From assembly GCA_021904315.1 (NCBI GenBank), contig CM038917.1, forward strand, positions 4,200,041-4,264,040: a DNA stretch of 64,000 nt, read 5' to 3'. Below are positions 1 through 64,000 of the stretch, one piece after another (position 1 is the stretch's first letter; each line of letters starts with the position of its first letter). The notes under the pieces were generated by a model. The model saw nothing but the letters and a program-made list of their open reading frames with translations. It ran no database searches and had not been told where the DNA came from. The position numbers and the translations under genes were made by a program. This DNA comes from Sphagnum magellanicum. Its lineage: Eukaryota > Streptophyta > Sphagnopsida > Sphagnales > Sphagnaceae.

Positions 1-93
1 GAGCTCTAGAATCTTCAGCAGAAGTACCAAGAGAACTTTATGGAGGAACACAATTCTGATGAGCATTAATGGATTGATTTTTGGGGATGGTAA

Positions 94-312
94 TTCCACA
101 ACATCAAAGTATCAGTTGTTGCTAGTACAAAGCCAATACCAGTTGTTGTTCATAAGTGGGAAGAATTGAAGTATTACTCATTCTCTTCAGGAGCTTCAAC
201 TGTTTCTTCTTGCATCTTGAAAAAGAAGGTTTTCTTTGAAGTTGTCAACCTAGAAGCCGTGCATGTGAGCAAGCATATTGGCTTTGGTGCTCCCTTGCTG
301 GCAGTTGAGTAA
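94..312 (+). other. possible exon remnant, unrecognised
   Basis: A frame of about 72 codons stays open between two stops and has no usable start codon. Its composition looks protein-like (for example KWEELKYYSFSSG and GFGAPLLAVE). I recognise no family, and the part before the window is unknown. It could be the tail of a gene or of a transposon ORF lying to the left. Low confidence. Confidence 0.2.
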
Positions 313-1275
313 ACACAGTGCAAGATTCAAACAGAATGCACTAAATGAAAATGTCAGTCAGCGTCCCCTCAGCATATTCCTGCAATTCCTGTTTGCTCAA
401 TTGGAAAGTTCATGAGGTTGCAGCAGAAGCTTCAGATGAGGACTTTATGGAAATATTGTTAGGTTAAGGCCCTAGAAGTGGGGCATTACCCAAATAAGGG
501 CCTGTTGTGAGGTAAGAGTTGAGCGGCCCAAATTTTTGGAAATGGAACACTGTGAGGGCCTTACCATGCATCAAAATTTTTTATGGCACCTTGCATGAAC
601 AAAATATCCAGCATGGAAACCAGTGCCTTCATTTCTTGGAATGCCAGACATTAAAATGCCTTAGGACTGTAGAACATAAAACAGAAGGCCCTAGGGCAGT
701 AAATCATACAAATTATATGTCATGAGAAGCATTCTATCATGTAATGTGCCCTCCAACAATCCTAAGAAACAATTGCCAGATTTTTACACCGATAGACTCC
801 TTCCACCAAGCAGTGCACAAGGACACCCCCATTGCTATTGTTAAATGAAGAACATCAAAACAGAGGTGCATGATAACATGACAAGGCACCTCTGTACAGG
901 GTCTACCTTGATCTTTATGCTGGGTAATCTTCCTTGAATCAATTCAGCAGTTTTCCTTTGAACAGCATTTTCTACACCCATTTATTTAAAATAGCAGGCC
1001 CACCCATTTTCCAAGCAAGAACTGAAGCCTTGTCCAGAGGGGGGTGAAAAAAAACCCCCTATGTTTGCCGAAAATTGCTTTCCAACTCAATTATTCAACC
1101 ATCAAAATTGTTAAAAGACAGTAAAAAAATGCACAATCCAGAACCAAAACCATAAAAGAAACCTGGTTAGAGTTTCAATTTCTGGCTGCATTGATCTGAA
1201 ATGGGCAGATGGATGTATCCATCCTGTATGCATTTGGCAGGAGGAAGGAAGGAAGGAAGGAGGATGCACTAGATA
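313..1275. other. spacer and 3' flank of the AIRP2-like gene
   Basis: No gene is visible here. The part next to 1,276 should hold the 3' untranslated region of the minus-strand RING gene. It includes a short GGAA microsatellite (about 4.5 units) at 1,243-1,260. Confidence 0.5.
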
Positions 1276-3373
1276 TTACTTGATATGAGCATCATAAATT
1301 GTGAAAATGTTCTCATATACCAAGAGCGGCAACTTATCAATGTACATGAACAGTCTCTGCAAGTTGTCCCGGGCAAGTGATACCATATCTTGGACATCAC
1401 TGGAGTCTGTGAATATCCACAAATCCCGTGAGTTCACCCGCTTCAAACTGTCACGGCAAAATGGACATGATTGTGACCTTGCATGCCTGCAAATGCAACC
1501 AACTTAAAGAGTATATAATCAGCTACATATGCATATGTTTTTTCAATGAGACCTGAGTTCACCAGCATTGCTAAGTAACCAATATACGACTACAGCTGGG
1601 AGTCATCATAAGCATGCAACAGGTTAAAGAAGACTTGGTTATTACTTTGCACTCTACCAGGATGAGGAGGAACACACCATTCACGATAACACTTGAGACA
1701 CATGACATGGTTACAACCGGGGAGGGCAATTTTTGAATTGGGCTCCATGCAAATTCCACACTCCTGCTCCCGCTCCAGGTCAACTTCCGTCATGTGACCT
1801 TGCTCTTGATCAACCTTTTTCTTATAATGCTCCTCACACACTGCCTTTTGTTTTGCATCTTCCAGCTCCGAAATCCCCCCTTGCAACTGCAGTAATGATG
1901 GGTATATGCATGCTGCAAGCCCTAGACATAACTCTCAATCAGACTCTTCTGGGCCTGTGTCAGAAAACAGTTCGCACTAACGATAGATCAAAAGTTTGAA
2001 AGATCATGCAAAAAAAAGCTTCAATATAGAGCTCTCAAATGTAATGATGCCTTTTGACCCTTAAATCTTTCCTTCCAGATCCTGCCCATTGAAGTTGTGA
2101 AGTTGGAAAAGTTTGAAGTGATGGAGCAACTAAACACATTGCACAAATTTTTCTTGACTGAGAAATTTGTATGCTATCAGGAATCAATCGAGATCAGCAA
2201 CTTTTGTCTCTGCTGGTAAGAAGCTTTCAGAGAAGACAAAGGAAAGCTCTGATGAGCACTGATTGTCAGAACAGCAAGGAGATTACCATAAAACTCCCGG
2301 AGACTGGCTTTTCTCTCGTGTGTTGACATGGTAGTGGTCCCATCCATGTAAACCTGGACAAAAGGAATTAGGCTTTTTTTTGGTGATTGAATTGTGGTGA
2401 AAAAATGGTCATTGTTCCTGGCCCTCAAAGGCAATCCTTTGATTGGTTAGTCTATATCTTACAGCTGCAATTGACCTCCACCACCAAGCACATGAACTGT
2501 GAGACTCTTCCACTTTTGCTAAAGTCTCTCCACATGGCAACAAACTACCTGCACACTAACATCAGAAACTAACCAAATTTGATGATTCAATAAACTTGTT
2601 GCAGAAGCACATTGCATGTCAAACTCGACAAAACTCATCACGTACTTGACACAAACAAGCTGCCAGTGAATCTGGTCGGCTGCGAGACGCCTACCCAATT
2701 GCTTACACCCTAATGAAGGTCTCTTGACGATGGAGGAAATGAGAGGGATGTCAATGGCATACAAGAGAGTCTACCTTGTAGATAAGGATGCGCAGAAATC
2801 CCAAAGCTCCAGCCAGGCTGCAATCTGTCCAGCGCACCAAAAACAGAAGGAAATGGGCTGCAGGACTGTATGCCACTCTCATTTGTAAGCATGCCCCATC
2901 ATACTCCCTTGGAAACTCGGATGCTCTGAAGCCATCAAATCACAAACTTTACTGTCTTTGACAATCTCACATCCGTCTTAACACTTCAAAACTCATAGAA
3001 AAAGCCTCCGTGTATGATACCAGGTGCAAAATGCTTGATACGAATTGCTTCGCAGAAACTAGCAACGATGGATTCTTCTTCTAAATGAAGCTACTGAGAT
3101 TCCTGAGTGCAAAGAAAACGAAGAAGAAAACTGACATGGTGCCTCTCGAATGCCTTCCAGAAAATGTGATTCCTCTTGACATACTTTTGCATTATGTAGG
3201 GAGCAAACAATTCAGATACTCTGAGAGAGAGAGAGAGAGAGAGAGTGATTCATGTGGGGGCGGGGCCGAAAATGATTGAACGAGTGAGGAAAAAGAACAA
3301 ACAAGGTATTGGCATGCTGAATGTCAGCCTCCAATGACTTGAGCGACTCCTTGTATGACTTCCCCTGCCCCAT
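1276..3373 (-). CDS. AIRP2-like: AIRP2-like RING-type E3 ubiquitin ligase
   Basis: Exons in transcript order are 3373-3303, 2925-2775, 2353-2287, 1912-1678 and 1486-1276. All introns are GT-AG, and the 735-nt chain encodes 244 aa ending DAHIK. The N-terminus carries the family block SLKSLEADIQHANTL, then SEFPREYDGA, WTDCSLAGALGFLRILIYK and VYMDGTTTMSTHERKAS. A C3HC4 RING follows with C148, C151, C163, H165, C168, C171, C182 and C185 (CGIC, GCNH, CLKC, CPFC). The ending RLFMYIDKLPL is also typical. Arabidopsis AIRP2 and its homologues have the same length and architecture and act as E3 ligases in abscisic acid responses, so ubiquitin transfer from an E2 is the expected activity. The start at 3373 (MGQGKSYKES) matches family N-termini. 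An in-frame ATG just upstream (encoding MILLSMGQ) would only lengthen the protein. A GA microsatellite lies in intron 1. Introns 3 and 4 are copied near 54 kb. Confidence 0.93.
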
Positions 3374-3915
3374 GGACAGCAATATCATTCCTCCTGCTAT
3401 TGCCTTGTTTTCCTTGTCTGCCCTGTAGTCGTCCCGTGCTGCCAAGGTTCTGAGCTCCTAGAAGTCTTCTTGCTCCTCGCAAACCGAAATGCGGCTGATC
3501 AAGTGAAATTGGCCCGGCAATCACGGGCCTCATTCTATCCTCCCCTACATCCACACCCTACCCTGAAACCAATTTCACCACCACATACCCACCCATGGCA
3601 GAGACACAGAGAGAGAGCTTCTTGTTCTTCGCCAGAGCTCTTCACGGTTCCAGCTTCTTCCTGCACTAGTAGAATTCGCAATAAAAAACAAACTTCTCTA
3701 TCTCACCGAACTATTTGTTGACGAAATTGAGCGCTAAAAGCTAGCGAATTTTTCACCAAACTAAATGGGAAAGCTGATGTTGGTCTCCATTATCAAATCT
3801 CTTTCGCGAGTCCGCAATTTTGCGGACCCAAGGTGCGAGAGAGCGCCTTCTTCCTCGCACGCAACGCCACGCCGCGCTGCAACCGCCTCTAGGCGGCCTA
3901 CGCATTTTTCAGCCT

Positions 3916-3929
3916 GCCTATATATAGGC
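3916..3929 (-). promoter_or_regulatory. candidate TATA box of the AIRP2-like gene
   Basis: A palindromic TATATATA core flanked by GGCC-like bases lies about 540 bases before the start codon. It reads equally on both strands. If used, it implies a 5' leader of roughly 500 bases. This is inferred from position and sequence only. Confidence 0.3.
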
Positions 3930-6900
3930 CACCTAGAATCTGGTCTGTAGAGACATCCCTCCCCTACGAGATGGAATCTCTATAGGGGGGTAAAAAGTCG
4001 TAGTAAGCACAAGGGATAAAATCATTAAAAATTCCGCACTTACCCCCCAACTTCACCCATTTAACCAACTCCCTTTCCTCTTCTCCCTCCAATAGAACCC
4101 TTCAAATAGTTACCACACCAATCAATGGTCTTCACTAAACTAAACTAGACTAGAACTTACTCCCCCCCAACCTCTTCCCCAACCCACCTCACCCCACCCC
4201 ACCCCATCCCTCCCCTTGGAATACTATAAGTGTTTCTACTTTTACCAATTGGGACTTTTTAAAACTTGTGACCAAGTCATTTAGGTTAGAGAGAGTCAGT
4301 TCTTGAGCCCCATTATTGTTGATTTCTTGTATGGCAAAGAAAGACACTTTTGTACTTATGAGAGAGAGAGAGAGGGAGTCAATCATGCAAATTTGGTGCA
4401 TGAGAGAGAGAGTAAAGAGATTGTGTGAGAGAGAACGAGAGTTGCAGAATTTTGTTCCATGATTGGGTGATGATAGAGAATACCTATCATGCATTTGAAT
4501 GTATACATGTTTGAGATTGGCCTCGTCGAAGAAGGAGGTGTTCGAGAAGGTATTGTTTGATTAGTTTTTTTATTCCTTCGTGCAATTGGGAAATAACATT
4601 TTCCCATGCTACAATTTGGTTTTGGTATGTGTAGGTCTGGAAATTTTGAATTCCAAAACCATATATAAGTACCACAAAAGTTGCATGTCTAATTGAGATG
4701 TGCCTTGCAGAGTGTTTTTTTTTTTCAATTTTGTGAGGCAGGTGGACTGGGGAACAACCACAAGAGGACTTAGCCAAATTTGGCTACAGGTCAGAAGGAA
4801 AAATAACTATTTTTGAAACCCTACATTTTTTAATACCCTATATTGGTGACATGCAAGAACTTATGGTATAAATATGGCGATTTCAACTTTTTTTTTTCCC
4901 CTTGAAATATGAACACTTTTTCCTCAAAATATGTACAAGTCACAGCCCCTTTTTATTTGTTGCCAAGTGGCAAAATTTCACCACAAAAGAAAACCCCTGG
5001 TGCCTTGTTTACATTTTCATTTTAGATTGTAGGTTTGTCTTACATAACAGATTGCATTTCTTTGCACTTTTGTGCTTTTTAATCTGCAAATAATGAAACT
5101 ATTGTTTCCTCAGGATATAGAAACAACAGTTTCATTATTTGCGATTATATTTTTACAATGTAAAGAAGGTTTGTGAGCATTATTAGTCCAAGTGTAGTCC
5201 ATGAAATTTTTTATATATAGAATTCTTGCCATGTTTGAGGTTCAATTTGTGCATGTCTTATGTTCATGGCAATCATGGTCATCTTTCTTGGCTCTGGATG
5301 TGTAAGAAAAGGATTTAAACTTCTGCATATTATAAGATTTTGCCTTTCATTCTAATGTTCAATTTTTTCTGTCTTATGTTTTTGGTTACAATGTGTATAA
5401 ATGCTTAAAAATGTCATTGCTATGAACATGGGCAAGCTTCATTAATACAAGCATCAATTAGTTAGTTTGTATCTTGTTTATGATTGGATTTGTGAATCTC
5501 TTATGTTCACAGTAATGACAATAAATCTTTTTGAGCTTTTGCATGTGTGAAGAAGTGTATTTCCAACTTAACAATGGCTCATTTTGGGACATGAGTAGTT
5601 CATTTTCACCAAATTCTAACACTAAATAACACCAGACTAACATCATCCTCTAGACATTACAATTGAGTCACTTAAGGTTTAAAAACAAAGAAAAACAAGA
5701 TAATTTAGATTTCCTTATGTTGTATAAAGAGTAATGAAATGATAAGTTTGCAGAAGTGATTAAGATTTGGATGTGATTTTAAGAGCGTTTAAACGTCCAT
5801 AGTGTTACTGTTTTTTAAACAAAATTGGATGTTTGTGTTGAGACTGGTTGCAGTGACAATCCATTAAGGATATCGATCCTCTCCCAATCTTGTCCTCTTT
5901 TGTGCAACGCATAACATTTCTGAATTTACTCAAAGAGAGGGCTTTGAAGATTTAAGCAGCATTGTGATGTTGGTGATTGGGATGTACACTAAATCTCCAA
6001 CTTTTCTCATTTTGATTGTTACTAACAGTTTTGATGATGAGGATATTCATGCTTTAACATTCTTTCTTGAGTTCTTTGCACAATACATGCTTCTGTTTCA
6101 TGTTTACAACATTGATGTAACAATGATGTTGCCGGCTAAGAATATTGCAGTGCAATCTATGGTTAACAATTGTTGTTCACCAATCGTCCTTCTATTTTGT
6201 GATCGCAATGGTCAATGGAAAATGCACCTATTGAAAACTTGACTAAAGTGCAATAAAAAAAGAATTGAGTGGCAAAACACTGAGACCTCCTCTGAAGGGT
6301 TTAATTATGGATTTGGAACATTTCTATAGTTTATCAAGTGTGTATGAAAATGCATTTACTTGTAGAGTAAAAGTTGTAAAATTTGCAACAATGTTATTTA
6401 TAATAGTTCTTGTTATTTTTATTCCCATTTCCTTTTTTCTTTTTTCTTTTTTTCAAAGTGTTTCTAGTTTACTATTACTGCTTGAAGTAAGACTTAAAGG
6501 TTGTAGTATGTGGTCAACATCCTGGAATGAGTCAGTGGATGGTCCAAATCCTATCACTTAAAATCATTAGTCAATTTCAATGTTTTTGATGCTATCCACC
6601 ACTTTCACCCTCGTTTGCAATCCCACACATCCACTTCCAATTAAGTGCGTGAGAATTCTGGTCACAAAAGCAAAAATGTTTCGTTGAGTGACTCCAGTAC
6701 TTCAGACACACCCCATAAGTGAGGTTCAGCCATCACAAGAATTGCCAATTGACACAAGAAATAGTGAGGCCCAAGTAGACTTTTGTAGATGAGATGGACT
6801 TCAATGACATACTGATGAAGAAAAATGTTGCACAATACAAAGTCTAAATCATGAAGCCCTGTATTTACCAATCTATGCACAGTGAGCCTGATAAGCATCT

Positions 6901-7019
6901 CAGACAAGCACACTGCGAACCTGAAGTGCACATCCAAGCTCAAATGATAGCCACAAGCAAGCAACATTCAGTCCTGCATCAATAGCTTGCCCACTATTCA
7001 GCCAATTGGGTTTCCCAGT
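3930..7019. other. intergenic region between the AIRP2-like gene and PBF1
   Basis: Mostly AT-rich sequence without a supported gene. It contains GA/CT-rich patches near 4,360-4,440. The open frames here have no recognisable domain, no splice context and AT-driven composition. The right end should include the PBF1 3' untranslated region. Confidence 0.5.
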
Positions 7020-9522
7020 TCAGTCACGCTTGAGGTCCATAAGTTCACGCCGAACACCCTCCCGGTTTATGATTACAATCTCCACAGCATCCCCCTGTGT
7101 GTTGCACATGCTCCAGACGTTTTAGAATGTGTAGGTTGTTCAAAGTTACAGAACTGAGAAAGAATAATCATAAACACCTGGTAACCAGGGCCTGTATTGT
7201 AACATCATAGCAAATTTGTGGATCTGAAGGTCAGAAAATGCCAATCAATTTCTCAAAATAACTAGTTCATAAGAGCTATAAGTGGATTACCGTGTAGATG
7301 TCACGCTCTGCTGCTGAGGCAAAGGTGTCCTTGACCAGGTCAACTGCTTCAAACTCTGACAATGGAGTGGTTGATTTCTGCAACCAGATAACAAAGTAGA
7401 AGTGGAGATCAGCAAAAGAGCAACTTACATGGGAACAATGATTCAACACAGCAGTTGTGATTGGAATCTCCAGAAGTATCCTAGAAGCCAAATCAGGCGT
7501 GAATTGTGCTAGCTTCACAGCTCACCTGAAGTGGCAGGACAAGGGGACTGGCAGACTTGAGCTGATTATCAAGCACGGGCATAATCAGCTGCATCCCAGT
7601 GCCTTGAGAGCTGTACCCAGAACGCTCATATGAACCCACTGCATCATAGCTGTACACACAACCCCTCCCTGCTTGCCCAAGTAATCTGTCATGTTAGAAG
7701 TCCTGGAGAATTCTCTTCATCAAAGACAAGGAATTTGATATCAATGGTCATTTTGCAGAATAATCATCTGTCAATTCACCCCTCCCACTTTGACTAATAG
7801 TTCTTTTTGACCCGAGATGATGGCTGATTCCTCTATTGAATCAAGATCAAGTCAAAAATTTGGGTAGACATATTTTCCAAATTCAAGGTACCTGTGACAT
7901 GGCTTGAGGACAGAGTCTAATTGGGTTTCATCTCTTCCTTCATAACACAACCTTCATGATCTCAGACTAGAGATGTATTTGAAAAGTTAAACACTGCTGG
8001 AGATCCATATGCAACTATACACTTTCTAAGACAACATTCCACATATTCTTGCTGCAGTTGCTATACACTGTTGAAATGAGCAGGAAAAGAGGAAGAGGAT
8101 GAGCATTTGGACCTTCATTGTCCAAGCCACCAAGCACATTGAATGCATAATATGGAAAGAATCGCTTGTAGTATAGCGTGTTAGAAAGCAGTTGTGCCAT
8201 TGCTGGGCAACTCATTTGCTTGTTATGCTGATGTTGGTATATCTGCATGGTTTGCAACAACCCCTTGGTCAAGAATATGACCTCTCACCCCAACCCCCTT
8301 TCATTTGGCACCCTTCAACCTGAAAACAACAACTTCCTGTTCTTGACTTCCACATGACTTCACTGTTCTTAATAAAGACACAGCGAGCCAAATGAAGCAT
8401 CAGATTCAAGGCCAAGAGTTGAAAGGTGAATTGAAAACACTGCCATTCTTTTCCTCTCTAATTCAAACACAACTAAAGCATGAGAATTCTGAGAAAAATA
8501 TTACAGGAGATCTGCATACCTGATGCCGGGCATCTAGATTCTTCTGAAGAGCTCGAATGTCAGCTTGGAAACCAGATGAAGCCAAAACAGATTTCTCCGT
8601 TCTGCATGACCAGTTCAGAATCAATATCTCAATCTTGCTTGACCTAATCTCTTGCAAATACAAGCCAAATCTGAGGATAGAAAAACAGCTAGCTGTTTGC
8701 AGCAAAACAACAATAGCTCATGAACACTTCAGTTATGGAAATTGGTCACCACCTTTTCACATTCCAAGTTTAATCATGCTTCAAAAATTTCTAGAGCTTC
8801 ACTGTAGCCTGTAGACCTTTGTGATATTGCAAGAAGCAGAATTGCAGCAGCTTGCATGAACCCTACATTCTTGCCTAAGTCCATAGAAGAAAATTCTGCC
8901 ACACAGAAAAGTAGAGAGAAGGAATGGTTACATCTGGTGAATTTTGGAATAGTTGCGGGTGAGGATGCTGAATCCTGTCGACATTCTTGTGTCTGCAGCT
9001 ATTACACAGTAGTCCTCTCCAGCGATGGCCACACATGTCCTGGATCCACAGCCCCAACATGAACATAACCCCCGTTCTTCTTCCCCATCAGCAGGCTACA
9101 AAGCTTGCAAAGGCAAAAGGATCCCACACCATGATTTCGATGCTCAAGACTCAAGGCAAACCCTAAGACCCCCGAAAACCTTCCCATGCAACAAGTACCT
9201 AACAACTGTCACCCTCCAGCACACACAAAGACTCTTGCCCGCATTTGATCTAGTAAAATTCCGAAGATTCAACACAAAGCATGCACATCCCCCCAGTCAA
9301 CAGAGAAGAGGTTTGCCGTGTGTTGCAAAAGCGGGTTTGTGCTGCACATCCACCACCCAATCCAGAGAGAAGAGGATTTCCGTGAGCTGCAGAGGCGAGT
9401 GCCTACAAACTACATGGAAAAAGTACTTACCCGCCGTTGTTATCATAAGGACTCCAGGCAGGCTGGGCGTGGGTTGTAGGAGCAGCAGTCTCCGTCAAGC
9501 AGGGAGCAAAGACCATCGACAT
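7020..9522 (-). CDS. PBF1: 20S proteasome subunit beta type-1 (beta-6 position)
   Basis: Exons in transcript order are 9522-9431, 9039-8932, 8601-8520, 8242-8113, 7668-7526, 7377-7291 and 7094-7020. The phases fit and the 717-nt chain encodes 238 aa. Family blocks are seen in order: [122 protein letters not shown], and the C-terminus MDLKRD. Plant PBF1 and animal PSMB1 belong to the non-catalytic beta subunits of the 20S core, so this protein is structural in the beta ring. The N-terminus is about 15 residues longer than the usual plant form ([20 protein letters not shown]), and a second ATG six bases in could also serve. The exon 4 donor (G|GTCCAA) is a weak match but the conserved frame requires it. 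Confidence 0.95.
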
Positions 9523-9795
9523 GGCCACAAACCTCTCTCCAGTAATCCAAAAAACAAAATCCCCAAAAACAAAACCGTCTCTAGAAGCTCTAGAAGAAGA
9601 GAGCAATAGACGGAGCTACAAAAGAAGGAGAGAAAACCAGAGACGGAATCCGATCCGATCCCAATCCAGCGAACCAGACAAGCGACCCAACAAGCCAGAA
9701 CAGAATTGCTGTGCAAGGAAACCTAGAAGACCATCCGCGACGCAGAGGAGGAAGACGACGAAGACGAATAGGAAGCAGCCCTAATCTCAATTGAG

Positions 9796-9876
9796 TTTAG
9801 GGTTTAAGGGATTAGGTACGGGATTGAGGTTAGTAGCCTTCTGAATATCTCAATTAATTTTAGGGTTTAGGGTTTA
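9796..9876 (-). promoter_or_regulatory. telo-box motifs upstream of PBF1
   Basis: TTTAGGGTTTA at 9,796 and TAGGGTTTAGGGTTTA at 9,861 read AAACCCTAAA on the gene strand. They lie 275-355 bases before the PBF1 start. Telo boxes are common in plant promoters of translation and housekeeping genes, so a promoter role is plausible but inferred. Confidence 0.4.
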
Positions 9877-10936
9877 TTAGTAATTATGATCAGAGGTGGA
9901 AAAGGCTACTGATCAAAGATTAAGGGATTTTATTACGTTTGTTCTTGCAGGGTGATCGTTAATGAAAAATGTCAATTGCTTAAATTAGTTTTGAACATTG
10001 GGTTCTTGCAGGGCTTAGTCATGCTTTCAATCACTGTCATCTTACACTGGAACTGCAATAGATTTAGGTACTTACTTTTGGCACTTTGGTGGTGCACCCA
10101 TTTCCTTCATGCACCTCTGCAGTATCTCAACCATGCCTTCAAAACGATTGAGTTCACTTTGTTTGTTATTGGGTTGTGTGAATTTTGTCTTTGTACTTGT
10201 GTAACATAATGGATAACTGCAAGAAGGCTTATAATAAGAATTTACCTACTTCAGCCAAAATGTTGATATAAGCATTAAGACCCACCAGCACCCACAAAAC
10301 CCGAAGGAGCTCCTCCGAGAGTTCATTCAAAGGGTTCATTAAAAGTCATGAGTCAGTGAGAAACACTGGACACTTTCTCTCTGTGCACCAAGGGACAATT
10401 GGGGTATAGTTTCAACACTCAGAACACCTGATGACTCTTGGGGGGCATTAAAACAGGCCCATGATCTTCTGTCTGTTTTGAACACAATGGTATGACATGG
10501 AACTTCCCATAGCCTTGATGCCAAACACCCTCCACCAAGTACAAGCATTCCCAAAACTTAATTTTGTTGTCTTGAGTTCATAATGTGAGAAAAATACCAG
10601 AGCTATCACCCTTCTCAACTTTACAAATCTCATATCTTATCTATCACCTTGGCTAGCTCAGGTGTTGTACCATACACAATGTAAGACTGAAAACAAATCA
10701 GCACCCTTGACCCTGTACTTTGAAACCCTCACTGTACATCACAGCCATGAAGCCAAGATATGTTTGTAGTGGCTTAAAACGACCAAAAGTTTGTGAACAA
10801 TCAATTTACTAGCTCTTGAAGATATCTTGACAAAGATAGTGGTGAACAAAATGTGACCAAGATGATGTGACCCTGGGATAACTAAACTTGCACCTCTAAG
10901 AAAGTCACCAAAGCTCCTCCATGAGGGCCATTAACC
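9877..10936. other. intergenic region between PBF1 and bS21c
   Basis: No supported gene. The left end is PBF1 upstream sequence. The right end should hold the 3' untranslated region of the plastid S21 gene. The open frames here lack recognisable domains. Confidence 0.5.
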
Positions 10937-12379
10937 CTACAAGTTGGCATCAGCTCCTTCTTCTGCATATCCCCAGAAGTCATCATCATCATTATTTGCA
11001 TTAGAGCCGCCCTCCTTCTTGTCTCCAAAACCACCAAAACCCTCTGGACGTGGCCCAGTGAACCGTCTGCAAAACCCAATACAGTTAAGTCAGTGCAAGA
11101 GCAGCAATAGAGTCTAGCTCCCACATCACCAGCCTTTCTCTGCATAGGGGTAATTGGAACACTTTTTCAGCCCTATGTCAGCAACAATGGAGACTGTAGC
11201 CACAAAAAGTGGGAGGAACAAAACTCCATTACCCTTCAAATACTTGTACTATGCATCCAATCTTGGGTGACAAACAAGTGAGCTTGCATGCTTGACACTC
11301 ATGAAGTGACCAGATGCAAGATTGGGTACCATTTGATCCCACAATAACCAACCCTTATGAGGAAAAGGACAATAAAAGAGAAATATAATCTATCTGTCTT
11401 GTGACTTGTCTGGAAAAAGAAACACAACAGATTGCAGATTGTCTGGAGAAAGAAGCCACAATTGCAGCTAATGTGAAGCACTGCTGCCACAGAGTACAAA
11501 AGTACTGCTCAAATCACAAAGACTTAGAGATGCTTTCCATGACTCATCCCTGCACAAAAAAATTCCGCCAACAATTGAGTTCTGTGAACTAAAATTGAAT
11601 AACAAAGCAGATTTTCCAAATCTCTATTCAGAAAAGACACATACCGCAAAAGTCCACACAAAGATGAGGTTGATGATATTGGACAAAGGCCGAGGAACTT
11701 TGCCTCGAAATAAACACGAACAAACCGCTTCCACAGAGAAAGGCTTCTTTCTTTCTCTCTGTTTTCTTTCAAGAAGTTTGTGACTAGATTCAACATTACA
11801 AGAGCTTAATTCTACGACTGAACTTGCGTCATGACAACGTTCGAGCAATCGTCCACAACAGAACGAACTCTCCACAACCGGATATGCCAATCCCGGACAC
11901 GAACACGATAACAGTAAGGAAGTCGTGATAATAGATGAAAACCTGGGTTTCTTGCGGCGCGCATTCTGCTGTTTGCGCTTCACGATGTCCTGCGGCGTTT
12001 CGAAGAAACGACGGCGGCGGCACTCGGGGATGACGCCAGCCATCATGACGGCCTTGCGGAAGCGGCGCACAACGGAATCCGCGGGTTCGTCCTCTCCCAC
12101 GAACACCTGCGCATTGTAGGAGCCTCGGAACCACATCAGGTTGGCATATTGTAGGGAGGGATCCGCGACCGTCATCTCCAGCGAGATCGGCATACTACTA
12201 CCTGGAAACGCTTGCTGTTGCGCTACCAGTGGCAGCTTCACACTGCTCGACCCGAAGCTGCTACTGGTAATGGAATTACTACCACAAACACCACCACTGC
12301 TACTACTACTACTACTCTCAACGGAACAACGGGGCGCTACACTGACTACAGACGCAACGGGACAAAGCGCGGACGCCAT
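10937..12379 (-). CDS. rpS21c: chloroplast 30S ribosomal protein bS21c precursor
   Basis: Two exons (12379-11943 and 11066-10937) joined by a GT-AG intron of 876 bases give 188 aa. Residues 1 to about 80 are rich in Ser and Val and poor in acidic residues (MASALCPVASVVSVAP, then a serine run). That suits a plastid transit peptide. The S21 domain spans about residues 88-145: YNAQVFVGEDEPADSVVRR, FRKAVMMAGVIPECRRR, FFETPQDIVKRKQQ, then the basic ARRKKPRR. The second exon adds a Gly-rich and acidic tail (FGGFG, NNDDDDFWGYAEEG). bS21 binds the small subunit near the mRNA exit of the plastid ribosome. I chose the ATG at 12379 for its G at +4 and MAS start. The frame stays open upstream, and an ATG at 12580 would add 67 residues. 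Confidence 0.9.
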
Positions 12380-12579
12380 GCTGAAGACTCCTTCCTTTTG
12401 CTCTAGGTCGCAGTGTCCCTTTCCCTCTCCCGTGGTTTTGTTCGCGTGCGCTTGGTGCTGCTCGGAGCAATGGCGACCTTGTGCATCCGCAAAGCAGATA
12501 GGGTGCCTTTCTGCTGCAACGAAGGAAGAGGAGGAGGATGAAGGATGAAGGACGGAGACGGATGAAAATCGGACGTTCA

Positions 12580-14121
12580 TCGTTAATTTAGCGGAACTAC
12601 ATAATTTGGACGTATGAATGCTTCTATGTGTTAAAACCAGCGTTTTTTTTTTTTTTCGTGGCGAATTTTCGCACTGTGGCGACAAAAAAAATTCAGAAAA
12701 TTTGGGAATTTTCGTTTTTTGAGTGTAAATTCGGAGTTTAAAAAAAAAATCACCAAACTTTCGAAACCACAAATTTGAAGAATAATGAATTAATGAATTA
12801 AAAAAACCATTACTTATACGAAAATATCAGTAGATAATGGAAAATTTTATAATTTCAAAAATAAAAAACGAATTCATTTTTTGAAAAAAATGAAAAAGAT
12901 TTGTTTTTGTCAAAGTGGAAACTGACCCTAGGGTACGGTAGGCTAAACCCATAAAATTTTGGCTGGAACTTGACTCAATGTATCAATGACATTGGGCATA
13001 CTATGTGTGCATATGATGGATGGATGGACGTGTTCCATAGAAGTGCATGCAATGTACATCTAGATGAGAAGTTCTAAATTCCTAGGGAAATTTTTAATTT
13101 CAACTTTCACCTGATGAGACGAGCTCCTTATTTGTTATTTGTTTTTTGGATGTGACTATGTCATAACCCTCCCCAAACTCTAAGCCCTTGGGCTTCACTT
13201 TTGAGAAACACCATTGAAAAAGTCCTCAATGAGACAATGTGCATGTTTGTCAATTCATAATTTTTGAACCAACAAAGAAAAAGATATTCAATTTAAAATA
13301 ATTTTCATCATCATAAAGGTGTTATCTACCCATGGCATAATCGCATGAAGATGTTTGGGATTAAGAATTGAAAGATAACCTAATTCATTTTATTGTCAAT
13401 ACAATGGGTCAATATGTTATTCATCAATGACCTCATGAACAAACTTCATATGGTTTATTTCATGTGTCATTTTTCCAGTTCTGACGAATCAAAACATGGT
13501 GTTTTTTTTCCACATGGTGTATACTTTAAGCTACACTGAGTATTTTTTGTTCGAAAATACACAATTTTTTTTGCAATCCCAGATGAAATTTAGGCAAATA
13601 TTTAGTATCCACAAAATTCAACACTAGCTATCACCAAACATAAGAAGGTCCTTGCAAGGGAGCGAAGAAAACCAATGCTCTTTATTTGAAGCCAATCTCA
13701 AAACAGGCAAATTTCCAACTAACTACATTTGAAAAAACCATAATCATCCTCTGCTCTTCTTGTAGATGCAAAGGAGACATTAGATTTGATCTTCATGCGT
13801 GATTCAAATAGTACATCATTTTATCACCTTAAAACACTCAAAAGCTTGAATTTATATGGAAAAACAAAAGCCTTCAAAATAGAACCGAAAAAACTATAAT
13901 TGATGAGACGTAAATATAATGGACCCCCAATTTTTCTCTCAGCTTGCAGCAACAGATTTGGTGAATGTAAAAAGAATGGCAAATGAACAAATTGCAATAG
14001 TTGGAATTAACTGAAATAATTTCTAGTGTAAAAGAAATCTCAAGAAACTCAGGATTTAGGGTTTAGGGTATCATGATTATACTATAAAACAATTGTGTGT
14101 CAATTGGGTTGGCTTCCTCTC
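12580..14121. other. intergenic AT-rich region
   Basis: Contains A/T homopolymer runs near 12,640-12,760 and a dispersed repeat at about 12,890-12,950 that recurs near 29,520. No gene is supported. Confidence 0.45.
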
Positions 14122-16043
14122 TCAGAGAATGAATGCTGTTACCAGAGCTGATGCCAGAAGGCCAACCACTGTACTCCATGCTTGCTTGGCTATAGATTGT
14201 GCACTCTGTATCACAACATCAAGGAAACAATGTTTAGCTCATGAATCAGATGATCACATGTAAGCAAAAACATGTCCATGAAGATCAAACTAAATTCTAA
14301 CATTTTCTATCTTGTTCCTGACTTGCTAACTAACAACCCATTGCAATTGGCAAATTTCAAGACACAGGATCAAGCAAGCCTCTACATGAAGTAAGGTGCA
14401 AGTGTGTAAGCTTGAGGAGCTTGATGATTGATGAGCAACATCAAGTAAGCTTGGAGAGTATGAAGGCTTGATTTCAAAGAGCTACATCAACTAAGCTTGG
14501 ATGCTTGAAACATCAAATAAGCTTGAAGAACTTGCATCCTTCAAGAGCTACATCAAGTAAGGTTGAAGAGTTTGAAGCTTGAAGTTTGATGAGCTACCAT
14601 AGCAACAAGTAAGCTTGAAAAGCTTGAAGCTTGAGGACCTACATCAAGTAACCTTGAAGAGCTTGCAGCTTGGAGTTTGAAGAGCTACTACTACATCAAG
14701 TAACCTTGAAGCTTTTAGAGCTACATCAATCAAGTAAGGGTTGAAGAGCCGGAAGAGCTTCTTCACTCATCGAGAAGAATTGCTGTTGTGCAAAATTGGC
14801 ATGAACTTCTTACCGATTTGGCAGCTGTGGTTGCAGCTGGCCCATTTGCAGGACCTGCAGATGGTAGACTTGGGGGTGAGCTACCAGCAGGTAACACTGA
14901 TGATGGTGCAGGTCCAGGAGATGATGATGATGCAGGTACTGGTGAAGGTGCTAGCGTTGGAACAGGAGTTGGTGCAAAACTCGGTGTTGGTGTAGGAGCA
15001 AATTTCGGAGCAGGAGCTGGAACTGTTGGTGGAAACACTGAAACAATGAAAAATGCACACCTTGAGATCGCGAAGAGAATGCCAAGCCGAAGTGCAGTCT
15101 CGAAGTGCGAGCCACTAGAGGATTTAGACGAATTGCTGGGAACTTTGATTTTTACCTGGTGAGAATGCTGGAGTTCTTGCGATGGGAGCGAACACCGGAG
15201 CATAAGCAGGAGCTGAGGTTGGGACGGTTGGTGCACCGACGGGAGCTTGTACAGGAGCATAAGCAGGAGCTGACGATGGGACGGTTGGTGCACCGACGGG
15301 AGCTTGTACAGGCGGAACAACTGGAGTGGACGAGGGCGCAACAAAGGGGGATCCGACAGGCGCATGCGCATAGATTGTAGGAGTGGGAGCAGCAGCTGGA
15401 GTCGAAGAGATGGGTGCCGTGGTTACTGGAGCTTTGGCCGGAGCTACAACGATGGGAGCTGGGGACAGAGGAGATGGTGCCGCTAGAGGAGATCCTGCAG
15501 GTGCTCTTGTAGGTCCACCGGCTACGACAACCGGAGTGGTTGAAGGAGCTGGAGCTGTCACAGACGGCGGTGGGTATACAGGCGCATAAGCAGGCGGGGA
15601 AGAGATGGACTTGGGTGGATAAAATGGAGCAGAGGATCCTGATGACGACTTGGGAGCTGGTGCTGTGGGAATGGGAGATGCTTTCGGTCCGTAGATCAGC
15701 GTGGGTGCAAATGCGGGTGCAACAACATATCTTTTCGAGTAGAAGAATCTCCCTTCAACACTGCAACGTAACAGGAATGAGCAGACAACGAAAAGGAATC
15801 AGCAGACTGGATTGCTCGCTGCAAAACCTCAATAATGACTCAGAAATTAGCATTGACAACATGTGCAGCTCCCCGAGAATAAACAGTTGTAATTGAAGAA
15901 GCTGAAGAAGCTGAAGAAGCTTCAACAACGCACCTGGCAGCAGCCACGTCGTGAAGAAGAAAATAACTGATCAGGCAAAGGATAATAGGGAGTTTGAAAG
16001 CTAATCTCCATGATGCAGTGTTGCGGTAAGCTGCCACGTCCAT
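14122..16043 (-). CDS. arabinogalactan-like proline-rich secreted protein, probable GPI anchor
   Basis: Four exons (16043-15934, 15760-15156, 15037-14814, 14205-14122) join in phase to give 340 aa. Residues 1 to about 36 are a signal peptide with hydrophobic core LPIILCLISYFLL and an AAA-type cleavage region. Residues about 50-310 are rich in Ala, Pro, Ser, Thr and Val, with dispersed AP, SP, TP and VP dipeptides. These are typical sites of prolyl hydroxylation and arabinogalactan addition. A near-perfect internal repeat, APVQAPVGAPTVP then SAPAYAP, occurs twice. The last exon encodes a hydrophobic end (VVGLLASALVTAFIL) preceded by small residues, as in GPI-anchored arabinogalactan proteins. 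Location at the plasma membrane or cell wall is inferred. The sequence before the ATG (TTTGATGCAG) looks like a splice acceptor, so a 5' untranslated intron is possible. An ATG 12 bases upstream is also in frame. Confidence 0.8.
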
Positions 16044-16055
16044 AGCTAGCTGCAT

Positions 16056-17249
16056 CAAACAGGAAATAATGTTAGTAGATGCTTAAGAAAGAAAATTGTG
16101 AAGCTGCAGAACAGCATAACATGCTGCAGCTGTCCACCACCACCACACGACAGAGGATTGCACCTACAATGTACTGGCATAACACAACCCATGACGCCAC
16201 ATTCATGGCGTCATGGCAAGAATTGCAGCCAATATTGTCAAGAGCTTCTGTCGACTATTCAGGGTGGTCATATCATCACTCCAAAACCTCCACAGAGCAT
16301 CATCCAGAGGCAAAACAAAGAAACTGCTACCCTGGAGAAGAAAATGCTCCTTACTCTCTATTCAGCTGAGTTTCTAGGGCAGATTGCACTAAAGAACAAA
16401 ATGCTGCTGAAAAAACCAATTAGATTCGAATCACTTGTCCCTCTTCCCGGTCGCAAAGCTCTACTGCTGCAGCTGCTGAAATCTGGTAGAGACACAGAGA
16501 TAGATAGTCTAGCTCCAGCAGCGAGTCTACCAGTTACTTGTAGTTTGAAATCACTTGCAAATATGATGAAACTATGAGGAAAACAGCAAGTTCATAAGGA
16601 AACAAACCAACCAGCAGAAGTTCTCAATTGACCAAGTGCAAGTCGTTACGACAACCTTCCACGATAAATAAAAGAAGTGCTGCACTACTTACTAGACTTC
16701 TGCTGCAACGAGGAGAGAGCTTGCAGGACTTCTGCTGCCAAGCTTTGCAGAAGATGGGGTTGCAACCAACTGGAATCAACAATGCTCTGTGTGTGTGTGT
16801 GTGACTCTCTCTCTACCAATGCAATACCCACTTACACTGAATTACACTAAATTTCTATGAACGTCAAATCAGTTCATGAAACTAGTGTTGGTTCTCTGCT
16901 CTGATTGTGTTTGGGTATGTGTGAGGAATTTAATGATTTCTGGGAAGGAGAAGATGAAAGGGACCCACACATCAACGATAGTGTCAACTTCAATTTACGC
17001 GACTCTGCTGGCTCTCCTTCCTCTGTTTTCTCCTTCTTTATTTTTCTTCTTCAACCAATCACACACTTTGTACTAGTTTGTTGTCAAAGCTCTGCAAGTA
17101 TGGCTAGTCATTAAATCTCCATTTTTCCCAAAGCACTAAAGCCAAGGAACCGCAGTAGTCTGATGATTAGACCGTTGCGTTACCCCACGTTTCTCAGCTC
17201 TTAACTTCCCAAAAAATTATTTCTCGCTCCCTGGGCTACACTCTTTCTT
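16056..17249. other. upstream region of the arabinogalactan-like gene
   Basis: Probably 5' leader, intron and promoter of the minus-strand gene. It holds a GT run followed by CT repeats at about 16,790-16,815. The plus-strand frames here show no domain. No separate gene is supported. Confidence 0.4.
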
Positions 17250-17270
17250 TCTCTCTCTCTCTCTCTCTCT
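17250..17270 (+). repeat. CT microsatellite
   Basis: About ten CT dinucleotides inside a longer pyrimidine-rich tract. Confidence 0.8.
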
Positions 17271-17828
17271 TCTTCCCTAAGTTCCCACACAAGGAAACCG
17301 TTGGTAATTCATTGAAGGATAGCTAACATCAACAACAACAACAACAACAGAGAAGAAAATAAATAGGTTTCAACGGAACTTCCACAACAGCTCTTGAAGA
17401 GAAAAAAATGGTCAAAATGTCCAAAAGTTGTGAACAATTTTTTTGCAATGGGTATTTCTTTTTGGGCATAATAATAAGTTAGTAATAAAGTTAAGTTTGA
17501 GAAAATCAATAACTAGGTAGTAGTAGCCTAGTTTGAAGCAAAAGGGGAGAATTCATTTTCTTTCATGGGAATTTGGAAATGGGGATATTTTTTCAAGTCT
17601 AGATTTTCATCAGCTGGCCTTTGAAATTAATTTTAAATATTAAAAATAGTTTTTTTTTTTTTCACAATTGGGCTCTATCATGAGAGTCTTATTCACACTT
17701 GGAACTTTTACATAATCCTGTTCACACTTGGGCCAGCAACATAGGCCATAGACTACATGCTTGAAGTCTAGATTTTCACCAGGTGGCCTTAAAATTATTA
17801 TGAGGAAAACAACCTCCCCCTCCCCCCC

Positions 17829-17858
17829 AAAAATAAATAAATAAATAAATAAATAAAA
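17829..17858 (+). repeat. AAAT microsatellite
   Basis: Seven consecutive AAAT/AATA units directly after a C/A-rich tract. Confidence 0.8.
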
Positions 17859-17984
17859 TCCTGTGAAACTCACTCACACTCATCGGTGCAGTCTGCAGGC
17901 TGAAACCCGCTTCCCCAAAATCTGTGTCAGGCTTTGGAGACTAGTAGGAAGTAAGTACTAGACACTGGAAACGCTAGAAGACTC

Positions 17985-18530
17985 TTTGCAATTATGATAT
18001 TGCAAATTTGGACTACTTGATTCACGTCTCTATAGAGATTCTAAAGCCGCCTGATCCCCACCCCAAGAAATGCCTTTTTTTTTGCAGATGGGAAATTTTT
18101 CCTTGAATTATTTTCTAAAACAAATGAGTTAATTAAGTGTGTGTTTTTAATACAGCTAAACTACAAAGCAGCAAACATTGGTGAAATTGTTCTTTAATTT
18201 ATTTTTTAATGAGTTTACATGTTTTTTTTACACAGCTAAACTACAAAGCAGCAAACATTGGTGAAATTCCACTTAACTGTTGTTTTTAGTGAGTTTATGA
18301 AATTTGTATTTTGCTGAACTATTATTAGAGCAACAACATTGGTGAAAACTGCAACATCAGAAGACTTTTTGCCATAATGATATTCCAAATTTGGCTACAT
18401 GATTAACAACGTGTAGAGATTCTAAGATCCCCAAGAAATGCTTTATGCAGATGAAAATTCTTCTTGAATTTTTTTTAAAAAAATGAGTTTATGTAGTTTT
18501 ATATAGCTAAACCATGTAGCACCAACAGTG
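17985..18530 (+). repeat. imperfect direct repeats
   Basis: The motif AGCTAAACTACAAAGCAGC followed by AAACATTGGTGAAATT occurs at about 18,154 and 18,237, and a weaker third version lies near 18,310. A larger block (TGATATTNCAAATTTGG, GTAGAGATTCTAA, CCAAGAAATGC, TTCTTGAATT) is present at about 17,993-18,110 and again at about 18,378-18,475. The pattern looks like decayed tandem duplications. No coding potential. Confidence 0.6.
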
Positions 18531-18771
18531 AACACATTGGTTGCAAAAATACCAATGTTAGGTGGTTCTCTAGTTTTTCAGAGAACCGCCAGGTCTGGGT
18601 ATTAGAATGTATCTAGAGACTCAACTTGGTTCTTTTTTTCTTTTTTATTTTCATCTTTTAAAGACCTGGGCAGGGTTTCAAAATTTTGTAAAACATAATT
18701 TCACCCAGTTGTTAAAGCACCAATTCTCACACATCTTATACCAATCGATTTTCAAAGGCAGTTTTCACATA

Positions 18772-20250
18772 CTAGGTATTATAAAAATTATTATTTCCAA
18801 CATTAAATTTTATTTTTAAAATAAAAATTGCACCAAAAAAATTTCTTAAATTTCTTTCAACATTTTGTATGTCAATTCTTTCATCTTGTTCAAATGAACC
18901 TTCAAATTTTTCTAACTCGTCTTCAAAATCTAAATTTATTTGAATTAACTCTACTAAATTGGAAGGTGATTTATATCCAACTCTAGGATCACTTGGCCAA
19001 TTTTTACTCATAAAAATCAATTTTTATAAGTTGTCTGATTGTAAATGACATATCATTAGGTTTGTAAGTATATTCGTTAAAGAAAAAAAATTCAATTTCA
19101 ATTGTGACCTTACAATGCCTAAGATTTCACAAGCCCAAAAACCAACTATAAAAAAACATGACTTCATGTTTTCCCCACCATTGAAGAGAACACTTGATGT
19201 CTTTGGGATCCTTTTAGTAATGTTTGAAAATCAATAATTTCCTAATGACAAGTTCTTTTGTTGATTGGCTTGTGAATGCAATTTGTTGAAAAATACCTAG
19301 ACTACAATCTTCATGAGTTGTTTGATTTACACATCCAACAATTTTTGTCACTAGATGCAAATGATGATAATATTTCAAAAGCATAGGATACAAGGTTTTC
19401 CTATCATATTCATCCAAAATACTTACACATTCTTCTAAGCCAACAAAAGAAAATACTAGATGAAGGTTTTTGAATCTAGGGTCTAGCATCAAAGACAACA
19501 TATTTGTGAGCTTTTCTTGCTTCACATTTTCTTTTTTAAAAAAGAAAAAAATCCAAAACACCACAAACTTCCCTTTTGATGTTGGAAGCAAAGAAAGACA
19601 ACTCAAAAATAATCCCAAAATCATCATCAACCAAATTGGCTAGGGCATATGGGTTTATAATTTCTTCCTTGAGTTTTAAGCACATAATAATGGTTAATTG
19701 TAATGCATTAGAAAGTAACCACTGGTTACTAGATTGGTTTAGAACACAAGCAATCACAAAAAAAAATAAGGGATCCACAATTATTTTAGAAATGTCCCAA
19801 GTAAGAAAAAGAAGCACTCTTCCACTTATTTTAACAATATTGTGCTTATTATAACAAAGGATAATAACATCCTTGAATTTCAAGACTTCTTGAAACATAA
19901 TGACTTCTTGCTAAAAAATCTGCAAACAAATTTTAAAATGCGATGTTAAAATGTTTAATTATAACAAATCAATTATAAACAAATAAGACAATAATTATTT
20001 TTAAAAATTATAATAGATATAATAATCACCTTTCTTCACTAAGTATTTAATTTTCTTAAGGGAACATTAGAATTTGAATAAACCTTGTTCCATTCTTGTA
20101 TGCCCTTCCCAAAAATTTTAAGCCAAGTTATACATTTCTCCGAATCAAACTTTGTAGACTTAATTAAAACAAACTTGACATTTCTACAAAAAAATTTGTT
20201 AGTAATAGCTATTGACATTCTTTGGGGAAAAAATGGCCAAAACAAATAAT
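18772..20250 (-). pseudogene. hAT transposase remnant, middle and C-terminal part
   Basis: Read on the minus strand, broken frames give in order FGKGIQEWNK and LRKLNT, FQEVLKFKDVIILCY, CVLNQSSNQWLLSNAL, MLSLMLDPRFKNLHLV, EEYDRK-like DEYDRKTLYPMLLKYYHHLH, and NWPSDPRVGYKSPSNLVEL. These match, in family order, the later half of plant hAT transposases with a BED-type finger, including the LDPRFK region and the C-terminal tail. Stops and frameshifts separate the blocks, so the copy is dead. The upstream part of the same protein continues immediately to the right but on the opposite strand. Confidence 0.7.
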
Positions 20251-20279
20251 TTCAAAACTTTCATCACATTTCATAACAA

Positions 20280-20665
20280 ATTTCAAAACAATTGTCATAG
20301 TATTTAAATTTGAGCCCTCATTTTTAATTTTACATTTATTTCCTAAAGTTATTTTCCTTTCTAGAAAGCAATTTTTTCAAAAACATTACCTAACTTGGTG
20401 GAAAAAACGAAACAAATATATGTTTTGCCAAATTTAACAAATTATATTTCTGCCACAACAAGCTTTGACTTGTGGATGTCCAAGGGGATGCATGATTTAT
20501 TTGCTCTTGTTATTAATTTTTTGGAATTTGATTAACAACCTAAACATGTAACTATTGGTTTGTTTGAAGCAATATAAACTACTAGGCAAACATTGGTTAA
20601 TAATTAAACAAAATTGCTTGATGAATATGGGTTAAAAAACAAAATCATTGCCTATACATTTTCAA
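20280..20665 (+). pseudogene. hAT transposase remnant, inverted internal segment
   Basis: The plus strand reads, across stops and shifts, LHLFPKVIF, SFDLWMSKGMHDLFALVINF, QPKHVTIGLFEAI and LLDEYGLKNKIIAY. These are consecutive blocks of the hAT catalytic region that normally precede the FGKGRQEW block. They lie head to head with the minus-strand remnant ending at about 20,250. An inversion inside one element, or two nested copies, would explain this. Confidence 0.6.
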
Positions 20666-20899
20666 CAAATTGCAATGGTAAATTATTTTTCACAATTACA
20701 AAGTCAAGGTCTTGCAAAAAGTTTGTTTGCTGCACATCAACCTTTTTTAAAGGATTTTGTAGAACAAAAAAAATCAAAAATTGCATTTCTTGGAACATTT
20801 CACAACACATCTTGGGTTTTACAACCAGTGAATAAAAAGAATATTGTCTTTTTTTACTACAATTGTAACTATAAGTTCATGTTAATGATTACATAATTA

Positions 20900-22700
20900 T
20901 AAAGGACATTGTGGTGCCATGTGGCATTATGTTTTTGTGACTATAATCAATATCAAGATTTGATGGTTTTTACACAAATATCAAATTTTCAAAAATGTAT
21001 TTTTAATCATCCAAAATTAAGTAATAACAAAATTCCATTAATTCTTGGTGAATAATAACAACTCATGGTCATGTGATGTTGATGTGGCATGCCACATGGC
21101 AACAAAGTTGACTAGTAGTCGCAACATTTTGTGACTTGTGACACTAACTTCACATCATAATTCATGTCATTGATTTGATAAATTAATCTCATTTATTAGC
21201 TAGTTGAAAATATTGTTATCTTTTGCGATTCATAACAACTTGGTTTTCCATATGATAATAACATGGCATGTTGTTTGGCAATAAGGTGTCACAAATTTTC
21301 ATGGCAATTTATGATTTTTTATGACATGATAAGTTTTTGTGTGTCTTGAATTTAGGCACCAATATTTTTCATGGCATGCCATAACTTTTATGTGCCATAA
21401 GGTTTTTGAAGTCATGAATTCACATGCATGTGCATGTGTATTAAACAATATTTTATTAATTTATAATAGTCATTTTGAAAAAGGTGACACATAACTCTTT
21501 GATTTTTGAATTATTTAACACATTAATTTAAGTTAACATACCTATTGAGTTTACCTATGTATGTAGGCTACTTAACAAAACCTACTTTGTAATATAAGTT
21601 ACCTTGTAAGTTATTTAATTAAACATAAGAAATTTATTACATGTAATATGTTTAAATATACCTAGAATATGTTATCTTATTAATAAGTTAACTTAAATAG
21701 ACTTGGTTAGGTTCCTAGCTTTAGGTTTTTTGTCAAGTCAACTTAGGTAACCTCATTATAAGATATTTCATCAAATTTTTAACCACCTCAAATTTGTGCA
21801 ACTATGATGCAACTAGATGCGACATAATTATCTTAGGTTTGTTGTTTAGCCTAAAAATGTTGAGGTTAAGCTAAACTAAGTTAGTAAATAGGATAAGTTG
21901 ACAAATTAGTTCATCTTAAGTCAACCTAAGGAGGTTTAAGTTTAAGCTAGGTTAGTAGGTAGTAGGTATGTTGACCTAGGTCAACCTAAGGTGGTCAAGG
22001 TTAATTCAAAGTTAAAAATTTTGAGCTTTATAACTTTGTGTTAAATGTAATTAATATAAAAACATTACTAGTGTAATGGATGAAGACTTGAACTCCAAAA
22101 TGAAGGTGAAAGATTTAAGTCCTCATTCTTACAACTTATGATACCTAGGCCACTTGGCTTGGGTTAGATACTTTAGTTTAGATTTCTTGAGCTAGGAGTC
22201 CAACGCTTGTTTTTAGTTTAAGCCACTTAACCTAGGTTAGGTTAATTAACATAGGTAGTTAATCCAATTCTATTAAACTAGGTTGATTTTGGTTAAGTGA
22301 ACTAAATTAGGTTGCTTAGCTTAGCTAAGTTTGACTAAGTTGACTTTTGGCTATGTTAGTTGCATGGGCTAAATTAGGTCGACTTTTGGTCATGTGCAAT
22401 GACTCATAAGGTGTTTATAGATTTTTGACACATGTCATCCATTCATCAATGCATGTTTTGTAACATTTAGTCAAATAAAATGATTAAGTTGAAATAGTAT
22501 GCACTTTACATATCATACAAAGGTTAATGATGACATGAAATTTCATTATTATAAGAAAAATTTAAAATTTTAATCATTAAAACAACTAGGTTTTGCAATT
22601 GAACATCCCTTGCAACTAAATAGGTGAAACAAAATGGGTTGTTTAACAATTCATTGGTAACTAGTTGCATATGTCCTTTCTAACCAGTATGTAGTTATAA
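20900..22700. other. AT-rich insert with degenerate TTAGGT-like motifs
   Basis: No gene. From about 21,530 to 22,400 the sequence is dominated by irregular TTAGGTT / AACCTAAG / AAGTTGAC motifs in both orientations, as in an old minisatellite. It separates two parts of the hAT remnant. Confidence 0.45.
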
Positions 22701-22703
22701 AAG

Positions 22704-23240
22704 CTAGTTACAAAACCCAAAATGTGTTGTTATGTTTGGCCTTTTTTTTATAGGTTGTCTTTCAACACTTTCTATTATTACATTGTTAATTTTTCCTTTA
22801 ATTTCTTTTGCAATTATGGAATGATCTACATTTACATTTTTCTTTGAAATAGTTATACCATAAGTCTTATAATAAGTTATTAAACCTTTTCTTTCTTTAG
22901 TTCGTCGATTAAAAACATTTATAGTTTCAGCATAACACATAATGTATCTCATGACTTGATGATTTGCTACTTCAACCTTTTTTTCATCGTTCACATTATA
23001 AAATCCCTAACATATAACATTTTTATTATGGCCCTTCCAAATTGTCCTTTGAATGTGTAATTTTTGCAAATCTTTTTTCTTATTTGTTCCACATTTTCTT
23101 CAAGTTTGTAGTTTCTATTTGCACATTTCCACTTCATACTCTTTCCACATATTTTTCAATGTTCACTTCATTTTGATTATTTTCATTTTCTTCTTCAATC
23201 AAAATTAGATTTTTATTTTGACTAAACTCCCCCATTTTCT
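22704..23240 (-). pseudogene. hAT transposase remnant, N-terminal region
   Basis: A 96-codon minus-strand frame contains KGLITYYKTYGITISKKN, VDHSIIAKE and VERQPIKKRPN. These resemble the N-terminal region after the BED zinc finger in the same hAT family (ITYYKTNGI, KKHVDAEH, ERQPAKKRPN). The orientation agrees with the 18.8-20.2 kb part. Upstream frames are broken. Confidence 0.5.
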
Positions 23241-23639
23241 ACTAGATTATTACATATCTTAAAAGAGAAATTAATACATAGGTGTATTTTTCACCAAAAT
23301 AAGATTATGTTTATTTATGGCATGGAAATCAATGTAAACATTTACAAACAATTAAAAGAAGAATTAAAAAAGATGCAATGTGTTGAAAAAATACAAAATG
23401 CAAATGTGCAAATGAAATGCAATGTGTAAGATTAAATGTACAATGTCTAAACAATTTTTACACATAACAAACAAAAACTCGCCAATCAAAATTACCCAAA
23501 AAATATATGGATAGTCAAAAAAAATAATGAGTCATCAACAAACAAACATTTGAAAAAAAACAATTTCATTTTCAAGTTTGGCCTAAAGAAGTTGAATTTG
23601 GAAAGCTTGGTCCTCCCACACTTGCAAAAACATAAAGGC

Positions 23640-24060
23640 GGGGGGAAAGTACCAATTTGAAATAGGAAGAGTAGGAGCAACATCTTGAGAATGAACAACA
23701 ACAACATCAAGGGGGAGCAAAGAGGTACCTAAAATACGAAGAGGAGGGGTGGCGTGGAGGAGGAGTTGTGTCAAGGATGAAAAGGTGTTGCATTGAGGAA
23801 GAGTAGGAAAAGTAGTGTCAAGGAAAAGCAAGAGCAGGAACAACATCGAGGAGGAGGGTTGTTGAAGAGGAGTAGGACTAGTAGTGTCGAGGAGGAGCAA
23901 CAAAACCAACAACATCAAGGAGGAGCGCCTTCGAGGAGGAGCATGAGGAGTAACAATGTCAAGGAGGAATGCCATCAAGTAGACCAACAAGTAGTGTTGA
24001 GAGGATTGGGAGCTTCATCAAATGACAACATCAACGTTGGGAGAAGAAGCGAAAGTTCCA
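23640..24060 (+). repeat. GAGGAG-rich minisatellite
   Basis: At least three diverged units of about 60-70 bases contain GAGGAGGAG, AGTAGTGTC and CAACAACATC. Long frames on both strands are by-products of the purine-rich composition; I do not call them genes. Confidence 0.5.
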
Positions 24061-24179
24061 TCTAACAACAACAATAGTGAGAATGAGAGCACAATCAAAA
24101 ATGCAAAAACTCACTGGAAAAGCAACTAATCTAAGTGATTAACAAACAGAAAAGTTAAAAACACAACACACAATTGAAG

Positions 24180-24370
24180 GAAAAAATGAAAACCCTACCT
24201 TTATATACTTTTGCAATGAGCAACACTGTTTACTGTCCAAACCCTAACTCTAACTACTAACTAAACCTTAAATCTAACTATTGACTAAACACTAAACCCT
24301 ACTAACTGCTGAACCTTAAACCTAATGACTTCTCTAACCCTGAAACCTGAAACCCTGACCTTAAATTTTT
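24180..24370 (+). repeat. degenerate telomere-like tract
   Basis: Irregular CCCTAA / CCTAAA / CTAACTA units, many mutated. This fits an interstitial telomere-like tract or a decayed minisatellite; it is not a chromosome end. Confidence 0.4.
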
Positions 24371-24769
24371 TTACTTACCCTGTGAGGGGTTCAACAAAAT
24401 AAATATATATATTCTATCACAGTTTCAAATGTCTGGTTCTGACTTTACAAAGAACCCTGGGTTTCATAAAGGGTATGACCCAACGTGATGCCCTGAGGTA
24501 TTCAAACTGAGAATCAGCTTGAAACCCTGGTCGGTTCCCACATATTTTTTGATACCTGCCCAACACTGAAAAATACCCTGGTGGAGCCAGTGCAAAAGTA
24601 AGTAGGCTTAACTGTTGTCAAGCAAGCAGAAGCTATAATAAGAAGACAACCCACACTGCCATTAAACCAGGGAATCAAGGGGTGAAGAAGCTCTTGTGGG
24701 AGCAAAAAGTAAAAACCCATTTAAAGTTCGTAGAGGTTTCAAGTTTCAACCAGTGTTGTTGGCATGTTC

Positions 24770-24995
24770 TGGTTTTCGGCTGCGTCTAGGTCTGGATCCA
24801 GATCCAGGTCTATGAATAGGACCCAGCAAGTCTACATGGACATGGAACCAACCAAGAACCGGACCCAGTGATTTTACATGGACACAGACCCAAGCCTTAG
24901 AACCAGACCTAGTGGGTCTTCAAGGATCTGGACCCAGCAAAGAAACAGGACTCAACATGTGTTAGGAGCTTTTTACAGGGCCCAGATCTGAAGAT
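24770..24995 (+). repeat. GGACCCAG-rich degenerate repeat
   Basis: Repeated GGACCCAG, CCAGATCC and ACATGGACA motifs at irregular spacing. Immediately to the right (25,000-25,260) a TATTTAAGG, an AATAAA-like site and a CA-rich end might mark a long terminal repeat. No primer-binding site was recognised. Confidence 0.3.
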
Positions 24996-25259
24996 TATTT
25001 AAGGGCTAGGGTCTTAAGTTTGTTTATAGATTTTCAGCAGTAAAAGTTAAGCACCCAAGTAGGCTACTTACCGTTTGAGTGTGAGAGGGAGAGAACACAG
25101 TAGGTAGGACTCAGGAGAGAGTGCTGTGCAGTGTGCAGCGTGCACCCCTATTGTGTGTGTCCACAGAAATCAATCAGTAAATAAACAAGCCATCTTCTCT
25201 GCACTTGTAAGTTCAATTATTTTCTAAGGACAACACACAAATCAAGCTTAATGGCAGGT

Positions 25260-28200
25260 GGACTGTCTAGACTCTATTTTGGAGCCGTTGTCTTATGGCG
25301 CATAACTGTTTGGTGTGGGGAGAGAGTATTGAGATAATAGACTGATGGCTGGCTTCTGTTCCTGACAGATTTGGGGTTTTTTTTAGAAAACTGCGCCCCT
25401 CCTCTGGAGTCCTGAGTTGCTGTTGTTTTCTTTCATTTTATTTTTTGGGGTTGTCTTGGGATGCTTGCAAAGTGCTGTACTTTCCTTCCTGCTCTTGGGA
25501 CAAATAACAATAATCCTTCTTAGATAGGTAGACTGACTGTGATGAACTTAGTTTTCTGATAGGAAAGAAAAATCCTTCATATGTTTCTCCTTTTGAAGGA
25601 ATGGAATGCATGTAAAAATGTAGAAATGCCCTCAGGTATAGAGCTATCCACACATCTGCATACGCTGTTAGATAATGAGGAGTTCCAATGGCTTCTCTTT
25701 CTTTCACATCATGTTAGATATTGAGGAATTCCACTATGTTCTCTTTCTTTCACAACATCGGTTACAAAAGATTCCGTGATAGAAGATGTTTGACATACAA
25801 TTTTGGTGTGTCACTAGGTAGTGACTCCCTATGAGGCGTGGCCTCGCTCTTAATTGGCTTTAATGTCTGTCGGTAGCCTCAAAGTAGAGTAAGAAAGTTG
25901 TAAAGTAGAATTTATGCAGGTTGGAAATGAAAGAGTAGGCCATGACAACCACTTCTGCCATTGGAGAGTGCCTGAAAACTTGTGGAATCAGCAGGTACAT
26001 GCCTTTACCTGTATATATCACAAGAGCAACGAGAGATATAATTGGTCAGAGTCAAGCAGCACCCATGAACAACAACGCACCATCACCATGTTGTGATGTT
26101 GTGCAGGCACAGAACACTCTTTTTTTTATTGGGTTTGTGTTCCCAACTAACCTCCACATAGCTCAAGGTGTGCCAGGTGTTTTAAATTTGGGGTTTGTCC
26201 AACTTGATGACCTCAAAATGGGAGAACGCGGGTGATGCATTCCTGGGTGCTGGGTCACACGAGCTGACAAAATGTGCTTAACTTAAAACCCGTATGTATG
26301 CAAATGTCACTATATGTTCTTCATGGTGCAAAAAATAATGGAATAATATTGGCTCCGTGATGAAATGGGGCTACATGTATGATTAACTTATTAAATTTAG
26401 GTCAGTTTCTTGTAATGCTTGAAATTACATTTGATAGCGTCCACTAGGGTAGCAGCAGTAAAATAGTGTGCACACACTACATCTCGGATGAAGTACAGCC
26501 CTCAACGAGCATGACAATGGATTTGAGCTTTGGACCTTTAATGTTCCACAAGATATAGTGATCTCCATAAAAGCCAAGTTTGTGTTTAATGATTGCTTGC
26601 AATTGATCAGCCATAATGATTTGCCCATGTGGTGGCATTTAAATGGTCTCTTGTTTATACTATTCATTCTATGTTGGATGTGATCATCAAAGGTAGAGGC
26701 GACAATGTGGGTAGACCTGCTCTCATTCTACACTTGACAACTGCAGTGCACAAAAGAGGTTGTAGGACCTCTTTACACTAGATTGTTGAATTTTCATGGG
26801 ATGTCTTTTGAATGAGGCTCAAGGGCTTTCTCTGAATATCTTGGTCACGGGCCTTCAAATCTAGCGTAAAGAGGTCCATAGCAGGCTCCTGCAACTCAAT
26901 GCTCAAGCACACAAACACTTGAATCACCTTGGCAATTATGATCAAAAGCCTCAACTAATGTAAGCATGCCCATCACCAAAGAGTTGTCGGTGATTGAATC
27001 CCTCAACAGTGTGAAAGGGAGGTACTTAGTGACACTTGCAGCAACCAGAATTCAATGTGGACCCTATTGTGTTTGGCTTTTTCAACATGCAGCGAACACT
27101 ATTCATATGTGTGTGTGATGGCGTGTACTTGGGAGACTCTGATTTAACAAGGAGGAGATGTGTGTTTGGTGTGGAAAATCCTGAGAGACACAATTGTGTG
27201 TGTGATTGGTATTTGTGTGTGTAATGGTGGATCTTTAAGAGACCAAAGAGAGGAGAGATAAAAGGGGCACTTTGCCACCTTAAGACAATCAAAGAGAATT
27301 CATTGTGGTAATCCAGGGATTGCAAGTACCCCAAAAACCTTTTGCATTTTGTGTTTCTTTGCTTGTTTTTTTAAAGAAATTCTTTCTTAGTGGGCTTGGG
27401 GGCTAATTTGTTGTTGTGGAGGAAATTAACACTACATTAATAGGATTGCAAATATTTTTAATTTGGTTTTTCTTCTTTCATTGGTTTATATTTGGGGTCT
27501 TAATGCTTGAATTTCACATTTCATCTTTTACTTGACAATTATCAAGGCTTTAGTGGGCAATTGTAGGGGTTCATGTTTATAATATCATCCTCAAGTTCAG
27601 GGAATGGATGAATATGAATTGTGTTGTTAACGAAGTGCAAGTGAGTTTTTCTAGCCTTCAAATATTTAAGGGGTGAAGGATTGCGTGATGAAAGATTACT
27701 AATGTTTACATCAAAAATTGTAAACTAGGGATGTACATGGTCATGCAAAAAAAGCATGGAGGAACCCTTTTCTATTAAAAAAATACTTGTTTTTTAAAAG
27801 AGTTCTATTCCAAAGTGGGATCTTTCAATTCAATCATTCTTTATTGATTCTGGATGAGCATGGTTCACATGTTACAAAGTAAAAGCAATACATAAGGCAC
27901 AAAAAGTTTGGGTTAGATTTTATCATATTGCCTTCACACACTTCACATGCTTTAGAGCTCCTAGATATGTATGTTTTCAAAAAACCTCAAAACGACAGTT
28001 AAATTTTTTTAAAAAAAGGCAATGGTTTTAAATAATTACATAAACCATACCAGATTACAATAGCTAAGTGGGTAGACAAAGCTTTAGACTATTCATTGTC
28101 CAAACAAAACATCAAGTCAAGTTTTAACATTAAAAGAATTTGATCATTTAACCCTAAGGTCATGGATATCAAGACCAAACCTAGTGATGTTTATCAACAC

Positions 28201-29555
28201 CACCTAACAAAAAGAAAATGAAAAACAATTATATTTTAGAGAAAGCAATTTCAATGATCATAACAATAAAGAAAACACAAGCTTTCTACCATAAAATCAT
28301 GAAACATAATAACCATAGTTGAAACTATAAAAATTGGAAATGATGTTAATGATTAGGCGATGATAAATAATGTTCACGAAAACCTTAATGTTGTGCAACT
28401 ATGTGTCTTTTACAACTAATGTGCAACAAAATTGGGATATTTTCACATAAATATAATAATACATTTATGAATAAAATGTCATGATTGAAATTCACAAAGC
28501 TCTATTATTATAATCACATAGTAGTTGCACACAATGGCCCTCTATAATGGAAATACACACCATATATACAACTTTATTTGCAAATAGCACAAAAGTTGTT
28601 GCATGTAACCATGGTGCAACAAGCATACAACCCTAAATTGTACAATCATGTCACATTTACACATTGCCACCATGAAAAATTCAAACTGGCACACCCATTG
28701 TCATGTCATCCATGAGGTCATTAAGAGCAACTCTTTTGCAATTGCTAATTTTCAACTATATATCTATCTATGATTCAACAAGTAATTTGCAATTAAATTT
28801 GAATTGGAATTAAAAAATTTGGATGAGATATAAGTAAGCAAGTGACACATACAAATAAGTTAATTGATCTTCTCTTTATATCAACAACCTTCATGCATCT
28901 ATGTTTGCTCTCATGATCTTTCTTTCTAAACATTTTGTGCATTTCTTGATTTTTTTAAAATACAATTATCATATGCGATACATAATTAAAATCACTTTTC
29001 TTATTTCTTTTGATTTATAATTTTTAAAAAAAAATTGCAAGTCTTATTACTTTAAAAATATGAAAATTTGAATCTTCACAACTAGTCTTTTGTTTATTTG
29101 TATAAAAAAATAGTATGAGAAAGACATCCATTTTGTTTTGAAAAAAAAATTGTAATAGAGTGGAAGAGCATGAATAAGCATGAGGAACACCACATGAACA
29201 TAAATGTGCATTGATCGGCCTAGGTCAGAACTTTTACCTTGATTGATCACCAGCCTGTGCTTGGTGATGGGCGTAGTAGTTAACTCTATCATAAAATAGA
29301 ATCATGGTTATGTCATATACCTTACCCTAAGGTTGGTTTCTTCATTAAATAATCCTCAAAATAACGAAACAAATTTTTGTGAAAATATGAAGTTGACATG
29401 TTGAAAATCATCATAAATAATTATTCAGAATAATTATTGAAACTCTGAATAATTTCACTACTCATGTGACAATATCATAATAAATCATGGACAATTCAAT
29501 AATTTCATATTTAATTTTTTGAAAAAATAAATTGTTTGTTTTGTCAATGTGGAAA
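25260..29555. other. AT-rich spacer without a supported gene
   Basis: Frames of 60-100 codons occur but show no domains or splice-consistent context. The one structured item is a 20-base inverted repeat near 26.8 kb, listed separately. Confidence 0.4.
26765..26877. repeat. short inverted repeat (hairpin)
   Basis: GGACCTCTTTACACTAGATT at 26,765-26,784 is matched, with one mismatch, by its reverse complement at 26,858-26,877, leaving a 73-base loop. It could be a small foldback element or an RNA hairpin. Confidence 0.6.
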
Positions 29556-29759
29556 CTGACCCATCCCTACGGTACTGACATCAAATTGTGAACAGAAATC
29601 AGTCGAGCTGAATCAAGGTACCTGGTGTTAGACTCAGCCTCGAGTAATTCCCAACCGACAATTCAGGAAATGAAACTCTCACCATTGTGATTGTTAACAA
29701 GGGGTGTGTCAATTACATTGTGGCCTTGCCATTTACATGAAAGAAGTATCTTAAGGCAA

Positions 29760-30020
29760 AAGAAGAATTATGGAGACTCAAATATTTCACCATGCAAAAA
29801 TATAATCTTCAAAAAATCCTCTAAAAAAACCCCAAATCCATCAAGATGTTATAACTCTGTAACTAATCTCAAGTTTCAACACAAGCCAAAATATCATCTT
29901 TAAAAAATCCTCATATAAAAATAGACCTATTTTACCTATGGGCCAAAAATCCATTAAGCTACTATACTCTATAATGAATCTAAACACAATATCCTTGCCT
30001 CAGTAGGCAAGGCTAACAAA
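29760..30020 (+). repeat. direct repeat, copy 1
   Basis: This block recurs at 34,014-34,290 in the same orientation. Shared runs include ACTCAAATATTTCACCATGC, CAAGTTTCAACACAAGCCAA, CCTCATATAAAAATAGACCT and AATGAATCTAAACACAATAT. By eye the identity is about 85 percent with small indels. Confidence 0.7.
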
Positions 30021-31157
30021 TAGTTCTCTCCTTCATATTACCCACACGGTTGAATGCATATCATTTGAACTATTGTAGTATGTGTCCAGGTTTGGAGATA
30101 ATTAAATTATTTTTTGAAATGCTGAATTTTCTATGAAAGGAACCACAATCGAGAACCCCAAATTTGGGTACTATGGTATTTCAATTTATTTTCAAATTTT
30201 TAAAAAAAAAATTTAATGTGAAGGCCCAAGGTGGGGGAATTAAATTCACCAAAAACACAAAGATCGGGTATATGATATGGTATGGTATATGTACTTGTTC
30301 ACGGAAACCTGCCTTCTTCATCAATGAGGACTGGGGACCATGTACTAAACAACTATTATTATGTTGTAGGTAAATATGATGTCAATTTTACACCAATCTA
30401 TTGTCATGTTATCCTTTCTTTGTTAATTAATGTTAGAATTCATAATTGATTAATATTCATATTTGATTACTACTTGTCAAATGAAAAAAATAAACAATAT
30501 CACATCACCTTCACATAAGATGATTTTAAAAAAAAAATTTGAGATCAATTTCAAGAGACTTGAGTTCATTCTTGAAAAGGTAGTTATTGCCCTATCACAA
30601 AATATGGGTTTTTGGAAATCAATAGCCCTTGGTTCATTACACATGTGTGAGGTAAAGCTTGTGATTTCATAAATCACAAAGGATTGTCATTGCACCTAGG
30701 TTTGCCCCAATGGGGTTTTTAGGGTTAAAACTTAAATCAATCAAAATGCAATTGATGAGGGGATGATGGAACATTGGGCAGAGTGGCATTTGTTATAATG
30801 CTTGCAAATGCAATAATGTTTTTTTAGATGTGTTTGCTAATCAATTATTGCTCTAAGCTTAGTATGTAGCTTTAAATGTTGCTCTCACAAAAACTTCTAT
30901 TGGGGGAATTTCAGAGCAATAGTTAGTTTGATAGGTGAGGGAGGGTTAGGGTTAGTTTAGATAAATTGTTTTCGATCCCAAGTAAAGAAGCTAACAAATG
31001 GGGTTTCAATATTGTTGTCCACTCATTATGCAAGTGAGGCCAACAAGCCTAACATTGGAATAGACTTCATGTTGCGAGGTTTTCCCAATGGTTGAAATGG
31101 AAGATCATGAAGGAAGGACTCAAAACATCAAGCCTTTGATCTATTTAATTATGGATC

Positions 31158-31640
31158 ATGAATTTAAACCTACTAATATACAACATTAAAGGTCTCAATG
31201 AATCCCAAATAGTTGACACACTCTAAAAATATCAAGGTCTTAAATCAAAAGCATACATTATTATGTTCCAAGAACATAAGCTCAGAGGTTATAAATTCCA
31301 AGACCTCTCACATCTAATGGGGTTTCAAGCTAGGGTTAATTCAGTTGTAGGCTACAACTCCACTAACCAAATAGGTGAGGTTAGACATGGAGGCGTATGC
31401 ACCATAGTAGAGTAGTCAAGTTGTCAATACGATTATCAAATCAACATTTTTGGAGGCAACATGGTCCAATGGATTTGATTATTTAAGGAACCCCATATGG
31501 TAATGTGAGGATTTTAAAATCTCTATGCACCAAATGACTATCAGGAGAGATGCAAGATATGGAAAGCCATGCTTGTATAACTAGCTAGAGATCTGAAATG
31601 GATCTTAAGTGTGGACATTAATATGGTATAACTTAAGAGA
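31158..31640 (+). pseudogene. LINE endonuclease remnant
   Basis: A broken plus-strand frame gives NLNLLIYNIKGLNES, IIMFQEHKLRGYKFQDL, LYAPNDYQERCKIWKAM and WILSVDINMV. These correspond to the start, the catalytic Glu motif (QEHKL) and the N-Y/P-N and D-x-N motifs of the apurinic-type endonuclease of L1-like plant LINEs. Several stops interrupt it. No reverse transcriptase domain was recognised downstream. Confidence 0.6.
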
Positions 31641-34013
31641 GATAATACATCATTATACATCATTATGTGGTTCGTTACTTAGTAATAAGGATTGATTATT
31701 GTGCGAAGATTTTAAAGCTAGTTTGAAATAAAAGATACATTTACACCAACTAATAATTTTAAATTCTTTTGGGATAATCGGAAGGCGCAATTCAAACCCC
31801 CTTTGCATAACCCTAATATGATAACTTTGTATTATTAAATTAGGGATGATGGGGTTTAATCAAACCACCCACCAATTGAATTTGCAGTTGAACTCACTAA
31901 TAAAGGTTAGAAAACGATACGTATAGAAATGTAAGGTCAGCCACCAAGTCAAGAAAGTCTATGAAACTAAACCAAATTCAAAGTACCAACATCCATTGGT
32001 TTTGTGGGAAACAAATCTATCATTTCGAAACTCCTCACCCTAGATGATCATCTCAGCTTTCCAATTATCCTTGCCATTTGCTTTTGCTCATACTCTGAAT
32101 TCATATTGTTACTCATTGTTTCCTAACCTAAACCCAACCTTAACATGTGGGTTGCATGTTTTATATTATCCCATCAAAATAACCTACATTTCTATCCCCC
32201 AATTCTTCTTCTAAGAACTGATCTAGTTGTTTTTTTATTGTTTTGTCACTATATAACTCATGACCATGTTGCAAGGGTCAACTTTGACCAAAAAAATAAT
32301 TTCCCCACTAATGAACAATGTCTACCGCTCCTTTTTTGCCCTATTGTGTGGTAAGGATGTGAAATTTTAAGTTAAGTTTCATCCTTAAAGTCTCAAGTTG
32401 GATCTAGAATCCTAGGGCCTCTTCCTATCTCTTATGGATAGTTTTACCATTACATTTTCCCACTCCAAATCTCGGATCTTCAAGATTCAAACCCTTCACT
32501 TTCAACACCTCACAACCTTCCACAATATTGATTTTTCAAAGACATAAACCATTATTGTCAACATTGGAAAATATGATTTTATTCATTGCCTAAATTAAAA
32601 CTTCAAATCTCAATATTTAAATCCAACACAATTGTCCCCAACCAAATTTTTTGGGTATACGATCTGAAGCATGGTTGCCCAATGTAATACCATGGATACG
32701 ACAACCCTAGAATATTCTTAGTGAAGGTTGCTGAGTAACAAAAATAAAAGACACAAGAGAAGCACAATTTTAGAGGAACGCAAGTTTGCCTTCAAAAGGA
32801 AAAAACAAAAATGAATGAAAACAAAAGCAAACTAGAATTTGTAGGAAGTCATTGTGAAGGCAAGAAGGTTGCCCTTGGTACCTTTATATTGAACTAATCC
32901 AAAGGATTAATTAATGATTTTTTTGAAGTTGTGTCAACATCTTCCACACAATTGCCCTCCTTGGTTCTATTATAGTTATTTTCTAGTGGGTTTGATGTTT
33001 TAATTAAACAATAAAAAATAACTAAAAGAACATTGAAAACCACAATATATTACATCAATTAAATTAAATTAAACTAATTACAAAAAGAAAAGTATTAAAA
33101 CACCAGATAAACATCCATAAATAAAGTCGACATACGACGCTCCTTGCACTTAGAAATCCATCCTATGTATTGAGACCTTTCAAAGGTACAATTTTTTCTT
33201 CTTTCCTCCTAAAATCTTGCAAAACAACCCACATACTCACATAGAAGGACAAAGAGAAACCTACATTATAAATCCTTATCCCAATTTCCACTAGGGGCAC
33301 GACTTGTATATTTTCGGAATCACTTGAAATAAAACGATGTTTTAAAATTTGTTATGTAATAATGAAATATATTTTATAATAAATTAATTATATTATAAAT
33401 ATTTTATAACGAATTATAAGCACCATATTTACATTGAAATAAAAATTTAAAAATAAAATTCAATAAACAACACCTTTTTTTTTTTGCATACCTTTTAGAA
33501 TAAAATGGAAATGACCTCTCAACACAATCTTTTCCATAAACACCCAATTACTAGCAAATTAGTTGTCCATTATTCTATCATCGAGGACTAACTATCAAGT
33601 AAATCCCCAATAGATAAGTTTTCATTTGTTGTTTTTTATTTATTAGCCATTGAGGGATGCATCTCCCCTTGCACTTTCGATTCCATACTACATTTGTGTA
33701 AGCATTTTAGGAAGAATACACTTGAACAATGCCTCCTCGTGTGATTTTGGAACCCAAAATGAAAAATAAAATAAAAGACTTGATGCAAAGTTCTAGTAGA
33801 AGAATGAAAGGAAAAATTAATGAAAGGAGATACTTACCTCTTAGTGCCAACTATGGTGAAACATGGCAAAGGAGCAATGAAATGCCATGAAGCTTTGCAC
33901 TTGCACATACATAATGAAAAAAAAACTTGATCCAATAAAACGACAATACAAAGAGATGTTTACCTTTGAATGCCAACTACAGCAAAATGTGATAATGTTG
34001 CAACAACATACCA
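31641..34013. other. AT-rich spacer, probably decayed retroelement
   Basis: No readable gene. It lies between the LINE endonuclease remnant and the second direct repeat, so it may be decayed retroelement body. Confidence 0.3.
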
Positions 34014-34290
34014 TAGAAGAATTTATGAAAACTCAAATATTTCACCATGCAAAAACATAAATCTTCTGAAAATCCTCTAAAAGAAACCAAAATCCTTTCA
34101 AGATATTATTATAACTCTATATCTAATATCAAGTTTCAACACAAGCCAAAGATATCATCTTTCAAAAATCCTCATATAAAAATAGACCTATTATTTATTA
34201 CCACCTAGGGGCCAAAATCTCTTAAGCTACTACTATACTCTCTAATGAATCTAAACACAATATCCTTGTCTTCGTAGGCAAGGCCAACAA
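34014..34290 (+). repeat. direct repeat, copy 2
   Basis: Partner of the block at 29,760, about 4.25 kb away. The spacing and orientation are compatible with an old retroelement or a segmental duplication. Confidence 0.7.
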
Positions 34291-34642
34291 AAGAATTGAA
34301 AAAAGAATGGGGATACTTTACCTGTGCCTCACAGGTCTAGATGCTAGTTCTATCCTTCTGATGTACATGGACTGTAGGGTTTAGGGTTTTAGGGTTCCCA
34401 AAATGCAACCAGTTATCATAAAGTCCTAAATTCATTAATTTTTTTGAGGGGTGAATTTTCATCAATTGGCTTGTTTTTTGCCCTTTTTCCCCCAGACTGA
34501 TGAAAAAAATGTTTTTTTTTTTTTTTTTTTTTGGGGGGGGTTTCTGGTTGCTAGAAAAATGGCCACATTCTACATGAAGTTCCTTCCAGTGGGTGGCCAG
34601 AAATGTAGAAGAATGCATAAATTCTCTTTTTTCTATAATTTT

Positions 34643-34930
34643 GTTTATAACCAGATTTGGTTATCAATTTCTGGTTTAGAGTTTAGGGTTTAGGGTTCAT
34701 GGCCCAGGTTTAAACCCTAAACCCGTTTATAACCAGATTTGGTTATCAATTTCCGGTTTAGGGTTTAGGGTTCATGGCCCAGGTTTAAACCCTAAACCCG
34801 TTTATAACCAGATTTGGTTATCAATTTCTGGTTTAGGGTTTAGGATTTTAGGGTTTAGGGTTCATGGCCCAGGTTTAAACCCTAAACCCCTTTATAACCA
34901 GATTTGATTATCAATTTCCGGTTTTGATAA
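34643..34930 (+). repeat. tandem repeat with telomere-like palindromes
   Basis: About 3.5 head-to-tail units starting at 34,643, 34,725, 34,800 and 34,890 (82, 75, 90 and a partial unit). Each unit reads TTTATAACCAGATTTGG, then TTATCAATTTC, then GGTTTAGGGTTTAGGG, a short spacer with ATGGCCCAGG, then TTTAAACCCTAAACCC. The last two arms are complementary, so each unit can form a hairpin of telomere-like sequence. Confidence 0.85.
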
Positions 34931-35068
34931 CCGTCCAGCCCTGGTAGTTGGTAAGTCACACATGCTTGAATTTTGCATGGATTGCACCATGAGAACCGTC
35001 GGTCATCAAGTTTTCTCCGGACTGGCCTATGTACATCGCGTATGCATGAATGTGCATGAATTCCTTAC

Positions 35069-35153
35069 CGGCGAGGGCCTGCTGCTTCTTACGAGGCTTC
35101 GTGATTGTAGCTTTAACAACAACATCTTCTCCTTCTTCCCTTAACGAACTCAT
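35069..35153 (-). other. possible orphan first exon
   Basis: The minus-strand ATG at 35153 opens 28 codons (MSSLREEGEDVVVKATITKP then RKKQQALA) ending at a good donor, G|GTAAGG. No matching second exon is seen to the left, where only repeats lie. It may be the first exon of a gene broken by repeats, or a chance frame. Confidence 0.25.
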
Positions 35154-36297
35154 GTTTTTAGAACCCCAAAAGGTGGGTTTGGGGCTCTTTTGGGACGCTT
35201 TTCTGAACCTGGTCTCTCGATTACTAACTAAAATAAATTAATATTTGGCAAAGAAGTGCCAAACATTAGTAGTAGTGGGTATGATATGTTGTTTGTCACC
35301 CCCAGAAAAAAGAAAAAATAAAAAAAAGAGGGTAAAATTCTATCGTTTCCTTGCTTGAGAAGCTTCGTGAAACAAAAACACCAAACAGATTTCAGAAAGT
35401 GAATCGAGAAAGTGCAGAGGAAACGGTACACGCTTCTTTGAATTCCTCTTCTTCTTCTTGGGGTCTTTCGTTCTTCGACCTGCTCTCTCATATGTGCGCC
35501 AGCAGCATCTTCTGTTCATTGGATCCAGCGTAACAAAAAACAAATGTTGTACAAGATTCCCGCATTTTCTCTTCCTTTCAAAAATATGAAAGAGACCATG
35601 AACTTTCCAAATCGCATTGCACCTCAACTAGTACTTGCGGGCAAGTATATAATGCATGTGTGTGTGCGTGTGTGTTTCTGAGATTTGTGATCTCAAGGAC
35701 TTTGGCAATAGCAAGGCAATCTAGAGCTGGCAGGAGTTGCGGATTCATAATCTCTTTCTAAGCTCTCTCTCTATCTGGGTCCCTCTCTCTCTCTCTCTCG
35801 ACGGCCTTCTGTTGTGCTCGGCAAACATAAAATTGGAGGTAGGTTTTTTTTTTTTTTTTTAAATGATTTTTGGGGACTCAGAAGCTGTGGCATTGGTTGC
35901 AGAGATAATTTCCAAGTTTCGGAATTATTCCGTCTGTTGTGTGCTGTGTCAACCCAACTGGCTGCTTGAAATCAATTGGGTTTGAGTCCGAGAGAGAGCA
36001 TGAAGAAGAATCTTGAGGTTTAGTAGTGCAGAAACATGTCAGAAAATTGCTTTCAATGGATTGGTACAACATTCAGAACAGAAGAAAAACACAAGAGCTG
36101 GTAAATAGATATATAGATAGATCTCTTTTGGGTGTTTCCATCTCTATTTTCCTTCCTTGGATTGCCTTAAATTTGAAAAATGCAAAATTTTCAGCTCAGG
36201 TCCATATTTGTGACAAACATGTTTAAAATTGTAGAGAGAAGAAGCTGAACTCGGTAACACGCTTTGGATGTGGGGGAAATTATCTGCAGAGTACCTA

Positions 36298-38533
36298 ATG
36301 GATTGCATAGGATATGGAGCACATGATGAGAAAGGGCTGTTGGTGCCCATCAAATTCAAGCGCAGGTTGGGAACTTTTTGGGCTCTCTCTCTCTCTCTCT
36401 TGATGCTTCTTCTTGTTTGGTTCAGCTAGGCTGCTGTGTCAAAGATTTTCCATCTCTGTGAAGAGGCTCTCATCATGACTGAAGACTCAAGTCTCTTCTG
36501 TCTGTTGCAACAGGATTCCAGGGCCAGATGATGTGACTTTCCGGATTACCCACTGTGGGGTGTGCCATTCAGATCTCCACCATGTGTTCAACGAAAGGGG
36601 CACAGCCAAGTACCCTATTGTCCCTGGGTATGTATGTTCCAAACTCTCCATTCCCTTCCACTAAATTTTGCAATTGTTTGGTTTTTGGAATTTATCCATC
36701 TCAAGTTTTGCTCATCTTGCTGCATGTTCCTCCCATGTGCATCCATGCTGCCTGAGTTTTTCTGAGACTGCAAAAGTGATCCTGTGATTGATGATTGTTG
36801 GTATCAGGTTGTTGGCATATATTATCCTGGGTGTGATGATGATGACCAGCTTATGGACATTAAACCAAGATACTCATGTCAAATCTGTGTTGCAATTTTA
36901 GGCATGAAGTTGTAGGCGTTGTCACAGCAGTCGGTGACAATGTCAAGAACTTTGAAGTAGGTGATCGTGTAGGCGTTGGGCCTATATGCTACTCTTGCCA
37001 AGACTGTGAATACTGCAACAAGAACATGGAAAACTATTGTGTCAAGCACCTGATTCTCACATATAATGACATTGACTTTGATGGTTCCATCACCAAAGGA
37101 GGCTACTCTAATGCCATGGTCACTCATCAAAGGTGAGAGGGATTCTGTGTCCTCTCTAATTTGCTCCTGTTGCACTTGTTATTCTCTTGAAATTTTCCAT
37201 CTGAAACTATTTTGGAAAGCAGCTTCAGTGCATGTGCCTAAATAGATTGTCATTTGGATAGGACTAAACCTGGAACTTGCACTTCTGCTGGATTTAATCA
37301 CAAAAATTCCATCCTTGTGGAAATGATTTCTGTTCAGGTATTTGGTAAAAATTCCAGATGCCTTGGCATCAGAATTTGTAGCTCCACTTTTGTGTGCGGG
37401 AATCACAGTGTACAGCCCATTGATGCGCTACAATATGAATCAATCGGGTAAGAGCTTGGGTGTAATCGGGTTAGGTGGGCTCGGCCACCTGGCAGTTAAG
37501 TTTGGCAAAGCATTTGGTCTCCATGTCACTGTTCTCAGCACATCACCAGCTAAGCAGGAAGAGGCTCTTACCGTTCTTGGAGCTGATGCCTTCATAGTTA
37601 GCAAAGATGAAGCCGCCATGAAGGTTTTTGAACTTTCTACTGCTCTCAAATTTGTTGTGCTTAAAGTAAGATGTATAATTGTATTTGTGGGTTCAAGGTT
37701 AGGTTCGATTTAGGATGCAGAGTTCAAAATTGGGTAATGAGTTCTTGGTTTCATCTAGCTGCTATCAAACTGATAGTCTAATTTTGATCTTACGGCTTTG
37801 GCTTTGTTTTCATCAGTCAAAGAACAAACACATCTACAATTGCAGACTGAACAAAATGTTGTGCATCGTTGGGAATAGTGGTGGAATCTTTCAATAAACT
37901 CTATGAAAGGTTGGATCTGTTATATGATCAGTTCTCATTATGAGTGGACTTCTGGAATTGACTTAAGGAATGGTTTGGAATGTTGAAGGCTGCTGCAGGG
38001 AGCCTAGATTTTATTGTGGATACAGCATCTGGGATTCATCCACTTGATCCATACTTATCACTTTTGAAGTATGAGGGCATAATTGCAGCTGTTGCTGCAC
38101 CCCCCGAGATGAAGTTCACACCCGAACTATTGTTCATGGGTAGGTGAAGAGGTCAACATACCCACAAATCCATGATTTCCATGTCAGAGATTATCACTTT
38201 CAAAATGTTGACATATCAAATTTGTTGGAGCCTTTGGTACGCAACCCTTAAAACACTGGAACTAACTAAAGAGGTATAAGCAAACATGGATGTCTTCTTA
38301 CCCATTTGATAGTTGGATCTGTAGGATTGAAGACAATTATCGGAAGTGTGATTGGCGGGATGAAGGAGGTGCAAGAGATGCTTGATTTTTGTGGTGAAAT
38401 GGGTGTGACACCCATAATTGAGACTATTCCAATTGATTATGTGAATGAAGCATACAAGCGGCTTCAAAACAATGATGTGCGCTATCGATTTGTCATTGAC
38501 ATTGAAAATTCTCTCAAAGAGTCTGTGAACTAG
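36298..38533 (+). CDS. CAD-like: cinnamyl alcohol dehydrogenase-like zinc enzyme
   Basis: Six exons (36298-36365, 36514-36627, 36902-37132, 37338-37623, 37989-38139, 38313-38533) with GT-AG introns give 356 aa, the usual length of the CAD family of medium-chain dehydrogenases. Catalytic zinc ligands are C37 ([11 protein letters not shown]), H62-E63 (PGHEVVG) and C157 ([11 protein letters not shown]). Structural zinc cysteines are C93, C96, C99 and C107. The cofactor fold shows GLGGLG at 182-187, followed by LSTSP, whose serines suit NADPH. The C-terminus ([11 protein letters not shown]) is family-typical. Reduction of an aromatic or aliphatic aldehyde with NADPH is expected. Positions that line the substrate pocket in lignin-class CAD differ here (Ser for Thr after CHxD-type Cys-His, His for Gln, no Trp before TYND), so it may be a CAD-like member with another substrate. 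A TAG is in frame 69 bases before the chosen ATG; TTGTAG there could end a 5' untranslated intron. Confidence 0.93.
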
Positions 38534-39349
38534 ACAAGGGAAAAGGAAAAAGAATTGTCTATTAAAACTGGATGTATAAGGAACCAAAAGCAAACAAAGA
38601 ATGGATCACAATTACTTGTGTAACCCTAGCAAGATATTGACATGGAAAGAAATACAAGAACTCTGAGAAAAGAAAATCTACAATGACAATTCATGTACAC
38701 TCCACTTGAAGGTGATGGGAAAAAGGTGAATTGATATGTCATGTTCAAATCATGAGCATAGGCACCAAGCAAAATGAAGTGAATAAGTTGAAGGGAATTA
38801 TGTTCAAGTAACAAGCACCAAGCAAAGTACAATATAGGGTAAAACTTGAGGAGCAAGGTCGTGCAGAAATAAGGGATCCAGACCTTAAGGTGAGAGTTGA
38901 GGGTGGGTTTAGGGGTATTTCTATGCAATCTTGTTCTGAGGGCTTTACATAGTGTAAAGATCAAAGGGAAAATGCAAAAGAAATCATGTGTGTGCAGCTA
39001 AAAGATATAGAGTTTAGGTTGGGTTAAGAAAGGATAGCTTAAATCCTTTTACTCAACCTTTAAAAAATGACAATGGCTGTAAAGTTGTTCTTATTGAAGG
39101 CAAGGAAAGGGTAACAAAAGGAAAAATTTGCAAAAAAAAAAAAAAGAAATTGATGGAGAGGAAAGGAAATTATGCAATTTTGTTATTCATGGTCAAATTT
39201 GTAATAACCCAATCAAAGTCATAATTTCCTTCTTGTGGGTTGGGAGGGAAATTTTAAGTTGTAAAGCCCACCCAAAGTACATTACAAATTTGAGCATACA
39301 TGAGATAGCCAACAACCTACATATATGAGAAATACTCTTCAAGAACTTC
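38534..39349. other. CAD 3' flank and spacer
   Basis: No gene supported. An A run lies at about 39,131-39,145. Confidence 0.4.
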
Positions 39350-40500
39350 ATCAATTGATTAATGTTTGAGATGAATATTTGGATTTATCAAAGTGTTCAT
39401 CATGAAGTGTACATTGGGTTAGCATGGTCAAAACCAAATTGTTTCAATATAAATTAATGTATAAAACTTGATCATCCCATACTTTTGCTAAATATGATCT
39501 ATGTGAATGCAAAGTCAAACATAAATGTCTACATTAATGATGGTAGTGTTGAACTTTGTCTCATGTGATCAATCGTATCATTTTTTGTTGAGTGCTATTG
39601 TCATTATAAGTAAGTCCATCATCTATAAACATAATAACAATCATTCGAGGAGGTGTTTTACTTGCATAAACACAAATTAGGAGTACTCAATTAAAGATGA
39701 TAAGTGATTGAGTTCACATACATTCTTGTGTAGTGAACATATCTTTCTAATTTCCATTCTTGGAACAATGAATCTTTCAAGCTGACACAATAGATCTCTT
39801 CATCCAAATCATCATAAAGAAACACATGTGCCTTTATATCAACTTGAGTGATGATGTTAAAATCCTCCATAATTTCGATTGTTAAAACAATTTGAATATA
39901 AAATTATATGTCATTATTAATTTTAAAATTTCATCATGATTGACACCATATGTTTGGGAGTAACCTTTGGCTACAACTCTGGCCTTGTATCTTGTGAATT
40001 CTCCTTCAACAATGGTCTTTATTTGAAAGACCCATGTGCATTAGACATGTTTTCTCCTCATAGGCAAATTTGTCAAAGTTCATGTGTAGTTTTGCATCAA
40101 AGATTTGTACTCCTCTTGCATTGCTACCTTGCACTCCTTACAATGTGGGCATTGTTCAACACTTCAATGAGTAGGTGTCAAACTCTTAAGGCAAGTCCAC
40201 AATTTCAATGAAATTCATAAAAGATGGAACTCATTAACGTAATATTTTTCAAACTTGTGAGGACCTTGAACTTGGTGTGCTGAACTTTCATCTTTGCATT
40301 CAACATCTTGAACTAGAGGATTCATTTGCTACCCCTTAACTTCCCATGGCTCATACCCTAAACCCCTACCCCTTAGCTTCCCATGGCTCATAAGTTGTTA
40401 TAGTATCATGCGTTCTTGAACCAATTTGATTCAATATATGAATTGTTGTTTGGGTAGTCTCTTTCCATAGACTTAAATTCAACCCTTGAGCATTAAACAT
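39350..40500 (-). pseudogene. Copia-type retrotransposon remnant (reverse transcriptase)
   Basis: The minus strand reads WVFQIKTIVEGEFTRYK and then ARVVAKGYSQTYGVNHDEIL near 39,940-40,050. This is the opening block of Copia reverse transcriptase (KARLVAKGYSQ). Upstream, near 40,400-40,470, a fragment resembles the end of integrase (WKETTQTTIHILNQI). Downstream fragments near 39,600 recall the YVDD region but are heavily broken. No terminal repeats or complete frames were found. Confidence 0.6.
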
Positions 40501-40619
40501 ATTTTGCACACTTTTGACAATGGTTTTGTTTTCTTATTTTGTGAGTTGCATGTTTGTCAAACATCGGCTTCTTCAGCAGGTATCCTTGTGTCACACGCAC
40601 CAAAGCCAAGATCCTCAAT

Positions 40620-40990
40620 ACAAACGAAATCCATCTTTTTACACCAAAAAAGAAAGAAAAGAAGCTGTCAAAATACATCTCCACAGACCAAATCCACGAT
40701 CTGCCAAATTTTCTCTACTCGAACCATGCAAACGCAACCAAGAAAAAAACAGAAGAAAAAAGAAACTCCAGCCAGCCAACCAGCCAAGGGATTCCTTCGT
40801 ATCTCAAGACAACGAAATCCATCTTCCACCAAAAGAAGAAAGAAATTAAAAAACTTTAGGAAATTTCTTCATGTGCAGACAAAATTCACAAGCTGCCAAC
40901 TCTCTAGTCGAACCATGAAAATGCAACCCAAAAAAAAAAAAAAAAAAAAAACTTGCAGTCAGCGAACCAAGAACTTCCTTCGTACCGTTC
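40620..40990 (+). repeat. tandem duplication of about 185 bp
   Basis: Two adjacent copies (about 40,620-40,806 and 40,807-40,990) share ACGAAATCCATCTT, CTCGAACCATG, CGCAACC-type and AACTTCCTTCGTA-type blocks, with an A-rich tract of different length in each. The lysine-rich frames here come from that tract. Confidence 0.6.
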
Positions 40991-43900
40991 TCATGACGCA
41001 CAAACACTTGAAACACCAGCCATCATCGCTTTGCACAATCCCGCATACAAAGCTCTGCTCCATTCACAAAACTGAATCTTTTGTCAACTGCAATTACCAG
41101 CGCCAGAAAAAATCCATTTCGAAATTTACTTTGCTTGGCGAATTCGTGAAGTAGAGAATGAATCGCTGCTCCAGCAACCCAAATCTGCAATCGATTGCTT
41201 GCAATTCCCAAAGAAATTGACAAGAATTTGGTGCCAAATTCATGGTGAGAGTGAAGAAGAAGAAGACGCCAGACTTCGCAACTAGTGCTGCAAGCAAACA
41301 GAACGCTAAAACTGCGGACTTTTCTGGTTTCAGTACAGTGCTGTGATGGCGAGCCCACTTGCCATTACTTGTAACCTTACCATTACCAAGGGTCACAAAG
41401 GGACCTGGGCTATGGGGCTGGGGCCATCCATCATCATCATTATTATTTGGGGTCAGACTTGGGGGAGGGAATGTGGGCATTTGAACAATTCCTATGCAAC
41501 CAAGAAAAAGGAAAATTAAGTTCCCCAGTCCCAAGTGAGAATCAGTGAATTTTTTTCAACAAATTTGGTTGTTTTTTCTGTTTTAGTTTGAATTCTTTTG
41601 GGTTGTTTCTTCCAGAAAGAAATGCCAATTGGGTGTGTACAGTGCTATTAGTCGATTAATGATTTGGTATAAGTTGATGGATTGTTTTGGCTTGTGTGTG
41701 AGCCATGGTAAAATCCAGTGTTTGTGCAGTCACTTGAATTTTCAAAGAACTGTCAGTTTCCAGTTTTTACATATTTCAGAATCAGAAAACTACAAGTTCT
41801 GGTTCTTTAAAAAAATCAAAATTAGAGAAACGTCCATATAAACTCTTTCAAAAACTTTGAAGAACCTGTTTTCATGAAAGAAATAGTAAAGAAATAGTTA
41901 TGTACTTTGTCCTTGTTTTCCAATACATCCTAATTGGCCTAGCCTTCTTCATGGCAAATGGTGTGCGGGCCAGCTTTGTGCTTCTGATTGATTGGCCTTC
42001 TAACTGGATTTAAGTTCCTTACCATCTTGATGCATGTGGTCAATATAGGGTGGATATTAACTAAGGTTGGATATGGTTGGATTTCATTTCATATTGTTAC
42101 ATTTGGTCGTAGGCATCCAATTGTGTTTGTAGGTTCAATGTGTTTTCAAGTTTTTTTGTTATTATATTTGTTGAATTGAGTATGTAACGAGGTCACACTC
42201 CACAAGATTACTTTCCAAATCACGTGCTTACTTTGTAGTTCAGACAGGCATTGGAATTTGGGGATCTAATGGGGACCATGTGAAGTATGGTTGCACTTGA
42301 TTTACTAAAATTAGACTTAAACTTGGCTTCAACCAAGTCTAGTTTAAAGACCTAAGCTTGTTTTTTCTAATGACCTGATTGGGAGGAAGGCCGAGGAAGG
42401 TGGTAAGTCATAACTTGTGACATAAGAAAACCACATCCAAATGCAACAAGATCAGGTGGGGCCAAAACAGATTTTGACAACACATGTGTTTGAGACATTT
42501 GAGGAACCTGTCTGGGCATTTATTAAGAGAAGACATATTCCAAAAGAAATGTGGAAAAGAATGAATTAAAAGAAGGTTATATAACATGGTCAATTACCAA
42601 GGTAGACTCACTCATTTGCACTTTGACTTGTGTTCACCCCTTTCATTCCTAATGCAAGTAAGGATCATGAAACAAATCACGGTCAATTTTTTTAAACAAG
42701 TGGCCAACCAAGAAACCCAATGCTACAATGATATAGCGCCTAGGAGAGATCCTTACTGAAAACATAGGAATTTGAAGCAAACTAGATTTTAAAGCTATTG
42801 TTAGTTTTTTAAGTTTCCCCCAAAGGTCAAAAATGTTTTCATGATTCATGTCCATAAATGTCATAAATGTTGCCTAACATGATGGACATGTCCACGAATG
42901 TCACCTAGCATGATGCTAGTGTGCTACCTACAATAGCCAACTCTAGTGATCACAAAAAATAAATGTGGGTACCTAATGGTCAAACCTTGGAGGAAGATTT
43001 GCTTAACAATGTTGAATTTCTGTTACAATCATCAGAAATTGTCCACTTTCAAAAGAGGCAATAGTCTAAGGTGAAAAAACACAGTCAATCATGTTCCATT
43101 TGGCAAGGTTTGCATCTGTTTTCTTTGGCTCTATATTTAATGTATTAGAGAACGCACACCAAGGGTGCATTCAGTCTCCCACTCGCTGAGGCAGGTTTTA
43201 AACTGTTGCAACTTGCTACCCCAGAGTCCACCTACAAAAGCAATATAGTAAAACAATTCCACCAGAACCTACTGAAAGTGTGGTTCTGTGTGGTAGTAGC
43301 TCTGGGTCAAAGAATCATACCTATTCCACAAATTTAAGCTACAAATTACATACTTTCTCAAGCTCTCAAAAGTGAATTCTTAAGTGTGAGAACTGGATGT
43401 TAAATTATTGGATAATTGCCCTCAAGGCTTGAGAGTTGAAGGATTTTTAAATTACATCTTTTGTGGTCATGAATTAGGACTAGAACTAGGCCCCCCATTG
43501 ACAGACAATAAGATTTCAATTTTAATGAGAGCTTACAAGTTCCAAGTTCCAACCCCATAGCTCCATGCAAAATATCCTCCAATAGCTTGACAAATGATGT
43601 TGTAATAATGTTGTAATCACTTGTGGGTTTATAGGGTCTTGTTCCCTTTAGAGCTTTTCCAATGTCTACTAACTAGCTCTACCAATATCCATTACATAAC
43701 TTGTTGGTGATTATGTTCTCCTTCAACCATGTACAAGACTTCAATTAAAAATAACAAAGTGCACAAGTAAGCAAGACACTAAACACCTCCCAATAGCTCA
43801 AGCTTATCTTTTTATGCCTTGTGTGGTTCTGCATAAAATTGTGCTGCACAATTTACGCTTCTTCCACATGTTCCCAAAACAATTAATTAATTTCATTTTT

Positions 43901-45281
43901 TTAATGTTTTGTTATCTCACACATCAATTTTGAACTAACATCACAAAAGAAAATGACAGTACCAACCATCAACATAATTTTCACCATTAAATAGGAGCAG
44001 TCATAATTTTTAAAAAGAGGGTCAAAGTACTCAAAAATATTCTTCACATCCAAGTTTAGTTATTTACTTTTTTGCTATCCCACCCATGAAACTCGGACAA
44101 TAAATAGGTGGAGGACTAGTAATAGCAAACCACCTGGACCAATCATTATGATGAGTCGATCAGAAACACTCAGCAGCAGTCATATCATTTTTATTATACT
44201 CTTTTCTGCGCCTTTTACTAGCCCCCGCAACCCGTGCAATTATGATGAGCCTAAACCATTTTCATGACCCAAGCCGGTATACATATTTTGACTTTTCTTC
44301 ATCCAATTTTACTGTGCAGATCACATACCTAGGTACTAAGCTCCTCCGGAGATGCTCTTACACATTGAACTACTAACTTAGCTCACTCCAAATAAGTGAG
44401 AAAACAAATTCACTCCTCTTCTCTACCAAGCATACTCTAGTGAGTGTACTAGGAGTTGGTACTTTAACTCCTATTATAACTAATTTGGAATTGTCATTAA
44501 GCTAATTCAATCATTATAGAAGACCCAATCCACCCATAGTTCATGTTGACCACAATGCTTCTTTTTTTTCCGAAAATCATGACATGTTTGACTATCCTCT
44601 ACCTCTATAGAGGATATATGCATAAGTTAGCATGATTTTTGAATTCATGTAACCAAGCAAGTGCAAGACTTAACCAACAAAAGTCATCCTTATTTGATTT
44701 CAATTCTGTGAATAATTATGGTCTTTGCAACTTGCATACCAATCTTGAATTGGAGAATTTGACATAAACTCCCAATTAAATATCAGACTCAATTTATTTG
44801 GGGGAGCTAATCCATACCTCTGCAATTAAATTTTAGTGTGAGCAATGGCAACAGATTGCAGTGCTGATGTTGTTGTAAGCTTCTTTCCTTTCATTTCTTT
44901 ATTCTGGGAATTAGATTCTTGTGGGTGATTAAGGAGAGTAGTAGGCTAGATTGAAACCCAAAGAACATGATATCAAAGAAGAAGGGAATGAATCAATTTC
45001 AAGAAAATCTCAATTATCAATACACATACTAACCTAACAATAACGATTTCATTTGTTAATGAGACTACTTGAAATTATCATATGGTGCTCACCAATTGAT
45101 TGCTAGCATCTGGGTCCTATTATGGGTTCACAATACAAATGGTAGTAATGTTTTGTATCCTCTAGAGAAAAATAATCATAAAGTTTGTGTCAATGTCCTG
45201 AAGTGGTTACACTTCTTCCATGTACATGACATGCCCATAATGAAAGTAGACAACTCTTCAATAATGAAGTATTAAATATTT
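40991..45281. other. long AT-rich spacer
   Basis: No gene can be supported. A minus-strand frame at 41,094-41,534 begins with a hydrophobic stretch but has no recognisable domain or continuation. An ATG-led stretch with a GT donor near 44,845 (MATDCSADVV) is too short to judge. Confidence 0.35.
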
Positions 45282-45805
45282 TACAATCCTAGGTAACACC
45301 AAAATAGACTAGGTATTGTATCCTCATTTATGAGGGTTTTATGGAAATTTCAAAATTAGTTTGAGTTGATGATTTTGGTTAGGGAAACAATTCCACAATC
45401 CTAAGAAACACCAAAATGAACTAGGACTTGAATCCTTGTGTGTGAAGGGCTTTTGGAAACTTCAAAAATTATTTTGAGCTGATAATCTTGGTTAGGGAAA
45501 CAATTCAACAAATAACAAAAGAGACTAGGTGTTGTATCCTTTTTTCTAAGGGTATTCTTTTGAAAATCTCAAAAATATTTTGAGGTGATGATTTTGGTTA
45601 GGGAAACAATTTCATAGTCCTAGGAAACACAAAGAGAGGCTAAGTCTTGTACCCTTGTTTCTAAGGGTTTTTTGGAGATTCAAATATTTTGAGCTGACAA
45701 TTTGGTTAGAAAAACATTTCACAACCCCTCAAACACCAAAAGAAACTAGAGGGTTATTTTGGAAACTTCAAAAGTATTTTGTCTTCATGATTTTGACTTG
45801 GGAAT
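45282..45805 (+). repeat. five-copy tandem repeat, about 110 bp unit
   Basis: Units begin near ACAATCCTAGGTAACACC and carry CACCAAAA-type, TTGTATCCTTG-type, AAGGGTTTT, CTTCAAAA, TTTTGAGCTGATGATTTTGG and TTAGGGAAACAATT blocks in the same order five times. Divergence increases toward the right. Non-coding. Confidence 0.8.
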
Positions 45806-46514
45806 TGGACTATAAGGAGCTTAGGTCTCCCCCATCAAATTTTGTGGGTGAAGGGTGGGTTGGGTTTGGTGTTTTTATCTTGGAGTTTTAAAACAATTAA
45901 GAGTTTTGAAACATGGCAAGTAGCCAAACCATGCATATGTACAACATGCTCTTGTGGGAAACACAAATGTGCGGAGACAACCTTGACAACAAAATACCAG
46001 AGCCTCAACATTAAAAAAACAAATAAGAAATTTTAAAGACCTATCATCATAAAAGAAAGGGGAAATATTTTCTCCATTGTATAAATCCCAACTATTGAGC
46101 ATACAGAGATTGGTGTGTATTGCAAAGGTTTTACAAAGACGGACAAAATTTGCTTCAAGTATTACTTCTCCATCAAAACCCTTGCAGACATCTACATTAT
46201 GTCGTCTTATTTATATGGACCACAAAATATCAATTTCACTATTGATTTCCTCTCTAGGGGTCGATAGGTTGTTTCACAGGAGTGGCAATTCATACCTAAC
46301 AACAAAAACCCCACATAAACCAACTCAATAACTTCACATGATTCCTCTCAAAGATTGGATAGAGATTTAGGGGAGTATCAATCAAGGTAATATATTCTAT
46401 TCTCTAATATCCGCTTCCCAAAAGCCCCGAACTCCCACAAATGCAACAAGTACTCTCTCCTTAGGATGGAACGGATTGCGCACTCATCATCTCAAAATCC
46501 CCAAAGTTATCACA

Positions 46515-46985
46515 CATGAGCTGCCACACAACCACTCCAGAAATCCTTGACATAATCATCATTTCCCTTGTGTTGGTCCCTATAAAAAAACATACTAGAC
46601 CTCTAGACCTTTTCCTGACTCTTAACATAGCAAAAATTCAATTGTCAAAGTTTTTCCGATCTAGCAGTCCTAATGAAGTTTTATTCTTAACAAATTACCA
46701 CTCCCAAAATCCAAATCTTACACACACTTTTAGTCTTCAAAAAGTCTAGGCACTTAATTTTTCTTCATCACCAAAAAAAAACACTCGGAGCTCCTCCTCA
46801 ACCTGCATCAAATATATTCCTCTTAACCTCATCCCTTGGCTCCCCAAAAATCTTCCTGCCAATCTCCTTGTAAAACTGTGATTCACAAAGCTCATGAAAA
46901 GTTTTCATTAAGCAACTAGGATTGCGTTCCATCATAGAAACTAACATCAAGCTCCTTTCATCATAACCTGCAAAACAACAAAACA
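46515..46985 (-). repeat. inverted repeat arm 1 with unrecognised exon
   Basis: About 470 bases match, in opposite orientation, the sequence at 50,503-50,990 (CCACACAACCACTCC, TTGTGTTGGTCC, CTCTAGACCTTTTC, CATCACC and other blocks). On the minus strand it contains a plausible terminal exon (46,967-46,798) after a TTTTGCAG acceptor. The exon encodes YDERSLMLVSMMERN, then FYKEIGRKIFGEPRDEV and NIFDAG, then a stop. I do not recognise the protein. Confidence 0.55.
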
Positions 46986-47404
46986 CACCAAAAATAGAAA
47001 CACATTAAAAGCAAATTTTTTGACATTGTTGAATCACCGCATCATTAACAGTTTAACCACCAGGCTTAATTAGGGTTTGTAACCTTCATCCACATAAAAC
47101 ATCTGACATTTTTTTTAGGTTATAGACCTTCTGAATACATTGTTAAGTACGTCCCTAAACAATCCAATGCAGATTAGATCACAAAAGATGGGATTTCCCT
47201 TCTTGGTTGTGTTCCAATTGGGGCACAATACAACAAACCTACACATACTGAATATTCACGTTCATATAATGAAAAGCCCATATACCCCAAAGGCTAAAAA
47301 GAAGGCCAATTTGGACCCATATTCTTGCACTTTTAAAGGAAGAATAACATATGATTATTCATACTTGAGCTGGCCTGCAAACCCTAGATCTGGGTTTAAG
47401 CCAC

Positions 47405-47590
47405 CTGGGTTTCATTCAAACTCAATGGCTTTGGAAGGCAAAACATCCTACCCATTTGATTACTGGGATAAATCAAGGCCTGTCCAAACCTGGAGAAAAT
47501 CAGAACATTGGCCACATACCTATTCTCTTTGTGAAACCCACCATCCTCATAAGTTGGAATCCATGCCTTCAAAGCCTCTAGACACAGCAT
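47405..47590 (-). other. candidate internal exon of an unrecognised gene
   Basis: A 186-base minus-strand block is open for exactly 62 codons between an acceptor (TTCAAG) and a donor (CAG|GTGGCT). It reads LEALKAWIPTYEDGGFHKEN, then RYVANVLIFSRFGQALIYPS and GRMFCLPKPLSLNETQ. The composition is protein-like. It could belong with the terminal exon at 46,967-46,798, but the phases differ, so another exon would be needed. No family is recognised. Confidence 0.35.
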
Positions 47591-49440
47591 CTTGAATAAT
47601 ACCATATAGCAAATTTGCTGAAAATACAACATATCATATTCTGATCATTATAGGAAGTGGAGAGTCCAAGAGAGTGTAAGGAATGTGAAAGAGGTTAGAT
47701 GGGGACCAAAAGTGGAGAAATTTGTAGGCCACACAACCTACACACAAGATTTCTGTAAATGTTCAGTACGGGAAAAATGCAATGTTTTGATGCGTCCTAA
47801 GCCAACAGTTTTGGTAAATGGCCACCAATGTTATCCATGATAAGAATCAATATCTCCTTGACCAACTACCTTGACATGTGGAAAACTTATTATATTTGAT
47901 GCCAACTTTTAATGTGAAATTATTATTTTCAACCACTATGTTTGCAAGTGTTTAAGATTTGTGTATGGTCATTGCACCTCTTCATAGCCATATAATCCAT
48001 AAAAACTTTAATTTCAAACTCCTTTACCATCATAATAGTTTTTTTTTTAATCGAAATTTCTTCCAACATTTAAGTTTTCTGTGCACACTCATCAACCCTG
48101 AAAACATTAGTTTTCCTCAGAAGTCTTCAAAACCTTGGTGAGGCTCTCAAGTTAACATTTATTATTTGGGGGGAAGTTTGCACAAACAAGTATACATTGA
48201 CACCCCATTTGCTGCCCAAATATTGGGCAGGTCAACTTGAATCAACGTGTCTGAAATATATAAAATTTCACAACACCTACTGTGTTGAATAATAAATATG
48301 AGTGTACATATGGTCATAGGTGGTTGCATTTGTCATGTTTGTACATATTTCCAAAGTCCAAAAAGGTTAAGATTGCATTTGTATCAAAGACATATCTATT
48401 TTGATGATGGATCTTTTGCAAAAGTCTTCTGTAGAGAACAATTGTTCTGCTATAATGCATTATGATTAAATTGAAAAAAAGTGAAACTGCACCTTCTTCT
48501 CCAAGAGATTCATTTGAATGGGTTTGCTGTTTGCTTATGGAATACCATTTGCTCGGGTATTTTGCCAAGTTCACTTTACCTGTTTCTGTGATTTGTATAT
48601 AATCACATTTATGCCATTGTAGTATATTATCCTTACGATTGCCACCTTGAAAACAGTCTGATGCACTGAAAGAGGTCATGAACTCAACCTTGTTTGTTCA
48701 CCTGTTAGGGATTAATCCACCTCACTTAAGCGTGTGCCAAGCAAATGATGAACCAGTTATGTGCTGCAGTGTTGTCCAGCAGGGTTAAGATTCACTGTTA
48801 CAATTCTCAAGCACATAGAATCAGTTCATCATGTATAGTGCACTCATAGTATCTTCAAGCAAATTGTGCTAGTTTGCATGGGTTATGGACATGAAATGCA
48901 TGTACGAATTTTTCAACATAATCACTTTTGCTACTGTTTAATTCCTGTTTGAGCAGTTTCTGAATCTTCTGCTAGGCATTGCCAGTTGTTTCAATGGGTA
49001 TTAGTCTGTCAAGTTGTGTTTCAGGACCGAGATTTTTCCAGCAAGTGGTGATGTCAGCAGGTTTGTGTGGGGATTGCTTGATTACAGTGGGCAATGGCAA
49101 GTGGGTCGTCTGACAATGTGGAAATAAGGATATTCCCACGGTCAGTTCATATTCTTTCACATCTAGCATGAGGGCAGTGTCTCGTCTGCTGTGCAACCAT
49201 GGAAGCATGTTGATATCTGACCCTGTGATTTTCTTCTTCTCTAGGTTTTCTAGAAGTTCTCTGCCTTGGTGAACAGTCATACAGAATAGAGATCTTGTTT
49301 GTGGAGAAATGAGTAGGTGTTGAGAAACTGTTGTGCTGGTTTGAGATGACATGAATTTACATGAACAGGGCAGGTCCAGAGAAGTATGCATCAATGTGGG
49401 CCTGTGCCTCCAAAGTAGTTCCTCTGCGACAGGAGGCTTA
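47591..49440. other. spacer with weak minus-strand coding hints
   Basis: A frame on the minus strand at about 48,972-49,260 includes GRELLENLEKKKITGSDIN and LDVKEYELTVGI. It looks somewhat exon-like but has no identifiable family. Otherwise nothing is seen. Confidence 0.25.
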
Positions 49441-49475
49441 CCTAAATCTGAGGGAAAAAGAGATGAATAAGCATA

Positions 49476-50690
49476 ATGCTAGAATTTGTGGCACACAAGA
49501 TTGTCAAGATGCAAGAGGAAGTTTTTGATACATGTGAAGGCAAAGCCGAAGAGTTTGGAGATGAAGATTTAGAGTTTGGACAAGAAGAAGATGCAGATTT
49601 CAAGGAGTTTGAAGATTTTTCAAGAAGAAGATCTGGAAGATTCAGAAGAATCAGAAGACTCTGACAATTATGAAGGACTTGAAGCCTTTGGAGGGCCAAG
49701 AGGCTTGACAGTTCCATCACAATACTGACGAGAAGCTTCAATCTATGAAATTCTTGAATCATGGGGTTTTACAACCAAGAGGAAGAAGCAACCCACGCCA
49801 AATGATTCTATGTTAGGCCATGAAAATCATCATGTTGTACAAGGTGAGTATAGGACTTCTGGAATTTTTTGCATGGTGTGACAATCATCAGAAAGTGAAG
49901 GCTATTGTGAACTACCACTTACGGTGGTCACTCATTCATACATTCTACAAGAAGCACAAAGTCAGGCTCCAGCCAGATAATTAAGGAGTATAGGAAGAAC
50001 TTGATCATAACATATGATGGTATCACAGCATTTGGGAAAAAATTTGTTACTAATAGTCCAATCCATCCCCATTATTGATAGATCTCCTATTTACAAAAAT
50101 GAGAAGGGACAGGTTGCCAAAGGGTGCATAGTTGAGGAATTCATGTCATAGAGACACCACCAATTCAGTCTTCTTCCACAAATTTGATATTATACATCAC
50201 TAGGACAGAGTATGTTTAACCAGCTCAAGAGATGCAAATTGGGCAATGAGTTTTTACAAGTATTTAATGTCACATGCAATTGTCAAGGGGACTCAGTTAC
50301 AGATTTCCTATTTAAGGGCAACTTTGTCAATGCAAATATGGTGTAACCTAAAAACAGTGTCATCTGTTTTTGGATGAAGGCTACTTAGACTATGGCCGGA
50401 CTGATGGCAACACAATGCTTCAACGGCGCTAAATAAAATAAAATAAAATAAAATAATCTACTATGTTTCTTTTTCTTTTTTTTGTTTTTGGTGGTTTGGC
50501 AGGTTGTGACGAAAGAAGTAGCTGAGATAGTTTCTAAAATGGAAGAAAATATGAGCAACCCAATGAGAACTCTTCAAAAGTTCTCATGGATCAGATTTCT
50601 ATAATGTGATTAGCGAAGGGGATTTTGGGGAAGCAAGGAGATGAGGTGATGAGGAGGATATTTGAGGCAAACTGAGGAAGGACTTAAGGG
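49476..50690 (+). pseudogene. decayed copy of the unrecognised gene family
   Basis: The plus strand carries an acidic block (EEFGDEDLEFGQEEDADF, then after a one-base shift EDLEDSEESEDSDNYEG), an in-frame stop, SIYEILESWGFTTKRKK and a donor at AAG|GTGAGT near 49,840. A terminal exon after TTTGGCAG at 50,503 begins CDERS and stops at once. It is homologous to the minus-strand exon at 46,967, so this is a disabled relative in opposite orientation. Confidence 0.4.
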
Positions 50691-50957
50691 GATCATTTTT
50701 TGTGGAGGTTTTGGGGGGTGATGAAAGAGAAGTTAAATTGCTAGATTTTTTTGGAGGACTAAAAAAGTGTGGTTTGATTTTGATTTTGGGGTGTTGTAAA
50801 TAAGTAGAAGCAGAACTTGATCAAGAGGACTAAATGAAAAGAATCTTAACGAGAAAACTTTCGTTGTGCTAAGAATGTCAAGAAAAGGTCTAGAGTTGTT
50901 ACATGTGTTTCTATAAGGACCAACACAAGGAAGAGGATGAGCGTGTCTAGGATTTTT

Positions 50958-51069
50958 GGAGTGGTTGTGTGGCATCTCATGCATGATGTTTCTAGGGATT
51001 TTGAACTAGGTATGGAGTGGTTGTGTGGCATCTCATGCATGATGTTTCTGGGGATTTTGAACTAGGTAT
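50958..51069 (+). repeat. 56-bp tandem duplication
   Basis: Two adjacent 56-base units starting GGAGTGGTTGTGTGGCATC differ at one base. They lie at the outer end of inverted repeat arm 2. Confidence 0.9.
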
Positions 51070-51564
51070 GGAATTTATTTTGTTCTTAGAAAAGTACCTG
51101 CTGTCTTGTGGAAGCTCCAAAGGTTTTTGGGACTAAAGGGATGTTAAAAAGTAATGATGTTTGGACTAACTAATTATGTCCTTAAATTTTTGTCTAATCT
51201 CTAAGACTGAACCATGTTGAAGTAATAAAGTTAATATTCTATGGGGATTCTATTGTTAGGTATGAGCTATTACCCACATATAACCTGTTAACTCCTAAAG
51301 AGGAAAATCAAGATGAGTGCCTGATCCTTTGTGGTCCATAGAATTAAGGCCATAGAACTTAGATGTCTGTTAGGATCTTGAAGAAGAAAAATGTTTGAAT
51401 CAAAATTGTCATGTTTCAATAAAAGTTTTAAAAACATACTTTAGTCCATGGATGTCCAACAATGGGGATGTGCACGTTACAAAAAGTATTCCCCTTGTTT
51501 TTTAAGTGATAATGGACTTAGGAAAAATTCTCATCAAGAAACCCTATGGTTAAATAAATTGAAA

Positions 51565-52105
51565 AAAAATCTAGACCATTAAAAATGGCGACCTAATTTT
51601 GGTCGCCATCTTAATGGCCAGGGTTTTTTGGTCAATTAGTCCACACCCTTGTTGTAGTCCAACAACCTAAATCCAATTGCCAATGCGGAAAAAAAAATTG
51701 ATTTTTTTTTTAATTATTAAAAAGTGGTGACTAGATTTCAAGTGCCATCTCAATGGTTACAATTTTTTGGTTGACCTATCCACACCTTGCCTGGCAACCT
51801 AATTCAATTGTTAGTACGAAATTTTTTTTAAAAAAAATTAGGATCATCAAAAAATGGGAACCTAATTTTTGTTGCCATCTCAACAATTAAAATTTTTTTG
51901 TCAATTAGTCCACACCTTGGTCATGATTAGGTAACCTAAATCTGGATGTAAATGAAAAACAAAACTAAAAAAAAATTAGGACCATTGAAAAATGGCGACC
52001 TAATTTCAGTCACCATCTCACCAACAAGGATTTTTAATCACAATTGGTCCACAACCCAATCAATGTCCAACAACCAAAATTTGGTTACAAAATGATTTAT
52101 TGATG
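51565..52105 (+). repeat. four-copy tandem repeat, about 130-147 bp unit
   Basis: Units start near 51,566, 51,713, 51,840 and 51,979. Each has a core like GGCGACCTAATTTTGGTCGCC followed by ATCTCAA, a T run, CAATTAGTCCACACC and CAACCTAAAT. The core is a near-perfect palindrome in copy 1. Confidence 0.75.
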
Positions 52106-53914
52106 AATTAATATATATTTATAAATAATGATTTAATTAATTAATAATTAACTTATATGTACAATAATCGTAATTATATTTTTATTCTAAGAACATTTGG
52201 CCAATGTTAGTTTGACCCCAACAAACTAACAATGACATGACGACCGACACAAAAATGGCATGTCACATCGGTTTTAACAACCTTGGCTATTACTTTGCAA
52301 TATGGTTATATCTTGCATCATGGATGGAACTTTATGGATGAACTACCAATGAAAACCCATTGTAAACTTGTTGTTCAAATAGGTGGGGTCCACATTAGGT
52401 GTAGTAAATGCATGATAAAGCATTGTTACTTGATGGGCCTTCTTTATGAGACTAGTTAAGGTGAATTGTTTTTGAGAAAATGAACTATGATTCAACAAAA
52501 GACTATTGTGCATCTCTGTATAATGTTTTTTCCTAGATTTTTGTAATTTGTTGGCTTTACCCATAGGAAGAGACTATTGCATCAATGCAAGATTTAAGAA
52601 CAAACTTTTGGCTCAATTGTGATTATTATGATTATAATAATTATAATGGTTATAATGGTTTAACATCCATGATGAAAAATTTAGTACGAAGATGGATTTG
52701 GGTATGTTTTTGAATGATGTAAAACCATTTCACCATGATACAATAACTCTAATGGGTGAAAACATGGTCAAAGGAACTAAGGGCACCAAAAGTAAGAGTC
52801 TTTTTCCAAGGTGCACATGACATGTGTCATTTTTACATTGGTTTATATTTTATAATTTTATGTTTTGGATATCTAATTTAACACTTCATGTTAGATATAA
52901 ATACATTTTGATTGCAAATTGATTTCTTATCATATATATTATGTATTCATGCCCTTTATCACATAAATATGAACAACTTTTGTTAATACCACATTTTCAA
53001 AATCCATAATTTTTAGGGTCAAAAACATGTTCAAACCAAATGTATTCAAATTGATTATAAAAAAATAATTCATTAGTTCAAGTCCTTTTGCCCTTTTAAT
53101 CATTAATGTTTAAATCCTCTTTAATTTTTAGAAGGAATGGTGCACATTTGGTAGAAAAAAAAGATGTTTGAAAAAAAATAAGGACTATCCACTCTCAAGA
53201 TTTGAGTGCTTTGAACATGCAAAAACATTTTTTATTTGTGTCAAACTTTAAGCATATAAATTTTGCAATTAATGAAAAATATTTCAAATTTTGTTATGCT
53301 TCCCTTGTGATATTTCAAAGATACAAACATGTAGTTTTAAGGAGTGTTCATTCACTTGGGGGGCTCTTTTGACTGTGTTTTTACCTAGGCAACACTAATT
53401 TTTATTCAAAGATGGAGTGATAATTCACTTATACCACCACCATTGATCCAACCTTTGAAAACCAAACTTGATCCAATGAAAATATCATTTTTGCCCTCCA
53501 AAATACTATCATTCAATTCAATAACATCATGGCCTTTGAATCCAAGTTTATGACATCTTGTTGCCCTTTCAAAGGGGAATCAATGGAATAATTGGCATCT
53601 TTAGTTGTTCTAAATATTCATTAGTAGGCGCCATATTAAAGTGGGAAACATACTTTGTCATTAAAAAAGAATTTCAACTTTGTTACAACTTCCTACACAT
53701 AGCCAAGTCCTAGTCACAAGGATGGTTAGAGAAGCTTGAATTTTTTTTGTGATGAGGTGTGTGAGGATGTTAAACATGATGCCACAAATGTTTACATGGG
53801 TATTTGGTGACATTGAATGAATCTAAGAACGAATTTGATGAATACGTTCTATTGAAAACAATGAACCTATTCAAGTTGAAGTACTTGATGCATTGTAGTT
53901 TTACCTTCATCAAT
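52106..53914. other. AT-rich spacer
   Basis: No gene or clear repeat recognised. Confidence 0.4.
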
Positions 53915-54765
53915 TGATGGCTTGTGTTTTATGGTATTTTTGTTGTTCTAACAAGCAGTGCTCGTCAAAACTTTCCTTTGTCTTCTTTGAAAACTTCAAG
54001 TTACCAACAGAGACAAAAGTTGTTGACCTAGATTGGTCTTGATAACATACAAATTTTTCAATCAAGAAAAACTTCTGCTATGTGTTTAGTTGCTCCATCA
54101 CTTTAAACTTTTCCAACTTTAGAACTTCAATGGGCAGGATCTGGAAGGAAATATTTATTGGTCGAAAGGCATCATTAAATTAGAGAGCTCTACATTGAAA
54201 CTTTTTTTGCATCTTTCAAATTTTTGATTTATTATTATTGCAAATTGTTTTATGATATGGCCTGCCAAAAAAGTTTGATTGAGAGTTATGTTTAGGGCTT
54301 GCAGCTTACATATGCCCATCACTATAATAGTTGTAAGGGGGAATTTTGGAGTTGGAAGATGCAAAATAGAAAGGCAATGTGTGAGGAGTGTTATAAGAAA
54401 AAGGTCAATCAAAAACAAGATCACATGATGGAACTTGACCTACGATGGGAGCACAAATGCACAATTTGCATGGAGCCCAATTCAAAAATTGCCCTACCCG
54501 GTTGTAACCATGTCATGTGTCTCAAGTGTTGTCATGAACGGTGTGTTCTTCCTCATCCTGGTAGAGTGTAAAGTAATAACGAAGTCTTCTTTGTTGCATG
54601 CTTATGATGACTCCCAACTTTGGTGGTAAATTGGTCCTAGGTCCTGTTGGAAAAATATATGCATATGTAGCTAATGATATATTCTTTAAATTGGTTGCAT
54701 TTGCAAGCATACAAGGTCACAATCATGTCCATTTTGCCATGATAGTTTGAAGTAGATGAACTCAC
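53915..54765 (+). pseudogene. duplicated AIRP2-like segment, disabled
   Basis: This plus-strand block aligns along its length with the minus-strand RING gene at 1.4-2.3 kb. It covers the end of exon 3, all of intron 3, exon 4 (about 54,303-54,540), intron 4 and the start of exon 5. Introns are retained, so this is a DNA duplication, not a retrocopy. It still spells CTICMEPNSKIALPGCNH and VMCLKC. It is dead: exon 4 has TAA, TAG, TAA and TAG in frame plus a one-base insertion, and the intron 4 acceptor CAG has become CAA. Homology stops in exon 5 after GAACTCAC, where TPR sequence begins at once. Confidence 0.85.
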
Positions 54766-56125
54766 ATGTTGGATGACTATCAAGGAGCCTCAAAGGACCT
54801 TCACAAGGTTGATGTCCTTCAACCAAACAATGCATCCCTTTGAGGACTCATGGAAATGTCAAATACATGTTAAATGACTATCAAAGATCTTTAGAAGACC
54901 TTGACAAGGCTAATGTTCTTGAACCAAACAATGCATCCACTTTGAGTTGTCATGCACGTGTCAAATACATGTTAGATGACTATCAAGGAGCCTTAGAGGA
55001 CTTTGACAAGGCTAATGTTCTTGGACCAAATAATGCATCAACTTTGAGGACTCATGGAAATGACAAAAGGATGGTGAAAGATTATCAAGGAACCTTAGAA
55101 AACCTTGACAAGGCTTATGTTCTTGAAACAAACAATGCATTCGCTTTGATGATTCGTGTAGATGTCAAAGACATGTTGGATGACTATCAAAGAGCCTTGG
55201 AGGACTTTGACAAGGCTAATGTTCTTCAACCAAACAATGCATCCATTTTAAGGATTCATGGATGTGTCACATACATGTTGGATGACTATCAAGGAGCCTT
55301 AGAGGACCTTAACAAGGATGATCTTCTTGAACCAAACAATGCATTCACTTGGAGCACTCATGGAAGAATCAAATACATGTTGGATGACATCAAGGAGCCT
55401 TGAGGACCCTAATAAGGTTGATGTTCTTGAACCAAACAATGCATTCACTTTGATGATTCATGGAATAGTCAAATATATGTTGGATGATTATCAAGGAGCC
55501 TTGGAGGATGTTGACAAGGTTGATGTTCTTGAACCAAACAATCCATGCACTTTGAACATTCGTGGATATGTCAAATACATGTTGGATGACTATCAAGGAA
55601 CTTTAGAAGATTTTGACAAGGCTAATGTTTTTGAACGAAACAATGCATTGATTTTCAAGAGTCGTGGACATTTCAAGAGGATGGTGAAAGATTATCAAAG
55701 AGCCTTAGAGGACCTTGACAGGGCTCATGTTCTTGAACCAAACAATGCATTCACTCTGACGATTAATGGATATGTCAAAGATATGTTGGATGACTATCAA
55801 GGAGCCTTGGAGGACCTTGACAAGGTTTGTGTTCTTGAACCAAATAGTGCTACCTTTTTGAAGATTCATGGACATTTTAAAAGGATGTTGAAACATTATC
55901 AAGGAACCTTAAAAAACCTTAACAAGGCTAATGTTCTCGAACCAAACAATGTATTCATTTTAACAATTTATGCCCACACAAATTGGAGTTTAAACAAATA
56001 TCAAGTGGCATTGGAGACCATGGGTAAACTTCATCATCTTGAACCAAATGATCATTTGATATTACACGATAAAAAATGGTTGAAATTGATGTTAAATGAA
56101 TACCAACCCATATTAAAATTATTGT
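54766..56125 (+). pseudogene. TPR array, N-terminal part of a TPR-kinase pseudogene
   Basis: Thirteen tandem 34-aa units begin at 54766, 54867, 54969 and then every 102 bases, except unit 7. The consensus is MLDDYQGALEDLDKANVLEP followed by NNAFTLRTHG-type residues. This fits a tetratricopeptide repeat (helix A, Tyr at the Y11 position, Pro near 32), a protein-interaction scaffold. Unit 1 has lost one base and unit 7 two bases, so the frame is broken twice, though the losses sum to three. Other units are clean. A CACTA element interrupts the gene at 56,129. Beyond the element the frame would enter a kinase domain. Confidence 0.75.
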
Positions 56126-56699
56126 CATCACTACTACAAAAGTGGGGTGCAATTTACTAGCCTAAATCATTATGGGACCTTAAAAGTGAAATAAGTTCAT
56201 TGCCTTTTATTGATTTCACCCTAGTGAAAGTTATTTCACTATAATATCACTACATAAACATCATATTTCATTACTAGTTCAAATAATTCACTTTTATAAT
56301 TTATTGTAGTAAATATGTTTATTTATATATTTTTAATTATTTTATATATGCTATTTTATGATATACCTTATATTATTTTTAATTATTTTAACTTATATCT
56401 TATGTTATTATACGCTATTATAAATTATTGTACCTTAAACTATTATACGTTATTTTACCTTAAAGTATTTTAACTAGCTTAGTATAAGCTTTTAAGTTAT
56501 TTTAAATTAATAATAGTTTAAAATAATCTAAAATAAAATATAATGACCTACGGTAAATTAACTTAAAATAGAAAATAATTACCTATGAAAAATAATTTAA
56601 AATACCCTATAATATAATAACTACCAATAGCCCATGATATTATAACATATAATATATAACAATAATTTATAATACAATAATCACCAATAATCGTAATGT

Positions 56700-57240
56700 A
56701 ACATATAATAACCAACAATAAATTATAATGCAATAACCACTAATAGACATTAATAACCATCAATATCCACCAATAACCATTAATAGAATAGCCACTAATA
56801 ACCATTAATAGAATAACCATCAATAATCATTAATAAAATAATAACCAATAACCATAATGGAATACCCATTAATAGCCATTAATAGAATGACAACCAATAG
56901 CCACCAATAGAATAACTATTAATAGTCATTAATAGAATACCCACCAATAGCCATTAATAAAATAACTATTAATAGTCATTAATAAAATAATCACTAATAA
57001 CCATTAACAGAATAACAACTAATAGCCACTGATAATCATTAATAGAATAATCACCGATAGTCATTAATAGAATAACCATTAATAATCATTAATAGAATAC
57101 CCATTAATAACCATTAATAGAATAGCCACTAATAACCATTAATAAAATAGCCACCAATAAAATAACCATTAACAGCCATCAATAAAATAGGTACCAATAA
57201 CCATTAATAACCACTAATATCTTTAATAAAAGAACAAGTA
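56700..57240 (+). repeat. AATAACCATTAATAG minisatellite inside the CACTA element
   Basis: Dozens of imperfect units alternate AATAACCA[T/C]TAATAG with AATAGCCATTAATAG-type variants. A more diverged A-rich continuation (AAATAACCTAAAATAGCC type) runs to about 57,650. Confidence 0.85.
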
Positions 57241-58002
57241 ATAACCATATATTAAAATTGCTTAAAATTGCCAAAAAAAATCTAGGGTGAAATAATTTAT
57301 AATAAACAAAAGTAATTTAAGGTGAAATAACCTATAATAACCTAGAATTGCTAATAATAACATAAGGTGAAATAACGTTCAATAGCCAAAAATAACCAGT
57401 AATAGCTTCACATAATTGAAAATAACCTAATATGAAATAACTTAAAATAGATATAAATAGCCTAAATTGAAATAATTTACAATAGCCAAAAAATTAGAAT
57501 AGCCAAAAATAATTGAAGGTGAAATAAACTAAAATTGCCAAAAGTAACTTAAAATAACCAAAAGTAACCTAGGGTGAAATAGCAAAAACTAACCAAAAGT
57601 AATTAAGAATAACCATAAATAGCCGTAAATAATGTAGGGTGAAATAATTTAAATTAATGAAAAATAGTCATATAATAATTGAAAATAATTTAACATAAGT
57701 AATATTATTATATTAGCAAAAAAATTATCCAATTATTATTTTTTATTTTTTTCAAAAGAATGGTCATTGAAATATTATTAAATAATGATATTCAACCTTT
57801 TTTTTTGTTCAAATGATTTTAAATTTTCAAAAAAAATTTAATTTAATTATGTACAATATTGAATTTTTAAAAAAATAAACTTGAATCATTTCATTTGAAC
57901 AAAATCTCAATAAGATATGAATTTTCAAAGTTTATGTTTTAGTAATGTTTTAAATGAAATATTTGATAAATGGAATGTAATGTAATATATTATCACAACA
58001 AG

Positions 58003-58085
58003 TGGGGTGGCCTGATGGTAAAGATGTTTGCTTCTAATCCGAAGGTCAAGGGATCAAATTTCATGAGTGATGTTATGGGTGATTA
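58003..58085 (+). mobile_element. possible tRNA-derived SINE head
   Basis: TGGGGTGGCCTGATGGTAAA recalls the GTGGCCTAGTGG start (box A) of plant SINEs. About 30 bases later GTCAAGGGATCAAATTTC resembles a decayed box B. The 3' end is not defined. Confidence 0.4.
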
Positions 58086-58500
58086 ACAATGGTATGTTGA
58101 CTGAATATTCTCTTATTTGGTTTCCTAAAATAGGTGTCTAGGTTGATTATGTGGCTTATGTACATAGTTTAGGTCTTTAACCTAGCCTAGGTAGTGACGT
58201 GTGTCAATAAAGCATAGGCTGAAAATCATAAAATCATCAATTATATTATATATTAAATAATTAAATTTTAATTGATTTCCATGCTAGCTAATTAATTAAC
58301 TAACAATTGAATGGTTTGATAAATTTGTATTTCACTTGAAAATAACCTTGTTTCACTAAGTAGTAGTGAAACAATTCATTGTCCGTTACAACTGGTCCTC
58401 ATTCACTAGGGGGTTAAACAATTTCACCAAATAAAAATGTCCAAATTCATTCAAAATCTAGTGAAACCCATAATGAACTAAGACTCATTTTGTGGTAGTG

Positions 58501-60335
58501 CATTCAATTTAATTATTCAATTTTTTACATACAATGAATTAGATTTTGGAACAAGTTTGGGGAAAGGAACCTTTGGTGAGATGTATCAAAGTTGTTAGAA
58601 AAACACCAAGATTGCAATTAAAGTTTTAGAAAAAAATGGCTCCCACAATGAAGGTGCAAAAAAATCTTTCATATTTGAAGTGTGCACTGTGGGATCAATT
58701 CAACATATTAATTTGGTTCATCTTTTGGTCTATTGTATCAAAGGCTTACAACATATGTTAGTGTATGAATACATTTCAAATTCATCTCTTAACAAATGGC
58801 TCTATGAGGATAACCTTTTAGATTGGGATCGATGAGTGTGCATCATTATAAGGGTTGCTCAAGGATTGGCACACTTGCATAAATGTAATTCCATAATTGT
58901 CCATCTTGACATCAAACCACAAAATATCCTTTTGGATAAAGAGTACACCCCAAAATTGGCCGATTTTGGGTTGGCAAAAATTTTAGATGGCAAGGATGAA
59001 ATTGTGGTATGTGCCCCACCATTCTTTTTTTATTGATTATATGCATGCACACTATAACTCGGTGCAATTGTGAACCTTGCAAATTTGAACGTTCTTGTGG
59101 GGCACAACTTGCTAATTTCATATTTGCATTATTATAGGTCATGGAACAAATATGATTAACATTCACAATTTAAAATGAATGTTTGAAAAACACTTAATGT
59201 AATAATTCATGAAATTACATTTTATATTACAAATTTTCTTTTTATGTGTGCATAAGTAATGACATAAGGCTTGAACTTTTGTGATTGAAAAAAATTCAAA
59301 AATAGATTATGGGTTCCTATTGGTATTGGACTGGATCTTGGGTGTGGGTTTTATGAACTTTAACATGTATATTCAATGCATATGACACCCATTGAAATTA
59401 TTGATTTGTTTGGAAAACTCAATTTCAAATGTAGTTAACTTCAATTTCTACATCGAGATCAAGCAGATATATGGCACCAAAAATTCTTTCAAAGCAAGTA
59501 TCGACAAAGAGTGATGTGTATAGCTTTGGAGTCTTGTTGATTCAACTTATGAATGGATCACCATTCATTTTAAATGGAAATGAAATTCACATTTGCAAAT
59601 TTATCCAATGGGCATGACATGTTCATGTGGAAGAAAATGAATTTCAACAAATTTTCAATGTTGTAATTCAATCATTGGGTTTGACCACAATGAAGCCAAA
59701 TTAATTTGGCAAATTTCCCTTTAGTGCATTAAGGTAATCTTTGTGCCAAATCTTTTATGTGTATCATTCAATTTGTGGTCAAGCAAATTTGAAAAACCCA
59801 AATCATGGATTTGATGTAATACTTGAGATAATTTGAAATAAATTAAACTAGATTGTCCGCTAAATGTAAAACTTCCTAAGAAGGTTTACACATGTAAATG
59901 GTACATTCAATTTTAGTTGGAATTATTTTAGACCATTTACATGATTGATATGTATAGTCAAAGAATATCTTATTTTCAAAGTGAATAAAATTATGTTGTT
60001 GAATAAAGATATAAGTTGGTTTCAACATTCGTTTTTGAAGGATATATATTCAAATTGTGTCATTGCAAATTGAGACACATGAAGATGTAGTCCCATTTAT
60101 TCAAGCATTTTGCCATGGTTTGATTATAATGTAGAACTATTACATAATAAACATCTAACTTTTATGACATTTGTTTCTTATAGAAAGACCCAAATCAAAG
60201 ACGAGGAATGTAAGAAGTTTTGCAAATTTTTAAAGGATTGAACAAAAAAAAAAGCATATATTGCCACATCAATCCAAGAATATTTCAACATATTATTGAG
60301 AAGATTTGGCTCCACTCTCAAAAGGATGTGATTTG
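58501..60335 (+). pseudogene. serine/threonine kinase domain, C-terminal part of the TPR-kinase pseudogene
   Basis: Three exon-like parts are seen. Part 1 (to about 59,008) has FTYNELDFGTSLGKGTFGEM (glycine-rich loop), IAIKVL (ATP lysine), [28 protein letters not shown] (catalytic loop) and [10 protein letters not shown], then a donor GTATGT. Part 2 (about 59,458-59,735) has SRRYMAPKILSKQVSTKSDV and YSFGVL. Part 3 (from 60,181) has KDPNQRRGM. The HLDIKPQN form is typical of plant receptor-like kinases of the LRK10L/SD type. TAG follows the loop, TGA interrupts WDR-VCII, and more stops follow, so it is disabled. Confidence 0.8.
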
Positions 60336-63300
60336 TATATTTATTATATGATTCAATTCAACATGTATACTTAATGTAACATTTGTCCATATCATTCATT
60401 TATCCTTTTTGTAAATGTGGAAAGGTATTACATTAGGTCCATAGACTCAAAGTTTCACAATTATTTATAATATGTTGTCATACAACTTGGCAACTTGTGT
60501 GTTTTGTATAGATGAGAAATTGGATGTTTATTAAATTTTAAAAACGTCTTTATAATCATTTGTATAAAAGTGTACATATTAATTGGAATCCTTTCAAAAG
60601 TTGACCTTTGTTAATCTTTCAAAAATTGGCCTTGGTTATGAATATTAGCTCTTGTTTAATAATGTGTTACACTTCTTATTTGACACATATGTATGTAGTA
60701 TAACACTATAGGAGCATTGAACCTTTTTTCCAAATGGCTTTGGGCATATGGTCATGTTTGATTTTCTAGTTCAAGATTTTAATTAATTGTTGGACATAAC
60801 ACAATAAATGTTGAAATGATGCCCATTTTTTCAAAAAGATGTTTTAATTAAATTAGCATCCATCATTATGGGATACTAAACGTTTTTTAGGAATTTTTGG
60901 ACACCCATTACAATACCAATGGAAAATTTTGTGTTCACAAATTTGGATATACGTTAGATATGGGTTTATAAAATGATGATATACTTGAAAACAAAAGAAT
61001 ACAATTTTGCATATAGTTGCATGTAAATTATAAACCTTCTGATTATAATAGTATATATGATGAGTTATTGCACCTTTTCTTTCCTATTAACAAAATTGTA
61101 ACAACTCATTATAACTTGATTGTGGACTTCAAATTATGACCTCCACTAGCATAATATAAATTAATATGGTTCCATAAAACTTGAACATTCTAACTAGATG
61201 TTTTGCCTATATTTGGCTTATAGATGTTGAACCTTTAAATACCTAATAAGCTAAAAACTAGTTCAAAAAATGTATTGTTGGGGAATATAATTTGATTTTA
61301 GATACTTAAAAGGTGTGCAGTCCCAAATAGTCCCCAATTAGATGCAACTAATGTTGTTTTACATATCTAATTTACATTTAAACTAAAAGTTATTCTAGTC
61401 AAGTTTAATGTTTCCATGGCAATGTTGTTTTAGTAATTCAAATTGTATCATGTTATTTATCCTTAGATTATTGGATACTTAAGTACCCAATATATGAAAT
61501 AATATTGACAAACCAATTTTACATATAGTTGAAATTTTATTAGTTTAAAGTTTATCTTTTTTTAATGTCAATTATGTCTCAAAACAAAAGAAAAATACAA
61601 ATTATCATGGTTTTTATGTTTAACAATCAATTGTGATTGCATTATCAAATCATTTTCATTTGATGATCACAAGAATGTGACACTTATTTGCAACATGTGT
61701 AAAGTTCAAAACCTCAATTACCATTGTATATTTTTGGCATACTTTAGTTTATTGATGAGCTCATCAATCCATGAGTAGAGTTGTAGGAGTATGGTACTAA
61801 AAAAGGTGGAACTAATTGACATGTCTAATCAAAAAAATAAATTATTCAACATACAAATTTTTATTTTCCATCTTCAAAGTCAAATGATTGATTTAATACA
61901 AATGAAAATTTGCATAAATTCATCCAATAATGGTAATTTTTCTAGATTATAAGTAAATCAAAACTTAATCACCATATGATTGAACAACTCATTCCATGAA
62001 TTGATGAATTGAAAACGAATTTTAATTATTTTGTATGGAAAGAGGTCAAAGGAAGCCATTGTAACACTTAGGTTGTGGTGTCAAATACACAGTCTTGTTG
62101 ATGTAAACATCACTTTGTTCAATACATTGACTTCAATTTGTGAGCTTTTATCATCCAAATTATTTTCATAAGTTGCATTGTGGATTTGGGTATTTCTTTA
62201 AGAAAAATTCCTAAAATTAAAACTCTTGCAAAAGGACCTTCCAAGCATTCATTCTTACTTGAAAGAAAAAGAACAAGCTATGATGAAAAATTGTTAAACA
62301 TTGTATGTGCTTTCACTATCATTAGTTATTCAAAGTTATTTGAGTTTAAGTGCATGTTTCTAATATTTTCTTATTTTTATTTACTCATCGGCATGTGTTA
62401 AATTAATGGTTATTGACATATCTTTGAAGTGAAATGAACACTAAATTTGACATATTCATAAGAGATTTCATCATTGTTATAGATACATAAATCACATGTT
62501 AATAACACATAAGTCTTTAAAAAGACCTTATTTAAAACATTACAAAAAAATTCAAGGTCACAAAAAAGCCCACCTTAGTGGTGTCATTTGAAATTCAAAG
62601 TTAATTCAACAAATTAGATGGGTGAATGCAAGCTATAGTGGCTCACTTTTTTTGTCATTGTGTTAAATTTTGTAGGGGTGTTGTGATTGCAAGTTTCATG
62701 GATATTCACATATATTTCAATTTGATCTTAGGGGCTTAGGTTTAAATTGTCAACTTCATTATATAAATGAGAATGTTAATTATCTTGCATAGTTTATAAT
62801 GGTTAAAAAATCATGGACTTTGTAAATCAAAAGTATGGATTGTCCTCCAGATTTTTTTTATAGAAAAATGGATTTAAAAATGACCTAAATATTTGTAATA
62901 TGTTTTATAAGGACTACTACCCAGGTTAGTGGTTCTTTAAAAAACACATATTTGAAAAGTTTGCTATCATATCACTTCTATTATTATAGTTATGAACTTT
63001 CAAATCATTTAAAAGTCACTAAATGTTTGTAAGTCCTTATCCAACTCAAACTAAGGTTTTATGAACTTATTTTTCTCATAGAAACACAATCCAAGGACCT
63101 GTACAAGGATATGGATTTAATTTAAAAAATAACCCAAAATCTAGGGGTTGGATTTTCTTAACGTTGTCGTAAATTTTACCTTAGGTTAAGAATGAAGCCC
63201 AAGTTTAAGGTTCCTAGCTCTTGTTAGGGTTTAGGGTGGAGGGAAAATTTTGGAAGGCGTTGTCTCTTGTGGCTATGAAGAAGTTTAATTTGTGCACGCA

Positions 63301-63896
63301 ACTTGAATAGTTCGAAATTAAACTTCTAGCTATGTTGCATTCTTATGCACCAAGTGAAAATGTTTTGCTTCTTAATTAGTTGTTGTTCTATTGTTGTATT
63401 GATTGAATATGTTCATGCCAGAGTTTGATTTGTGACATGTCATTGCTACTCAAGAATCCATGGAATGCCATCATGTAGATGGTCAAGGTTACATTTCCTC
63501 TATGTTTACTTGAATCATTTGCTTGCAAAAGAATTTGTTGGAAGTTGTAAATTATGTTTAATTTTGTGTGCATTTTGAACTTGTAGGTGAGGTATCCAAT
63601 GTTTGTATAGTTCAAGATTATCTATTAGACTATGTGGAACTAGCTTATGTTGTTGTTGTTAGGTTAGACTTGGTCGTTGCAAATTTCAAAAGTTTACAAA
63701 ATGATTTGCTTGTAGTGAAACTTATATTTCAAGTGAGCTAATACCTATGTGTTTGTTGCATTCCTAGTTTTTTTTTAAATCTTGTTTGCACATGGGTTTT
63801 TCGAAGGGAAGGATGGCACGATGAAATAGCATTAGGGTTTAGGTCTAAGTTCCATGCATCAAGGATTTGGTTCCTTGGGTTACACAATAACACATT
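60336..63896. other. AT-rich spacer
   Basis: No domain-bearing frame. A few TTAGGG-type motifs occur near 63,225 and 63,833. The frames present are short and AT-driven. Confidence 0.4.
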
Positions 63897-64000
63897 ATGG
63901 GTGACAAGAGAGCGGGTGAAAGGATAAGAGGAATAATTAGGCCGAGATCTACCCAACGTGCAATAAATAATCAAGCTCAAATAGATGAAAGATCAAGAGT
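63897..64000 (+). CDS. possible start of a gene leaving the window
   Basis: ATG at 63897 opens MGDKRAGERIRGIIRPRSTQ and stays open to the last base. The basic, polar start could be a retrotransposon gag or an unrelated gene. Only 34 codons are visible. Confidence 0.3.
   Translation, partial: MGDKRAGERIRGIIRPRSTQRAINNQAQIDERSR

Follow-up and report, generated by a model that had tools for sequence, protein, structure and literature searches.

A decayed plant locus with TPR repeats, a receptor-type kinase and a CACTA transposon in Sphagnum magellanicum

Composition of the locus and its lesions

The window, a stretch of 64,000 bp from the Sphagnum magellanicum genome, contains the decayed relic of a plant gene, which probably once encoded many TPR repeats followed by a receptor-type kinase and through which a CACTA transposon has cut. 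Apart from the transposon, the locus is a 5'-truncated pseudogene that has been disabled many times over, since the TPR frame is broken twice and the kinase half is interrupted by five in-frame stops as well as by an inferred frameshift. An earlier note on this DNA spoke of a TPR-kinase gene split by a CACTA transposon; the insertion is borne out by our data, but the wording misleads because the transposon is only one among many lesions of the locus.

The TPR array occupies positions 54764..56128 of the forward strand, as delimited by TRF, the table of units, Pfam and consensus TPR structures. Cut at the repeat anchor, it yields 13 units followed by 31 bp from the start of a 14th. A length of 102 bp (34 codons) is common to ten of the 13 units, while unit 1 has 101 bp, unit 7 has 100 bp and unit 12 has 105 bp (35 codons). 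As unit 1 has lost 1 bp and unit 7 (55383-55482) has lost 2 bp, the array frame is broken twice, and the array is covered by two ORFs in different frames rather than by the single 13-unit frame reported previously. The units were also called near-identical, which does not agree with the identities of 72-85% (DNA) and 47-73% (protein) among the nine units compared (2-6 and 8-11 of the 13); units 12-13 are divergent from the remaining array. The 34-residue units fit the TPR profiles of Pfam (TPR_2, 3.1e-11; TPR_1, 2.3e-10), with TPR_1, TPR_2 and TPR_9 scoring above the cut-off. The top solved-structure match of the array is an engineered TPR protein, and consensus TPR structures were matched as well. 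TAL-effector repeats were also numerous among these structure matches; we take them to reflect a likeness of repeat period, not kinship. No further TPR pieces were found elsewhere in the window by tblastn.

At position 54764, the breakpoint with a fragment of another gene, the array opens partway through a unit. This fragment (53926..54765, forward strand; blastn and alignment) is an internal part of an AIRP2/XB3-type RING E3 ligase gene in which the introns are retained and the exons are decayed; AIRP2-type is the name that we presume to fit the RING ligase copies. Its sister copy is a RING E3 gene with introns located outside the putative fusion on the reverse strand (~1250..3400), which by eye looks intact, with a complete RING as well as a C-terminal exon. 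In blastn, the fragment matches positions 2294-1428 (reverse strand) with 82.6% identity over 873 columns, and 724 of 832 ungapped columns are identical to the sister copy. The Pfam model RING_XB3-XBAT31 remains below its cut-off on the decayed fragment (21.8 of 50 bits). An NCBIfam scan returned nothing but models far below their cut-offs.

The RING fragment breaks off within its last coding exon, where it meets the interior of a TPR unit and shares ~2 bp (AC) with it. This boundary reads as an illegitimate junction. Thus, the genuine 5' end of the TPR gene had been lost, and the mosaic character of the region, which includes a piece of a RING gene, makes it likelier that the kinase is one more fragment. 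An in-frame RING-TPR chimera was considered and rejected, because the RING frame at the junction differs from the TPR frame and runs into stops. Capture by a Helitron or by an element with terminal inverted repeats is likewise unsupported: simple scans revealed no Helitron-type 3' end in 50.5-64 kb and no inverted repeat pair clearly framing the region, the 25 longest of 87 pairs being weak (70-87% complementary) and mostly AT-rich.

The transposon (56129..58500, 2,372 bp) is a non-autonomous CACTA-type DNA transposon according to its ends, target-site duplication and subterminal repeats. It is flanked by the target-site duplication CAT (left copy 56126..56128, right copy 58501..58503), and the length and CAT target site given in the earlier note are confirmed. 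The element ends are CACTACTACAAAA and CACTACCACAAAA, with CAT next to each. Its terminal repeats, CACTACtACAAAA and CACTACcACAAAA, match at 12 of 13 bases and start with CACTA, as is characteristic of CACTA (En/Spm) elements, and the duplication has the 3 bp expected of this group. Subterminal repeats, another feature of the group, are present: the motif GTGAAA/TTTCAC, which was picked post hoc after inspection and recurs within the element interior too, occurs 9 times in all within the outermost 350 bp of the two ends versus 0.45 expected (0 of 2000 single-base shuffles). The element has a GC content of 23% and contains internal tandem repeats of ~25 bp. Its interior has no stop-to-stop ORF that reaches 80 aa, and hence no transposase, so the element is non-autonomous at most. 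No second copy was detected in the window by blastn, and a tRNA-derived insert within the transposon was sought with ARAGORN and Rfam, which found none. The element is, in short, an ordinary non-autonomous CACTA transposon.

The kinase begins directly after the right CAT and is distributed over three forward-strand exons whose GT/AG borders were read as phase 0. Exon 1 (58504..59006; Pfam Pkinase, E 1.1e-29) includes the FTYNEL lead-in, the glycine loop, the IAIK lysine, the HLDIKPQN catalytic loop and DFG. Exon 2 (59435..59733; Pkinase, E 5e-8, and splice sites) includes the activation segment and SDVYSFGV, and exon 3 (60184..60335, with an uncertain 3' limit) includes KDPNQRRGM-EVLQIFKGL, the end of the C-lobe as recognized by eye. 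In-frame stops interrupt exon 1 at 58596 (TAG) and 58833 (TGA), the former only 35 bases after the glycine-loop motif begins (58561). In exon 2, a stop at 59615 is followed by an inferred frameshift at ~59650-59690 and, in the frame entered there, by a stop at 59722; a TAA at 59702 was left uncounted, as it lies after the inferred frameshift. Exon 3 has a stop at 60211. The five stops and the frameshift, together with the replacement of the usual APE by APK in exon 2, mean that the kinase is dead. By sequence it is of the RLK/Pelle type, given that SYMRK, BRI1, BAK1, a lectin receptor kinase and IRAK4 are its top solved-structure matches (best 60 of 521). We take the HLD loop to mark a non-RD kinase and presume a resemblance to SD-2b/LRK10L. 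Taken together, Pfam and the sequence matches to solved structures confirm the TPR and kinase identities proposed earlier. A tblastn search of the window for other kinase pieces gave just a chance-level match of 17 residues at 37056 (E 0.84).

Could the locus nevertheless be a functional gene that removes the CACTA element by splicing, as an intron? Transposons can be spliced, and this one sits between two coding halves. However, the two TPR frame breaks as well as the five kinase stops and the frameshift would persist after such splicing, and barring assembly errors at those lesions, this highly improbable reading is already refuted.

Past coding and variation among the TPR units

Signals of past coding were analyzed in the nine undamaged 34-codon units (2-6 and 8-11 of the 13), with units 1, 7, 12 and 13 excluded. 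These units contain no stops, while relocating the same changes at random produced a mean of 5.1 stops and no stops at all in only 2 of 2000 simulations, which suggests that the array evolved as an open coding sequence. The overall pN/pS among units is 0.98, which is not below the values of the other two frames (0.76 and 0.84) and gives no indication that the protein as a whole was conserved. Nor is there an excess of synonymous changes (the observed fraction was reached in 1770 of 2000 simulations).

The changes are unevenly distributed within the unit. In the eight units compared in the TPR register, pN is 0.415 and pS is 0.165 at positions 2, 5, 6, 9, 12 and 13, which we take to be the usual ligand-facing set, versus a pN of 0.175 and a pS of 0.229 at all other TPR positions. 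The excess of pN at the ligand-facing positions has a p of 0.003 in a permutation over positions and a p of 0.006 when position 6 is left out (2, 5, 9, 12 and 13 alone). Structural TPR positions show no unusual conservation in the same number of units (p 0.49). TPRs are generally variable at ligand-facing positions. The concentration of variation between units on these positions would fit a recognition module with a diversifying binding surface, although the sample is one pseudogene and part of the changes may be later than the death of the gene.

The empty-site join and the origin of the locus

These data raise the question of whether the array and the kinase once belonged to one protein. When the element and one CAT are removed, the frame of units 8-13 reads ...NEYQPILKLLS-FNLIIQFFTYNELDFGTSLGKGTFGE and continues stop-free to the glycine loop. 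The earlier claim that the TPR frame reaches the CAT and then enters the kinase loop without a stop thus holds for the frame of units 8-13, but not for one 13-unit frame. The array and the kinase are on the same strand, and the FTYNEL lead-in begins approximately where TPR unit 14 would end. From 52.0-53.9 and 60.4-64.0 kb of the forward strand, which are presumably non-coding, 22% of 20-codon stretches are stop-free; with one frame of three being suitable, we estimate the chance of an open join at ~0.07 (~1 in 13). Because of this chance, the join is moderate rather than strong evidence of fusion, and its previous rating as strong evidence of one ancestral protein was overstated. Neither side of the junction has similarity to a TPR unit at the DNA level: 333 of 1000 shuffles scored equally well for the 57 bp to the right, and 846 of 1000 for the 31 bp to the left. 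Unit 14 is accordingly recognized by frame, translation and spacing alone.

Fusion is the simplest reading of the join, on evidence of moderate strength. An alternative is that RING, TPR and kinase fragments from unrelated genes were brought together by rearrangement and that the connecting frame arose by chance. The RING-TPR junction is itself such an event, with both partners cut (mid-exon and mid-unit) and overlapping by ~2 bp; the chance of an open join is not negligible, and the RLK-like FTYNEL lead-in could come after a lost upstream exon. Against this, the strand is shared, the frame is open and the spacing fits the end of unit 14 meeting the kinase lead-in, while the scans for a Helitron-type 3' end and for framing inverted repeats described above were negative. 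We consider an assembly of unrelated fragments to be a serious alternative, if clearly the less probable one.

Another question is whether two neighboring genes could be represented here, namely, a TPR-only gene ending near 56128 and a receptor kinase gene deprived of its 5' exons, which would have encoded an ectodomain and a membrane span. RLK kinases normally come after a membrane segment, a position for which FTYNEL is characteristic; in addition, an AG acceptor is possible by eye in 58504-58545. The empty site, however, has no stop or spacer between the array and the kinase, and the tblastn searches of the window revealed no other TPR piece and, for the kinase, only the chance-level match. 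Two separate genes are, in our opinion, unlikely.

We lean, without great assurance, toward a single gene: on the basis of this one decayed locus, it is probably the relic of a gene for a cytoplasmic TPR sensor-kinase. The shared strand, the open empty-site frame and the lead-in spacing give this reading moderate support, and the divergence of units 12-13 speaks for it too, as terminal repeats often diverge. Also in its favor are the stop-free units, the excess of pN at the ligand-facing positions and the structure matches of the kinase. Counting against a single protein are the ~7% probability of a chance join, junction flanks unlike TPR sequence, the mosaic nature of the region and the overall pN/pS of 0.98. 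The ancestral protein that we infer would have carried at least 13-14 TPR units in an N-terminal array leading directly, with no transmembrane segment in between, to an RLK (Pelle-type, non-RD) kinase domain. In the living ancestor, a peptide or protein may have been the ligand of the TPR superhelix, with signaling presumably carried out by the kinase. The events proposed for its decay, listed in no order of time, are a rearrangement that would have exchanged the 5' end for part of a RING-ligase gene, point lesions that would have broken both the TPR and the kinase halves, and the insertion of a non-autonomous CACTA element, presumably where the last TPR helix gave way to the kinase. Scans with the TPR consensus gave no pattern match in a set of viral contigs and 43 pattern-matched stretches in prokaryotic contigs, 0 of which were confirmed; both results are uninformative on plants.

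Relation to known proteins and elements

The transposon shares its CACTA ends, 3-bp duplication and subterminal repeats with non-autonomous CACTA (En/Spm) elements and has no transposase ORF. For the gene half of the locus, the matches listed from the open-access literature include, in their available parts, no description of an RLK-type kinase combined with a long TPR array at the N-terminus. Predicted proteins derived from conifer cDNA may pair such TPR units with a kinase. It is conceivable, although we regard it as a rather improbable suggestion, that an undescribed family of cytoplasmic plant receptors exists in which a long TPR superhelix that diversifies from repeat to repeat serves for recognition and a fused non-RD Pelle-type kinase serves as the output. 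By analogy, and just as speculatively, such a family might be the TPR counterpart to LRR-based immune receptors. If intact relatives exist, they would represent a new layout of intracellular plant sensors, combining a long TPR array variable on its ligand face with a non-RD receptor-type kinase. If there are none, the locus is a commonplace mosaic in decay that an equally commonplace transposon has hit, and it warns that an empty-site frame, even when open, argues for fusion less strongly than it seems to.

Among known proteins, the BSKs (RLCK-XII) resemble the putative fusion in that a single cytoplasmic plant protein carries both a Pelle-type kinase and TPR motifs. In BSK3, according to the accessible part of its description, the kinase lies at the N-terminus and three TPR motifs lie at the C-terminus (PMC6336344), whereas here 13-14 TPR units precede the kinase. 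For the rice OsBSKs except OsBSK5, the available passages of another report state the opposite order (PMC9720961), in conflict with PMC6336344. The TIR-NB-TPR proteins, as far as the accessible text describes them, likewise place a plant TPR module on an immune signaling domain (PMC12512272) and differ from the locus in the signaling domain and in domain order. A functional parallel may be offered by the wheat kinase fusion and tandem kinase resistance proteins (Sr43, Pm4, Lr9 and WTK), which, in the parts of the sources available, join a kinase to another domain and in some cases act in pathogen recognition. They differ in that no TPR partner appears among the matches listed and in that a decayed locus is all that represents the Sphagnum case; such fusions are one translated protein, for which the locus offers an open empty-site frame with its probability of ~0.07 by chance.

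Periodicity of the TPR array

When the TPR array was scored by period over positions 54764-55961, a period of 306, corresponding to three units, reached 1420, compared with 1371 for period 204 and 1227 for period 102. The higher score of the longest period hints that multi-unit blocks of this region were duplicated.

RING E3 ligase gene and its decayed copy

The window also carries an apparently intact RING E3 ligase gene with several introns, presumably of the AIRP2 type, at 3400-1250 on the minus strand. A second, internal copy of 0.84 kb, which is decayed, is located at 53926-54765, ~ 52 kb from the gene and in the opposite orientation.

Other repeats and coding features

Within the non-autonomous CACTA element, the stretch at 57995-58060 resembles tRNA A- and B-box sequences by eye; neither ARAGORN nor Rfam identified a tRNA there. 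Tandem repeats of 75/90 bp with a core of TTTAGGG telomere-like units (matches of 96-98%) occupy 34681-34924, and inverted repeats of ~ 530 bp with 69% identity (46492-47000 and 51004-50472) enclose ~ 3.5 kb. An ORF at 11627-12826 (minus strand) encodes a long N-terminal part followed by a domain of the ribosomal protein S21 family (PF01165, E = 1.3e-13); as a guess, its product might be targeted to the plastid.
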